A DNA stretch of 50,062 nt from Methanothermococcus sp. SCGC AD-155-E23 (GCA_019561615.1 JAHEQA010000017.1:23849-73910), one strand, 5' to 3'. Shown: positions 1-50,062, counted from the first letter of the stretch. Numbers and translations are program-made. Notes: a model not told the origin generated them from the letters alone.

Positions 1-334
1 TACCCTCCACTATGATGTAATCTAGGAAGGGGTACTTACTTACCTCGAGGGCGTACTCCTCATCCTCCTTACCCTCTATAGGTATGTAGATCCCAGTCTC
101 CTTTCCTAACTCCTTAGCCTTTCTCAGTATCTCAAGATCTTCTCCCTTCTCAATTACAACGATATCTGCATCTAGATCCTTAGATACAACCTTTATATTC
201 CCCAACTCCCTAACCCTCTCAATATCCTCCCTAGGTACGAAAACTGCAGGAATGGAACTTTCCAAGGCATCTTTTACAATCTCCTTTCTCTCCTCCCAGC
301 TATCACCACTTACATATACCCATCCAAACTTCAT
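1..334 (-). CDS. aroB': 3-dehydroquinate synthase II (archaeal type), 5' part
   Basis: Partial gene: about the first 111 codons are present and the rest lies beyond the left edge. The product begins MKFGWVYVSGDSWEERKE and matches the archaeal 3-dehydroquinate synthase of the MJ1249 type. That enzyme converts 2-amino-3,7-dideoxy-D-threo-hept-6-ulosonate to 3-dehydroquinate in the archaeal aromatic amino acid route, in the cytosol. A strong ribosome site (AGGAGGAGAT) stands just before the ATG, which fixes the start. It lies 18 bases after the reconstructed end of hxlB on the same strand, so the two are probably co-transcribed. The assignment rests on the remembered N-terminal family sequence; catalytic residues are not visible here. 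Confidence 0.85.
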   Translation of the reverse strand, partial: MKFGWVYVSGDSWEERKEIVKDALESSIPAVFVPREDIERVRELGNIKVVSKDLDADIVVIEKGEDLEILRKAKELGKETGIYIPIEGKEDEEYALEVSKYPFLDYIIVEG

Positions 335-352
335 AGTATCTCCTCCTACTTT

Positions 353-896
353 TTATAGTAGATTACAGTGTCTCCTCCTCATCTCCTCCTCAGATATATT
401 CATCCTCTTCCTCAAGAGGTATATTACCCCATCTAACAGTATAAATGCAAGTTCCTCAAAGAGGGTGCCCATTGGGAACCCTGTTATACTCCCCTATATT
501 CAGGTCTATATGGATATCTGACATTTTTCCTATTTCCCCTGCACCTCCAATGGATATTACCTTGATCTTCCACCCCTCCCTCCTCACCCTCTTAACCATA
601 TTGACTACAGAGTAGGTTCTTCCACTACCAGATATCACTACAAGTATATCTCCATCCTCTGCAGAGGGGCAGTTAGGCTCTCCAACGAAGTAGGCCTTAA
701 ACCCCAGGTGTGCCAACCTCATGGTAAAGGCCTGGGCGACGTATCCACTTCTACCAACGCCGTAGGTAAAGATCTTGGAGTGGGGGGAGGAGGTAATCTC
801 ATCTATTAACATCTTTACATTGTCCCAGTTTATACCTTTCAACCTTTCCAGGTGGAGAATTACCTCCCCTATATAATCTTCTAGCAAAACTATCAC
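353..896 (-). pseudogene. hxlB: 6-phospho-3-hexuloisomerase, interrupted by a +1 frameshift
   Basis: The product interconverts 3-hexulose-6-phosphate and fructose-6-phosphate, and in methanogens supplies pentose phosphates through the reversed ribulose monophosphate pathway. The SIS domain is clear (GVGRSGYVAQAF, VISGSGRT). The frame starting at 896 stops early at 456 after RVPNGHPL. One extra base near 472-474 (CCCAATGGGC where CCCATGGGC is expected) explains this. Removing it restores PMGTLFEELAFILL and the family ending RRRHCNLL, with a stop at 353. The repaired protein is 180 residues, the family length. The start overlaps the cofE stop by 4 bases. Because the protein is otherwise intact, an assembly error is as likely as a real mutation. 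Confidence 0.88.
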
Positions 897-1660
897 CTGA
901 AAAGATCCTCCTCCTTAGGCCTTATTAGATCCTTCCCCTTTCCATCTGTAAAGGGTACTGGAGCATTTCTCACTATCACCACAGGTACTCCCTCCTGGGA
1001 TTCCCCCATAAGTATGGAGGCGGCAGAGGCCAACTCATCCCCTATGGCAACCTCTGTACTCTTCAAAGGTCTGTTAAAGAGATCCCTCTCCCCTCTCCTA
1101 TCCCAGAGTGCACATATCCCACTAACACCTATGGCCACGCCACAGGCACCCCTCCTGAAGGGTCTTCCCATACTGTCACTTATTATAACCCCTATCCTCT
1201 TCCCAGTCTTCCTCTCTATTATCTCCCTAAGTAGAGAGGCACTTCTATCAGGATCCTTAGGGAGGGGTTTTATCCCATCCTTAACGTTACTCTCATCCAC
1301 TCCACTGTTGGCACATACAAATCCATGTTTAGTCTCTGTGATGATGAAACCCTCCCCCACTTTCACTACCTCCCTGGCCTCATCCAGTATTACCTGGACA
1401 ACCTCTGGAGACTTCCCTAACCTCTCCGCCAACCTATAGGCCTCAGGTGTTGGTTTAACTTCCTCCCTCTTTACAATGTTGCCTTCAAGTTTTGATATAA
1501 GTGTCTCTGCCACCACAATAATATCTCCATCCCTCAATGGATAGGTGGCCAGGAGGTCCGCCAGGTACTCTATCCCCAATTTGTCCTCCTCAGATATTAC
1601 AGGTATTTCCAAGCCTATAAGTTCCATCCTTCTCTTCTCTTTTATATACCTCTCAACCAT
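893..1660 (-). CDS. cofE: Coenzyme F420-0:L-glutamate ligase / F420-1 ligase
   Basis: CofE adds L-glutamate residues to F420-0 with GTP hydrolysis, the last step in building the deazaflavin coenzyme of methanogenesis. The 255-residue product shows the family order: an N-terminal core beginning MELIGLEIPVISEEDKLG, the segment ISDSMGRPFRRG, then GVAIGVSG and AIGDELASAASILMGE. The ATG at 1660 gives 11 extra residues; the internal ATG at 1627 fits the usual family N-terminus better, but neither has a convincing ribosome site. The gene overlaps hxlB by 4 bases, so the two are translationally coupled. Length and motifs agree with an intact enzyme. Confidence 0.92.
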   Translation of the reverse strand: MVERYIKEKRRMELIGLEIPVISEEDKLGIEYLADLLATYPLRDGDIIVVAETLISKLEGNIVKREEVKPTPEAYRLAERLGKSPEVVQVILDEAREVVKVGEGFIITETKHGFVCANSGVDESNVKDGIKPLPKDPDRSASLLREIIERKTGKRIGVIISDSMGRPFRRGACGVAIGVSGICALWDRRGERDLFNRPLKSTEVAIGDELASAASILMGESQEGVPVVIVRNAPVPFTDGKGKDLIRPKEEDLFR

Positions 1661-1706
1661 GGGATCCCAGATATAGATCCTGTATTAGAGTTTTCTCTGT
1701 TATCAA

Positions 1707-1908
1707 CTATAAAAATCTTAAAAGAAGAGGTAGTGTGAAGATAATGTAAGGTAGTAAGTATTTATGGAATTCCAGCCATATTACAGATGAGTATAAGAGG
1801 TTGTCTGATATAACTATAATATAGCCAGTCTACCCTCCATAGCACCTCCCTGTAGAGTAAGAGGTAGGATAGAAAGATAAGTGACAACATCCACTGGGAT
1901 ACTCCCAT
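1707..1908 (-). pseudogene. Possible small membrane protein broken by a frameshift
   Basis: Upstream of cofE on the same strand, an ATG at 1908 opens a hydrophobic frame (SQWMLSLIFLSYLLLYREVL). Its coding look fades near VDWLYY. The next frame then continues with GYIIVISDNLLYSSVIWLEF and KYLLPYIIFTLPLLLRFL to a stop at 1707. Joined, the two give about 66 residues with two hydrophobic helices and a single-base frame change around 1820-1835. I do not recognise a family. The case rests only on two adjoining hydrophobic, coding-like stretches in frames offset by one, and it could be chance in this composition. Confidence 0.3.
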
Positions 1909-2029
1909 CTCAGGGGGAAGAAGAGAAAATACATTGGTGGAGATGACCTTAAATATTATTAACTTGGAGAGATCATTTTTTAACAGGTCCTGTATACTTT
2001 TTGATATAGAAAAATCCCAGGGATTTACT

Positions 2030-2581
2030 ATGGATATAAAGGAAGTGCTAAATTTGGTATTTAACGGATACGGTGAGGAGGATAAAAATTATAAGAAGGA
2101 GGTATACTTTCTATCTAACTTTCTAAGTGCACTGGTGTTCTTCATCATCCATCTCATTCTCCAGTTTTTTAAGGACATTGGATTTCTAGTTGCTATAGCT
2201 ATTCTTATTATCCTTATGGGTTTGGGAGCTATAGTGAAATACAGGAGGTCTAAGTTAGAGGTATATAGCTACTTTAACAGGATTATGGATGAGATCGTAT
2301 GTTATGCCCTACTGTGTATTATTGTCTCCTCCCTTACAGTCTTCTTCATATACCCCTCCCTTTTAGGGGTGTTTATAGCCTCTATATATGGGCTCATAAT
2401 GGCTATTGAGGGGATACTTTTCAAATCCAAGGTTAGGAAGTTTGGAGGGATACTTCTTATATTCTCCACATTAGCTATGATAGTATATCTAAATTATCAA
2501 TTCCTAATACTGGCTATAGTACAGGTAATAAATGCATTTCTACAACTACTTATCCCACTGGAAAAGAGAGACACTAGCTAA
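2030..2581 (+). CDS. Unknown integral membrane protein
   Basis: The product is about 183 residues from the ATG at 2030. After a charged N-terminus (MDIKEVLNLVFNGYGEED) it has around six hydrophobic segments: residues about 22-40, 44-60, 80-98, 100-118, 128-140 and 142-165. Starts at 1934 (TTG) or 1943 (ATG) would add about 30 residues unlike a membrane protein N-terminus. AGGGAT lies five bases before the chosen ATG. I recognise no family. It stands alone on the plus strand between cofE and a convergent nucleotidyltransferase gene, whose stop it overlaps by 8 bases. Confidence 0.65.
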   Translation: MDIKEVLNLVFNGYGEEDKNYKKEVYFLSNFLSALVFFIIHLILQFFKDIGFLVAIAILIILMGLGAIVKYRRSKLEVYSYFNRIMDEIVCYALLCIIVSSLTVFFIYPSLLGVFIASIYGLIMAIEGILFKSKVRKFGGILLIFSTLAMIVYLNYQFLILAIVQVINAFLQLLIPLEKRDTS

Positions 2582-3638
2582 TTACCTTTATATACTCGTT
2601 AAATGCCTCCCTGGATGTGCCTACTACAACCCTTAAATACTCCCCTTTAGGGGTTATCACCCTCTCCAACTTTCCCCTGGCAACTATCCTCTCTCCCTTG
2701 AAGGCCTGACCTGCATAGGTATGGGTAAAGGATACAACCTCCTTAATACCAGCTGCCAGATGATTATCTCTATCTAATATTTTCACATCCTCTACCTTGT
2801 ATATAGCTGGGTTATCAAAGATATAGTCGTCGTTAACTACAAGGGCCTCTATCTCAACAGGTCCCAGGTCTCTGTAGAGAAAATCTAGATTATCCTCTAT
2901 CTCGTGCCAATCCCTAGTTGCAAGTAGATCGAAGGTTGTACCTTTGATTACTCCCCTGTTATACTTTCTAATCTCATGTCTTAGAAACTCCTGGTAGGTG
3001 AGGGTGTTATCCTTTATTCTCTTTTTATACACCCTTCTCCAATGTTCCTCTGAAAGGGGCTTTATAATATCCCTGTATCTCTCATCTTCAAAGATAGATT
3101 TTAGTATCTCCCTTGCCTTCCTGTGGTTCTTCATGCCGTATATTACAAAGTCTATATCTGAGTTCTCACTGTTTAATCTTAGGAGGGTGGAACCAGACAC
3201 TCCCATGTGTTTATAGTCCAGACCCCACTGATGGAATACATGGGCAAGGGTTTTACACTTCTCCTCAAAGGGACTTTGACAGTTGTTTAATATCTCCTCC
3301 AACCTCTCCTGGGGCCTTAATACTCTAATTATCTCCTCTCTACTAACCCCATGTAGCAGGACATCCCTTCTCTCGTCGTAGTACAGGTACTCTGGATACA
3401 TATCCCTTAATATCTTATAGGTTTTCCAGGTATCTGCTATCTTGATGTACCTCCTCCCATCTACCTCCCTTATATCCTTTCTATTTAGATTGTACCTCTC
3501 TATAACCTCCTTCCCCACCACATCTAGGTTTAAATATCTGAGAAATGCAAAAACCCTATCCCTGGGATGTTCGTAGGTATTCACCGCAAAGAATCCAATT
3601 TCTGTTTCTACAAAGTCCCTTAATCTAACCTTTAACAT
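2574..3638 (-). CDS. Archaeal nucleotidyltransferase-fold protein
   Basis: The 354-residue protein carries the signature of the polymerase-beta-like nucleotidyltransferase superfamily at about residues 147-168: GVSGSTLLRL followed by NSDIDFVIYG, that is G-S plus the D-x-D metal pair. A further acidic segment near 240 (GTTFDLLATRDW) may give the third carboxylate. The flanking regions look like a conserved archaeal N-terminal domain and a C-terminal beta-rich domain. It resembles a conserved archaeal set of predicted nucleotidyltransferases whose substrate I do not know. The start overlaps the end of the archaeoflavoprotein gene by 7 bases, so it is the last gene of the AOR operon. Confidence 0.7.
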   Translation of the reverse strand: MLKVRLRDFVETEIGFFAVNTYEHPRDRVFAFLRYLNLDVVGKEVIERYNLNRKDIREVDGRRYIKIADTWKTYKILRDMYPEYLYYDERRDVLLHGVSREEIIRVLRPQERLEEILNNCQSPFEEKCKTLAHVFHQWGLDYKHMGVSGSTLLRLNSENSDIDFVIYGMKNHRKAREILKSIFEDERYRDIIKPLSEEHWRRVYKKRIKDNTLTYQEFLRHEIRKYNRGVIKGTTFDLLATRDWHEIEDNLDFLYRDLGPVEIEALVVNDDYIFDNPAIYKVEDVKILDRDNHLAAGIKEVVSFTHTYAGQAFKGERIVARGKLERVITPKGEYLRVVVGTSREAFNEYIKVIS

Positions 3639-4195
3639 ACTTTCCCATTACCCCTCATATACTCTAAAATAGCCCTCCTAATATCCTCTACAGTGTCAAG
3701 GACTGTAATACCCTCCATCTTCCTTAACCTATCAACGTTCTCCACATCCTCCTTCCTTATACGTAACTTTAATGTCTTTCCTCCAGGTATGACAGTCTCT
3801 ATCTCCCCTACCTTGTTATCTGGAGGGAATATATAGACAGGTACCCTTCCCTTGATAGCCTGGGACACCGAGTTTGTAATAAGTGTATCTGCTATACAGT
3901 GGGCAATCTTCGCCACAGTATTTGCAGTTGCAGGTGCTACAAGGAAGATATCGTATTTTCCAGTTTGTAGCTCCCCTGCCAGGAATGGGGCGTTGGCATC
4001 TACCTCTACCTTTATCTCCTGGAACTCTGCCATCACCTTATCCCATAGCCTATACCACTTCAGTACTCTTTTAGCACTTTTGGAGGCGTATACATCTATG
4101 TCCAGATGGAATTCATCTTTCAACTCTATCATGGTGTCTACTACTTCCTCTATCTTATCTCCACAACCTGTGATACCCCAGGCGATTTTTATCAT
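3632..4195 (-). CDS. Archaeoflavoprotein (AfpA / MJ0208-type)
   Basis: A flavodoxin-like FMN protein of the flavoprotein/Dfp superfamily. The start MIKIAWGITGCGDKIEEVV forms the phosphate-binding loop. The segments DIFLVAPATANTVAKIA and SQAIKGRVPVYIFPPDNK are typical of archaeoflavoproteins, which accept electrons from ferredoxin. I place the start at the ATG at 4195, which overlaps the AOR stop as ATGA and has GGAG just upstream; a longer reading from 4216 adds seven residues. Coupled translation with a ferredoxin-dependent oxidoreductase suggests it takes or passes electrons in the same reaction, which is inference. A dihydromethanopterin-reductase-like role is the alternative. Confidence 0.75.
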   Translation of the reverse strand: MIKIAWGITGCGDKIEEVVDTMIELKDEFHLDIDVYASKSAKRVLKWYRLWDKVMAEFQEIKVEVDANAPFLAGELQTGKYDIFLVAPATANTVAKIAHCIADTLITNSVSQAIKGRVPVYIFPPDNKVGEIETVIPGGKTLKLRIRKEDVENVDRLRKMEGITVLDTVEDIRRAILEYMRGNGKVC

Positions 4196-6093
4196 AGTTC
4201 TCCCTCTATTCTCCAATCTATACCCAGTAGTTTACTGTACTCCTCAAGTACCCTCCCTATATACTCCTTTAACTTCTTCTCCCCCTCTCTCTTGAAGTAG
4301 GAGGTCCATCTCTCATTTCCAAACTCCTCAGCCCCCTTTACTATTAGGTCCTTAACCCTCTCACTTTCAATATAGGGTGGGTAACCTCCCAACTTCCTGT
4401 CGTAGAGCCATATGTCCCTTATCAACTTTCGGGTAATCTTCTTTATATCCTCCCCTGTAACCTCCCTTACCAGGACATCCAGTATTGGGGCACACCAACC
4501 TCTGTGGAATCTACACAACCCTACGTTATCCAGGGTGATCTCCTCTATAACCCTCTCCACACTTAACCTGGCCAACTCCTCAGGTTCTGGAAATACCCCA
4601 GCCTTGTAGTAGGTAAGGTATCTCCCCTGTATGAGATAAGGGATAAAGTTCCCAATTGCCCAGTACATAGTTGGAGATATCCCACCCTCCTCTCCAAAGG
4701 GTACGTATACCCCGTAGTCGTTAAATCTCTTTTTATCCTTTATCCTCTCCTTAAATCTCTTATTTAGTATCCTGGAGGCCTTCCTTATCCCTAGTCCCAG
4801 TATCCTCCCCATCTCATTCTTCCTGAAGGCCATGATCTCTGCCAACTTAACTGCCAACTCCCCGTTGTACTGGGAGTTCCTTAACATTTCCTCCTCGTCC
4901 CTATACTGGGATATCTCAAATACAGGTTTGTCTATACCTACCTCCTCAGGTTTTAACAGCCCCACATGGAGAAGTTCAAATACCCAGGCTATTAAATTCC
5001 CACATTCTATAGCGTCGAAACCTAAGGAGTCGATAGTATGGACTACCTTGTCAATGGCGTATATGTCGAAGATACCTAGGAGTGGTCCACCTGCCTCATA
5101 GGGCTCATAGTCTACTTTCAAACCCCTTCTGTACTTCTTACATTGGACAGGGCAAGGTTCCCCACAGGTTGTCCAATTCCTAGGTTCAATTGCCTCCCTG
5201 TTGAACCTCTCTACAAGGTACTTTACAATCCTCCTATGAAACTCCATTCTAACATCTTTAGGGATATAGGGCATCCTCCAGTTGAATATGGGGGTGGTAT
5301 CCAGGAGGTAGAGGTAGTTGTTTCCAAAGGTACCTCCTGTTCCAGTCTCCTCGTTGTACCTGTACTTCCTGGTATGTTCCAGGATAACCTCTATATAGGG
5401 CTTGTTGTAGTACTCCTCCACTATCTTTCTAAGTCTCCTACTTAGCTCCCTTTCCCTCTTTAACTCCTTCTTTAAATCCTCTCCGTAGTATACAACACCT
5501 AAGATGTTATGGGCCCTGAAGAGAACGGAACCAACGCCACCTCTTCCAGCCCAGTCCTCTGAACCCTCAAGGAGTTTCCCATTTTTTACACTCTGAGAGA
5601 ATATGGCGCCCATGTTGGTGTTTATTCCAGCAGGTCCCACCAGGAGAGCCCTGTAATTCCTCTCCCCGAATAACTCCAGGATATACTGGTTTAGGTGATA
5701 GATACTGTTATACCCCTCCAAGTAGGACTCCATATCTATAAAGTCTATCTTTATTCCCTCTCCATTCCCCTCTATTACAAGGAGACTAGGTTTATCACAT
5801 CTTCCTACGATGGCTACATTCCTCAACCCTGTGAATTTAAGGGTATACCCTGCTCCACCCATTGCTGAATAGTAGAAGCCATCCCACAGTGGAGATCTGA
5901 AGGTAAATATCAACCTGTTTCCACCTATTACAGGTAGTATACCCCTGCCAAAGGTTAGTACATTCCTCTCATGGTAGGGAGGATACTTCCAGGTCTCATA
6001 CCTGTGATGTATGTAGACCCCCCAACTTAGTGGGAGGAAATCCCCCTCTACAGTTTCAAACTTCTTATTTCTTACATCTATCACTATATTCAT
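4192..6093 (-). CDS. aor: Aldehyde:ferredoxin oxidoreductase family protein (tungsten-pterin)
   Basis: The 633-residue protein matches the AOR family in length and layout. The N-terminal half binds bis-tungstopterin (for example GRGILPVIGGNRLIFTF, SAMGGAGYTLKFTG and VGPAGINTNMGAIFSQ, then SEDWAGRGGVGSVLF). The cubane ligands follow at CGEPCPVQCKKY near residue 312, with the family's late cysteine at NVGLCRFHRGW. The family oxidises aldehydes to acids, passing electrons to ferredoxin, in the cytosol. The substrate of methanococcal members is not settled. It is translationally coupled to the archaeoflavoprotein, and an unknown gene lies 16 bases upstream, so the four genes from 6796 to 2574 appear to form one operon. 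Confidence 0.88.
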   Translation of the reverse strand: MNIVIDVRNKKFETVEGDFLPLSWGVYIHHRYETWKYPPYHERNVLTFGRGILPVIGGNRLIFTFRSPLWDGFYYSAMGGAGYTLKFTGLRNVAIVGRCDKPSLLVIEGNGEGIKIDFIDMESYLEGYNSIYHLNQYILELFGERNYRALLVGPAGINTNMGAIFSQSVKNGKLLEGSEDWAGRGGVGSVLFRAHNILGVVYYGEDLKKELKRERELSRRLRKIVEEYYNKPYIEVILEHTRKYRYNEETGTGGTFGNNYLYLLDTTPIFNWRMPYIPKDVRMEFHRRIVKYLVERFNREAIEPRNWTTCGEPCPVQCKKYRRGLKVDYEPYEAGGPLLGIFDIYAIDKVVHTIDSLGFDAIECGNLIAWVFELLHVGLLKPEEVGIDKPVFEISQYRDEEEMLRNSQYNGELAVKLAEIMAFRKNEMGRILGLGIRKASRILNKRFKERIKDKKRFNDYGVYVPFGEEGGISPTMYWAIGNFIPYLIQGRYLTYYKAGVFPEPEELARLSVERVIEEITLDNVGLCRFHRGWCAPILDVLVREVTGEDIKKITRKLIRDIWLYDRKLGGYPPYIESERVKDLIVKGAEEFGNERWTSYFKREGEKKLKEYIGRVLEEYSKLLGIDWRIEGEL

Positions 6094-6109
6094 GGTTTTT
6101 ACCCTTTAT

Positions 6110-6796
6110 CTAATTCTCACCGTGGAAGTAGAGGCCGTGTTCCTTAAGGACACCTTCTATATGTCTCTTCAACTCCTCATCCTCTGAGACTACACCATAG
6201 GGGTATACGTATGCCCTGTTATCTATATTGATACGGGGATACATGGGCTCCAGGTACACCTCCTCCAGGAGGGACTTCTTTAGATACTGGGTTGTCTTTG
6301 TTAGATTTACAAGTACCGGTGGTACATATGGGGGGTTGTTCTTAGGTATGATCCACTTGGTACCGTAGTATATGAAGTAGTTGGGGTTTATCAGTAGGTA
6401 TATCTCCCCATGGATCTCTAAGGCAAGGGTCCAGGAGAATACCCCCCTTGTAAATCCCAGTAGTCTTCCTAGATATGCAGTCTTTGGGTTGTTGTATCCA
6501 ACCTTTAAGGTTCTACCTACTATCCTTGAGAGGGCCTCCTTTACATGGATATTCTTTGGATTTGTAGGTAGGGAGGTCTTAGGTAGGATATTTGTAGGAG
6601 TATGAGTCTCAGGTTTTATCATATGAAGGGCCCTCAAGGGATAAAAATAGTAGTGATTTTTCTTGTTTAACATTACAACTCCTTCCAAAGGTCCGTTGAA
6701 GTCAAACTTTATTAACTTACCTCTGTAGGTGTTAAAGGACTTGTTCAGTGTAAATTCTCCGTAGGTGTTGTTTTTTATGAGATACTGGACCTTCAA
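6110..6796 (-). CDS. Unknown protein upstream of AOR
   Basis: The product is 228 residues, rich in Tyr, Asn, Pro and Lys, with no membrane segment or signal peptide. I recognise no domain. A central segment (RIVGRTLKVGYNNPKTAYLG) and a following hydrophobic strand region (LALEIHGEIYLLINPNYF) suggest a compact mixed-fold protein; Cys is absent. The reading begins at TTG (6796) with GGGGAT about four bases upstream. It ends 16 bases before the AOR start, so it is probably the first gene of the AOR operon. A role with AOR is inferred from position only. Confidence 0.6.
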   Translation of the reverse strand: MKVQYLIKNNTYGEFTLNKSFNTYRGKLIKFDFNGPLEGVVMLNKKNHYYFYPLRALHMIKPETHTPTNILPKTSLPTNPKNIHVKEALSRIVGRTLKVGYNNPKTAYLGRLLGFTRGVFSWTLALEIHGEIYLLINPNYFIYYGTKWIIPKNNPPYVPPVLVNLTKTTQYLKKSLLEEVYLEPMYPRINIDNRAYVYPYGVVSEDEELKRHIEGVLKEHGLYFHGEN

Positions 6797-6834
6797 ATTA
6801 AATCCCCTGTAAAACTTTTAAAAAATAATAAGGA

Positions 6835-7740
6835 TTATTCAAATAGTTCCCTTAGCCTTATCTGGTACTTACCTAACTTACCTCCGTAGTTACCTGCAGA
6901 TATCCTCTTAACTCCCTTCACAGTTGTTGCAGTTAGGATACCTACCTTCATAGCCTTCTTAACAGACTCCTCATCTACACCATCTATTACAATCTCGTAT
7001 ATTCCATTTACATCCTCTGGGACCTCTGAGTCCTCTACAACATCCCTAAGTGTTGGACATAACTTGTGGTTGGTGGTGGCCTTCATAAACTTATACTTTG
7101 GATTGGAGGCACCTACCTTACTACCAGAGGCTACTATTCCTCCTGGGAAGGGGGTTATTACCTTCTCCACAGATCTAATGGCGTTTACTGCAGCCTCCGC
7201 TGCCACCAGGGCAGTCATGTTGGTATCTGCCATTATGAAGAAGTTCCCCCCTGCAACCCCTTTCTTAATACCGAATTTATTCTCCACTATAAACTCCCCA
7301 CCCATTATAGGTATCCTATAGACTGTTCTCTCTCCTAGCTTGTCCTTCTTCTCATAACCGTCTCCAAAGAACTTCAACTTAAACCCTACCTTAACATGCT
7401 CCTCTGCCTCTTCACCCATGGCGTCAAAGGCTGCAGTTGTAGGGGCTGTTAGAACACACTGTCCAAGTCTAGCCAGAAGTTGTTTTTCCAACTCTGATTT
7501 CTTAGGATGACATATCTCTATTATAAAGCCAGGTCTTCCATCAGGTGTCTTTGTTGGAGGTACGTACTTCTCAATACCTGCCTCGGCAGGACACATGATA
7601 ACTGAACATCCAAACCCTGTAGCCTCTGTTGCCGCTATCTTTGCAAGTCTCTTTGTGGCTGCAGTTATTAGGACCCTTGAAACCCATATGGGAAATGCCT
7701 CGGCAAAGGTGTCCTCTATATATACTCCATTAATCTCCAT
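6835..7740 (-). CDS. ftr: Formylmethanofuran:tetrahydromethanopterin formyltransferase
   Basis: Ftr moves the formyl group from formylmethanofuran to N5 of H4MPT, the second step of CO2-dependent methanogenesis, in the cytosol. The product (about 301 residues) has the family start [17 protein letters not shown] and conserved stretches [39 protein letters not shown] and [15 protein letters not shown]. The ATG at 7740 is preferred over an in-frame GTG three codons upstream because AGGTGA sits six bases before it. The gene diverges from rps15 across about 126 bases that must hold both promoters. Nothing looks damaged. Confidence 0.97.
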
Positions 7741-7812
7741 ACCTCTCACCTTTTCCCTATTACTTTAAAAGTTTGTTTTGATGCTATTTAAATCTTTATA
7801 CCTCACCAAAAG

Positions 7813-7824
7813 TTATTTATATTA
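7813..7824 (+). promoter_or_regulatory. TATA box for rps15
   Basis: TTATTTATATTA lies about 45 bases before the rps15 ATG, with a purine-rich CCAAAAG just upstream that could be the TFB recognition element. It is the best TATA-like element on the plus strand in the ftr-rps15 gap. It predicts transcription starting near 7845. GGTGA, the ribosome site, follows at about 7859. Confidence 0.6.
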
Positions 7825-7866
7825 GCTGTAAATAACCCCTTAGGGATAAATGAGAACGGTGAAAAC

Positions 7867-8322
7867 ATGGCAAGGATGCACGCAAGGAGAAGGGGAGCCT
7901 CTGGTTCTAAAAAGCCCCTGAGGACAGAGCCGCCAAAGTGGGTCACCATGACCCCTGAAGAGGTGGAGAACAAGGTTGTGGAGTTGGCGAAGAAGGGGTA
8001 TCAATCTGCAATGATAGGACTTATCTTAAGGGACACCTACGGTATCCCAGATGTAAAGTTAATCACTGGAAAAAGTATAAGCGATATAATGAAGGAACAT
8101 AACGTCTATCCAGAGGTGCCTGAAGATCTGTTAAATTTAATGAAGAGGGCAGTTAATTTAAGGAACCACCTGGAGAACCATCCAAAGGACCTACACTCCA
8201 AGAGAGGATTGCAACTTATAGAGTCAAAGATTAGAAGACTGGTTAAATACTACAGGAGGAAAAAGGTACTACCTGAGAACTGGAAGTACACACCAGAGAT
8301 TGCAAAGTTGCTGGTAGAGTAA
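7867..8322 (+). CDS. rps15: 30S ribosomal protein uS15
   Basis: The 151-residue archaeal/eukaryotic form of uS15 binds the central domain of 16S rRNA. The start [19 protein letters not shown] is the archaeal N-terminal extension. The core carries [37 protein letters not shown] and [25 protein letters not shown] lies shortly before the ATG. It is monocistronic, with a TATA element upstream and a hairpin 14 bases after the stop. The length is standard for archaea. Confidence 0.97.
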
Positions 8323-8336
8323 TCTATTTTAATTAC

Positions 8337-8373
8337 ATCCCCTATATCTATTTTTTAAAGAGAGATAGGGGAT
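8337..8373 (+). terminator. Hairpin after rps15
   Basis: ATCCCCTATATCT (8337-8349) pairs with AGAGATAGGGGAT (8361-8373), 12 of 13 pairs, around an 11-base T-rich loop. It begins 14 bases after the rps15 stop, so transcript end formation or 3' end protection is the natural reading. Archaeal termination usually depends on T tracts rather than hairpins, so the function is inferred. Confidence 0.5.
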
Positions 8374-8560
8374 TGTATGGATGCCCAAGTGCTGGAATAT
8401 TACCATCCACTTTTACAGAAATTTCTCCAAAGGCTGTTTTATAGATACCAATATAGTCTCAGATGATGGGATAAACACTAAAAACTTGACGTTATAACTT
8501 GTCAAATCTCCAGACATGATCAGAGATGGATACTAAAACTTCCACATCTAATCTATTTAC
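8345..8560 (-). pseudogene. Possible relic of a decayed gene
   Basis: This gap has no intact gene, but the minus strand shows three consecutive coding-like stretches in different frames: VNRLDVEVLVSISDHVWRFD, then NVKFLVFIPSSETILVSIK, then YKTAFGEISVKVDGNIPALG with HPYNPLSLFKK and a stop. Alternating hydrophobic strands give it the look of a beta-rich protein. I do not recognise the family. The call depends on protein-like composition across frame changes, so confidence is low. Confidence 0.25.
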
Positions 8561-8607
8561 AATCCACCACTTATTTTAGACTTCTAAATTCTCCAGGGTT
8601 GTCCCAT

Positions 8608-10086
8608 ATGAAATTCAGCGATTATATAGTAGATTTTCTGCTAGATAAAGGTGTAAAAACTGTATTTTCCTACCCTGGAGAGCAGATAATGGATATCTAC
8701 AAGAATCTGGAGGACTCCCCTATAAAAAATATCCTGGTGAGACATGAACAGGGGGCAGCCCATATGGCAGATGGGTATGCCAGGATCACCAACTATGTAG
8801 GGGTATGTTTGGCAACTGCTGGACCAGGATCTACAAATTTAACAACTGGAATATATACGGCCTATAAAGACTCCTCCTCAACTTTAGCCATTACTGGGAG
8901 ATGTGAGAGGAAGTATATAAATAAGAATTACTTCCAGGAGGTGGATACAGGTTTTCTAAATATATACAGGGGATACCTACTAGAGAAACCAGATGCCAAG
9001 ATTCTCCATGAAGCCTTTCAGGAGTGTCTAAGTAGTAAAAAACCTGTATCTCTAAGTATACCTAGGGATATCCTTTCTATGGAGGTTATACTAGATAGTG
9101 AAGATAGGGGGGAAGACAGTACCTTGGAGGTAAAAATCCCTAGAGATATTAAAGAGGCTAAAAAGCCTCTAATCCTTATAGGTCAGGGTATATACGGTAC
9201 TTTAAAATACAGGGATATGACTAAGATAGGCAAGATACTGAAAAAATTAAATATTCCCCTTGTTACCACCTTCCCTGCAAGGGGTGTTGTTGAAGAGACC
9301 TATAACTACAACTTAGGTCTAGTGGGAAGGAGGGGTACACCCACTGCAAATAGATACCTCCTAGAGAGTGATAGGATAATCTCTGTTGGGGCAAGTTTGT
9401 CCTACAACACCATACCTGAGAGTATAAGGGAGAGTACCTTAAAGAAGATAACTCCCCTAGATGTGAGGATAAACTCCCTAGATAACATTAAGTATATAGT
9501 GGAGGAGATAGATGAAACACTTCCACAGGTGGAACCTCCAGAGAGGGAGGTCCCTGTACTAGACCTAGGGGACTACTCCTCTAAGGTACTGGAGATAGTA
9601 AAGAACATACCTGAGGATGGGATAGTTGTTACAGATGCTGGTAACCACACAGTCTTCCTATCACTACTTAGGACCTGTAAATTGCCAAGGAGTATTATCT
9701 CCTCCCACAGTATGGGTACCATGGGCTTTGGGCTTCCAGCCTCCATAGGTGTTAAGTTTGGATGTATGGATTATAACATCGAGAGGGAGGTTATCTCCAT
9801 AAGTGGAGATGGAGGTTTCCAGATGAACCTCCAGGAACTCTCCACCTTGGAGGAAAACAACTTAAAGATACTTCTCATTGTAATGAAGAATAACAGATTA
9901 AATGGTTTCTGTGAAATTAAGAATCCAGATTTCAACAGGATAGCAGATGGCTACGGTATAGACAACGTCTTTATCGAGGATATTGAGGATATTAAACCAA
10001 ATATTAGGTACTACTTAAGGGGGAACAAGCCCTATCTCATGGTTGTAGAATGTAAAGATGAGAAATTGCCTAAACCTTTTCTCTAG
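8608..10086 (+). CDS. Acetolactate synthase large-subunit-like ThDP enzyme
   Basis: The product is about 492 residues, a thiamine-diphosphate enzyme of the acetolactate synthase/pyruvate oxidase family. The catalytic Glu lies in VRHEQGAAHMADGYAR near residue 50. The ThDP/Mg motif begins at ISGDGGFQMNLQEL and ends at KNNRLNGF near residue 435. At about 490 residues it is shorter than true acetohydroxyacid synthase (about 560-600) and close to the uncharacterised methanococcal paralog (MJ0663 type), so the substrate is uncertain. The ATG at 8608 is chosen over a TTG three codons upstream; neither has a strong ribosome site. No small-subunit gene is nearby, which argues against a dedicated biosynthetic enzyme. 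Confidence 0.82.
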   Translation: MKFSDYIVDFLLDKGVKTVFSYPGEQIMDIYKNLEDSPIKNILVRHEQGAAHMADGYARITNYVGVCLATAGPGSTNLTTGIYTAYKDSSSTLAITGRCERKYINKNYFQEVDTGFLNIYRGYLLEKPDAKILHEAFQECLSSKKPVSLSIPRDILSMEVILDSEDRGEDSTLEVKIPRDIKEAKKPLILIGQGIYGTLKYRDMTKIGKILKKLNIPLVTTFPARGVVEETYNYNLGLVGRRGTPTANRYLLESDRIISVGASLSYNTIPESIRESTLKKITPLDVRINSLDNIKYIVEEIDETLPQVEPPEREVPVLDLGDYSSKVLEIVKNIPEDGIVVTDAGNHTVFLSLLRTCKLPRSIISSHSMGTMGFGLPASIGVKFGCMDYNIEREVISISGDGGFQMNLQELSTLEENNLKILLIVMKNNRLNGFCEIKNPDFNRIADGYGIDNVFIEDIEDIKPNIRYYLRGNKPYLMVVECKDEKLPKPFL

Positions 10087-10149
10087 TATTTTTAAATATT
10101 TGTCTTAATTTAAATATTTGATATTATAAATATAGAGAGGGGGTCAGAG

Positions 10150-11079
10150 ATGGAGGAGTTGTTCCAACTACTTACAAGGAACATACACTTCAACGTAACA
10201 GAGTTAAGTAGTAAGACCTGGAATCAGAACTGGAGGGTACCTGAGGGCCTTATATCTATAATAGGGGTAAAAAATGGAAGGAATCCAGTTTTCTACTATG
10301 GAGTTACAGCCAACTACAGGGAGGAGTACGTGGTAAATAAGGGGGTCTCCGAGGGTGGCAACAAGTTCATCAATGTAAGGGTGTATTTCAAATTTGACAG
10401 GGAGGATATCCTGGAGAAGGAGAAGTACATAGTTGCAAATGGATTCCACGGCCTCCTACTATGTGTTAAAGTAGATAGGGAGAGGTTTGTAGATACTGCC
10501 GAGAAATTACTACTTCAGGAGTATAGAAGTGGGGATCCTCACATAGTAGAGGTTTTAGAGAAGATGATGGAGAGAAATGTGTTCAAGAGTGTAGAGGAGG
10601 GTATTAGATATATTGTCAACAGGGACTTCAACTGGTTAATAGAGAGGTTAAAGTACAGGGCTGGACTTCTAAGTTACTCTGGAGAGGGTTACTGGTTACT
10701 ACCTTTAAAAACTGGGATGGAGATCACCAGAGGTCTCAAGGTGACAGAAAGAGATGTTATCGTAGATCTTGAAAGTGTGGAACTCTTCAAAAACTATATA
10801 GTTTATGTAGACACTAAGAGTGGGGTGGTAAGATACAACAGGTATAAGTTGTGTAAAAGTGGGTTCTCACTGGTAGATGAGATAAGGAAGCAGATGAGGG
10901 AGGATATATGTCCATGGTGTGGTAGTAAACTTAGACTGGTGAAAACTAAAAAGGGAGAATTCCTAGGCTGCTCCAACTATCCAAACTGCCTTTACAGGAG
11001 ATTTTTAAAGAAGGAGGAGAGGGTAAAAGTTGAAGGAGGTGAAGATGTCCAAAAGGATCAGTCCCTTCCTATAAGGTGA
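10150..11079 (+). CDS. Unknown protein with C-terminal topoisomerase-type zinc ribbon
   Basis: The product is 309 residues. The last fifth is a zinc ribbon of the kind found at the end of type IA topoisomerases: CPWCGSKLRLV, then FLGCSNYPNCLYRRF, with four Cys near residues 256-282. The first 240 residues are soluble and unrecognised, with repeated short beta-like segments and a Lys/Glu-rich middle. AGGGGGT lies shortly before the ATG. The stop is 4 bases before an HsdR_N-type nuclease-like gene, so the two are co-expressed and probably act together on DNA; that is inference from the zinc ribbon and the partner. Confidence 0.65.
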   Translation: MEELFQLLTRNIHFNVTELSSKTWNQNWRVPEGLISIIGVKNGRNPVFYYGVTANYREEYVVNKGVSEGGNKFINVRVYFKFDREDILEKEKYIVANGFHGLLLCVKVDRERFVDTAEKLLLQEYRSGDPHIVEVLEKMMERNVFKSVEEGIRYIVNRDFNWLIERLKYRAGLLSYSGEGYWLLPLKTGMEITRGLKVTERDVIVDLESVELFKNYIVYVDTKSGVVRYNRYKLCKSGFSLVDEIRKQMREDICPWCGSKLRLVKTKKGEFLGCSNYPNCLYRRFLKKEERVKVEGGEDVQKDQSLPIR

Positions 11080-11083
11080 TAGG

Positions 11084-12139
11084 ATGAATAAAGAGTTATT
11101 TCAACTTATAGAGAACTTTAAGAGGGACAGGCGTCTTCAGTCCTTTGACGAGGCTGCCACTAAGCAGGCTGTAGTCCTTAGTATTTTAAAGGCCCTGGGG
11201 TGGGATCCCTTTAACATAGACGAGGTCTATCCAGAGTACTCTGTAGGTGGTGGGAAGGTAGACTATGCCCTTAAATGTAACGGTAGGGTCAAGGTGTTCA
11301 TAGAGGTTAAGAAGGTCAATGAAAACTTGGAGAGGCATCAGGAGCAGCTTTTAAAGTACTCCTTTCAGGAGGGTGTGAAACTTGCTGTGTTGACAAATGG
11401 TATAAGTTGGTGGTTCTACCTACCACTACGTGAGGGAAGTTGGGAACAGAGGAAGTTCTACACCATTGAGATATATGAGCAGGACAGTAAAGATATCGTG
11501 GACAAATTTGAGGAGTTTCTATCTAAGGAGAATGTAATTTCAGATAAGGCTGTGGAAAATGGTGAAAGGCGCTACAGGAGCATTCAGAAACAATATCTAA
11601 TAAAGAAGACACTTCCAAAGGCCTGGGAGAAGATAGTAACTGAGCCTGATAACCACCTAGTGGAGATCCTGGCCAGTACAACGGAGAAACTATGTGGTTA
11701 TAAACCTGACGGTGAAACTGTAAAGGGATTCCTGGAAAAGATAAAAAAGATTAGCGAGATAGTGTTTACAGAACCTGATGTAGATGGGAAATCAAAAATA
11801 TCTCCAGAGAGATACGTGGGGAAATCTATAGTAGGATTTACCTTTAAAGGTGTTAAATACCCTGTTGATACCTGGAAGGGTATGTTGGTAAAAGTTGCCG
11901 AGATTATGTACTCCCTACATAGGGAGGAGTTCGAGGAGAAAGTTTTTAAGCTAAGGGGAAGGAAGAGACCCTATTTTACAAGGAACCCCAAGGATTTGAA
12001 GGCACCCTATAGGATAAAAAATACTGATATCTACATGGAGACCAGCTTCAGTGCCGATAGGGTTGTTAGACTCTCTAAGAGGATAATATCCCTCTTTGGT
12101 TATAAGGAGGAGGATCTCTCCATCGAGGTAAAAAGGTAG
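11084..12139 (+). CDS. HsdR N-terminal (PD-(D/E)XK) domain protein, stand-alone
   Basis: The 351-residue protein begins with a domain like the N-terminus of type I restriction R subunits. [20 protein letters not shown] is followed by a nuclease-like core: E in [16 protein letters not shown], then FIEVKK (the E-x-K pair) and a Q-rich helix, near residues 40-110. [15 protein letters not shown] closes the fold. The C-terminal part ([31 protein letters not shown]) recurs in stand-alone archaeal members of this family. There is no helicase, methylase or specificity subunit nearby, so this is not a type I system. It starts 4 bases after the zinc-ribbon gene with GGTGAT before the ATG. Confidence 0.72.
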
Positions 12140-12159
12140 AAGGGTCTAAATGTGATACT

Positions 12160-13662
12160 ATGGAGTTACACATAGACGAGAAGAAACTTCTGAAGATATT
12201 CCAAGATAGTGGAAAGGAGGAAATGTCTGTAGAGGAGTTAGCTAAGCATGAGCTTATGAAGTCTGAGACAAAGGTTATGAGAAGTGCCCTATGGCTCTCA
12301 GGTAAGGGGTTGGTAAATATTGTAGAGAGAAAGAGGAAATATGCTAAACTAAGTGAGAGGGGGGAAAAGGCTCTAAAGGAGGGGCTTCCTGAGAGAAAGA
12401 TAGCAGAGTACCTGAAGGAGAGAGGTACTACCTCCATACCTGTAAGGGATTTAAGGAATATCCTGGATAGCTCCGAGATAAACCCTGCACTTGGACATCT
12501 AAAGAGAAAGGGTATTGCCAAGATTGAAAAAGGGGTTGTGCACTTCAAAAATCTAGATTATAGAGATAGGGAGGAAGAGGTACTTAGGGATATTAAGATA
12601 GATGGGGATGTAGAGAAATACCCACCTGAGATCCTGGAGATACTTAAAAAGAGGGGGCTTATTGAAATAGAGGAGATAACAGAGAGATCTATCAGATTAA
12701 GTGAGAAGGGGAAGGAGTACATAAAGAAGCCTATAGAGATAAGGGAGGAGATCTCCCAGTTAACTAGGGAGGATATTATCACAGGTAGGTGGAAAAGATG
12801 TTATATTAGACCCTACGATGTAGCTGTCCCTACAGAGGAGGTCTATCCTGCAAAATACCACCCCCTTACAAGGGTGATATACCAGGTTAGAGAGGTACTA
12901 ATAGGTATGGGATTCAAGGAGGTTAAGAGTCCAATGGTAGAGACAGAATTCTGGAATTTCGATGTACTCTTTGAACCCCAGGATCACCCTGCCAGGGATA
13001 TGCAGGATACCTTCTTCCTAAGGTATCCCAGAAGTGGAGAGGTGCCTGAGGAACTTCTAAGGAAAGTTAAAGAGGTGCATGAGAGAGGTACTGTAGATGG
13101 AAGGAAGATATCCAAGGGATGGAATTATAAGTTCCAAGAGGAGATATCTAGAAGGACTATTTTAAGAACCCACACCACGGTATCCTCTATTAGATACCTG
13201 GCATCCCTATCCCCAGAAGAGAGGGAGAAACCCCACAAGGTATTCTGTATAGACAGGGTGTTTAGGAACGAGGCCATAGATTACAAACATCTCCCTGAAT
13301 TCTATCAGTGTGACGGTATAGTTATGGACAGGGATGTTAACTTTGACAACCTTATAGGGATACTGGTGGAGTTTTTAAGGAGGTTAGGTTTTGAGAGGGT
13401 TAGGGTAAGACCTGCATACTTCCCCTTTACAGAACCTTCCCTGGAGGCTGAGGTCTATCTAGAGGGTAAGGGCTGGCTTGAGATCCTGGGGGCAGGTATA
13501 TTTAGACCTGAAGTCCTTGAACCCCTAGGTATAGATAAACCTGTGTTGGCCTGGGGTATTGGATTAAGTAGATTAGCTATGCTTAAACTGGGATTGAAGG
13601 ATATAAGGGAGTTACATAGAAACGACTTGAAGTGGTTAAAGAAGGTAAGGTATGTGCCTTAA
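12160..13662 (+). CDS. pheS: Phenylalanine-tRNA ligase alpha subunit
   Basis: PheS forms the alpha2beta2 enzyme that charges tRNA-Phe. The 500-residue product has the archaeal layout: N-terminal winged-helix domains (residues 1-200), then the class II catalytic core from about 225. Motifs include [20 protein letters not shown], the motif 2 region [26 protein letters not shown], and motif 3 [18 protein letters not shown] with [13 protein letters not shown]. The pheT gene is not in the window, as is common in methanogens, where the two subunits are unlinked. cbiF begins 12 bases after the stop. Confidence 0.96.
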
Positions 13663-13674
13663 AGGTTGTTAGAT

Positions 13675-14431
13675 ATGAAGGGTAAGGTATTAATAGTAGG
13701 TGCAGGACCTGGAGATCCTCAGTTAATTACTTTAAAGGGAAAGAAGGCCATAGAGGAGGCAGATATTATTGTATATGCAGGCTCCCTTGTAAATAGAGAG
13801 ATCCTAAAATACAACAGGAGGAATGCCAAGGTATACAACAGTGCAACTATGGATCTGGAGGAGATAGTTAAGGTAATGGTGGAAGGGGTAAAAAGAGGTT
13901 TAAATGTGGTAAGACTACACAGTGGAGATCCCTCCATCTACGGTGCAATCAAGGAGCAGATAGATGAATTGAAGAAACATGGTATAGATGTGGAGATAAT
14001 ACCAGGGGTGACATCTCTCTCTGCCAAGTTCTTTGAAGGTGGAGTTAACACTTCCAAAGGTATCCCAAACTGTTATAATTACCAGGCCTGAGGGAAGGAC
14101 ACCAAAACCTAAGGGAGAGAGTATAAGGGAGTTATCTAGGCATGGTTCTACCATGGCTATATTTTTAGGTGTAGGGATGATAGAGAAGGTTGTATCTGAT
14201 TTAATAGAGGGTGGATATAGAAGAGATACCCCAGTTGCAGTTGTCTATAAGGCCTCCTGGGAGGATGAGAAAATAGTTAAGGGAACCTTGGAAGATATAG
14301 TTCCCAAGGTTAAAGAGGCTAACATTAAGAGAAGTGCTCTGATAATAGTGGGGGATGATCCCAGAGATTATGAGTATTCAAAACTCTACGATAAGAACTT
14401 TGAAACAGGTTATAGGAAGAGAAAAGAGTGA
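13675..14431 (+). pseudogene. cbiF: Cobalt-precorrin-4 C11-methyltransferase, frameshifted
   Basis: CbiF methylates C11 of cobalt-precorrin-4 with S-adenosylmethionine in anaerobic cobamide synthesis. The first frame (GKVLIVGAGPGDPQLITLKG, VRLHSGDPSIYGAI, IPGVTSLSAKF) is typical to about residue 122, then runs into an unrelated tail and stops near 14091. The next frame carries the rest: LKVELTLPKVSQTVIITRPE, GRTPKPKGE, STMAIFLGVGM, and VVYKASWEDE to a stop at 14431. The switch is at TTCTTTGAAGG near 14028-14034. One extra T, or a deletion of about five bases, would explain it, since the joined loop is about two residues shorter than I expect. The start is the ATG at 13675. Confidence 0.88.
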
Positions 14432-14435
14432 TTTT

Positions 14436-15464
14436 TTACCACTTCATGAAGAGTTTCTTCCTACTTCTCTCTATAGCTCCTTCTGCTGCCCTCCCTCCAA
14501 TTAAGGTTCTAAGTTCTTCTACAATAGCCTGAGAGTCCACCAGGGTTGTGGGGTTTATCTTAGCCTTTTTAACCTTCTCCCAGATCTCTGGATCTATATT
14601 CTGTAACTTCTCCAGTGCAGTTTCCAGTAACTCCTGATCATCTGTAAGTTTTAGAAGGGAGGCGTTCTTAACAAGGAGCTCCATATTAACAGCCTTTAGG
14701 AAGCCGTGAATACCTGAGGTTCTAATAATAGCTGCCATCACCTGAAGTGCCATGATGATCTCTCGTTCAACAGTCTCCTCGGGAAATCCTATAACTTTTG
14801 TACCAACATTGTAATACTCCAGTATACTTGCCAGTGCCATAGCCATTACTGCAGCAGACCCCATATTCCCTAGGGGACATATCATACCCATGGGTACTAC
14901 ATAGGCCTTTTTATTAACACTTTCCGCCAATTCAATACACTTCTTCAACTGTTCCTCTGTTAAGTATCTCTTTCCATCTAGGGATGTACTCCCTATAATA
15001 TAGTGGTCATGTTGAGGTGTGCCTGGAAATACGGTAGGATGCATAGAGGAGAAACCAATGTCCCTCCTATCCATGAGTTTAGATAGTACATGGGAGTAGA
15101 CAACAACGGGACACATAGTACAGGTGGTGAGTATTACTGCATCCTTTGGTAGATGATCTACAATCTTTTTTGCAATCTCTATAGTTTCAAGTGGAGGAGT
15201 GTATAGTATGTGCATCTCCCCATGTCTTGCTGCCTCTAGATCATCCTGGGTAACCTTGACTCCTGCCTCCTCCACCTTCTTCCACATCTCCTCTGTTAGC
15301 ATATTCCCGTTAGGCTCTGAGAGTACTACATCGTGACCTGCTTCTGCAAATTCCATGGCCATTCTACTACCGCCATAGGGCGGTTCCCCTCCAAAGAGTT
15401 CAGGTACTCTAAGTTTGTTGATATAGAGATCCTGGTTACCTGCACCGTAGATGGAAATTTTCAT
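14436..15464 (-). CDS. Hmd paralog (HmdII-type), copy 1
   Basis: The 342-residue protein is a paralog of [Fe]-hydrogenase, H2-forming methylene-H4MPT dehydrogenase. The Rossmann start is GAGNQDLYINKLRVPELF; the iron-ligand Cys is kept in TTCTMCPVVVYS and the His of the active-site loop in SSMHPTVFPGTPQHDH. At the position of the catalytic His14 of true Hmd there is Tyr14. HmdII proteins bind the FeGP cofactor but are reported to lack ordinary Hmd activity; a regulatory or scaffold role, including contact with tRNA synthetases, has been proposed. AGGTGAT precedes the ATG. It ends 4 bases from the convergent cbiF stop. Confidence 0.88.
   Translation of the reverse strand: MKISIYGAGNQDLYINKLRVPELFGGEPPYGGSRMAMEFAEAGHDVVLSEPNGNMLTEEMWKKVEEAGVKVTQDDLEAARHGEMHILYTPPLETIEIAKKIVDHLPKDAVILTTCTMCPVVVYSHVLSKLMDRRDIGFSSMHPTVFPGTPQHDHYIIGSTSLDGKRYLTEEQLKKCIELAESVNKKAYVVPMGMICPLGNMGSAAVMAMALASILEYYNVGTKVIGFPEETVEREIIMALQVMAAIIRTSGIHGFLKAVNMELLVKNASLLKLTDDQELLETALEKLQNIDPEIWEKVKKAKINPTTLVDSQAIVEELRTLIGGRAAEGAIERSRKKLFMKW
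14578..14792. repeat. Near-identical tract shared by Hmd copies 1 and 3
   Basis: Positions 14578-14792 match 16909-17123 at 213 of 215 bases (offset 2331). Immediately outside, identity falls sharply on both sides. The encoded segment includes IIMALQVMAAIIRTSGIHGF and the following helices of the C-terminal domain. The abrupt edges inside more divergent genes indicate recent gene conversion. Confidence 0.9.
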
Positions 15465-15554
15465 AAAATCACCTAAAAATTTTTATTTTTTTTAACGATT
15501 TTAGACCAATATGGGTTTATAATCGTCCATTATAGAGAGATTATAGGATCATAG

Positions 15555-15563
15555 TATATAAAA
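15555..15563 (-). promoter_or_regulatory. TATA box for Hmd paralog copy 1
   Basis: On the minus strand TTTTATATA lies in the 167-base gap between copies 2 and 1, about 90 bases before the copy 1 ATG. It predicts a transcript starting near 15530 with a leader of about 65 bases. Copy 1 may thus be transcribed on its own rather than by read-through. Confidence 0.5.
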
Positions 15564-15609
15564 GTCTACTATAACAGGGGAATCAAAAGTCAAGAAAAAT
15601 ATCACCATG

Positions 15610-15619
15610 AAAAAAAAAA
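15610..15619 (-). terminator. T10 tract after Hmd paralog copy 2
   Basis: Ten consecutive T on the minus strand lie 12 bases past the copy 2 stop, after a run of five T. Such T-rich tracts are typical archaeal intrinsic terminators. Together with the TATA element at 15555 this separates copies 2 and 1 transcriptionally. Confidence 0.55.
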
Positions 15620-15631
15620 TAGAGAAAATTT

Positions 15632-16657
15632 TTAACCCATGAAGAGTTTCTTCCTACTTCTCTCTATAATCCCTTCTGCTGCCTTTTCCCCTACAACTCC
15701 CTTTATCTCATTTACCAGCGCCTGAGAGTCCACCAGAGTTGTGGGATTTATCTTAGCCTTTTTAGCTTTTTCTACAAATTTTTCATCGATGTTATTTAGT
15801 ATGTCCAAGGCTACTTTTAATCCCCTCTGATCTTCTGAGAGATTCATAGAGGAGGCACTCTTTGTAACTAACTCTACATTTAGAGCCTTTAAGAGGCCGT
15901 AAACTCCAGAGGTCGCCACCAGGGAAGCCAAGGTCTGAAGTGCCATAACTATCTGCTGCTCTACCATCTTCTTAGGAGCACCTATAATCCTTCTACCCAC
16001 CTTGTAGTACTCTAAAATACCTGCAAGTGCTATGGCAGTTGTAAGTACTCCCATATCGGAGACTGCAGATACTACATCTATAGGCACTACATAGGCCTTT
16101 TTATTAACACTTTCTATCAGTTCAATACACTTCTTCAACTGCTCCTCTGTTAGATAGTCCTTTCCGTCAAGAGAGGTACCTCCTATTATGTAGTGATCAT
16201 GCTGAGGTGTACCTGGGACTGCAGCGGGATGTAGTGAGGAGATACCTATATCCTTCCTCTCTCTTAACTCGTACTTGAGACAGGAGTAGAGGACAATAGG
16301 TGAAATAGTACAGGTGGTTAGTAAGACCGCATCCCTTGGTACATAGGGGATTATTCTTTTGGCAATATCTATGGTGTAGCATCCGAAGGGTGTAAATAAG
16401 ATGTGCATCTCCCCATGTCTTGCTGCCTCTATGTCGTTGTTAGTTACCTTAACCCCTGCTTTCTCAACTTTATCCCACATCTCCTCTGTTAACATGTTTC
16501 TATCAGGCTCGGCAAGTACTACATCATGCCCTGCTTCCGCAAACTCTATAGCCATCCTACTTCCACCATAGGGCGGTTCCCCTCCAAAGAGTTCAGGAAG
16601 TTTAAGTTTGTTTACATAGAGGTGCTGATTCCCTGCACCGTAGATGGAAACTTTCAT
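15632..16657 (-). CDS. Hmd paralog (HmdII-type), copy 2
   Basis: This is the most divergent of the three copies (341 residues from the ATG at 16657). It has GAGNQHLYVNKLKLPELF at the nucleotide-binding start, the Cys in LTTCTISPIVLYSC, and SSLHPAAVPGTPQHDH. Tyr again replaces the catalytic His14. Unlike copies 1 and 3, which read MGMICPLGNMG or close to it, it has IDVVSAVSDMG, so it lacks one Cys shared by the others and may differ in function. AGGTGA lies six bases before the chosen ATG; a GTG three codons upstream overlaps that site and is rejected. A T10 terminator follows it. Confidence 0.88.
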   Translation of the reverse strand: MKVSIYGAGNQHLYVNKLKLPELFGGEPPYGGSRMAIEFAEAGHDVVLAEPDRNMLTEEMWDKVEKAGVKVTNNDIEAARHGEMHILFTPFGCYTIDIAKRIIPYVPRDAVLLTTCTISPIVLYSCLKYELRERKDIGISSLHPAAVPGTPQHDHYIIGGTSLDGKDYLTEEQLKKCIELIESVNKKAYVVPIDVVSAVSDMGVLTTAIALAGILEYYKVGRRIIGAPKKMVEQQIVMALQTLASLVATSGVYGLLKALNVELVTKSASSMNLSEDQRGLKVALDILNNIDEKFVEKAKKAKINPTTLVDSQALVNEIKGVVGEKAAEGIIERSRKKLFMG

Positions 16658-16689
16658 GCCTTTCACCTGAAGTATAAGTAAACTGGTCT

Positions 16690-16763
16690 TACTGCTCCTC
16701 TGTTAGATAGTCCTTTCTGTCAAGAGAGGTACCTCCTATCACCTAGGGATTATAGTGAGGAGA
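16690..16763 (-). pseudogene. Relic of a further Hmd paralog copy
   Basis: The gap between copies 3 and 2 contains a piece of Hmd coding DNA. Positions 16691-16739 match copy 2 at 16138-16186 with a single difference in 49 bases. A second short match (AGTGAGGAGATAC near 16754) corresponds to copy 2 at about 16233. The 46-base stretch of copy 2 between the two matches is reduced to about 14 bases, so this is a deleted remnant with no open frame. It implies a fourth copy or a duplicated fragment during expansion of the array. Confidence 0.8.
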
Positions 16764-16769
16764 TACTTT

Positions 16770-17795
16770 TTAACCCATAAAGAGTTTTTTCATGCTCCTT
16801 TCAATCATTCCCTCTGCTGCCTTTCCTCCAACCATGTTCTTAAGTTCCTTTACAAGTTCCTGGGAATCTACAAGTGTCGTTAGATTTATCTTAGCTTTTT
16901 GAGCTTTTTCCCAGATCTCTGGATCTATATTCTGTAACTTCTCCAGTGCAGTTTCCAGTAACTCCTGATCATCTGTAAGTTTTAGAAGGGAGGCGTTCTT
17001 AACAAGGAGCTCCATATTAACAGCCTTTAGGAAGCCGTGAATACCTGAGGTTCTAATAATAGCTGCCATTACCTGAAGTGCCATGATGATCTCTCGTTCA
17101 ACAGTTTCCTCGGGAAATCCTATCATCTTTCTACCTACTTTATAGCTCTCTAAAATCCCTGCAAGTGCTATGGCCATTACTGCGGCAGATTCCATATTTC
17201 CAAGAGGACATATTATGCCGATAGGCACTACATAGGCCTTCTTGTTAACACTCTCTGCTAACTCAATACACTTCTTCAACTGCTCCTCAGTTAGGTAGTC
17301 CTTTCCGTCAAGGGACTTCCCTCCTATGATGTAGCGGTCATGTTGGGGGGTGCCTGGAAATGCTACGGGATGGAAGGATGAGATACCAATATCCTTCCTC
17401 TCCCTTAACTCGTACTTGAGATGGTGGTAAGGTACCACTGGACATATGGTACAGGTAGTTAGGAGCACTGCATCCTTAGGTAGGTGTCTTACTATCTTCT
17501 TAGCTACCTCTAGGGTTTTAATTGTAGGGGTGTAGAGGATGTGTATCTCTCCATGTCTTGCAGCCTCTAGATCATCCTGGGTAATCTTAACTCCAGCCTC
17601 CTCCACCTTCTTCCACATCTCCTCTGTTAACATGTTTCTATCCGGTTCAGCAAGTACTACATCATGCCCCGCCTCTGCAAATTCCATGGCCATTCTACTA
17701 CCACCGTATGGTGGCTCCCCTCCGAAGAGCTCTGGTACTTTAAATTTGTTTATGTAGGTATCCTGGTTACCTGCTCCGTATACTGAGACTTTCAT
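16770..17795 (-). CDS. Hmd paralog (HmdII-type), copy 3
   Basis: The product is 341 residues from the ATG at 17795, with AGGTGA six bases upstream. It has GAGNQDTYINKFKVPELF, the iron-ligand Cys in LTTCTICPVVPYHHL, SSFHPVAFPGTPQHDR (last His changed to Arg), and IGIICPLGNMESAAVMA. Tyr14 stands where Hmd has His14. The C-terminal part is almost identical in DNA to copy 1 over 215 bases, while the rest resembles copy 2 as much as copy 1, so the gene is a mosaic. It is the first gene of the array, downstream of TATA-like elements at 17901-17920. Confidence 0.88.
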   Translation of the reverse strand: MKVSVYGAGNQDTYINKFKVPELFGGEPPYGGSRMAMEFAEAGHDVVLAEPDRNMLTEEMWKKVEEAGVKITQDDLEAARHGEIHILYTPTIKTLEVAKKIVRHLPKDAVLLTTCTICPVVPYHHLKYELRERKDIGISSFHPVAFPGTPQHDRYIIGGKSLDGKDYLTEEQLKKCIELAESVNKKAYVVPIGIICPLGNMESAAVMAIALAGILESYKVGRKMIGFPEETVEREIIMALQVMAAIIRTSGIHGFLKAVNMELLVKNASLLKLTDDQELLETALEKLQNIDPEIWEKAQKAKINLTTLVDSQELVKELKNMVGGKAAEGMIERSMKKLFMG

Positions 17796-17900
17796 GCCTT
17801 TCACCTCAAGGTTTTAAATAATAAATTCTTCTAAGTATCTGGAGTATCGCTGATAATAATAAAATTTATCTAGTTAATCATAAAATATCTATTTGAACTC

Positions 17901-17920
17901 TTATAAAATCTTTTATAAAC
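17901..17920 (-). promoter_or_regulatory. TATA-like elements before Hmd copy 3
   Basis: On the minus strand GTTTATAAAAG and TTTTATAAG lie side by side about 105-125 bases before the copy 3 ATG. One of them probably binds TBP. The gap also holds a plus-strand stretch (EDVLVYERWKEVLREFL before a stop at 18001) that looks coding-like but has no credible start. Confidence 0.45.
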
Positions 17921-17996
17921 CCCTACTGCCTTTTTCTCTCTTCATTTGGAAGATGTCCTAGTTTATGAGAGATGGAAGGAGGTGCTGAGAGAGTTT

Positions 17997-19193
17997 TTAT
18001 AATTTAAATTCCCCTTTTTCTATCCTCTTTTTAAGCTCCCTACATAGTCTCATAGCCCTCTCTCTATCTGACTGTCTACAGGTTATAGGTATCCCTAGAA
18101 TACTGTTTAACCTTATAGAGTACACCCCATGAGGACAGGTATCTGCACAGACTCCACATCCAAAACAGTCCTCTGTTGGTAGTGGCCTATTTCCCAGATG
18201 AGGCATCCTCTTAATAGCCTTAGTGGGACACATCTCCATAGCAGTACATACCTTACAGTTTCTACACCTCTGAATATCTATACTGGGCCTTAACTCTGCG
18301 CCCCTCCATACCTGAGCGTAATCACCCACCCCTATAATTTTTCTCCCCACCACGTTTACAAGGGGTAGGGGTATGTCCTCATCTAAGGTCTTTAGAAACT
18401 CTTTATTTCTCTCCTCAACCTCCACAGGTATTGCAAGGGTGTTAAATACCTCCACACCTCCAGAGGTGATAAAACCCCCTAAGTAATAGGAATCCATGTT
18501 GTGCATATCTGCAGATACCATGAGATTCTCCTTTCCCCTTGAACTCCTGGTTCCATACCCTAGTATAACCCCCTCTGCACCGTTCAACAACACCCTCTTT
18601 CCAATGAGACTCCCTTCATCGCAGTACATATTCTGAAGAGGGTTTAACTCCCCACAGCCTGAGAAGGAGGCCTCTCCCCTCCTCATCCTCCTCCTGTGAA
18701 ATATGGTCTCTACAGGTTCCTCCCCTAAGTTTGTAAAGGCGAGGTAATTTTTAAATGCCATCCTAGTCCCTATCATCCTGGCAGTGGGAATGTCATCCAA
18801 GGTTACACTCCTCCTGTAAGTTCTTCCCCCACTCTCCACCAGGACCTCTACCTCCTTACCTGCAACAAGGTCTTTAAATAGGAATCCCCCTCCGTAATCT
18901 TCCACGTAACTTGTCCCGTACACCATCACATCTACAGATCCCAGATACTCATTTGGACAGGGACCTATATATCCCTCTATACCATTTAGATATACCCTCT
19001 CTCCCCTTCTAAAGTTACCAGGCTCAGCTATAGGTATATGGAATACTGCCATGGTACCTGACATTATTCCACAGGTGGCAGTTGTAACAACATCTATCTC
19101 CTCTATCTTATCCTCCTCGTTATTTCTTATCATCTTCTTTAACTTATCAACAGTTACCACCACCTTTTCCTCAGGTGTTCTAGAATTCTCCAT
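17997..19193 (-). CDS. Methanogenesis marker 16-type metalloprotein (DUF39 plus ferredoxin domain)
   Basis: The 398-residue protein joins a DUF39 domain to a C-terminal 2[4Fe-4S] ferredoxin domain. DUF39 includes TTATCGIMSGTMAVFHIPIA and AEGVILGYGTRSSRGKEN. The ferredoxin domain has CRNCKVCTAMEMCP and CFGCGVCADTCPHG near residues 310-355. This is the architecture of methanogenesis marker protein 16. Related DUF39 proteins with a ferredoxin partner act in homocysteine synthesis from aspartate semialdehyde and sulfide in methanogens, so a sulfur-transfer role is plausible. AGGTGT precedes the ATG. Only 46 bases separate it from the divergent radB. Confidence 0.82.
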   Translation of the reverse strand: MENSRTPEEKVVVTVDKLKKMIRNNEEDKIEEIDVVTTATCGIMSGTMAVFHIPIAEPGNFRRGERVYLNGIEGYIGPCPNEYLGSVDVMVYGTSYVEDYGGGFLFKDLVAGKEVEVLVESGGRTYRRSVTLDDIPTARMIGTRMAFKNYLAFTNLGEEPVETIFHRRRMRRGEASFSGCGELNPLQNMYCDEGSLIGKRVLLNGAEGVILGYGTRSSRGKENLMVSADMHNMDSYYLGGFITSGGVEVFNTLAIPVEVEERNKEFLKTLDEDIPLPLVNVVGRKIIGVGDYAQVWRGAELRPSIDIQRCRNCKVCTAMEMCPTKAIKRMPHLGNRPLPTEDCFGCGVCADTCPHGVYSIRLNSILGIPITCRQSDRERAMRLCRELKKRIEKGEFKL

Positions 19194-19239
19194 AAGGACA
19201 CCTAATTTTAATGATAGAAAACATTAAGAAAGTGATATC

Positions 19240-19884
19240 ATGCTCTCAGATATACTAAGGGGTAACATAGAGAGAAAGACGATAACCCAGGTATACGGTC
19301 CCCCAGGTGTAGGTAAGACAAACCTTGGTATAGTCTCCATGGTTAACTTTGTAAGGAGAGGTTACAAGGTGGCCTACATAGATACAGAGGGGGGACTATC
19401 TGTTGAGAGGATTAAACAGATATCTGGAAGGGATTTTGAGAAGGTCCTTAATAACCTTATCATCTATGAACCTGAAACCTTTGAGGAGCAGTCAAGGATC
19501 CTTGAAAAACTCTTCTATATAGAGAGGATTGGCTTAGTGGTTGTAGACGGCATATCCTCCCTCTACAGGTTGGAACTCTCTGACGACGTCCATAGGAATA
19601 CCCTCCTTAACAGGATACTTGGGAAGCAGATACTAACCCTGTTGAAACTTGCCAAAAAAAGGAATATAGCAGTACTGCTAACCAACCAGATTAGTGATAC
19701 CTACAACGGAGTTAAACCTATAGGTGGTATAGTACTGGAGTACTGGAGTAAGACCATCATCAGGATGGATAAAGTGGAGGATATTAGGGAGGCGATTTTG
19801 GAGAAACATAGATACCTTAAGGAGGGGGAGAGGGTTAAATTCAGAATAGTAAATGAGGGGATTGAGATCCTTAAAAACAGGTAA
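19240..19884 (+). CDS. radB: DNA repair and recombination protein RadB
   Basis: RadB is the small archaeal RecA/RadA paralog that assists RadA in recombination. The 214-residue product has Walker A GPPGVGKT near residue 20, Walker B LVVVDGISS near 105, and TNQISDTYNGVKPIGG near 150. It lacks the N-terminal helix-hairpin-helix domain of RadA, as expected for RadB, and the length is typical. The ATG follows AAGTGATATC. The next gene starts after about 70 bases with its own TATA element, so radB is probably monocistronic. Confidence 0.93.
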   Translation: MLSDILRGNIERKTITQVYGPPGVGKTNLGIVSMVNFVRRGYKVAYIDTEGGLSVERIKQISGRDFEKVLNNLIIYEPETFEEQSRILEKLFYIERIGLVVVDGISSLYRLELSDDVHRNTLLNRILGKQILTLLKLAKKRNIAVLLTNQISDTYNGVKPIGGIVLEYWSKTIIRMDKVEDIREAILEKHRYLKEGERVKFRIVNEGIEILKNR

Positions 19885-19905
19885 AAAACTCTTCTCATCC
19901 TTAAC

Positions 19906-19927
19906 CTTATATATAACTTTATAAATA
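19906..19927 (+). promoter_or_regulatory. TATA region before the PII-like / DUF134 / atwA genes
   Basis: CTTATATATAAC and an adjacent TTTATAAATAA lie 30-50 bases before the ATG at 19957. Either places a transcription start between about 19935 and 19955. It would drive the three tightly spaced plus-strand genes that end with atwA. Confidence 0.55.
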
Positions 19928-19956
19928 ATTTTCACTACTATCTCCACGGTGGTATT

Positions 19957-20286
19957 ATGAGGGTGCTCCTCTACGTCTTTGTAGAAACTGAAAACATTGG
20001 TAAGGTTATTAACGCCCTATCTGAAGGTGGTATATCAGGTTTTTTCCTTATGGAGTATAAGGGGTTATCTCCTCAGGAGTGGAAGGGTTTTTTAATAGAG
20101 GAAGACCCTGAAAAAGCTATCAAGATAGTTAACGACCTGGCCCGTAATGCAGTAATGGTAGGTACTGTAGTTAGTGAGAGGAGGGCAAAGATAATTAGAA
20201 GATGCATACAGGAGAGACTCTTAAACTCTAGATATACTATAATAGAGGTACCTGTTGAGGATATAGAGGTCAACTTTATAGAGTAG
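19957..20286 (+). CDS. PII-like small protein (MJ1244 type)
   Basis: The 109-residue product starts MRVLLYVFVETENIGKVINA and has an alternating strand-helix pattern ending in TIIEVPVEDIEVNFIE. This suggests the ferredoxin-like fold of PII-related proteins, though no signalling T-loop motif can be read. Its neighbours DUF134 and atwA match my recollection of the MJ1242-MJ1244 order, and spacing is tight (10 bases to the DUF134 start). GGTGG stands four bases before the ATG. The ligand is unknown; a link to regulation of methyl-CoM reductase activation is inferred only from position. Confidence 0.6.
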   Translation: MRVLLYVFVETENIGKVINALSEGGISGFFLMEYKGLSPQEWKGFLIEEDPEKAIKIVNDLARNAVMVGTVVSERRAKIIRRCIQERLLNSRYTIIEVPVEDIEVNFIE

Positions 20287-20296
20287 CGGGATAGAT

Positions 20297-20689
20297 ATGA
20301 GGTGTAGGAGGAGAAGAGGTCGTCCAAGGATACCAAGGTTCATCTCTGAGATACCCAAGGTTAAGGAATTCATACCTAAGGGCAAATCTATAGAGGAGGG
20401 GGAAGTGGTAACACTTACCTACGAGGAGTTGGAGGCTATAAGGTTGGTGGATTACCTGGGGTTCTCCCAGGAGGAGGGGGCTGAGTTGATGGGGGTGTCC
20501 AGGCGAGTGTTCTGGAATATTCTAAGATCTGCCAGGAGGAAGGTAAGTGACTTCTTAATAAATGGCAAGGTTTTGAGGATAGAGGGAGAGGGTTACAGGT
20601 TGAGGGAGTGTGGGATGTATAAAGTATGTGGCAAAAAGAGATACTGTGCCTTTAAACCAAGGGATCACTGTCGTAGATTTAACCCTTAA
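20297..20689 (+). CDS. DUF134 DNA-binding protein
   Basis: The 130-residue product begins with a basic stretch (MRCRRRRGRPRIPRF). It then has a sigma-70 region 4-like helix-turn-helix: LTYEELEAIRLVDYLGFSQE and AELMGVSRRVFWNILRSARR near residues 45-85. This is the DUF134 family. A Cys-rich end (CGMYKVCGKKRYCAF plus DHC) could bind a metal or iron-sulfur cluster. It lies between the PII-like gene and atwA with very short gaps, so it may regulate atwA; that is inference. Confidence 0.85.
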   Translation: MRCRRRRGRPRIPRFISEIPKVKEFIPKGKSIEEGEVVTLTYEELEAIRLVDYLGFSQEEGAELMGVSRRVFWNILRSARRKVSDFLINGKVLRIEGEGYRLRECGMYKVCGKKRYCAFKPRDHCRRFNP

Positions 20690-20700
20690 AAGGTGGTAGG

Positions 20701-22308
20701 ATGATACTGTTAGAGGTTAAAAACGTCTCCAAGAGGTTTGGTGATAACCTGGTCTTGAAGAATATAAACTTCACCCTTGAGGAGGGGGAGGTTTTAGGTA
20801 TACTGGGGAGAAGTGGTGCAGGTAAGTCTGTACTCCTCCATATGTTAAGGGGTATGGAGGGGTATGAGCCTACAGAGGGGAAGGTGATATACCACGTAAC
20901 CATGTGTGATAACTGTGGGGAGGTGGAGGTACCTTCCAAGGAAGGTCAGAGATGTGAGAGATGTGGAGAAGGGGTACTACGTAAAACCTCCATAGACCTC
21001 TGGGGGGAGGAGAAGGGTGTATACAATTTAAAGAGAAAGATCGCTATAATGCTCCAGAGGACCTTTGCACTTTACGGGGAGAAGACAGTACTGGAGAATA
21101 TACTTGAGGCCCTGTACTCAGCAGGTTTTGAGGGTAAGGAGGCTGTAGAGATTGCTTTAAAACTTATTAAGATGGTAAAGTTGGAGCATAGGATTACACA
21201 CCTTGCAAGGGATCTCAGTGGAGGGGAGAAGCAGAGGGTAGTACTTGCCAGACAACTTGCAAAGAAACCTATAATATTCCTGGCAGATGAGCCCACTGGA
21301 ACCTTAGATCCTAAAACTGCAAAGTTGGTACATGAGGCTCTGAAGAATGCTGTTATCAAAAAGAATATAAGTATGATAATTACCTCCCACTGGCCAGAGG
21401 TAATTGCCCAACTATCCAACAGGGTAATATGGCTGGAGAAGGGAGAGATTAAGAAGATAGGGGATAGTAAGGAGATTGTAAAGGAGTTCATGTCTTCCTT
21501 AAAGGGGTTCAAGAAGGAGAAGGTAGAGATAAAGGACAAACTTATTATTTTAGAGAATATAGAGAAGAAGTACTGCTCCGTTGACAGGGGGGTAGTATAC
21601 GCTGTAAGAGGAGTATCCCTGGATATATACGAGATGGAGATATTTGGTATAGTGGGGGCCAGTGGATCTGGGAAGACCACCTTGGCTAAGATCATCGGGG
21701 GAGTTATACCTCCATCTAAGGGGAAGTATCTATTTAGGTTAGGGGATGAGTGGATAGATATGACAAAACCTGGACCTATGTACAGGGGTAGGGCTAAGAG
21801 ATATATTGGTATGCTATTCCAGGAGTATGCACTCTATCCCCATAGAACTGTACTCTACAACCTTACAGAGGCTATAGGTTTAGAACTTCCAGCAGAGTTT
21901 GCAAGGATGAAGGCACTGTACACCTTAGTCTCCGTAGGTTTCACCGAGGAGGAGGCTGAGAGGATACTTGATAAGTATCCTGGGGAGCTAAGTGTTGGGG
22001 AGAGACATAGGGTAGCCCTTGCCCAGGTACTAATAAAGGAGCCAAGGGTTGCCATCTTAGATGAACCAACGGGAACTATGGACCCATACACAAGGAATAT
22101 AGTGGCAGAGTCTATTCACAAATCCAGGAAGGAGTTGGAGCAGACCTATGTTATAGTATCCCACGACATGGACTTTGTAATGAACGTATGTGACAGGGCT
22201 GCACTTATGAGGGATGGAAGGATTGTTAAGATAGGAAAACCTGAGGAGATTGTGAAGATACTTACAGAGGAGGAGAAGGAGGACATGATATTGCAGTTAG
22301 AAGAGTAA
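20701..22308 (+). CDS. atwA: Methyl-coenzyme M reductase component A2
   Basis: AtwA is the ATP-binding protein needed for reductive activation of methyl-CoM reductase. The 535-residue product has two ABC ATPase domains: Walker A GRSGAGKS (near 38) and GASGSGKT (near 320), signatures LSGGEKQRV and LSVGERHRV, and Walker B IIFLADEPTGTLD and VAILDEPTGTMD. A four-Cys zinc-finger-like insert (CDNCGE and CERCGE, residues 70-92) in the first domain is typical of the family. There are no membrane segments, so it is soluble. AGGTGG precedes the ATG. Its 3' end overlaps the convergent tiaS stop by 12 bases. Confidence 0.93.
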   Translation: MILLEVKNVSKRFGDNLVLKNINFTLEEGEVLGILGRSGAGKSVLLHMLRGMEGYEPTEGKVIYHVTMCDNCGEVEVPSKEGQRCERCGEGVLRKTSIDLWGEEKGVYNLKRKIAIMLQRTFALYGEKTVLENILEALYSAGFEGKEAVEIALKLIKMVKLEHRITHLARDLSGGEKQRVVLARQLAKKPIIFLADEPTGTLDPKTAKLVHEALKNAVIKKNISMIITSHWPEVIAQLSNRVIWLEKGEIKKIGDSKEIVKEFMSSLKGFKKEKVEIKDKLIILENIEKKYCSVDRGVVYAVRGVSLDIYEMEIFGIVGASGSGKTTLAKIIGGVIPPSKGKYLFRLGDEWIDMTKPGPMYRGRAKRYIGMLFQEYALYPHRTVLYNLTEAIGLELPAEFARMKALYTLVSVGFTEEEAERILDKYPGELSVGERHRVALAQVLIKEPRVAILDEPTGTMDPYTRNIVAESIHKSRKELEQTYVIVSHDMDFVMNVCDRAALMRDGRIVKIGKPEEIVKILTEEEKEDMILQLEE

Positions 22309-23544
22309 GAGGGGCTTACTTAGGTGCCTCCTGGCAGAGGGTGGCACCTCGTAGAACCCCTCTGAGATATCCCTCTTTACCTCTATCAGTTTTATACTGT
22401 TGTAATCCACCCTCTTTTTACACCTGTTACATACATATCCACTTTTAACCCCCTTTGACTTCAAGGTACCTCCACAGGAGCACCTCTTATCCTTCACATA
22501 CACCTTGGCCAACTTCACAACCTTTAACTTTTCTATGTTGATACCAAAGGGTTTCTCCCTTACAGTGCCGTACACTCCCACCATATCATCCTTCTTCAAC
22601 TTCCTTACAATATCTCTAAATCTCTTTGTAGGTTCATAGGCTACACAGGAGATCTCCCCAGTGCCGTCACTGACCTTGAAGACTACAGCTCCCCCCCTTA
22701 TACTCTTTGGGTCCTCTGTAACAACCCCGTAAACGATAACACCTGTATTTGGATAGATGTCCTTTATCTTCATAGGTCTTAGATGGGCGTCTGTCCCCTG
22801 GTTGGTTTTAAATATCATATACCTGTCTATCTCCTCTCCACACTTCACCATCTTCATGGCCTTTAAAAGTATATCCTTCCTTACACCTCTGATACCGTAG
22901 AGAACTGGACACTTGGTATGGGGGGCAATTATAGGTTTATCCCCATCTACGTTGTCGAAGGTGTAGGGGAATGTCTTCCTGTCCATCTCTATAACAGATT
23001 TTTCATCTATTATCCTCTCCTTTCCCCAGTTCTCCCTCTTCCTATAGGTTAGAAGTTCGTAGGTATAGGGCCCAGAGGATGCTATACTTCCCAGGGCTCC
23101 TATGACACCGTAACCCTTCTTGTAACATAGGTACTCTCCCCCAACCTTCTCCACCATCTCCTTGGCGTACTGGAGATCCACTATATCGTAAAGTACCTTC
23201 TTGTAGTACTTTCTCAAGATACTTCTGTTTTTCTTATAGTTTTCCTCGGGGAGGAACACTATCCCTGGATGTGTATTTTCATCTTCCAAATCTGAGTACT
23301 CCTCAACGTACTTTATGACAGTCTTCTTTATGTAGTCAATATCACTATCCTTTAAATCTTTCTCCAGCACCCTAAGGGCAATACCTCCATTACCCCTTGT
23401 TTTATACTTAACCATTGGATTCATCCTTATCAACTTTGGGGTGTCCATCTTGTACCTCTTTCCCAACTCCTCCATAAGGAGGGTAGCTAGATAGGTGGTA
23501 CAGTACCTCTCCCTACTGTCAGTATCGTCAATACCTATGAACAT
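22297..23544 (-). CDS. tiaS: tRNA(Ile2) 2-agmatinylcytidine synthetase
   Basis: TiaS attaches agmatine to C34 of tRNA-Ile(CAU) with ATP, so that the tRNA reads AUA. The 415-residue product starts MFIGIDDTDSRERYCTTYLA, the N-terminal kinase-like domain, with RMNPMVKYKTRGNGGIALR following. It then has an OB-fold region (YGVVTEDPKSIRGGAVVFKV) and a C-terminal zinc ribbon (CSCGGTLKS, CNRCKKRV near 365-385). Length and domain order are those of the family. It is essential in archaea, and the gene looks intact. Confidence 0.95.
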   Translation of the reverse strand: MFIGIDDTDSRERYCTTYLATLLMEELGKRYKMDTPKLIRMNPMVKYKTRGNGGIALRVLEKDLKDSDIDYIKKTVIKYVEEYSDLEDENTHPGIVFLPEENYKKNRSILRKYYKKVLYDIVDLQYAKEMVEKVGGEYLCYKKGYGVIGALGSIASSGPYTYELLTYRKRENWGKERIIDEKSVIEMDRKTFPYTFDNVDGDKPIIAPHTKCPVLYGIRGVRKDILLKAMKMVKCGEEIDRYMIFKTNQGTDAHLRPMKIKDIYPNTGVIVYGVVTEDPKSIRGGAVVFKVSDGTGEISCVAYEPTKRFRDIVRKLKKDDMVGVYGTVREKPFGINIEKLKVVKLAKVYVKDKRCSCGGTLKSKGVKSGYVCNRCKKRVDYNSIKLIEVKRDISEGFYEVPPSARRHLSKPLLLF

Positions 23545-23599
23545 CCTCCCACCTTATCAGATGAAATAAATAAAAGAAGAGAGTGGAGGACAATTAAAA

Positions 23600-24040
23600 T
23601 TATCTTATTCTAACTGATATGTTCTTACTGACGTAAAAGTCTCCAAAGGATATGGTGACTATATTTGGAGGTAGTGTTTCTTGGAGGTAACGTAAGTTAT
23701 TACTGGTAACACTGACGTAGGTAGTATTTCCATCGTACTCCTTCCTAAAGACCACTGTGGTTTCACTATCTACCACTATCTCCTTGTTGGAGAATCTTAT
23801 AGTATAGCCCCTGTCCCCTATAGGTTCAAAGGTTGTTGAAAGGGTAACCTCTCTTGAGTAGGCTACTAGGGCGTAGTTTTCAAAGATATCCAGTATGGAA
23901 TGCCCCCTCTCTATCATCTCTGCATACTCTATATTCCTAACAGTGTGAAACACGTGATAGGTAAGTACTGCAGAAACTAATAGTATAAAGAACATAGCTA
24001 TTACTACATCGATAGAGATCTGACCTCTTTTAGAAAACAT
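23600..24040 (-). CDS. Type IV pilin-like protein with class III-like signal
   Basis: The 146-residue product has a short basic leader MFSKRG, then QISIDVVIAMFFILLVSAVL, which matches the archaeal pilin-like signal (K/R-G before Q-x-S) followed at once by the hydrophobic helix. The usual Glu after Q-x-S-x is Asp here. The remaining 110 residues are beta-rich with no Cys, as for a minor pilin head exposed on the surface. Cleavage by a prepilin peptidase of the EppA type is expected. No pilus assembly gene is nearby. It follows the YkgJ-type gene by only 7 bases. Confidence 0.72.
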   Translation of the reverse strand: MFSKRGQISIDVVIAMFFILLVSAVLTYHVFHTVRNIEYAEMIERGHSILDIFENYALVAYSREVTLSTTFEPIGDRGYTIRFSNKEIVVDSETTVVFRKEYDGNTTYVSVTSNNLRYLQETLPPNIVTISFGDFYVSKNISVRIR

Positions 24041-24047
24041 ACTATCC

Positions 24048-24881
24048 CTAATTTTTTAGTAACTTGAGATCTATCACTCCCTCCCCTTTAAGTACATCCC
24101 TGTATCTACTAAGTTCCATCCCTATCTCTATCAACCTATACAACTCATTTTTAAGGGGTAACTTTCTAAAGATCTCCCTCCTATTTAACTCCCCAAGATA
24201 TCTAATAATCTCTCTCTCCACAATCAATCTCTCGGGAGGTTCCCTATTCTCCTGGATGTTCCTCTCAATATAGGCAATTTCCCTAGATATATTTAAATTT
24301 GCCACCTCCCTGTACCTCCTAGATAATTCCTCTAAGTTGATACTACTAAAAATATACCTTCCAAATTCCTCCCTCTCCTCCCAGGTGATATACTCCCTCT
24401 CGTCTAACTTACACCTTGTAGAGGTCTCCATCCCCATAAGTCTTATCCTCTCAAGCTGATCTAGATACAACTCCTCACAACACTCTATGGCATGTTTTAT
24501 CATCTCCTCACTACACTTCCCTATCCTTATACCTCTACAGTAATGTTTTATAACAAGTAGGAAATCTCCATTCCACTTTACCCTAAAACTAAAGGGAAAG
24601 AGTTTGCACATTGTAGGTTTATAGGGATATCCCCTTTCTATCTGGATCCTACATAGGTTGTCATGGGTTAACAGGAGGCATCCTCTTTTATCCACCTTTA
24701 ACCTCTTAGAGAAGTAGGATCCCTTAACATCCTCTATGTAATGGGAGTAGTTCTCCCTTAATTTTAGATAGTCAAAGTAGGGGAGGTATATCCTCCAGTA
24801 TTTACAACTACAGCAAAATCCACATCTAATACATCTATAGGTGATGCCCTCAAAGGTGATCTCCCACCTCGTAGAGCTCAC
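24048..24881 (-). CDS. YkgJ-family cysteine-cluster protein
   Basis: The 277-residue protein has the YkgJ signature: CIRCGFCCSC near residue 16, then a later cluster GCLLLTHDNLCRIQ with GYPYKPTMCKLFPF near 65-100. These Cys are thought to bind zinc or an iron-sulfur cluster; the function of the family is unknown. The C-terminal half is Glu/Arg-rich and helical. The start is a GTG at 24881; an AGGTGA overlaps it, so initiation is uncertain. It sits after the DUF35 gene (7 bases) and before a pilin-like gene, so it is probably part of the long mevalonate transcript. Confidence 0.72.
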   Translation of the reverse strand: MSSTRWEITFEGITYRCIRCGFCCSCKYWRIYLPYFDYLKLRENYSHYIEDVKGSYFSKRLKVDKRGCLLLTHDNLCRIQIERGYPYKPTMCKLFPFSFRVKWNGDFLLVIKHYCRGIRIGKCSEEMIKHAIECCEELYLDQLERIRLMGMETSTRCKLDEREYITWEEREEFGRYIFSSINLEELSRRYREVANLNISREIAYIERNIQENREPPERLIVEREIIRYLGELNRREIFRKLPLKNELYRLIEIGMELSRYRDVLKGEGVIDLKLLKN

Positions 24882-24888
24882 CTTTGAT

Positions 24889-25281
24889 TTAATAATTTAC
24901 AGGTTTAAACTTATAACCGTAGTGGATTATACCATCCTCTCCATCCTCCTTTATCCTCCTAAATACAACCTCCACAGGCATGCCAATATATACCTCCTCA
25001 GGTTTACAGTCTATCTGGGCGGTTATCCTTGGACCTTCCTCTAACTCCACAATGGCTATTACATAGGGTACCATCCTCTCAAACTCCTTAGGTGGCACAT
25101 GTACCACGGAGTAGGTGTATACCTTTCCCCTCCCACTAAGTTTGTACTCCTCCAACTCACCTCTCCTCCTACAGTAGGGACATATATTCCTCGATGGGAA
25201 AAATATTCTACCACAGGTCTTACATCTACTTCCAATGAGACAGTACCTCTCCTTTATATGCCTCCAACTTCTAACTACCAA
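24889..25281 (-). CDS. DUF35 OB-fold/zinc-ribbon protein of the thiolase-HMG-CoA synthase complex
   Basis: The 130-residue product has a rubredoxin-like zinc ribbon (CKTCGRIFFPSRNICPYC, residues 20-38) followed by an OB fold (GRGKVYTYSVVHVPP, VPYVIAIVELEEGPRITAQI). In methanogens a DUF35 protein bridges acetoacetyl-CoA thiolase and HMG-CoA synthase, with a shared CoA site that channels acetoacetyl-CoA. Both partner genes are adjacent here, which supports that role strongly. Translation appears to begin at TTG (25281), with GGTGAT four bases upstream. Confidence 0.9.
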   Translation of the reverse strand: MVVRSWRHIKERYCLIGSRCKTCGRIFFPSRNICPYCRRRGELEEYKLSGRGKVYTYSVVHVPPKEFERMVPYVIAIVELEEGPRITAQIDCKPEEVYIGMPVEVVFRRIKEDGEDGIIHYGYKFKPVNY

Positions 25282-25297
25282 GTTATCACCGTTGGTG

Positions 25298-25471
25298 TTA
25301 ACCTCTTATCAACACCATGTTGTTGTTAAGGTCTATCTTTACTATCTCCCCCTGGAACTCCTTACTCTCTCCAAATAGATCTGTGGCAATAATCTTATCC
25401 CCTCTCTTCTCCACAAGCATAACATCTTCCATAACTAACTGGTCGTTTAAGTAGAGGTTGAGGTTACACAT
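25298..25471 (-). CDS. CooT-family small protein
   Basis: This 57-residue gene lies in the gap between the thiolase and DUF35 genes. The product reads MCNLNLYLNDQLVMEDVMLV, then ATDLFGESKEFQGEIVKIDL and a short end. An initial Met-Cys, the strand pattern and the D-L-F-G segment match the CooT family. Its founding member is a small nickel-binding protein that assists CO dehydrogenase maturation through the second-position Cys. AGGTGA lies four bases before the ATG, which fixes the start. The role of archaeal members is unknown; its place among mevalonate genes is conspicuous. Confidence 0.82.
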   Translation of the reverse strand: MCNLNLYLNDQLVMEDVMLVEKRGDKIIATDLFGESKEFQGEIVKIDLNNNMVLIRG

Positions 25472-25479
25472 TGTCTCAC

Positions 25480-27718
<2,239 letters not shown>

Positions 27719-27735
27719 TGGATCACCTACCTCTA

Positions 27736-28464
27736 TTAACTAATCTTACTTAGCCTCTCCAACAACTCATCCACTGAAAGTTTTGTGAGGATCAGTGGAA
27801 TACCCTCTACCTCAGCTAACTTCAAGGCCAGTTTATCTAAATAGGAGACCCCCTGGAAGACTACCAACCTAGGCTTTATAGAACTTACCCTTATGGCAAC
27901 CATGGGGCTTCTACCTGTGGATACGTTGGTAAATATAAGGGCCCTCTCAGTTGTCCAGCCAAAGAGGTTTAGAAAATCCTGGTCACTCATCTCTAGAATA
28001 GCCCTTACACTGTCCACAACAGTATGACCAAAGATGTAATTGTTCAACTTTTCCTCCATCTCCTTAAGGTAATTTTGCATCTCTAGGCTGTTGGGGCACC
28101 TGGGAAGTTCCCCCTCTATTATCTCCAGGAACTCTGAGATTCTAATTGGACTGCTGTACTCCTTTATCTGGAGGATGGGATCTAGAGAAGGGGGATTAAG
28201 TATTCTCTGAAGGACCTTTACAGTACCTCCTCCCCTTTTCCTATCTATCTCCACCAGGGCGTCAACGTATCTCTTTATAATGTTTATACCTGGATTCTTC
28301 CTCCTGCCAGCCTCGTAGTCACTTACGACAGAGGGTGATACCCCAAGGTACTTAGCCACCTCTATCTGGGGTATATTGAACATCTCCCTCCACTTCTTCA
28401 ACCCCTTCCCAATATCTTCAGATAGTACAATATCTCCTATAATGTGTCTCTTTACCCTGTCCAT
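27736..28464 (-). CDS. XRE-type HTH regulator heading the mevalonate genes
   Basis: The 242-residue product has a Cro/CI-type helix-turn-helix at residues 18-70 ([38 protein letters not shown]). A C-terminal archaeal domain follows, with [19 protein letters not shown] and [20 protein letters not shown]. Archaeal regulators of this shape are fused to a ligand-sensing-like domain of unknown ligand. It is the first gene of the operon leading to HMG-CoA synthase, thiolase, CooT-like and DUF35 proteins. Feedback control of isoprenoid precursor synthesis is therefore an attractive but unproven reading. The TATA box is so close that the mRNA is nearly leaderless. Confidence 0.85.
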
Positions 28465-28484
28465 GCTTTAAGATTTTAGGGGGA

Positions 28485-28495
28485 TTTATATAAAA
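28485..28495 (-). promoter_or_regulatory. TATA box for the HTH/mevalonate operon
   Basis: On the minus strand GAAACTTTTATATAAATC gives a clear TFB/TATA pair centred near 28490, about 26 bases before the ATG at 28464. Archaeal transcription starts about 25 bases after the TATA centre, so the mRNA should begin at or within a few bases of the start codon. No ribosome site is seen there, which agrees with a leaderless transcript. Confidence 0.75.
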
Positions 28496-28534
28496 GTTTC
28501 GATTTAGAATGAAATTCATTTAGACATTTGTCGA

Positions 28535-28960
28535 TTAACAGCAGACTACCTCTACAAACTTAGGTTCCTTCTTTACCTTGTCGTACCACATACTTATGCC
28601 AACGGTGATGTCACCCTTTCTACCTATGACGTAGTCACAGACACAGCCCATCTCCTCAAAGGATCTCTTCAACCTCTCGAAGCCAAAGGCATCTGGATAG
28701 ATGCCCCCACCTCCACCTCTCAGTATCCTATCTATCTTCTCCACAAACAACTCTATATCCTCCTGATTATCCACAATCTCAAAACCATTCTCCTTCAACT
28801 TCTCCTCTAAGTACTCCCTGATGGATTTGTACTCCTTAAACCTTTTATCCCTACATATACCCCTTACAATTAGGAGATCGTTACTGTCGTATATAGGTCT
28901 TGACCCCTTAAAGGCCTCGAGAGATTTCATGATCCTTCCAGTAATAGCCCTTATAATCAC
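28535..28960 (-). CDS. Unknown conserved-looking protein
   Basis: The 141-residue soluble product has no recognised domain. It has an N-terminal basic segment (IIRAITGRIMKSLEAF), a central glycine run (RILRGGGGGIYPDAFGFERL), and a C-terminal strand ending in KFVEVVCC. The Gly run and the two final Cys are the notable features. It starts with GTG overlapping the UPF0104 stop as GTGA, so it is translationally coupled to that membrane protein. The function cannot be inferred beyond that pairing. Confidence 0.55.
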   Translation of the reverse strand: MIIRAITGRIMKSLEAFKGSRPIYDSNDLLIVRGICRDKRFKEYKSIREYLEEKLKENGFEIVDNQEDIELFVEKIDRILRGGGGGIYPDAFGFERLKRSFEEMGCVCDYVIGRKGDITVGISMWYDKVKKEPKFVEVVCC

Positions 28961-29961
28961 TTTTTCACCCCTTTCAATTCCCTCCTTATTAGATAGTAGG
29001 CTAGGAACCCCAGTACTGTAGGTATGATATAGGACACCACCCTATCTAGGAGGGTTCCTGTGGTGGAGATGGAGTGGGGTATTCCAAAGTAGGAGTAAAG
29101 GGTTATTGAAAGGGCGTCAGAGACCCCAAGACTACCTGGTAGTGTAGGTAGGAGACCTACAAGTAGGGAGACTAGGTATGTTAGGGAGAGTACTACTGGG
29201 GAGATGTAGTAACCTATGGAGAGGAAGAGTATGTAATTCTTAAGTATGTCGAGAAACCACCAGAGAAAGGTGAGGACAAAGGGCAACACCATCTTTCTTC
29301 TGTTGTGATGGAGGAAGAGTATATTCTGTTGTAGATCCTCTATAGATTTATGTACCTCCCTCTCGGGAATACTCCTGGAGGATATGGTGGATATTAACTT
29401 GATCAACTTGGAGGCCACCCTATAGGGCAGAGATCTGTGCATTATAAGGTATACACCAGTTACCATCAGGGCACCTATTAGTAACCAGATCACTACAAGC
29501 TCCTCTACAATAGGTATCCCCTTTATGAGAAGGTAGAGGATAACAAAGAAGGAGAGTATTAGAAAGGCGATAGTATCCAAGACCCTCTCAACTATAACAC
29601 TGGAGAAGGATATGGATTTTGGAATACCCTCTAACTTTGATAGATAGTAGGCCCTAAAGGGTTCACTTCCCCCTCTCATGGAGGGTGTTATGTTGTTTAT
29701 AAACTGTCCCATCATAATCAGTAAAAATAGGTTCTTGAGGGATGCCCTGTAGTTACTTATGGAGAGGATGGTATTCCATCTCAAGGTAAGGACAAAACAT
29801 CCTAGGAAGTAAACCAGTACTGCCAGTAAAAACATGTAAGGGTCTGTAGAGAGTAGGAGGGATACAACCTCGGAGATTCCAACGTGCCATACGATGAGAA
29901 AGATAATAGTTAACCCCAAGAGATAGAGAAGGGATGTAAGTATCTTCTTCCTTAACCTCAT
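28957..29961 (-). CDS. UPF0104 / lysylphosphatidylglycerol synthase TM-region family protein
   Basis: The 334-residue integral membrane protein has about eight hydrophobic segments, starting at TSLLYLLGLTIIFLIVWHVG and ending at SYIIPTVLGFLAYYLI. The family marks are present: LRWNTILSI near residue 60, NNITPSMRGGSEPFRAYYLS near 92, and LPTLPGSLGVSDAL near 270. It belongs to the flippase-like family related to the membrane half of MprF. In archaea a role in lipid or glycan intermediate transfer is guessed but unproven. The next gene overlaps it by 4 bases. Confidence 0.82.
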   Translation of the reverse strand: MRLRKKILTSLLYLLGLTIIFLIVWHVGISEVVSLLLSTDPYMFLLAVLVYFLGCFVLTLRWNTILSISNYRASLKNLFLLIMMGQFINNITPSMRGGSEPFRAYYLSKLEGIPKSISFSSVIVERVLDTIAFLILSFFVILYLLIKGIPIVEELVVIWLLIGALMVTGVYLIMHRSLPYRVASKLIKLISTISSRSIPEREVHKSIEDLQQNILFLHHNRRKMVLPFVLTFLWWFLDILKNYILFLSIGYYISPVVLSLTYLVSLLVGLLPTLPGSLGVSDALSITLYSYFGIPHSISTTGTLLDRVVSYIIPTVLGFLAYYLIRRELKGVKK

Positions 29962-30004
29962 CCTATCCCGATTTTATCTAATTAAAAAAAAAAGAAGTTA
30001 TTAA

Positions 30005-30035
30005 ACAAGGGTAAAATAAAAAATCAAAAATAACT
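30005..30035 (-). terminator. T-rich tract after the substrate-binding protein gene
   Basis: Directly past the stop at 30036 the minus strand reads ATTTTTGATTTTTTATTTTACC, three T runs within 20 bases. This fits an archaeal intrinsic terminator separating this gene from the UPF0104 gene, whose start lies about 45 bases further on. Confidence 0.45.
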
Positions 30036-31291
30036 TTATTTAAGCTTTACATGGTACTTTAAGTTGTTATCTCCATCTGGGAACAACTCAGGGTGTATCA
30101 TCCTGGCGTAATCCTCCATGTAGCCTATAGGGTCCCTTGTCTCCCATACGTAGTAGTCAGGTTTTGATACGTAGAACCTCCCCTCTTTAAAGGCTTTAAA
30201 GTTCTCAAACCCTGAAGTGGGATAGAGTCTCAACAACTCTTCCTTACTTGTGATATTCTTACGTGTCCTGAGTATAACAACATCTGCATCTTTCGCCCTC
30301 TCTATAAAGGTTTCAATATCTATCTTTCTAGACCCTGTCCCAGGTAGATCACTGAATATGTATTTACCATGGAGTTGATTTATTAAAGTTACCCGGAAGT
30401 TCTGGGCCTCTGGAACAGAAGGCGGATGTGTGTCACTCAATTTAAAGACATTTACTACTGTTGGATAATCCTCTGCCTTCCTTACAATCCTTAAGAGGTT
30501 GTTCCTCTGGAACCAGGCCCTCTGGAAGTATTCATTCCCCTCCTTGTATGCCTCCTTGCCCCAGAAGGCTGCAACGAATTTTACCCACTCTATCCTCCCA
30601 AGGAATGTAGGTTCCCTGTAGGTAAAGCACCTTGCCACAGGTATACCTAACTCCTTTAACTTTGCCTCTATCTGGTCATGGGCAGCCATATCTCCCAGGA
30701 ACACCACCTCTGGAGATATTTTCAGTACTACCTCGTAGTTTATACTTTTAACCATTCCCTTACCAATACTTAGTACTTTACCTTGCCTGTAAAGCTCTCT
30801 AAGTTTAGGAGACTTGTATATGGTATATTCAGGTGCTCCCTTTATAGTCTCGTGATACTTGTCCAGGATATCTGCTGTTGAAATGACAGGGGTGTAGTAG
30901 GTAGCCACTATCCTCTTCACTGGTACCTTTATCTCCACAGCCCCTGGGACTTCTGGCGCCTTACCTTTATCTGTAACAAGTACAAACCCTTGGAGTCCTC
31001 CAGATAGCAGTATCCCTCATCCCAATGTGGCTTTAAGGTAAATTTCTCGGCAAATACCACAGGACTTCTAAACCTGTTGTAGTTCCTGAAGAGATACACT
31101 ACATCTGCAATATCTACACTACCGTCACAGTTTAGATCTCCCTCTTCCACTGGCACATCCCTGTTTTTAAAGAGATACACCACATCTGCAATGTCCACAT
31201 CTCCATCTTTGTTTATATCCCCCATCTGAAGTCCAGAGGATAGGGGAAGCAATGCTATTAGGGAGATAAAAATAAAGTAAGTATTTTTCAT
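30036..31291 (-). pseudogene. Dockerin-bearing ABC substrate-binding protein, frameshifted
   Basis: The N-terminal frame has a signal peptide (MKNTYFIFISLIALLPLSSG) and two dockerin-like calcium loops: DINKDGDVDIADVVYLF and DLNCDGSVDIADVVYLFRNY. It stops near 30926. The body, in another frame, has GFVLVTDKGKAPEVPGAVEI, then KVPVKRIVATYYTPVIST and a periplasmic-binding fold of the metal/cobalamin class (SPEVVFLGD, ADVVILRTR). One missing G at AAGGGTTTG (30987-30989; AAGGGGTTTG expected) joins the two into about 418 residues. The ATG at 31291 follows GGTGA. The lone gene has no permease or ATPase nearby. It follows cfbD by 26 bases, hinting at nickel or tetrapyrrole uptake. Confidence 0.82.
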
Positions 31292-31317
31292 TAACATTCA
31301 CCCCCTCTTTTCTTATT

Positions 31318-32410
31318 TTATTTATCTGCAATTAGTCTAAGTACCTCCCCAAACCTGGACTTTACCACCTTCCTCCTACCTAACACCTTTGCATGGGCAT
31401 CTAACTCAATAACACTGTAGTGGTATATCTCCTTTATTGGGTGGTACAACCTGGGACCGTCACTTATACCTACAGTTATACTGTCCCCACCTATCTCCTC
31501 AACAGGTACTGCATGGGGTACTCCAGAGACCACCACCAAATCCCCCCCCACCTCCCTCAGTATATCTATAACCCTCTCCCCAGTTATAGGGTACTCATCT
31601 AAACCTCCGGTGATATAGTCTATATCTATGTTTCTCACCTTGTACTCCCTAAGTATATTTCTGGCATCCTCCCTGATCTTTTTAAGACCTACATTTGGGT
31701 CTAAGTTGGCTATGTTTATCACCTCAATTCCCCTCTTTCTCATATACCTGTTAATCTCTATCAGGGGATGGGCAAAGAGGTATCCAGTCTCCTTCTTGGC
31801 GTTAAGTACACAGACTACCCTTGCACCCTCCTCTAAATTTTTAAAAACCTCTATAACCTCCTCCAGGTCGTCCTCGTAGGTAGGTTTTAGATATACATCC
31901 TTGGCCATCCCCCTCTTCCTCTCCACCTCTGTAGCCTTCTTAAGTATATATTTCTGCCTCTCAAACTCCTCTTCATCTATTAAACCTGCATGTAGGCAGG
32001 CCTCCATAGCCTTTATGGCCCCTAGGGTGTTATCCCCCATCCCACTGTGTACCTCCACAGGTACAAGTGTAACATCCTCCTGGGAGTACCTCCTAGAGGG
32101 TAGATGGAGATCCTCCCCAATTATCATACTGGGACAGGTGCCTACAATGCCCACAATATATCTCTTCTTTTTCCTCTCCCTCCTGAGGTAGTCTATAACG
32201 TATCTTACAGTGTTTTCCAGCTTCTCACTTCCACCGAATATGAAGTCCTTCTCATCCATTCCAGAATACCCTTACACCATCTAACTCCAAAAGCCTGGCA
32301 GTTCTAAAGGAACAGCCACTAGGGCCATGGAGTATTATGGCATCCACTCCCACATCCCTTAACTGATACATAGAGGCAGCTATAGGTGAAGGTCTAGGAT
32401 GTAGTATCAT
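31318..32410 (-). pseudogene. cfbD: CfbD, Ni-sirohydrochlorin a,c-diamide reductive cyclase subunit, frameshifted
   Basis: CfbD is the nitrogenase-like NifD homolog that, with CfbC, reduces and cyclises Ni-sirohydrochlorin a,c-diamide on the way to F430. The first 49 codons (ATG at 32410, GGGGAG upstream) read [20 protein letters not shown] and [20 protein letters not shown], ending VRVFWNG. The body continues in another frame from [20 protein letters not shown] with IVGTCPSMIIGEDL, VPVEVHSGMGDNTLGAIKAM and LNAKKETGYLFAHPLIEIN. Between GTA (Val) and the ATG at 32260 only seven bases remain where the family has about four codons, so two or five bases seem missing. The protein is otherwise complete. 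CfbD is indispensable to a methanogen. Confidence 0.9.
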
Positions 32411-32423
32411 CGCTCTCCCCTTC

Positions 32424-33449
32424 TTAAGGTGCTAGGCCTCCAAACCATAGGCCCTCCCTCTCATCTAACCCCATCATTATATTCATATTCTGTACCCCCT
32501 GACCACTTGCCCCCTTTACAAGGTTGTCTATTGCAGAGATGAGAACTACCCTTCCCTCCCTATCTACCTCCAGGGTAATATCACAGAAGTTACTACCTCT
32601 AACTCCAGTTAGGGAGGGCATCTCCTCCTCAAGTATCCTTATAAAGGGTTCCCCCCTGTAGAATCTCTTATACAACCCCAGTAAGGTCTCCCTATCCATC
32701 TCCTCACAGAGGAATACATGGGCTGTTGTAAGTATCCCCCTTGTAACAGGTACCAGGTGAGGTGTGAAAAACACCTTTATATCCCTATCTGATAACTTCT
32801 TTAACTCCTTCTCTATCTCGGGAGTATGCCTGTGGGAGGTGACCTTGTAGGGTATAATATTCTCATTTACATTTGGGAAGTGGGTGGTGTCTGTAGGGGT
32901 TACTCCAGCTCCACTTACCCCGGTCTTGGCATCTATTACGATCCTCTCCTCAATCACACCCTCCTTAACTAGAGGTGCCAGGAGTAGGATAGCCCCTGTT
33001 GGGAAGCACCCAGGATTAGCCACTAATTTACTCCCCTTTATAGACTCCCTATGGAGCTCAGGTAGGCCATAGATTGCCTCAAGTTTTCCAGTATGTTTTT
33101 TACCGTACCATCTCTCGTAGACCTCTATATCCTCGAACCTGTAATCCCCACTTAGGTCGATAATTCTCACATCCTTCTCGTAGAGGACAGGTACTATCTC
33201 CATAGAGATCCCATGGGGTGTGGCACAGAAGACAACATCGGAGTCTATATCCTCAGGGGGAATGTTTTTAAAGGTTAAACCCTCCAGGGATTCCATACCC
33301 TTAAGATGTCTATGTACCTTTGTTACAGGTACCCCATCTAGACGCCTGGAGGTGATACACTCTATCTCCACCTCTGGATGGTTAGATAGGATCCTTAGAA
33401 GTTCCCCTCCTGTGTATCCAGATCCCCCAATAATAGATACTCCTATCAC
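32424..33449 (-). CDS. argC: N-acetyl-gamma-glutamyl-phosphate reductase
   Basis: ArgC reduces N-acetylglutamyl phosphate with NADPH in arginine synthesis. The product (about 341 residues) has the NADP loop [19 protein letters not shown], the catalytic Cys in [20 protein letters not shown] near residue 150, and [20 protein letters not shown]. The His region is [12 protein letters not shown] and the end is [20 protein letters not shown] prefer the GTG at 33449, five bases after AGGTGA, over a GTG nine bases upstream inside that site. cfbD starts 13 bases after the stop, so both are on one transcript. Confidence 0.95.
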
Positions 33450-33514
33450 TTCAATCACCTAAATTTTTTATTACAGTTGTCTTTATTATTTTTAAAGTTT
33501 TAATCTGGGAGAGT

Positions 33515-34318
33515 ATGAGGTACAGTAAGAAGTTGGGACAGTGTTTTCTAAGGGATAAGAATATAGTGAAGAAGGCTGTAGATGCCGCCCAGTTAAATGA
33601 GGAGGATAGGGTATTGGAGATAGGACTTGGGAAGGGTATACTTACAAGGGAGCTGGCGGAGAGGGCTAATAAGGTATATGTTATCGAGTTAGATAGGAGA
33701 TTGGAGCCTTTCGCAAGGGAGATAACCTCTAGATACGACAACGTGGAGGTTATTTGGGGGGATGCCCTTAAAGTGGACTTTAGCACCTTGGATTTCAACA
33801 AGGTTGTGGCAAATCTACCCTATCAGATATCCTCCCCTATAACCTTTAAACTTCTAAGGCATGGCTTCGACCTTGCAGTCCTCATGTACCAGTACGAGTT
33901 TGCAAAGAGGATGGTCGCCAAGAAGGGTACTGGGAGTTATGGAAGGTTAAGTGTAGCTATACAGTACTATGCAGATGTGGAGTTTATATGTAAGGTACCT
34001 CCTCAAGCCTTCTTCCCAAGACCTAAGGTATACTCTGCCATTGTGAAGATAGTAAAGAAGAGACCTGAGGATATGTTACCCCTGGAGGATCCTAAGTTCT
34101 TCGAGGATCTACTTAGGGCCCTCTTCCAACATAAGAATAAAACTGTAAAGAGGGCACTACTTGACTCAGCCCATGAGATAGGCCTAGAGGAAAAGGAGTT
34201 AAAGGAGGTATTGGAGGGTTTAGACTTCAACCTAAAGGAGCGGGTATTTAAATTAGGTGTTGAGGATATCGTCAATTTAAGTAATCTACTTTACAGGAGG
34301 ATTAAAAATAGGGTGTAA
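33515..34318 (+). CDS. ksgA: 16S rRNA dimethyladenosine transferase KsgA/Dim1
   Basis: KsgA dimethylates two adjacent adenosines in the last helix of 16S rRNA during small-subunit maturation. The 267-residue product has [20 protein letters not shown], the SAM motif [19 protein letters not shown], and the catalytic [15 protein letters not shown]. The RNA-binding end has [12 protein letters not shown] and [21 protein letters not shown] lies just before the ATG. It diverges from argC over 65 bases. Length and motifs are standard. Confidence 0.95.
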
Positions 34319-34442
34319 TTTCCCCATAATTTGACAAAAGTTATTTGTATCAAGAGTTTTATATTAGGAAATGATCCCAGCTCTTTTCCCCTTAATCTTT
34401 CTTGAACTTTTTCTCCTTATAAAAATTTTAAAGTGATCTTTT

Positions 34443-35117
34443 ATGGTAGTTATCTTTGGATTGTTTGGAAAGACTGGTTGTGGAAAAACTGAGATACTCC
34501 AGAGACTGAAGAAAAATCATCCTGTAATTGATATTGAAGGTATTGCAAGAACTAGGGGTAGTATCCTGGGGGATCTCTATCATTTAAACATGGCAAGTCA
34601 GGAGGAGTTTGACAGGGAGATTGAGGAAAAACTTAGGGAGGCTCAGGAGGCAGGGTACCTCATTGTGGAGTACGAGGGCAGGAAAATAGGGGGTATAAGG
34701 AAGTTGAAGATACCTGAGTTACTGGCAGATATTAAAAATTACACCTACAAGATACTTATAGAGTGTCCCCACAGGCGGCAGATAGAGACCCTTGTATCCT
34801 GGTATAAACCTAGGAAGGAAGAGGAGAAGAAACTTCTCCTTGAGAGGATCCTCCTGTTGAGGAGGAGCTTCAAAAACCCAGAGATTATAAAGAAGATAGA
34901 TGAGATAGTGGAGAAGATAGAGGAGGATAGATACTACGAGGCTGCGGAGTTAATTGAGAGGGAGTTGTACAGGACCCACTATCTAAGGAATATCAAGAAG
35001 ATAGTGCCAGATCTAGTGGTTTACAACAGGGATGTAGAGGAAAGTGTAAAGAAGATTGAGGAGTTTATCCAGGAGAAGTTGAAACTTCATGGGATAACAT
35101 GGAGGAGGAAATCCTAG
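34443..35117 (+). CDS. tRNA 2-selenouridine synthase, P-loop half (SelU C-terminal part)
   Basis: In bacteria SelU is one protein with an N-terminal rhodanese domain and a C-terminal P-loop domain; in Methanococcales it is split into two genes. This 224-residue product is the P-loop half: [18 protein letters not shown] near residue 5, then the family motif [18 protein letters not shown], corresponding to the bacterial D-L-E-x-x-A-x-H-R-G-S. It converts 2-thiouridine at the tRNA wobble position to 2-selenouridine with selenophosphate, together with the next gene. A TATA-like CCTTATAAAA lies about 25 bases upstream. It overlaps the rhodanese gene by 19 bases. Confidence 0.88.
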
Positions 35118-35761
35118 CTAGGCTAATAACCTTTAGGAGGGATGTGGTTCTTGCCATTGTACTGAACACTGGGAAAAAGATGATTACAGATGGTAGTAAG
35201 ATACTTGCTGGGAAGTTAAGTGGGGATCTTGCATCCTTTATACTGAGATCCTCTAAGGAGTTCCTTGAAGGTAGAGATTTCGGTGTAAAGAGCTTTGGGG
35301 ACTACAACATCTACTTCGAGAGGATAGATATAAAGAGGTACTTGAAGGCCATAGGTGGTGAACTGGTGGAGGATGTTATTACCCTGGATGAGTTCATGAA
35401 GATGGACAAGGATAATGTGATAGTTGTAGATGTGAGAAGTCCAAGGGAGTATAAAAGAGGTACCATACCCAGGGCCATAAACATACCTCTCTTCCTGGAC
35501 GAGGAGCATGAGCTTATAGGAAAGACCTATAAAAAAGAGGGAAGGGAGAAGGCCATAGATCTTGCACTTAACATCCTCGAGAAAAATCTTAAGAGGATAA
35601 TAGAGGAGATAAAAAAGCTAGATAGGGATAAAACAGTTGTGGTCTTCTGTGCGAGAGGTGGGTTGAGAAGTCAGATCATGGCTACAATACTTAGGTTGGC
35701 TGGGTTTAAGGTGAGGAGGCTTGTTGGGGGGTTCAAGGGATATAAGTTGGATTCCTCTTAA
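35099..35761 (+). CDS. tRNA 2-selenouridine synthase, rhodanese half (SelU N-terminal part) with N-terminal extension
   Basis: This is the partner half of the split selenouridine synthase, 220 residues. The rhodanese domain starts near residue 95: [38 protein letters not shown], and the catalytic loop [20 protein letters not shown] with the Cys near 187. CxRGGxRS is the SelU-specific form of this loop. Before it lie about 90 residues ([20 protein letters not shown] and following) that bacterial SelU lacks and that I do not recognise. The order, P-loop half then rhodanese half, is the reverse of the bacterial fusion. The gene implies selenium use by the organism. Confidence 0.87.
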
Positions 35762-35762
35762 A

Positions 35763-35864
35763 TTACTTGTTTCTCCTCTCCCTTTTCTTCCTTCTCAGTC
35801 TCTTCTTGTAGTGTCTCCATCTCATTCTACCCTTCTTTTTCCATCTTCTTGAACTTCTCTTTAT
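35763..35864 (-). CDS. Ribosomal protein eL41-like, with apparent ATA start
   Basis: A very short, extremely basic frame reads KRSSRRWKKKGRMRWRHYKK followed by RLRRKKRERRNK and TAA (33 residues). It matches the archaeal eL41 pattern K-x-x-x-K-G-R-M-R-W. The codon at the expected start is ATA (35862-35864), and no ATG, GTG or TTG lies in frame just upstream; GGAG stands about nine bases before it. Internal initiation at the later ATG would lose the first 13 residues. Either ATA is used, or the base is wrong. The gene is convergent with the rhodanese gene, whose stop is one base away, and follows the GatC-like gene by 62 bases. Confidence 0.72.
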   Translation of the reverse strand: MKRSSRRWKKKGRMRWRHYKKRLRRKKRERRNK

Positions 35865-35926
35865 GCTATCACGCTCCTCTATTTTTTTAATTTCCCCTGA
35901 AGTATGAGACTGTGGGGATAAAAATT

Positions 35927-36163
35927 TTACTCCCATCTGCTCTTTTCAACTACGATGTAACCATCCCTGGTCTTTGGCGCTATCTTGAGCACCTCCTCCC
36001 TAAAGGATGGATCTACTGAGGGTTCCTCATCCTCCCTCAGGACGTTTTTAATCTCAAGTATGTAGTACTCCTCCGCCTCCTCGAAGGTGTATTTCTCCAG
36101 GATCTGGGAAAACCTCTTTACAATCTCCTCAGCCTCCCTCTCTACCTTTTCCCTGTCTACCAT
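35927..36163 (-). CDS. GatC-like protein (Asp/Glu-tRNA amidotransferase subunit C family)
   Basis: The 78-residue product has an N-terminal helix region (VEREAEEIVKRFSQILEKYT) and a C-terminal segment LREDEEPSVDPSFREEVLKI with APKTRDGYIVVE. The latter resembles the GatC ending (L-R-E-D, then A-P, then a V-x-x-x-R tail). GatC stabilises the GatA-GatB transamidosome that makes Asn-tRNA or Gln-tRNA. It is shorter than the usual 90-100 residues, so a diverged or specialised member is possible. gatA and gatB are not in the window. It starts 9 bases after the dapA stop and is likely co-transcribed with dapA. Confidence 0.65.
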   Translation of the reverse strand: MVDREKVEREAEEIVKRFSQILEKYTFEEAEEYYILEIKNVLREDEEPSVDPSFREEVLKIAPKTRDGYIVVEKSRWE

Positions 36164-36172
36164 CCTATCACT

Positions 36173-37048
36173 TTATCTATCTTTTAAGAGTCCCATATCC
36201 TCTAAGGCCTTTTTCAACTTTAGCCTGTTCTCCTGGGACATCTCACAAAGGGGAAGTCGCAACTCACCTGCAGGCATACCTAGCATATTCATGGCAGTTT
36301 TTATAGGTATGGGGTTGGTCTCCAGGGTCATAAGTTTCATAAGTCTGTAGAGTTTGTAGTGTATCTCCCTGGCCTTAAAGAAGTCACCCTCTAGGGCGTA
36401 GTTAACCATCTCAACAAACTCTCTAGGTAGGATATTGGAGAGGACACTTATTACCCCCTTCCCTCCCAGGGCCATTATTGGAAGGGTTAACTCGTCGTTC
36501 CCAGAGAGTACGTCTATATCACAGCTACTTATAATCTCAGATACACGGGAGAGATCAGGATTTGCCTCCTTTATAGCTACAATGTTGCTACACTCCTCGT
36601 AGAGGAACTTTACAGTTTCAGGTGCAATGTCCACACCTGTCCTAGAGGGTATGTTGTAGAGGACTATAGGGAGATCTACACTTTCTGCAACCTTTAAGAA
36701 ATGTCTCTTTAGCCCCTCCTGGGTAGGTCTGTTGTAATAGGGGGCTACAAGAAGTAGGGCATCTGCCCCAACATCCCTGGCAGATCTGGAGAGCTCTATA
36801 GCCTCCCTTGTGGAGTTTGAACCTGTACCGGCAATAACCTCTACCCTTCCATCTACAAATTCAACGGTCTTTTCAACAACCTTGATATGTTCCTCGTAGG
36901 AGAGGGTTGGAGACTCACCTGTGGTACCCACTGTTACAATACCACTGACACCATTTTCTATTAAAAAGTCTATGTTCCTCTTTAACCCCTGGTAATCTAC
37001 GGCGTTATTTTTAAACGGGGTTACTATCGCAGGAAATACCCCCTCCAT
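36173..37048 (-). CDS. dapA: 4-hydroxy-tetrahydrodipicolinate synthase
   Basis: DapA condenses pyruvate with aspartate semialdehyde, the first committed step to lysine. The 291-residue product has the TIM-barrel marks: GTTGESPTLSYEEH near residue 43, YYNRPTQEGLKRHF with the catalytic Tyr near 132, YNIPSRTGVDIAPETV, and the Schiff-base Lys in IVAIKEANPD near 161. GGAGATGAT precedes the ATG. It follows rps17e by 22 bases, an arrangement I recall from other Methanococcales. Confidence 0.96.
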   Translation of the reverse strand: MEGVFPAIVTPFKNNAVDYQGLKRNIDFLIENGVSGIVTVGTTGESPTLSYEEHIKVVEKTVEFVDGRVEVIAGTGSNSTREAIELSRSARDVGADALLLVAPYYNRPTQEGLKRHFLKVAESVDLPIVLYNIPSRTGVDIAPETVKFLYEECSNIVAIKEANPDLSRVSEIISSCDIDVLSGNDELTLPIMALGGKGVISVLSNILPREFVEMVNYALEGDFFKAREIHYKLYRLMKLMTLETNPIPIKTAMNMLGMPAGELRLPLCEMSQENRLKLKKALEDMGLLKDR

Positions 37049-37070
37049 AAAAAATCATCTCCAGGGTCTA

Positions 37071-37262
37071 TTATTTTTTCAACTTTTTTATCTTGGAGGT
37101 GATATACCCTGCAATCCTGTTTCTCAACCTCTTAGTGGATATGAGGGCTACCTCCTCGACGATCTTTTTATTTGTATCGAAGTCTGTTGTAAACCTATCT
37201 CCAAACTTCTCTATAAGCTCGTTACCAGCCCTCTTTATAAAGGCCTGTCTAACTCTCCCCAA
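37071..37262 (-). CDS. rps17e: 30S ribosomal protein eS17
   Basis: eS17 is an archaeal/eukaryotic small-subunit protein. From the TTG at 37262 the product is 63 residues, starting M-GRVRQAFIKRAGNELIEKF and ending RNRIAGYITSKIKKLKK. A longer reading from 37298 would add 12 residues not seen in the family; AGGTGA lies four bases before the TTG, so the short form is chosen. It heads the rps17e-dapA-gatC-like group on the minus strand. The upstream gap to hisH contains an AT-rich stretch suitable for a promoter. Confidence 0.92.
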   Translation of the reverse strand: MGRVRQAFIKRAGNELIEKFGDRFTTDFDTNKKIVEEVALISTKRLRNRIAGYITSKIKKLKK

Positions 37263-37336
37263 TCTATCACCTACCCCTATTTTTCCAGAATGGGACAAAT
37301 TAGTTATAGCCTTATTATTTAAATATTTTTTTGTTG

Positions 37337-37957
37337 TCAGATCAACTCCAGGAAGTTCTCTATCAACTTTAAACCTATTTTACTACTTTTCTCTGGGTGG
37401 AACTGGGTTCCATATATGTTATCCCTCTGGATAACACAGGGAAACCTATAACCGTACTCAGAAACACCTACTACAACACTGTCATCCAGGGGTTTTACAT
37501 GGTAGGAGTGTACAAAGTAGAAGTACTGCTTGTTCCCAACACCCTCAAATAGAGGAGTATCCCTTAACAACTCTACGTTATTCCAACCCATATGGGGTAT
37601 CTTATCCACACCTCTAAATCTTATAACCTTACCCTCTACTACACCTAAACCCTCTAGGTCTCCTCCCTCCTCACTACTCTCCATAAGTAGATGCATACCT
37701 AGACATATACCTAGGAAGGGTACCTTATTCTCAATACTTTCAAGTAGGGCCTCCCTCAGTGAGATCCCATAGTATCTTCTAGATAGATTTACTACGGCAC
37801 TTTTGAAGTTTCCAACACCTGGGAATACAATCTTATCTCCACTTAGTATCTCCTCAGGATCCCTGGAGATTTTAACATTCTCCCTTCCAGCGTATATCTC
37901 AAGAGCCTTTACAATGCTTCTTAGATTACCTGCGTTGTAATCCACTACCACTATCAC
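37337..37957 (-). CDS. hisH: Imidazole glycerol phosphate synthase glutaminase subunit
   Basis: HisH releases ammonia from glutamine for HisF in histidine synthesis. The 206-residue product has VVVDYNAGNLRSIVKAL, the oxyanion loop FPGVGNFKSAV, the nucleophile Cys in FLGICLGMHLLMESS near residue 84, and the His/Glu pair in GTQFHPEKSSKIGLKLI near 184. It starts with GTG inside the 3' end of tbp (32-base overlap), so it is translated from the tbp transcript or coupled to it. hisF is not in the window. Confidence 0.95.
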   Translation of the reverse strand: MIVVVDYNAGNLRSIVKALEIYAGRENVKISRDPEEILSGDKIVFPGVGNFKSAVVNLSRRYYGISLREALLESIENKVPFLGICLGMHLLMESSEEGGDLEGLGVVEGKVIRFRGVDKIPHMGWNNVELLRDTPLFEGVGNKQYFYFVHSYHVKPLDDSVVVGVSEYGYRFPCVIQRDNIYGTQFHPEKSSKIGLKLIENFLELI

Positions 37958-38498
37958 ATCTAATCTCTTCTATCTCCTTTAACATCTTCAGGACATTCTC
38001 TAGGGCTCTGTAGGCGTCCTCCTCCCTCTTCAAACCTGTAATGACGATCTTCCCACTTCCAAATATAAGTACTACAACCTTGGGATCCTTCATCCTGTAG
38101 ACTAGACCTGGAAATTGCTCAGGTTCATACTCAGCTCCATCTAGGGTGGATATCTTGTCCAAGTTAGGTTCAATACCTAACTCAGCTGTGGCAACCATAT
38201 TCTGTACCTTAATCTCTGGATTCTCATCAATGTCGAAACCTGCCTCCTTCAACTGTTTTATAACCTTTTTTATAGCAACCTCAGCCTCCTCCTTACTTTT
38301 AGCCCCTGTACAGTTTAACTTCCCACTTCTGAATATCAACAGTGCTACCCTAGGTTCCTTTAACCTACATACTAGACCTGGAAATTGCTCAGGTTCATAC
38401 TCAGCATTCTCTAGCACATCTGCAACACGTTCCAGGTCTATGTCATCCCCTATCTTGGTGGACACTACAACGTTTACAATGTTTATCTTAGGTTTCAC
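37926..38498 (-). CDS. tbp: TATA-box-binding protein
   Basis: TBP binds the archaeal TATA box and recruits TFB. The 190-residue product is the saddle-forming tandem repeat: the first half has EYEPEQFPGLVCRLKEPRVA and FRSGKLNCTGAKS, the second EYEPEQFPGLVYRMKDPKVV and FGSGKIVITGLKRE. The start is GTG at 38498, four bases after AGGTGG. The last ten residues (CDSGSGLQRR) are unlike usual archaeal TBP ends and come from DNA shared with the hisH start, which suggests loss of the original stop. The two halves share a 35-base identical DNA segment. Confidence 0.96.
   Translation of the reverse strand: MKPKINIVNVVVSTKIGDDIDLERVADVLENAEYEPEQFPGLVCRLKEPRVALLIFRSGKLNCTGAKSKEEAEVAIKKVIKQLKEAGFDIDENPEIKVQNMVATAELGIEPNLDKISTLDGAEYEPEQFPGLVYRMKDPKVVVLIFGSGKIVITGLKREEDAYRALENVLKMLKEIEEIRCDSGSGLQRR
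38101..38135. repeat. 35-base direct repeat inside tbp
   Basis: Positions 38101-38135 are identical to 38371-38405. Both encode the AEYEPEQFPGLV segment of the two TBP half-repeats. The halves differ at many codons outside this stretch, so exact identity including silent positions points to recent conversion between the halves. Confidence 0.9.
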
Positions 38499-38524
38499 AA
38501 TTCCACCTGAGACAAAATTTTTAG

Positions 38525-38538
38525 TATATATATAAAAA
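38525..38538 (-). promoter_or_regulatory. TATA box for tbp
   Basis: On the minus strand CTCTTTTTATATATATACT lies about 30-40 bases before the tbp GTG. It is one of the most perfect TATA elements in the window, which fits reports that tbp promoters can be bound by their own product; autoregulation here is not shown. Confidence 0.65.
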
Positions 38539-38614
38539 GAGCACGATATATTTATATTATTTTTTGTGGTATATTTGGATATATGGATATAACAGGTGAT
38601 AAAAAATAGAGGTT

Positions 38615-38932
38615 TTACATGAAGAGGGCTCCAAGCCCTGCAGCTGCTGCCATTGCAGCGTCCTCCTTCTTCTCCTCTTCCTTCTTCTTCTCCTCTTTCT
38701 TCTCTTCCTTCTTCTCTTCAGCCTCAGGTGCTGGAGCAGGTGCAGCAACAGGTGCTACAGTAGCCTTCTCAAGTACTTCGTCGATGTCTATACCCTCCAA
38801 CGCTGTTACTAGGGCCTTGACCCTTGCTTCATCTACCTCTACTCCTGCTGCAGAGAGTATGGACTTTATACCATCCTCTGTGATCTCCTTACCTACTGAG
38901 TGAAGTATCAGGGCAGCGTATATGTATTCCAT
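38615..38932 (-). CDS. rpl12: 50S ribosomal protein P1 (archaeal L12)
   Basis: P1 is the flexible stalk protein that recruits translation factors. The 105-residue product starts [20 protein letters not shown], has the dimerisation helices to about residue 60, an Ala/Pro hinge, a Lys/Glu-rich linker, and the factor-binding tail GLGALFM. It is last in the L1-P0-P1 operon, 64 bases after P0. T-rich DNA follows the stop (CTATTTTTTATC on the minus strand), a likely terminator. Confidence 0.96.
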
Positions 38933-38996
38933 CTTTATACACCTCCAAAGATTTGTTCTCTATTTACACCAGTTTTTTTCTATATAATGTTTTCTA

Positions 38997-40013
38997 TTAG
39001 AAGAGTAGGCCTAAACCTACTGCAGCTGGCATTTCTTCATCCTTCTTCTCCTCTTCCTTTTTCTCCTCCTCTTTCTTCTCCTCTTCTACCTTCTGGGTAG
39101 TTGAGGTTGAGGAGATTAACTCCTTTAACTCCTCATCTAGGGCATCTTCACTAAGTACTGATGCAAGGGCGAGCATATGGGAGTAGGCCCTGGCAAGTAT
39201 ATCTCCAATGGTCTCCTTTGTTGGGTATGCACTTTCGATGGACAGGGTTCTAGCGTTGTTAAAGGCCCTCTGGAGTATGGTTCCAATGGTCTCTGGGGTT
39301 GGAATAACTGCCTCAACTGAGAGGGTAAAGGCATTCATATAGGCCTTCTGGATATCCTCGATGATCTTCTCCTCATCAATCTTCAGTACATCAGGTGTGT
39401 ATATAACCCCATCCTCATAGGCTGCCAGGAGGTCTATACCTACCTTAACTGGCTTTACACCTAGGGTGGCTAGAACCACTGCAACTTTATGGGGTACTAC
39501 CTCTCCAGCCTTAACTACTACTGTATCCTCCTTTATTACTATCTTACCCTTTTCAATAGCTGCTGGTATTCCCACACTTTTCAACTCCCCCAGGAACGGC
39601 CCTGGAGGCATCCCTGTAGAACCCTTCTCTACAACTATATCACAGGGGGCGATAGCACCTCCCCTTATAGGTGCAGGGGTCTTACTCTCCTCCAGGGTCT
39701 TGTAGAGTTTAAAGGGGTTCATATCTGTAACTATGATGGCAGCCCCCCTCTCTATATAGTCAGCCAGCTTGGCAAACTCTGGATTGTTGGTCTCCTTTGC
39801 AACCTCCTTAATAGCCCTCTCTATAAGGGTGTTCCTGGACATCCTAAGTATCATCTTCCCTCTTATCTTGTCCCTGATCTCCTGGAGTTGCCTGGCAGGT
39901 ACATCCATAAGATCTGCCAGGGCCACAACCTTACCCTCTTTAAGTAATTTTTTTAACCTGTTTACCTCCTCTATCTTCCAAGGGGCAACATGTTTAGCTC
40001 CCACTGCAGACAT
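38997..40013 (-). CDS. rplP0: 50S ribosomal protein P0 (uL10)
   Basis: P0 anchors the P1 dimers to 23S rRNA. The 338-residue product has the rRNA-binding domain ([36 protein letters not shown]), the archaeal insertion with [20 protein letters not shown], and helices carrying P1-binding sites around residues 215-300. The acidic-basic tail ends in [10 protein letters not shown], the same factor-binding end as P1. It begins 10 bases after the L1 stop. Confidence 0.96.
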
Positions 40014-40023
40014 TTCTATCCCC

Positions 40024-40665
40024 CTATTTTTCTATTGGGACCGCCGGCCCCATGGTTAATTTAACGTAGGCACTTTTAACGTGATAGAGCCCCTTCTCGT
40101 ACTTCTTAGGTAGTACACTTAAAACCGCCTCTATGTTATCGGCTAACTCCTCATCACTCATCTTTTCATTACCTACCAGGGTCTTGAAGAAGGGCTTATC
40201 CCTGGTGTTTATAACTACAGTCTTTTTAAGTTTCTCTACCAGGGGCTTTAAATTGGCAGTTGGTGGTACAGGTTGAGGCATCTTCCCCCTTGGTCCCAGG
40301 ATAGGACCTAGTAACCTACCTACAAGGGGCATCATATCTGCCTGGGCTATGAAGAAGTCGTGCTCATTGGCTATCTTCTTTGCAAGTTTTTTATCCCTTC
40401 CCAGCCTCTCTAAATCCTCCTCTCTTATTACTGTGAGGCCCAGCTCCTCGGCCTGTGCAGCTAGGTCACCCTTGGCTATAACTGCTATCTTTGCCTCCTT
40501 ACCTCTTCCATGGGGTAGTACAACCTGTTCCTTCAACCTGTTCTCTGGCTTTGTAAGGTCCAACTCCTTCAAATTTACTATTAGCTCTACAGACTGTGTG
40601 AAGTTACGTGGCTTGGCACGGGCACGGGCCTCCTTCACTGCCTTCAATATCTTTTCTCTGTCCAT
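40024..40665 (-). CDS. rpl1: 50S ribosomal protein uL1
   Basis: uL1 binds the E-site stalk of 23S rRNA and represses its own operon. The 213-residue product has the family stretches [40 protein letters not shown] and [21 protein letters not shown] strong ribosome site (GAGGAGGAGG) lies before the ATG. The 5' coding part carries the L1 operator described separately. P0 and P1 follow on the same transcript. Length and motifs are normal. Confidence 0.97.
40598..40638 (-). promoter_or_regulatory. L1 autoregulatory binding site in the rpl1 mRNA
   Basis: Starting 27 bases downstream of the rpl1 ATG the mRNA reads GUGAAGGAGGC, later AAGCC, and closes with CUUCAC. The ends pair and the internal GGAGGC and AAGCC segments imitate the L1 site on 23S rRNA. 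This matches in sequence and place the operator known for the Methanococcus vannielii L1 operon, about 30 bases into the gene. Binding of L1 there would block translation of L1 and, by coupling, of P0 and P1. Confidence 0.88.
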
Positions 40666-40780
40666 ATTATAGCCTCCTCCTCTAGATAACTACTTTTAAA
40701 ATAGTAGGTATAAAAAAATGAAGTGTTTAAAAATACTTTAAAAGGATAAAATTAAAGCAAACCTACTATTTGCCAACTAT

Positions 40781-40788
40781 TATATAAA
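40781..40788 (-). promoter_or_regulatory. TATA box for the L1 operon
   Basis: On the minus strand CTTTATATAATAG lies about 120 bases before the rpl1 ATG, giving a leader near 90 bases. A second TTTTTTTATACC lies about 40 bases before the ATG and could also serve. The distal one has the better purine-rich upstream context. Confidence 0.5.
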
Positions 40789-40795
40789 GATTACG

Positions 40796-41209
40796 CTAAT
40801 CATGGAGGTAGAGCACCTCGCCCCTGTAGTTGATCAACTTTAAACCCTCCACTGGAAACTCACCTGAGAGGGGTCTTACTATCAGGGGTACCCTGTATTC
40901 CCTGGAGAGTCTTAGAAGTTGATACTGGAGATCCCTTGGAGGTCTTATGGAGTAAAGGAGATCGGCGTACCTGTATATTTTTAACCTGGGGTTGAAGATA
41001 TCATCTAACTGTCCCTTGAGACCCTCCCTCCTCGCCCTCTCTACAACATCCCTCTTAACATCTATAACTGTAACATCTAGGCCATGGTCTCTGAGGGTCT
41101 TTGCCACCTTGAGGTAGTGTCCTACCCCCACCTCCACCACATGGGTATTTTCAAGATGGCCCTTTCTATCTTTGATGTACTCCAGGATGTATTTGGAGAT
41201 GTGTTCCAT
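40796..41209 (-). CDS. UPF0146 family protein
   Basis: The 137-residue product has VVEVGVGHYLKVAKTLRDHG followed by LDVTVIDVKRDVVERARREG, the motif I and II pattern of a minimal SAM-methyltransferase-like fold, and YADLLYSIRPPRDLQYQLL. This is the archaeal UPF0146 family, function unknown. It starts one base after the last ferredoxin gene of the Eha cluster, so it is probably on that transcript. Whether it methylates anything is not known. Confidence 0.82.
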   Translation of the reverse strand: MEHISKYILEYIKDRKGHLENTHVVEVGVGHYLKVAKTLRDHGLDVTVIDVKRDVVERARREGLKGQLDDIFNPRLKIYRYADLLYSIRPPRDLQYQLLRLSREYRVPLIVRPLSGEFPVEGLKLINYRGEVLYLHD

Positions 41210-41210
41210 A

Positions 41211-41720
41211 CTACTCTACCTCAAAATCTATAGCACCACAGGGACAGAGATATCCACAGTAACCACAGAGGGTGCACCTCTCCATGTCAAATTTAATTCC
41301 CTCCTCCTCCACATAAATAGCTCCAAAGGGACAGTTCTTCTTACATACCAGGCACATTATACATCTCTTCCTGTTATACAGGAGTTTTTTATTTCTCCTC
41401 ACCCTGTATACAATAAGGTAGTTCTTTACAACCTTCCCAAGGAGGTGGATGATCTCCACTGCATGGAGGGGGCAGGCCTCCACACACTGACCACAGTAGA
41501 CACATCTGTCAACGTCTATCTCTGGATAGGGGGTGGTAGAGTCAATAACCCCCAAGGGACAGGCCTCCACACATAGTCCACAGGATACACATCTCTCAGG
41601 ATCTATCACTATACTCTTTCTTACCACTTTATCCTCTAAACTTACCTCTACAGAGTCCCCCTCAAAGTACTTATTAATAATATCCTTCAGGGGTAGCATC
41701 TCAAAGGGCATTGGAATCAT
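41211..41720 (-). CDS. Eha-associated 4x[4Fe-4S] ferredoxin (EhaP/EhaQ-type)
   Basis: The 169-residue product contains four cluster motifs: CVSCGLCVEACP, CVYCGQCVEACP, CIMCLVCKKNCP and CTLCGYCGYLCP. It has no membrane segment. In the Eha complex such polyferredoxins carry electrons between the hydrogenase module and soluble ferredoxin. Its start overlaps the end of the larger polyferredoxin gene by 20 bases. I cannot decide between the P and Q labels, because cluster counts differ from those I recall in Methanothermobacter. Confidence 0.8.
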   Translation of the reverse strand: MIPMPFEMLPLKDIINKYFEGDSVEVSLEDKVVRKSIVIDPERCVSCGLCVEACPLGVIDSTTPYPEIDVDRCVYCGQCVEACPLHAVEIIHLLGKVVKNYLIVYRVRRNKKLLYNRKRCIMCLVCKKNCPFGAIYVEEEGIKFDMERCTLCGYCGYLCPCGAIDFEVE

Positions 41721-42891
41721 CCTTTTTCATTTTTTCATCTACTATTCTCTTAAGAGCCTCTTCTACCTTCCCCTGGGCAAACTCCAAGAGATCACTTTTC
41801 AACTGGACATACTTTCTGGAGATCTCGTCTAAGTCCTTACTAACCATAGACTCGAAGTAATCCCTAACCTTCCTAAGTCTGTAGAGTTTCAGGGAGCTCT
41901 CTGTATCGGTGAGGGATATGGCTTCAACTGGACACTCCCTGTAGCACACCCCACATCTAACACACCTCTCAGGATTTATATAGGGCAACCTTGTATCCCA
42001 GGAGATATCTATTGCCCCTACACTACATACCCTGTAACATATCCTACAACCTATACACCTGTCCTCCTCTATGATGTAACACCTATCCTTTATCTTGGAT
42101 ACCCTTGAGACCTCCCCTATCCTCATTGCACCTGTGGGGCAGACCTCTATACACCTGCCACACCTTGTACATTCCACAACCTTATAGTCCTTCAAGTCTA
42201 TCTCTCCTGGACATACGTCTACACAGTTCCCACACCTTATACATAGACTTATTACAATCCTTGGAACCTCTGGAATCACCTCACCTCTCTCCTCCTCCTT
42301 AACCATCCTCTTAAACTTTATCTCGAAACATCTGTTGAACTTCTCCTTCAGTACTTCCTCGTCGTAGATCCTTATGGCGTCTAGTACAGGGCACGCCTCT
42401 ACACATCTCTCACATCCTATACATCTGTTTACATCTATCCTGTAACTATCTCCATCGTAGTCAATGGCGTCCACTGGGCAGACACCTTTACAGGAGCCAC
42501 AGTTTACACATAACTCCTGGTCTATTACGAAGTACCTGTACTTGGGGACGTTCCAGGGGAGGCTTAAGGTCTCCTCCCTTAAGTTTCCAATCTCCAGTAC
42601 CTTAGTTGGACAGGACTCTACACAGTTCCCACAACCTATACAGGCTCCAACATCTATCCTAGGTAGTTTCTTGTTGTGATCTTGGAAGTACACCATCTCT
42701 ATGGCAGAGGAGGGGCAGGAGCCCTCACAGGCTCCACAGCTTATACATCTCTCTGGGTACTCCACAACAGGGGGGATCTTCCTGAACCTCTTTGGAGGTA
42801 TGGTATACTCCCTATCTGTCTTTGCCCAGAGGAACCTTTTGATAAACCTCTTCTTTGTAAGTATGTAGAGGTACCACAGTGTGGAGGCCAT
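41701..42891 (-). CDS. Eha-associated 8x[4Fe-4S] polyferredoxin (EhaP/EhaQ-type)
   Basis: The 396-residue product has eight motifs of the C-x2-C-x2-C-x3-C type, among them CISCGACEGSCP, CIGCGNCVESCP, CVNCGSCKGVCP, CIGCERCVEACP, CIRCGNCVDVCP, CTRCGRCIEVCP, CIGCRICYRVCS and CVRCGVCYRECP. The seventh ends in Ser where Pro is usual. A short hydrophobic N-terminus (STLWYLYILTKK) may contact the membrane part. It lies directly after the hydrogenase large subunit gene and serves as an electron wire of the complex. Confidence 0.85.
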   Translation of the reverse strand: MASTLWYLYILTKKRFIKRFLWAKTDREYTIPPKRFRKIPPVVEYPERCISCGACEGSCPSSAIEMVYFQDHNKKLPRIDVGACIGCGNCVESCPTKVLEIGNLREETLSLPWNVPKYRYFVIDQELCVNCGSCKGVCPVDAIDYDGDSYRIDVNRCIGCERCVEACPVLDAIRIYDEEVLKEKFNRCFEIKFKRMVKEEERGEVIPEVPRIVISLCIRCGNCVDVCPGEIDLKDYKVVECTRCGRCIEVCPTGAMRIGEVSRVSKIKDRCYIIEEDRCIGCRICYRVCSVGAIDISWDTRLPYINPERCVRCGVCYRECPVEAISLTDTESSLKLYRLRKVRDYFESMVSKDLDEISRKYVQLKSDLLEFAQGKVEEALKRIVDEKMKKDDSNAL

Positions 42892-42902
42892 AATTTCACA
42901 TC

Positions 42903-44030
42903 CTATTTGAAGTAGGGTTTTACCTCTCCAGTCCTCCTGTCCAGTAACACTATACTCCTCTCTGTACAGGAGACACAGGGGTCTATGGAGACATAGGTTG
43001 CAACAGCATCTGAGACTGTTGGACAGGTTTTCAACATGTACTTATAGGCTGAGAGGTTCATCACTGTGGGAGACCTGATAAGTATCCTCTTTATTATGCC
43101 ACCATCTGTTATGGAGATCTTGTAGGTAACCTCCCCCCTGTGGGCCTCGTTTCTCCACTCCCCAGCTCCACCCTTTATATCTACCTTCTTCCTCACCATT
43201 CCACCACTCTCCTCGTAGAGTTCAAGTGCCCTCCTCAACAACTCAATACTTGTAAATATCTCCTTCAACCTCACTAAACTCCTGGCGTAGTTGTCCCCCT
43301 CCTCAGTCCATACAGGTTTAAAGTCTAACTCTTTATAGGTGGGATGTCTAAGTCTCCAGTCACTCTCAGGTAGTGCAGAGGCCCTGGCCACAGGTCCAAC
43401 AGCCCTGGTCTTCATTATCTCCCTGTATCCAATAACACCTATACCCTTACTCCTTAAACTTATTAGGGGCCCCTTTTTGAAGATCTCCATTATATCTTTC
43501 ACATCTTCCTCCAGGGAATCCAGGGTACTGTAGATGCTCTCCAACATCTCCCTGTTTATATCCTGTCTAACTCCACCAACTACGTTATAGCCCATGTTTA
43601 TCCTGTTCCCCGTGATAGTCTCCAGGAGGTCCATCACCCTCTCCCTTATATTTAAACACCAGATACCAAGGGTCTCATGTTCAATGGCCATCCCATACAT
43701 GGAGACAGCCAGTAGGTGACTTTGTAGCCTTTCAAGCTCTGTAACTATGACTCTTAGATATCTAGCCTTATCTGGCACCTCTATATCTGATATTTTCTCG
43801 ATACACTCTACAAATGTCTGGGTATGGATGTAGGAGCAGATGCCACATACCCTCTCAGCCAGGTGAACCCCCTTTAGATAGTGCTTCCCCTCCATTATCC
43901 TCTCGATACCTCTATGTACATAACCCATCTCTATCTCTGCCCCAAGTACCACCTCCCCCTCCACAATGAGCTTTATACGAATAGGCTCTTTAAAGATAGG
44001 ATTTATAGGTCCTATAGGTATTACGTTCAT
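42903..44030 (-). CDS. ehaO: Energy-converting hydrogenase A, large (Ni) subunit
   Basis: EhaO is the catalytic [NiFe] subunit facing the cytosol. The 375-residue product has both Ni-binding Cys pairs: [20 protein letters not shown] near residue 61-68 and [13 protein letters not shown] near 352. The N-terminus ([20 protein letters not shown]) resembles the 49-kDa subunit of complex I. There is no long C-terminal extension after the last Cys pair. It is preceded by the small subunit gene with a 17-base gap. GGGAT stands before the ATG. Confidence 0.95.
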
Positions 44031-44047
44031 AATTATCCCAATTATAA

Positions 44048-44497
44048 TTATTGAGAGATCTCTTCTTTAATCACCTTCTCCCTCTCGGCAATAGATGTTG
44101 GAACTACCTTGAGTATGGCCTCTATTATCTGGGCTGGTCTTGGGGGACATCCAGGTATTACCCCATCCACTGGAATAATCCTATCCACTGGACCACATAC
44201 ATGTCCCTCTTTAAATATACCGCAGCTGAGGGCACAGGCTCCAACAGCTATGACTACCTTAGGTTCTGGGGTTTTCTCATACAACTCCTTCAATCTATCC
44301 TTCCAGGGGAGGGTGACAGGTCCAGTTACTATCAACAGGTCGGCCTCCCTTGGATTGTTATGGATGTATATACCGTACTGTTCAATGTCGTACCTGGAAG
44401 CTATCAAGGTTAGTATCTCTATGTCACATCCGTTACATCCCCCTGTATTTACCACACATGCATGTATGGACCTCTTTCTGAAAAACTCCTTGATCAT
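44048..44497 (-). CDS. ehaN: Energy-converting hydrogenase A, small subunit
   Basis: EhaN carries the proximal [4Fe-4S] cluster. The 149-residue product has [20 protein letters not shown] near residue 17, [20 protein letters not shown] near 85, and [20 protein letters not shown] near 112, the Cys set of the short hydrogenase small subunits related to NuoB. There is no signal peptide, so it stays in the cytosol. The start overlaps the ehaM stop as ATGA. Confidence 0.95.
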
Positions 44498-44913
44498 ACT
44501 ACCTCCTGTTCCCTACTTTTTAGTAGTTTCAGGAGCAACTCCCTCCCCCTCTTTAAAGCCTCTTTGTAGGGGACGTTGTTTAGTAGCACATCCTCCACTA
44601 CCTTCTTCCTTATTAGGTCCCCCTCTTTCTTGGAGATTAACCTGTAGAAGTCACATATCCAGCACAGCCCTAGATCTATGTCCACCTTTCTACCTAGACA
44701 TGCCATCCTCGCCTGCTCGGCAAATGCATGACTCTCATAGAGGTCAGCGCCGTCGTACTCCCTTACAAACAACTCTACAACCTCCTCCAGGGAGAGCCCC
44801 AACACCTTTGCAATAGGTACAATAACCTCCTCCATGACATACCTGTTTTTAACAATGTTGTACTTCTGCCTCAGGATACTCTTATAGTATACCTTCTCCA
44901 TCTCTAGCTCCAT
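44494..44913 (-). CDS. ehaM: Energy-converting hydrogenase A subunit M
   Basis: The 139-residue soluble protein has the run VIVPIAKVLGLSLEEVVELF and the Cys pair DLGLCWICDFYRLISKKEG (with one more Cys at ARMACLG). EhaM is a conserved cytosolic subunit of unknown role; the three Cys could bind a metal. Assignment rests on its place just before the small subunit and on length. AGGTAGAT precedes the ATG. Confidence 0.82.
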   Translation of the reverse strand: MELEMEKVYYKSILRQKYNIVKNRYVMEEVIVPIAKVLGLSLEEVVELFVREYDGADLYESHAFAEQARMACLGRKVDIDLGLCWICDFYRLISKKEGDLIRKKVVEDVLLNNVPYKEALKRGRELLLKLLKSREQEVV

Positions 44914-44914
44914 A

Positions 44915-45232
44915 CTATCTACCTATTAGGCCTCTAATTAGATAGCCCAGGATGGCGATGGATACCCCTGTAATCAATTCAATCCTCCCGTATCCTGGCC
45001 TCATGCCAAAGGGTACACCTAGGAGGAAGAGGGAGAGGGGGTAGTTTATACCGTAGGGTAGGGGGAGGGAGAAGAGCACCCCTCCAAGTATTGCCGAGAG
45101 TAGTGCCCATCTATCTATACATCTCTCCACGTAGGGCTTCAGGTATCTGTTGTAACTGTAGGTCAACCCTAGAAATCCCCCTATAACTAGAGAGGCTATA
45201 CAACAGAGTAGGTGATAGGGCACCTCTTCCAT
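44915..45232 (-). CDS. ehaL: Energy-converting hydrogenase A subunit L
   Basis: The 105-residue membrane protein has three hydrophobic segments: LLCCIASLVIGGFLGLTYSY, ALLSAILGGVLFSLPLPYGI and LITGVSIAILGYLIRGLIG. It is named by position between ehaK and ehaM in the canonical Eha order. The molecular role is unknown. AAGGTGAT lies just before the ATG. Confidence 0.8.
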   Translation of the reverse strand: MEEVPYHLLCCIASLVIGGFLGLTYSYNRYLKPYVERCIDRWALLSAILGGVLFSLPLPYGINYPLSLFLLGVPFGMRPGYGRIELITGVSIAILGYLIRGLIGR

Positions 45233-45241
45233 GGCATCACC

Positions 45242-45514
45242 TTAGAGTATCCCCGGGGAGTGGATACTGTACATCCTATACCCCAGGTAGAGTATACCTA
45301 GAAGTACCAACATCATGAAGAGCAACTCCAGGGTTTCCATCAACTTAGAGAGGGATCTATATCTAAACCTTAGAAGGAGCACTGTGAGAATTATCCCTAT
45401 TATAAGTACTATAAGGTGAAGTATCCTGACCTGGATTAGGTTTACAGATACTACAATCATAAGGAGGATAAGGGTAGAGATAAGGAGGTAGTCTAGATAT
45501 CTCTTCTCTGTCAC
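45242..45514 (-). CDS. ehaK: Energy-converting hydrogenase A subunit K
   Basis: The 90-residue protein has three hydrophobic helices (LLISTLILLMIVVSVNLI, LIVLIIGIILTVLLLRF, LLFMMLVLLGILYLGYRM). It begins with GTG, four bases after AGGTGG. It follows ehaJ by 11 bases. The name is from order in the cluster; no motif reveals its function. Confidence 0.78.
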   Translation of the reverse strand: MTEKRYLDYLLISTLILLMIVVSVNLIQVRILHLIVLIIGIILTVLLLRFRYRSLSKLMETLELLFMMLVLLGILYLGYRMYSIHSPGIL

Positions 45515-45525
45515 AATTCCACCTA

Positions 45526-46413
45526 TTATCCCATAAAGATCCTATGTAGTAGGTCTACAAGGGCGAGGGCACTTATAAGTATCTGGATCATAACGGAGTG
45601 GTTTGGTGTTAGTAGGGGGGTGAGGGCACATATTAGGGATATGAGAGAGGTTAGAACTACCATCCCCAGTAGTGTCATCAGGGGATCGGAGACTACCAGG
45701 GGACCTATAAATACTGCTAGAAATATCCAGAGGAGGACGAACCAGGCTATCCCATCTGCTATCATTATAAGGGATTCCAGGATACCGAAGTGCTCTGTTA
45801 AGTACCCACTGACTATACTCTTATCCTTCACTATGGCAAAGGGGCTATTTGGGGCTTTTGAGAGGAGAAGTACAAAGAATGCAAAGGCTGCAAAGGGTAG
45901 TTGGAAGATAATAGGTCCATGGATCTCCTGGTATCTTATAATGTCCTCTATTATCAGGGACTTAGTTAGTAGGTATATTATACCCATTACTGTAAATAGT
46001 GGTACCTCTGCAGCGGCGGAGAATACACTTCTTACACCTCCCAACTTTCCATAGGGGGACCCACTACTGAGACCACAGCCATGCTCCACTATCTTCTGAA
46101 GTACGTAGAGACCCATAAGTATGAGAAGGGAGGTGTTAAATACCACTCCAAGGTAGAGGGCGGACATCCATACTGTGATACTCATCAGGGCTATAAGGAG
46201 GTAGAGGGGATTTCCAGCGGTAATGGGAAAGGTTATCTCCTTGAAGTAGAACTTCAGGGTGTGAAGGATATATTGGAGGATTGGGGGACCAGGTCTCCCC
46301 TGGATCCTAGCCACTATCTTCCTATGTAACCCTAAGAGGAGACCTCCCACCAGGAAGGCGTATAGGCTGTAGGCCAGGGCATCCATCACATACTTCAGGT
46401 TATACAGTTCCAT
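45526..46413 (-). CDS. ehaJ: Energy-converting hydrogenase A subunit J (NuoH-like)
   Basis: EhaJ is the NuoH homolog that couples the hydrogenase module to the ion-translocating arm. The 295-residue protein has about eight membrane segments and the typical first loop HRKIVARIQGRPGPPILQYI near residue 30, followed by EITFP. A charged cytosolic loop with APNSPFAIVKDKSIVSGYLT near 185 matches the NuoH signature region. It is the most conserved membrane subunit of the cluster. Confidence 0.92.
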   Translation of the reverse strand: MELYNLKYVMDALAYSLYAFLVGGLLLGLHRKIVARIQGRPGPPILQYILHTLKFYFKEITFPITAGNPLYLLIALMSITVWMSALYLGVVFNTSLLILMGLYVLQKIVEHGCGLSSGSPYGKLGGVRSVFSAAAEVPLFTVMGIIYLLTKSLIIEDIIRYQEIHGPIIFQLPFAAFAFFVLLLSKAPNSPFAIVKDKSIVSGYLTEHFGILESLIMIADGIAWFVLLWIFLAVFIGPLVVSDPLMTLLGMVVLTSLISLICALTPLLTPNHSVMIQILISALALVDLLHRIFMG

Positions 46414-46414
46414 A

Positions 46415-46621
46415 TCACCACCCTCTGAAGGGAAGGAGACCTTCCTTTCTCCTTCTAGTTTTAGGGATAAACATTATCCCTATTCCATAGAGGATAAAGG
46501 GGGTAAAGAGGGCAGTACCTAGATATACCACCAGTACACTTTTAGGAAATATTAGAATATAGAGAAATCCCAGGATTCCAATGATAAGGGCCAACATCCC
46601 ACTTTTTCTCTCAGGTGTCAT
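46415..46621 (-). CDS. ehaI: Energy-converting hydrogenase A subunit I
   Basis: A 68-residue protein with two hydrophobic helices (GMLALIIGILGFLYILIFP and LVVYLGTALFTPFILYGIGI) and a basic tail PKTRRRKEG. It overlaps nothing but is one base from ehaJ. It is assigned by position and size. Function unknown. Confidence 0.78.
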   Translation of the reverse strand: MTPERKSGMLALIIGILGFLYILIFPKSVLVVYLGTALFTPFILYGIGIMFIPKTRRRKEGLLPFRGW

Positions 46622-46631
46622 AGAATCCCCT

Positions 46632-47294
46632 TTAAATGGTAAGTAGAATCTCTGCAGTTCTTATAACTATAAGTAGGGAGGATAGATGTATCATAAGGAT
46701 ATAGGGTGCTCCAGGAGCTCTGAACATCTCGGCCTTTGCTGCATAGAAGGGGGCAACCCCTGTCTCCCCAACCATACCTGCTGCATAGAGCATCTTCTGA
46801 AATAGTAGATCCTGGTGCTTCCCTGCCAACTCCAGTATGGAGAGGGTTCCAGTTTTAGCCAGTATGAGGGCAGCTCCTCCAAAGAGGGGGAGGGTGGATA
46901 TCATGGCTATTATTCCGTAGTAATAGGCTGCATTGAGTACCCACTCCTTTTTAACTGCCGAGACAATACCTATATTGGTTATACCTATCACTGCAAGGAA
47001 GAGGGCGTAGTTGAAGAGATCCCCTGTGAGCATGGCAAAGGCTGTACATATGCCACAGAGGATAGCCATTAACCTCCTTATCTTCAACTCCTCCAGTGAC
47101 ACGTAGTTAAGTTTGTCAAAACCTCCTATCTGTGACTCCAACTGCTTCTCAGGTTTTGTAAAGTAGACCACTAAGGTGAAGAAGAGGGCTATTACAAAGG
47201 ATATTGCAGAGAACTCTGTAACGTAGAGTACAATATCTCCAAAGGGGATGTAGCCGTAGAACTCCCCGGCCACAGAGGTAATGTTAAGGAACAT
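46632..47294 (-). CDS. ehaH: Energy-converting hydrogenase A subunit H
   Basis: The 220-residue membrane protein has about six helices and the conserved-looking stretch KMLYAAGMVGETGVAPFYAA, with Lys and Glu inside hydrophobic surroundings, like the antiporter-type subunits of complex I (NuoL/M/N) though much shorter. A role in ion translocation is plausible. AGGTGG precedes the ATG. It follows ehaG by 8 bases. Confidence 0.85.
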   Translation of the reverse strand: MFLNITSVAGEFYGYIPFGDIVLYVTEFSAISFVIALFFTLVVYFTKPEKQLESQIGGFDKLNYVSLEELKIRRLMAILCGICTAFAMLTGDLFNYALFLAVIGITNIGIVSAVKKEWVLNAAYYYGIIAMISTLPLFGGAALILAKTGTLSILELAGKHQDLLFQKMLYAAGMVGETGVAPFYAAKAEMFRAPGAPYILMIHLSSLLIVIRTAEILLTI

Positions 47295-47302
47295 CCTACC
47301 AC

Positions 47303-48001
47303 CTAGAGCTTGAGATCTCCTATTAATCCAAGTTTGGAGCCTACCTTAAGTGCCAAGGCACCTCCAGCTATAAGGAGGAAGGTTACATAGTGCTCTGGAA
47401 AGAGGTAGAATCCAATAAATCCCAGGATGATCCATAGGGCCCACATAATACCTGAGAATCCAGCAACAGCCTCCCAGAAATCCTTTATATCCTCTGAGGA
47501 TATTCCCCTACTAACTATACCCTGGGAGAGAAGGTAGAACAGTAGACCAACGGACATTACAGCCCCTCCTGTAAAACCTGTTAAGAAGGCCCCGTAGATA
47601 ACCAGTATAAGACTTATAAACCTTGAGGCACTGTAGAGGATCTCCATCCTGGGATGCTCTATATCCACCTCTACCTTAGGCTCTTCCACAACTAAGAACT
47701 CCTCAAATAACTTTGGTGTCTTCTTCTCCCTTTCCTTCTTCCTTAACTTACACCTCTGTATTAAAATCTCTGAGACTGCTAAAAATTCTGCCAACCCTAC
47801 AACTAGACCAGGGAGAATAAGGGCCTCGGCAAGATCTGTACCAAGGGCTGCTATAATAACCAACATGGCACACTCTACAACATCGGTTAAAATAAGGAGG
47901 TGTATATCGGAGCGCTGATAGCCTATTGCAATAAGGGAGAGTATACCCACCACAAAACCTGCAAAGACGGAGTAATTAAACATATGTTGAACAACATCCA
48001 T
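47303..48001 (-). CDS. ehaG: Energy-converting hydrogenase A subunit G
   Basis: The 232-residue protein starts MDVVQHMFNYSVFAGFVVGI and has six or more hydrophobic segments, with a charged cytosolic loop around residues 85-120 (KLRKKEREKKTPKLFEEF). The segment VECAMLVIIAALGTDLAEAL places acidic residues in the membrane. It is named by order. Some similarity to NuoK/MnhC-type subunits is possible but I cannot confirm it. Confidence 0.83.
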   Translation of the reverse strand: MDVVQHMFNYSVFAGFVVGILSLIAIGYQRSDIHLLILTDVVECAMLVIIAALGTDLAEALILPGLVVGLAEFLAVSEILIQRCKLRKKEREKKTPKLFEEFLVVEEPKVEVDIEHPRMEILYSASRFISLILVIYGAFLTGFTGGAVMSVGLLFYLLSQGIVSRGISSEDIKDFWEAVAGFSGIMWALWIILGFIGFYLFPEHYVTFLLIAGGALALKVGSKLGLIGDLKL

Positions 48002-48011
48002 TCATTCCACC

Positions 48012-48470
48012 TTAATCCCTGTGGAGGTACACCCAGCTGAAGATCATGAAGGATACCAGGAGTGTTAGGGACTCCAGTATAGTATCCAAACCCCTTGTAT
48101 AGTAGAGTATCTCATCTAATATTCCCCCTGGAGTTGACACTATGGTAGTTCCAAAGTAGGGAGTCCTCTCAGAGAGCCAGATAGCTGGGGGGGTAAGGTA
48201 GGCAGTTATTCTACCTCTTATAGGCTCAAATTGGGGATACTGTGTCTTAATATCTGCAGGTATCTTCAGAGGCACTCCTCCCCTGTCATAGGGCGCGAGA
48301 GAGGATTTAAAGACCTGACTCTGAGGAGGATACTTTGGATACAACTGATCCTCGTTGTAGGAGGTAGGTACGAAGAACTCAATTATCATTATTAAACATA
48401 GAAATACTGCAAACAATCTAGGTACAATATCTGGTCTTGAGATGTAATTCCACAGTCTTCCAATATCCAT
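48012..48470 (-). CDS. ehaF: Energy-converting hydrogenase A subunit F
   Basis: The 152-residue protein has a first helix ([20 protein letters not shown]), a long polar middle (residues 40-115, with [20 protein letters not shown]) and a last helix ([17 protein letters not shown]). The polar part probably lies outside the membrane. Assigned by order and layout. The start codon overlaps none; ehaE ends 2 bases upstream. Confidence 0.82.
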
Positions 48471-48472
48471 AA

Positions 48473-48727
48473 CTAGGCCTCCAACTCCTCCTTTCTAATT
48501 ATAGCCCTTATAAACACCAGGACTATAAGTGAGTTTATGGCAATATAGGTCATAAGTGCCAAGGTGTGATTGTAGGCGAGGAATATCAGCATTACACCTA
48601 TCGTAGGAATCTCTACATTTAGAAACCTTACAAGGGGATCCCTGGTCTCAGGCCCCAAAATAACACCTAGGGTTCCAAATATAAGCAGGAAGTATCCCAG
48701 GTAGAGGGTAGATACCACTATATCCAT
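48473..48727 (-). CDS. ehaE: Energy-converting hydrogenase A subunit E
   Basis: The 84-residue protein has helices [36 protein letters not shown] and [15 protein letters not shown]. The size and pattern recall short NuoK/MnhF-like subunits. It lies between ehaF and ehaD with gaps of a few bases. Function beyond membership of the membrane arm is unknown. Confidence 0.8.
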
Positions 48728-48734
48728 CCTATCC

Positions 48735-49013
48735 CTACTTTACAAGTATGGGCAGTTTTGAGCTATACCTCTTCTTGGACCTCTTAAGGTAGAGATACTT
48801 TAGAGATCCAAGGAGTAGTATGACGGTACTTACTGGCTCCATTATAGAGGTGAGGATTGCCACATCCAGGTAGTAGAAGGAAACTATAAGGCCAATTAAA
48901 CCCCCTGTCAAAAACTCCAGCATAATTATCTTATCCAGGTAGTCTGTATTCAGGATAACACCGATACACCCCATAACTATGCAGAAGATGGAGACTAGGG
49001 GAAGTATTTCCAC
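48735..49013 (-). CDS. ehaD: Energy-converting hydrogenase A subunit D
   Basis: From the GTG at 49013 the product is 92 residues, starting VEILPLVSIFCIVMGCIGVI, with three hydrophobic helices and a basic end (KRSKKRYSSKLP). GGTGG lies four bases before this GTG. A TTG at 49058 would add 15 polar residues and overlap ehaC by 35 bases without a ribosome site, so I reject it. Named by order. Confidence 0.78.
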   Translation of the reverse strand: MEILPLVSIFCIVMGCIGVILNTDYLDKIIMLEFLTGGLIGLIVSFYYLDVAILTSIMEPVSTVILLLGSLKYLYLKRSKKRYSSKLPILVK

Positions 49014-49023
49014 AGTACCACCG

Positions 49024-49278
49024 TCAACCTCTACCTTCAAGTCTCTGAACCTTCCCAATGGTATGGGCTATGGCGTTACTGGAGAGGGTAGATCCTATGA
49101 AGTAAACTGCCGCCGCAACCCCGCCCATGGGACTTTTAATGTAAAGGGCAATAAGTGCAGCTATGGCAAAATTTAGGCAGCAGAGGTAGAGTAACCTCTG
49201 TACCCTGTTCCTGGTCAGGAACACCCTCAACCCAACAACAAAGGATATAACACCTATCAACAGTACCAGGGTATCCAT
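49024..49278 (-). CDS. ehaC: Energy-converting hydrogenase A subunit C
   Basis: The 84-residue protein has hydrophobic segments VLLIGVISFVVGLRVFL and LCCLNFAIAALIALYI, then a Gly/Ala-rich stretch (PMGGVAAAVYFIGSTLSSNA). It resembles the NuoK/MnhC size class. It follows ehaB immediately, with no gap between the stop and start. Named by order. Confidence 0.8.
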   Translation of the reverse strand: MDTLVLLIGVISFVVGLRVFLTRNRVQRLLYLCCLNFAIAALIALYIKSPMGGVAAAVYFIGSTLSSNAIAHTIGKVQRLEGRG

Positions 49279-49776
49279 CTATATCATCCCTAACTTCCTT
49301 CCTATGTAGCCTAAAACCTTGGAGGCCCCCACATGGTAGAGACCCTGGATTGTGAAGATGGCCATTACCATGCCCCCAATGAAGTATTTAGGCTCGATAA
49401 AACTACTGAGGAGATGTATAAGTACTGTTGCACTGAAGGTTCCAAGGGTGCCTGCATAGCCAGGATCGTTACACAACCTGTTACCTATAAATATGAGAAG
49501 TGTCGCAATAAGACCTCCCTTAAACCCCAGAAGGTAGTAAAATATACTGGCCATCAAGGTGCCTGCAGAGGCATCTGGAGAGCATACAATATTACCCATA
49601 AAGTATCCCCCGTTAATATCGCCCCCCATCCTCTCCAAGGTCTTTCCAATTACCTCAGCCCCAGAGACCCCAGGCCTCCTAGGTAGTCCAAAGTAGGTAT
49701 CCACCAGTACAAAGTTTGTCCAACATACTCCAGTACTTATCAACAGTTTTATAAAATCCATCCAATTAACATCCAT
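49279..49776 (-). CDS. ehaB: Energy-converting hydrogenase A subunit B
   Basis: The 165-residue membrane protein begins [20 protein letters not shown], and has [20 protein letters not shown] and [20 protein letters not shown] in loops between about four helices. The ATG lies within the last codons of ehaA (11-base overlap), with AGGTGT five bases upstream. It is one of the better conserved Eha membrane subunits; function unknown. Confidence 0.83.
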
Positions 49777-50041
49777 AACTTACACCTGGGAATATAACAT
49801 CCACGTACTTGGAAAATAGGGATGAGACTACACCTACCAAGATAGAAAAAACTAGGTTCAAGGTAAATAAAAAATCCGTTACAGCTGCCAGCCCCAGGGC
49901 TATAAATACAGTGGGAAAAAATAGATTGCCCTTGAAGGAGTTAATATCTACCTTTACAGGTAAGCCTATAACAAGTCCAACAACTAGGGAGGTCACCACT
50001 GAGAGGATGTAGTAGAGATACTCCAACTTACCACCTACCAA
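49766..50041 (-). CDS. ehaA: Energy-converting hydrogenase A subunit A
   Basis: The 91-residue protein has three hydrophobic segments ([54 protein letters not shown]). Translation probably starts at TTG (50041), six bases after GGTGAT. It is the first gene of the Eha cluster by order, and its promoter lies beyond the right edge. Named by position and size. Confidence 0.78.
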
Positions 50042-50062
50042 CAGTTTATCACCATCCCGTCA

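Follow-up and report, generated by a model that had tools for sequence, protein, structure and literature searches.

HmdII proteins, paralogs of the [Fe]-hydrogenase Hmd, have had a debated role since their description around 2000. A study of HmdII from Desulfurobacterium is said to have found weak hydrogenase activity with folate carriers. HmdII of M. jannaschii or Methanothermobacter is reported to bind the FeGP cofactor without hydrogenase activity (PMC2739858, PMC3087415), and the methanogen HmdII and HmdIII proteins do not reduce methenyl-H4MPT (PMC3087415). In M. maripaludis, deletion work cited in PMC7460606 is reported to have found hmdII dispensable for Hmd function; the citing article credits Fujishiro et al. 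with ruling out a scaffold and proposing a sensor of methylene-H4MPT. A genus that carries five or six HmdII copies, both ordinary and cysteine-rich, offers a natural experiment on this role.

Such a set is found in Methanothermococcus sp. SCGC AD-155-E23, a single-cell genome from the Ginger Castle vent of the Von Damm field, Mid-Cayman Rise (PMC8417812, in the main text of which we found no mention of Hmd), comprising 1,043,924 bases in 51 contigs at about 86% completeness. ORF analysis of the window, by which we mean the whole 50,062-nt stretch under study, bore out the original prediction of a tandem triplet: the minus strand carries three intact hmdII genes in head-to-tail order, spanning 14436-17795. 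The longest ORFs run over 14436-15464, 15632-16666 and 16770-17804. Copy 1 (14436..15464) encodes 342 residues, whereas copy 2 (15632..16657) and copy 3 (16770..17795) each encode 341 residues from their ATG. For copy 3 we favor the start at 17795, because this ATG follows GAGGTGA, a ribosome-binding site with which the GTG start of the longest ORF would overlap. Residue numbers for all copies follow copy 2, counted from its ATG; the tyrosine discussed below is residue 14 when counted from the ATG after GGTGA.

All three proteins match the HmdII model TIGR01724 over their full length (462.6, 531.6 and 461.6 bits for copies 1, 2 and 3, with a cut-off of 167.2), and score only 75-96 bits against TIGR01723, the model of true Hmd, whose equivalog cut-off is 341.45. 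Among solved structures, their best match is M. jannaschii MJ1338 (PDB 4yt2/4yt4), again full-length, with E = 5e-146 for copy 2 and 2e-130 for copy 1. In one alignment with the genome's own Hmd, encoded on contig C46, residues Tyr14, Cys116, His143 and Asp201 of copy 2 fall on His14, Cys176, His201 and Asp251. The iron ligand Cys116 and the loop His143 are kept in all three copies, and all three carry Tyr in place of His14, as had been read from the DNA at the outset. By homology, the window proteins are predicted to be [Fe]-hydrogenase paralogs that bind FeGP and lack the catalytic base His14. The tyrosine had been put forward as a mark of the triplet, but it is a family-wide feature of HmdII and says nothing specific about these genes, because every HmdII checked has it: 52 of the 52 sequences with that column and 17/17 further ones from Methanobacteria, 69/69 in total, against His in 18/18 true Hmd. 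Likewise, the claim that the triplet keeps cofactor binding while H2 activation is lost was overdrawn for these three genes, as it is the long-standing view of HmdII generally (PMC2739858, PMC3087415). Relatives also yield weak HmdII matches of 450-530 residues, which resemble proteins of the prephenate dehydrogenase type, as judged from their starts and a published outgroup, and a scan of viral contigs found no HmdII.

The described systems resemble the window copies in some respects and differ from them in others. MJ1338 and the second M. jannaschii paralog, MJ0715 (4yte), have Tyr14, the iron-ligand Cys and the loop His as in the window copies; however, they form no tandem array, have neither the Cys-x-x-Cys motif nor Cys197 that are described below, and keep Asp201, and copies 1 and 3 differ from them in all these points. 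The HmdII and HmdIII of Methanothermobacter arose by an independent HmdII duplication and also have Tyr14 and the FeGP-binding site, but they are two unlinked genes whose products lack the residues that set copies 1 and 3 apart. Desulfurobacterium HmdII (6huy) has Tyr14 and the iron-site motif TTCT in common with the window copies, but comes from a bacterium, is more remote (its match to copy 2 has E = 7e-91) and lacks the Cys-x-x-Cys. Hmd itself (the copy on C46; PDB 2b0j) belongs to the same fold family, and the equivalents of its Cys176 and His201 are kept in the window copies, yet it has His14 and only about 25-27% identity to them. A tandem arrangement also occurs in the sister cell SCGC AD-155-C09 of the same genus, whose array of four hmdII genes, as in E23, combines two forms of the protein.

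These two forms were resolved in a maximum-likelihood tree as clade A, which holds copy 2, the HmdII of genomes G005, G001, G004 and G002 and one C09 copy, and clade B (support 100/99, with fine branching inside it unreliable because the genes are mosaics), which holds copies 1 and 3, a copy linked to mptA, the copy C45a, one copy of the assembly G008 and two copies of the C09 array; five genomes have members of a divergent third clade, clade C. Copy 2 has Ser119, Asp194, Ser197 and Asp201. In clade B, Cys119 forms a Cys-x-x-Cys with Cys116 at the iron ligand, and Cys119, Cys197 and Asn201 occur together in 7/7 members, as opposed to 0/6 of clade A and 0/27 of the other HmdII; Gly194, present in copy 1, is found in 6/7. 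Asp201 and Asp194 are present in all 27 of the other HmdII, where residue 119 is Ser or Pro, and the Cys-x-x-Cys is absent from the 17/17 further HmdII checked. In addition, the Phe91-Gly92 loop, which corresponds to Lys151-Gly152 of Hmd, is changed in every clade B member. Functional roles were predicted by Goldman et al. (PMC2739858) for Lys151 and Asp251 in Hmd and for Asp206 in MJ1338, and by offset count the last of these would be Asp194 in the numbering used here.

The original prediction had noted a cysteine shared by copies 1 and 3 and missing from copy 2 (ICPLGNM against VSAVSDM). The difference is real, but its polarity is reversed: since neither clade A nor the other HmdII have the clade B residues, the cysteines were gained in copies 1 and 3 and not lost in copy 2. 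An Asp at the Hmd Asp251 site together with the lack of a Cys-x-x-Cys marks the ordinary HmdII; copy 2 has both traits and copies 1 and 3 have neither, although this residue rule separates subfamilies and does not enter the curated model, to which all three copies match as HmdII. Copy 2 is thus shown to be the ordinary HmdII of the genus and copies 1 and 3 a derived form in which Cys119 and Cys197 have been acquired, neither Asp194 nor Asp201 remains and the Phe91-Gly92 loop has been altered; their clade, clade B, is new and restricted to the genus. What selection keeps (the iron ligand and the loop His) can here be told from what it remodels (the conserved Asp residues and the Phe-Gly loop). 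The copies appear to fall into two functional-looking clades, with the extra cysteines of copies 1 and 3 pointing to a possible change of role. When copies 1 and 2 were modelled with AlphaFold from alignments of 8 rows, confidence was low (pLDDT 43.8 and 59.1).

The mosaic character of clade B is evident at the DNA level. In 30-codon windows, copies 1 and 3 are 96-100% identical over codons 226-300 and 63-90% elsewhere, a near-identical C-terminal stretch that is not shared by copy 2 and that bears on the mixed oligomers which the original prediction considered possible. Copy 1 and C45a match at 96-99% over codons 31-75, and copy 3 (mosaic with the mptA-linked copy over codons ~76-135) matches that copy and C45a at 95-99% over codons ~76-120. 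The longest concordant runs at polymorphic sites were 90, 29, 23, 20 and 19, each reached in 0/2000 permutations. Blocks of 96-100% inside genes that are 60-75% identical elsewhere signify gene conversion between the copies. Copies 3 and 2 are moreover separated by a 103-bp spacer that holds the remains of another hmdII copy (16691..16766, minus strand), of which 70 bp are 88.6% identical to nt 451-520 of copy 2 (blastn E = 2.6e-22) and a second piece matches nt 413-426 at 14/14 positions, the part between the two pieces being deleted. The genes were multiplied by tandem duplication and local dispersal and then shuffled by gene conversion. We hold this evolutionary description, comprising the array, two clades, conversion and the relic, with very high confidence.

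The triplet, although confirmed, is only half of a larger set, as the E23 genome holds six HmdII genes beside the true Hmd. One lies next to mptA about 1.9 kb left of the window (C17:20886-21908); a divergent copy occupies C45:60837-61859; and another (C45:93-1034) is cut by a contig end with a poly-C run before it. The front that this cut gene lacks may be a 26-residue HmdII start that closes contig C40 and runs into poly-G. The original view that one or two unlinked copies are what most Methanococcales hold proved correct. Across 36 genomes of the phylum, the number of Hmd-family genes ranges from 1 to 7, with E23 the highest and C09 next with 6, and in the class of Methanothermobacter no genome of the 152 searched had more than three matches. 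The HmdII set of this vent methanogen is thus unusually large and recombining. The original prediction had passed over these three other copies, as well as Cys119, Asn201, the two clades, gene conversion, the relic and the link to mptA.

In terms of function, we consider the odds about even that these proteins, which duplication and conversion have diversified, are accessory proteins that hold FeGP and include a thiol-modified form, a reading that draws on sequence comparison. HmdII proteins would hold FeGP for the benefit of Hmd, as a reservoir of the cofactor or as a regulator, and would possibly respond to methylene-tetrahydromethanopterin; hcgA and hcgG, which belong to the FeGP-making genes, are present in the E23 genome. 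In clade B, the Cys116-x-x-Cys119 and Cys197 would render FeGP holding thiol-dependent, with a disulfide or a second thiolate at the iron site gating cofactor uptake and release, and the substrate side of the cleft would be altered. The fuller version, in which clade B is a thiol-gated FeGP carrier whose Cys-x-x-Cys and Cys197 switch between hold and release, and conversion keeps yielding new combinations of cofactor-binding and dimer-forming segments, is speculative and rather improbable. The storing, sensing or delivering of FeGP suggested originally had precedents, as storage, scaffold and sensing roles were all proposed earlier, of which the scaffold is reported as excluded in PMC7460606. 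A reservoir role cannot be essential, because the Hmd of M. maripaludis needs no hmdII and some Hmd users lack it. Nor is strict retention of the iron site general, since copy 3 of the C09 array has lost Cys116 and copy 4 His143.

The genomic neighborhood bears on a second reading, in which HmdII, with FeGP as a prosthetic group, reads methylene-tetrahydromethanopterin and adjusts hmd or pterin metabolism, the array providing several set points. Besides having the proposal of Fujishiro et al. behind it, this reading could draw on mptA (TIGR00294, 433 bits), as the only mptA gene is followed directly by an hmdII gene in 7 of 11 genus genomes with mptA; this is not so in G009, G011 and G003, and G010 was left unscored since mptA is where its contig ends. 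G005 has a single hmdII, which stands between mptA and the pheS/cobalamin-methylase genes. The latter neighbors are the same in G008, G005 and G010 as in the window, where a pheS-like synthetase gene and a cobalamin-type tetrapyrrole methylase gene occupy 12160..14431 on the plus strand, the methylase being split in two frames (13666-14091 and 14033-14431). On the other side of the triplet stands methanogenesis marker 16 (HcyBio, homocysteine biosynthesis family; 17997..19193, minus strand; TIGR03287, 542 bits; PF01837). In E23 and G008 the two halves have come apart: one hmdII has stayed with mptA, and the array, which ends at marker 16, has stayed on the side of the methylase. The array of C09, in contrast, sits beside mptA and not between the methylase and marker 16. 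However, the gaps between mptA and hmdII range from ~160 to >700 bp, so that we do not claim an operon; no DNA-binding part was seen in the proteins, and on what is presumed to be the substrate side clade B has changed acidic residues that are otherwise conserved. We regard sensing as a minority possibility, although the mptA neighborhood does provide a testable link to methanopterin metabolism.

Somewhat less probable still is a neutral amplification, in which a duplication-prone locus accumulates passenger copies that conversion from a working copy keeps functional-looking. The relic in the spacer, the fragments and the variant copy elsewhere in the genus fit such a process, as does the C09 array, in which ATA takes the place of the start codon in two copies, two lack the Cys or His named above, and dN/dS is higher, at 0.25-0.44. 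Pairwise dN/dS is, however, 0.09-0.19 in comparisons among E23, G005 and G008, and ~0.09 for copy 2 against G005 and for copy 1 against G008; with dS near or above 1, and thus near saturation, these ratios are rough and only their low order is meaningful. Both forms are thereby shown to stay under purifying selection, and Cys119, Cys197 and Asn201 are invariant in the seven clade B sequences, which come from three lineages.

Unlikely, in our estimate, is weak hydrogenase activity on a different substrate, as reported for Desulfurobacterium HmdII: that protein (6huy) aligns full-length with Tyr at position 14 and the clade B changes lie on the presumed substrate side, but the methanogen HmdII and HmdIII leave methenyl-H4MPT unreduced (PMC3087415) and E23 has a true Hmd. 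An assembly or whole-genome-amplification artefact, which a single-cell amplified genome with poly-G/poly-C contig ends cutting one hmdII gene might suggest, is highly improbable and for the triplet refuted, as the window copies differ by 19-28% in DNA, C09 carries an array of its own, and G008 (SZUA-1453, an independent metagenome assembly) has syntenic flanks with an hmdII end at each (L040, L085).

Returning to the triplet itself, TATA-like boxes, which are consensus matches only, precede copy 3 (TTTATAAA, 17912..17919, minus strand, 124 nt before its ATG) and copy 1 (TTTATATA, 15555..15562, minus strand, 98 nt before its ATG). None was seen clearly preceding copy 2, which may be read through from copy 3, and a T-run directly after copy 2 may mark the end of its transcript. 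A search for a shared operator upstream of the hmdII genes gave motifs of narrow distribution: a CTATTGATAG box that is repeated solely ahead of copies 3 and 4 of C09, and TATTTAAATA palindromes that precede the mptA-linked copies of E23 and G008.

A third, divergent clade of HmdII, here termed clade C, is found in five genomes of the genus Methanothermococcus, with one member on contig C45 of E23 (L055:7832-8899) and the others at loci L039, L042, L043 and L045. Tyr14 is retained in this clade (numbering as in copy 2 of the triplet), while position 116, that of the iron ligand, is occupied by Asp or Ser; the residue just before it is a Cys in three members and is not a Cys in two. The loop His143 is replaced by Cys, and Asp201 by Gly. 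The usual mode of FeGP binding may have been lost in clade C.

Single substitutions at the same positions also occur in the four-gene array of the sister genome C09 (L038), where copy 3 carries Tyr in place of the iron-ligand Cys116 and copy 4 carries Gln in place of the loop His143, each differing from the other compared HmdII of clades A (the ordinary form) and B (the Cys119/Cys197/Asn201 form). In copies 1 and 2 of this array (L038, minus strand, about 13171 and 11837), ATA replaces the ATG start present in the other copies and is immediately preceded by a GGTGA ribosome-binding site; the ATA represents either a rare start codon or a first step of decay. E23 and C09 belong to one genus and come from one vent fluid, and their published GC contents (43% versus 29%; PMC8417812) differ by an unusually large margin for congeners.

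Two E23 contig edges, the end of C40 (L081) and the start of C45 (L054), both fall within the part of hmdII that encodes GGEPPYGG, next to homopolymer tracts (poly-G and poly-C). The two pieces are probably a single gene, split artefactually during amplification or assembly.

The cobalamin-type tetrapyrrole methylase gene adjoining the triplet (window 13666-14431) consists of two overlapping frames, whereas it is a single open frame in G005 and the independent metagenome assembly G008; the split in E23 reflects either a frameshift or a sequencing error. A gene for a small GTPase-like protein of about 166 aa (L046:6984-7481 in G005, and relatives) lies directly 3' of hmdII in several Methanothermococcus genomes (G003, G005, G006, G009 and G011), and none is present beside the E23 array. 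G011 also carries a second hmdII (L080:5425-6573), in which an N-terminal domain near-identical to that of its ordinary hmdII is followed, in place of the C-terminal half, by a different, longer sequence that looks unrelated.
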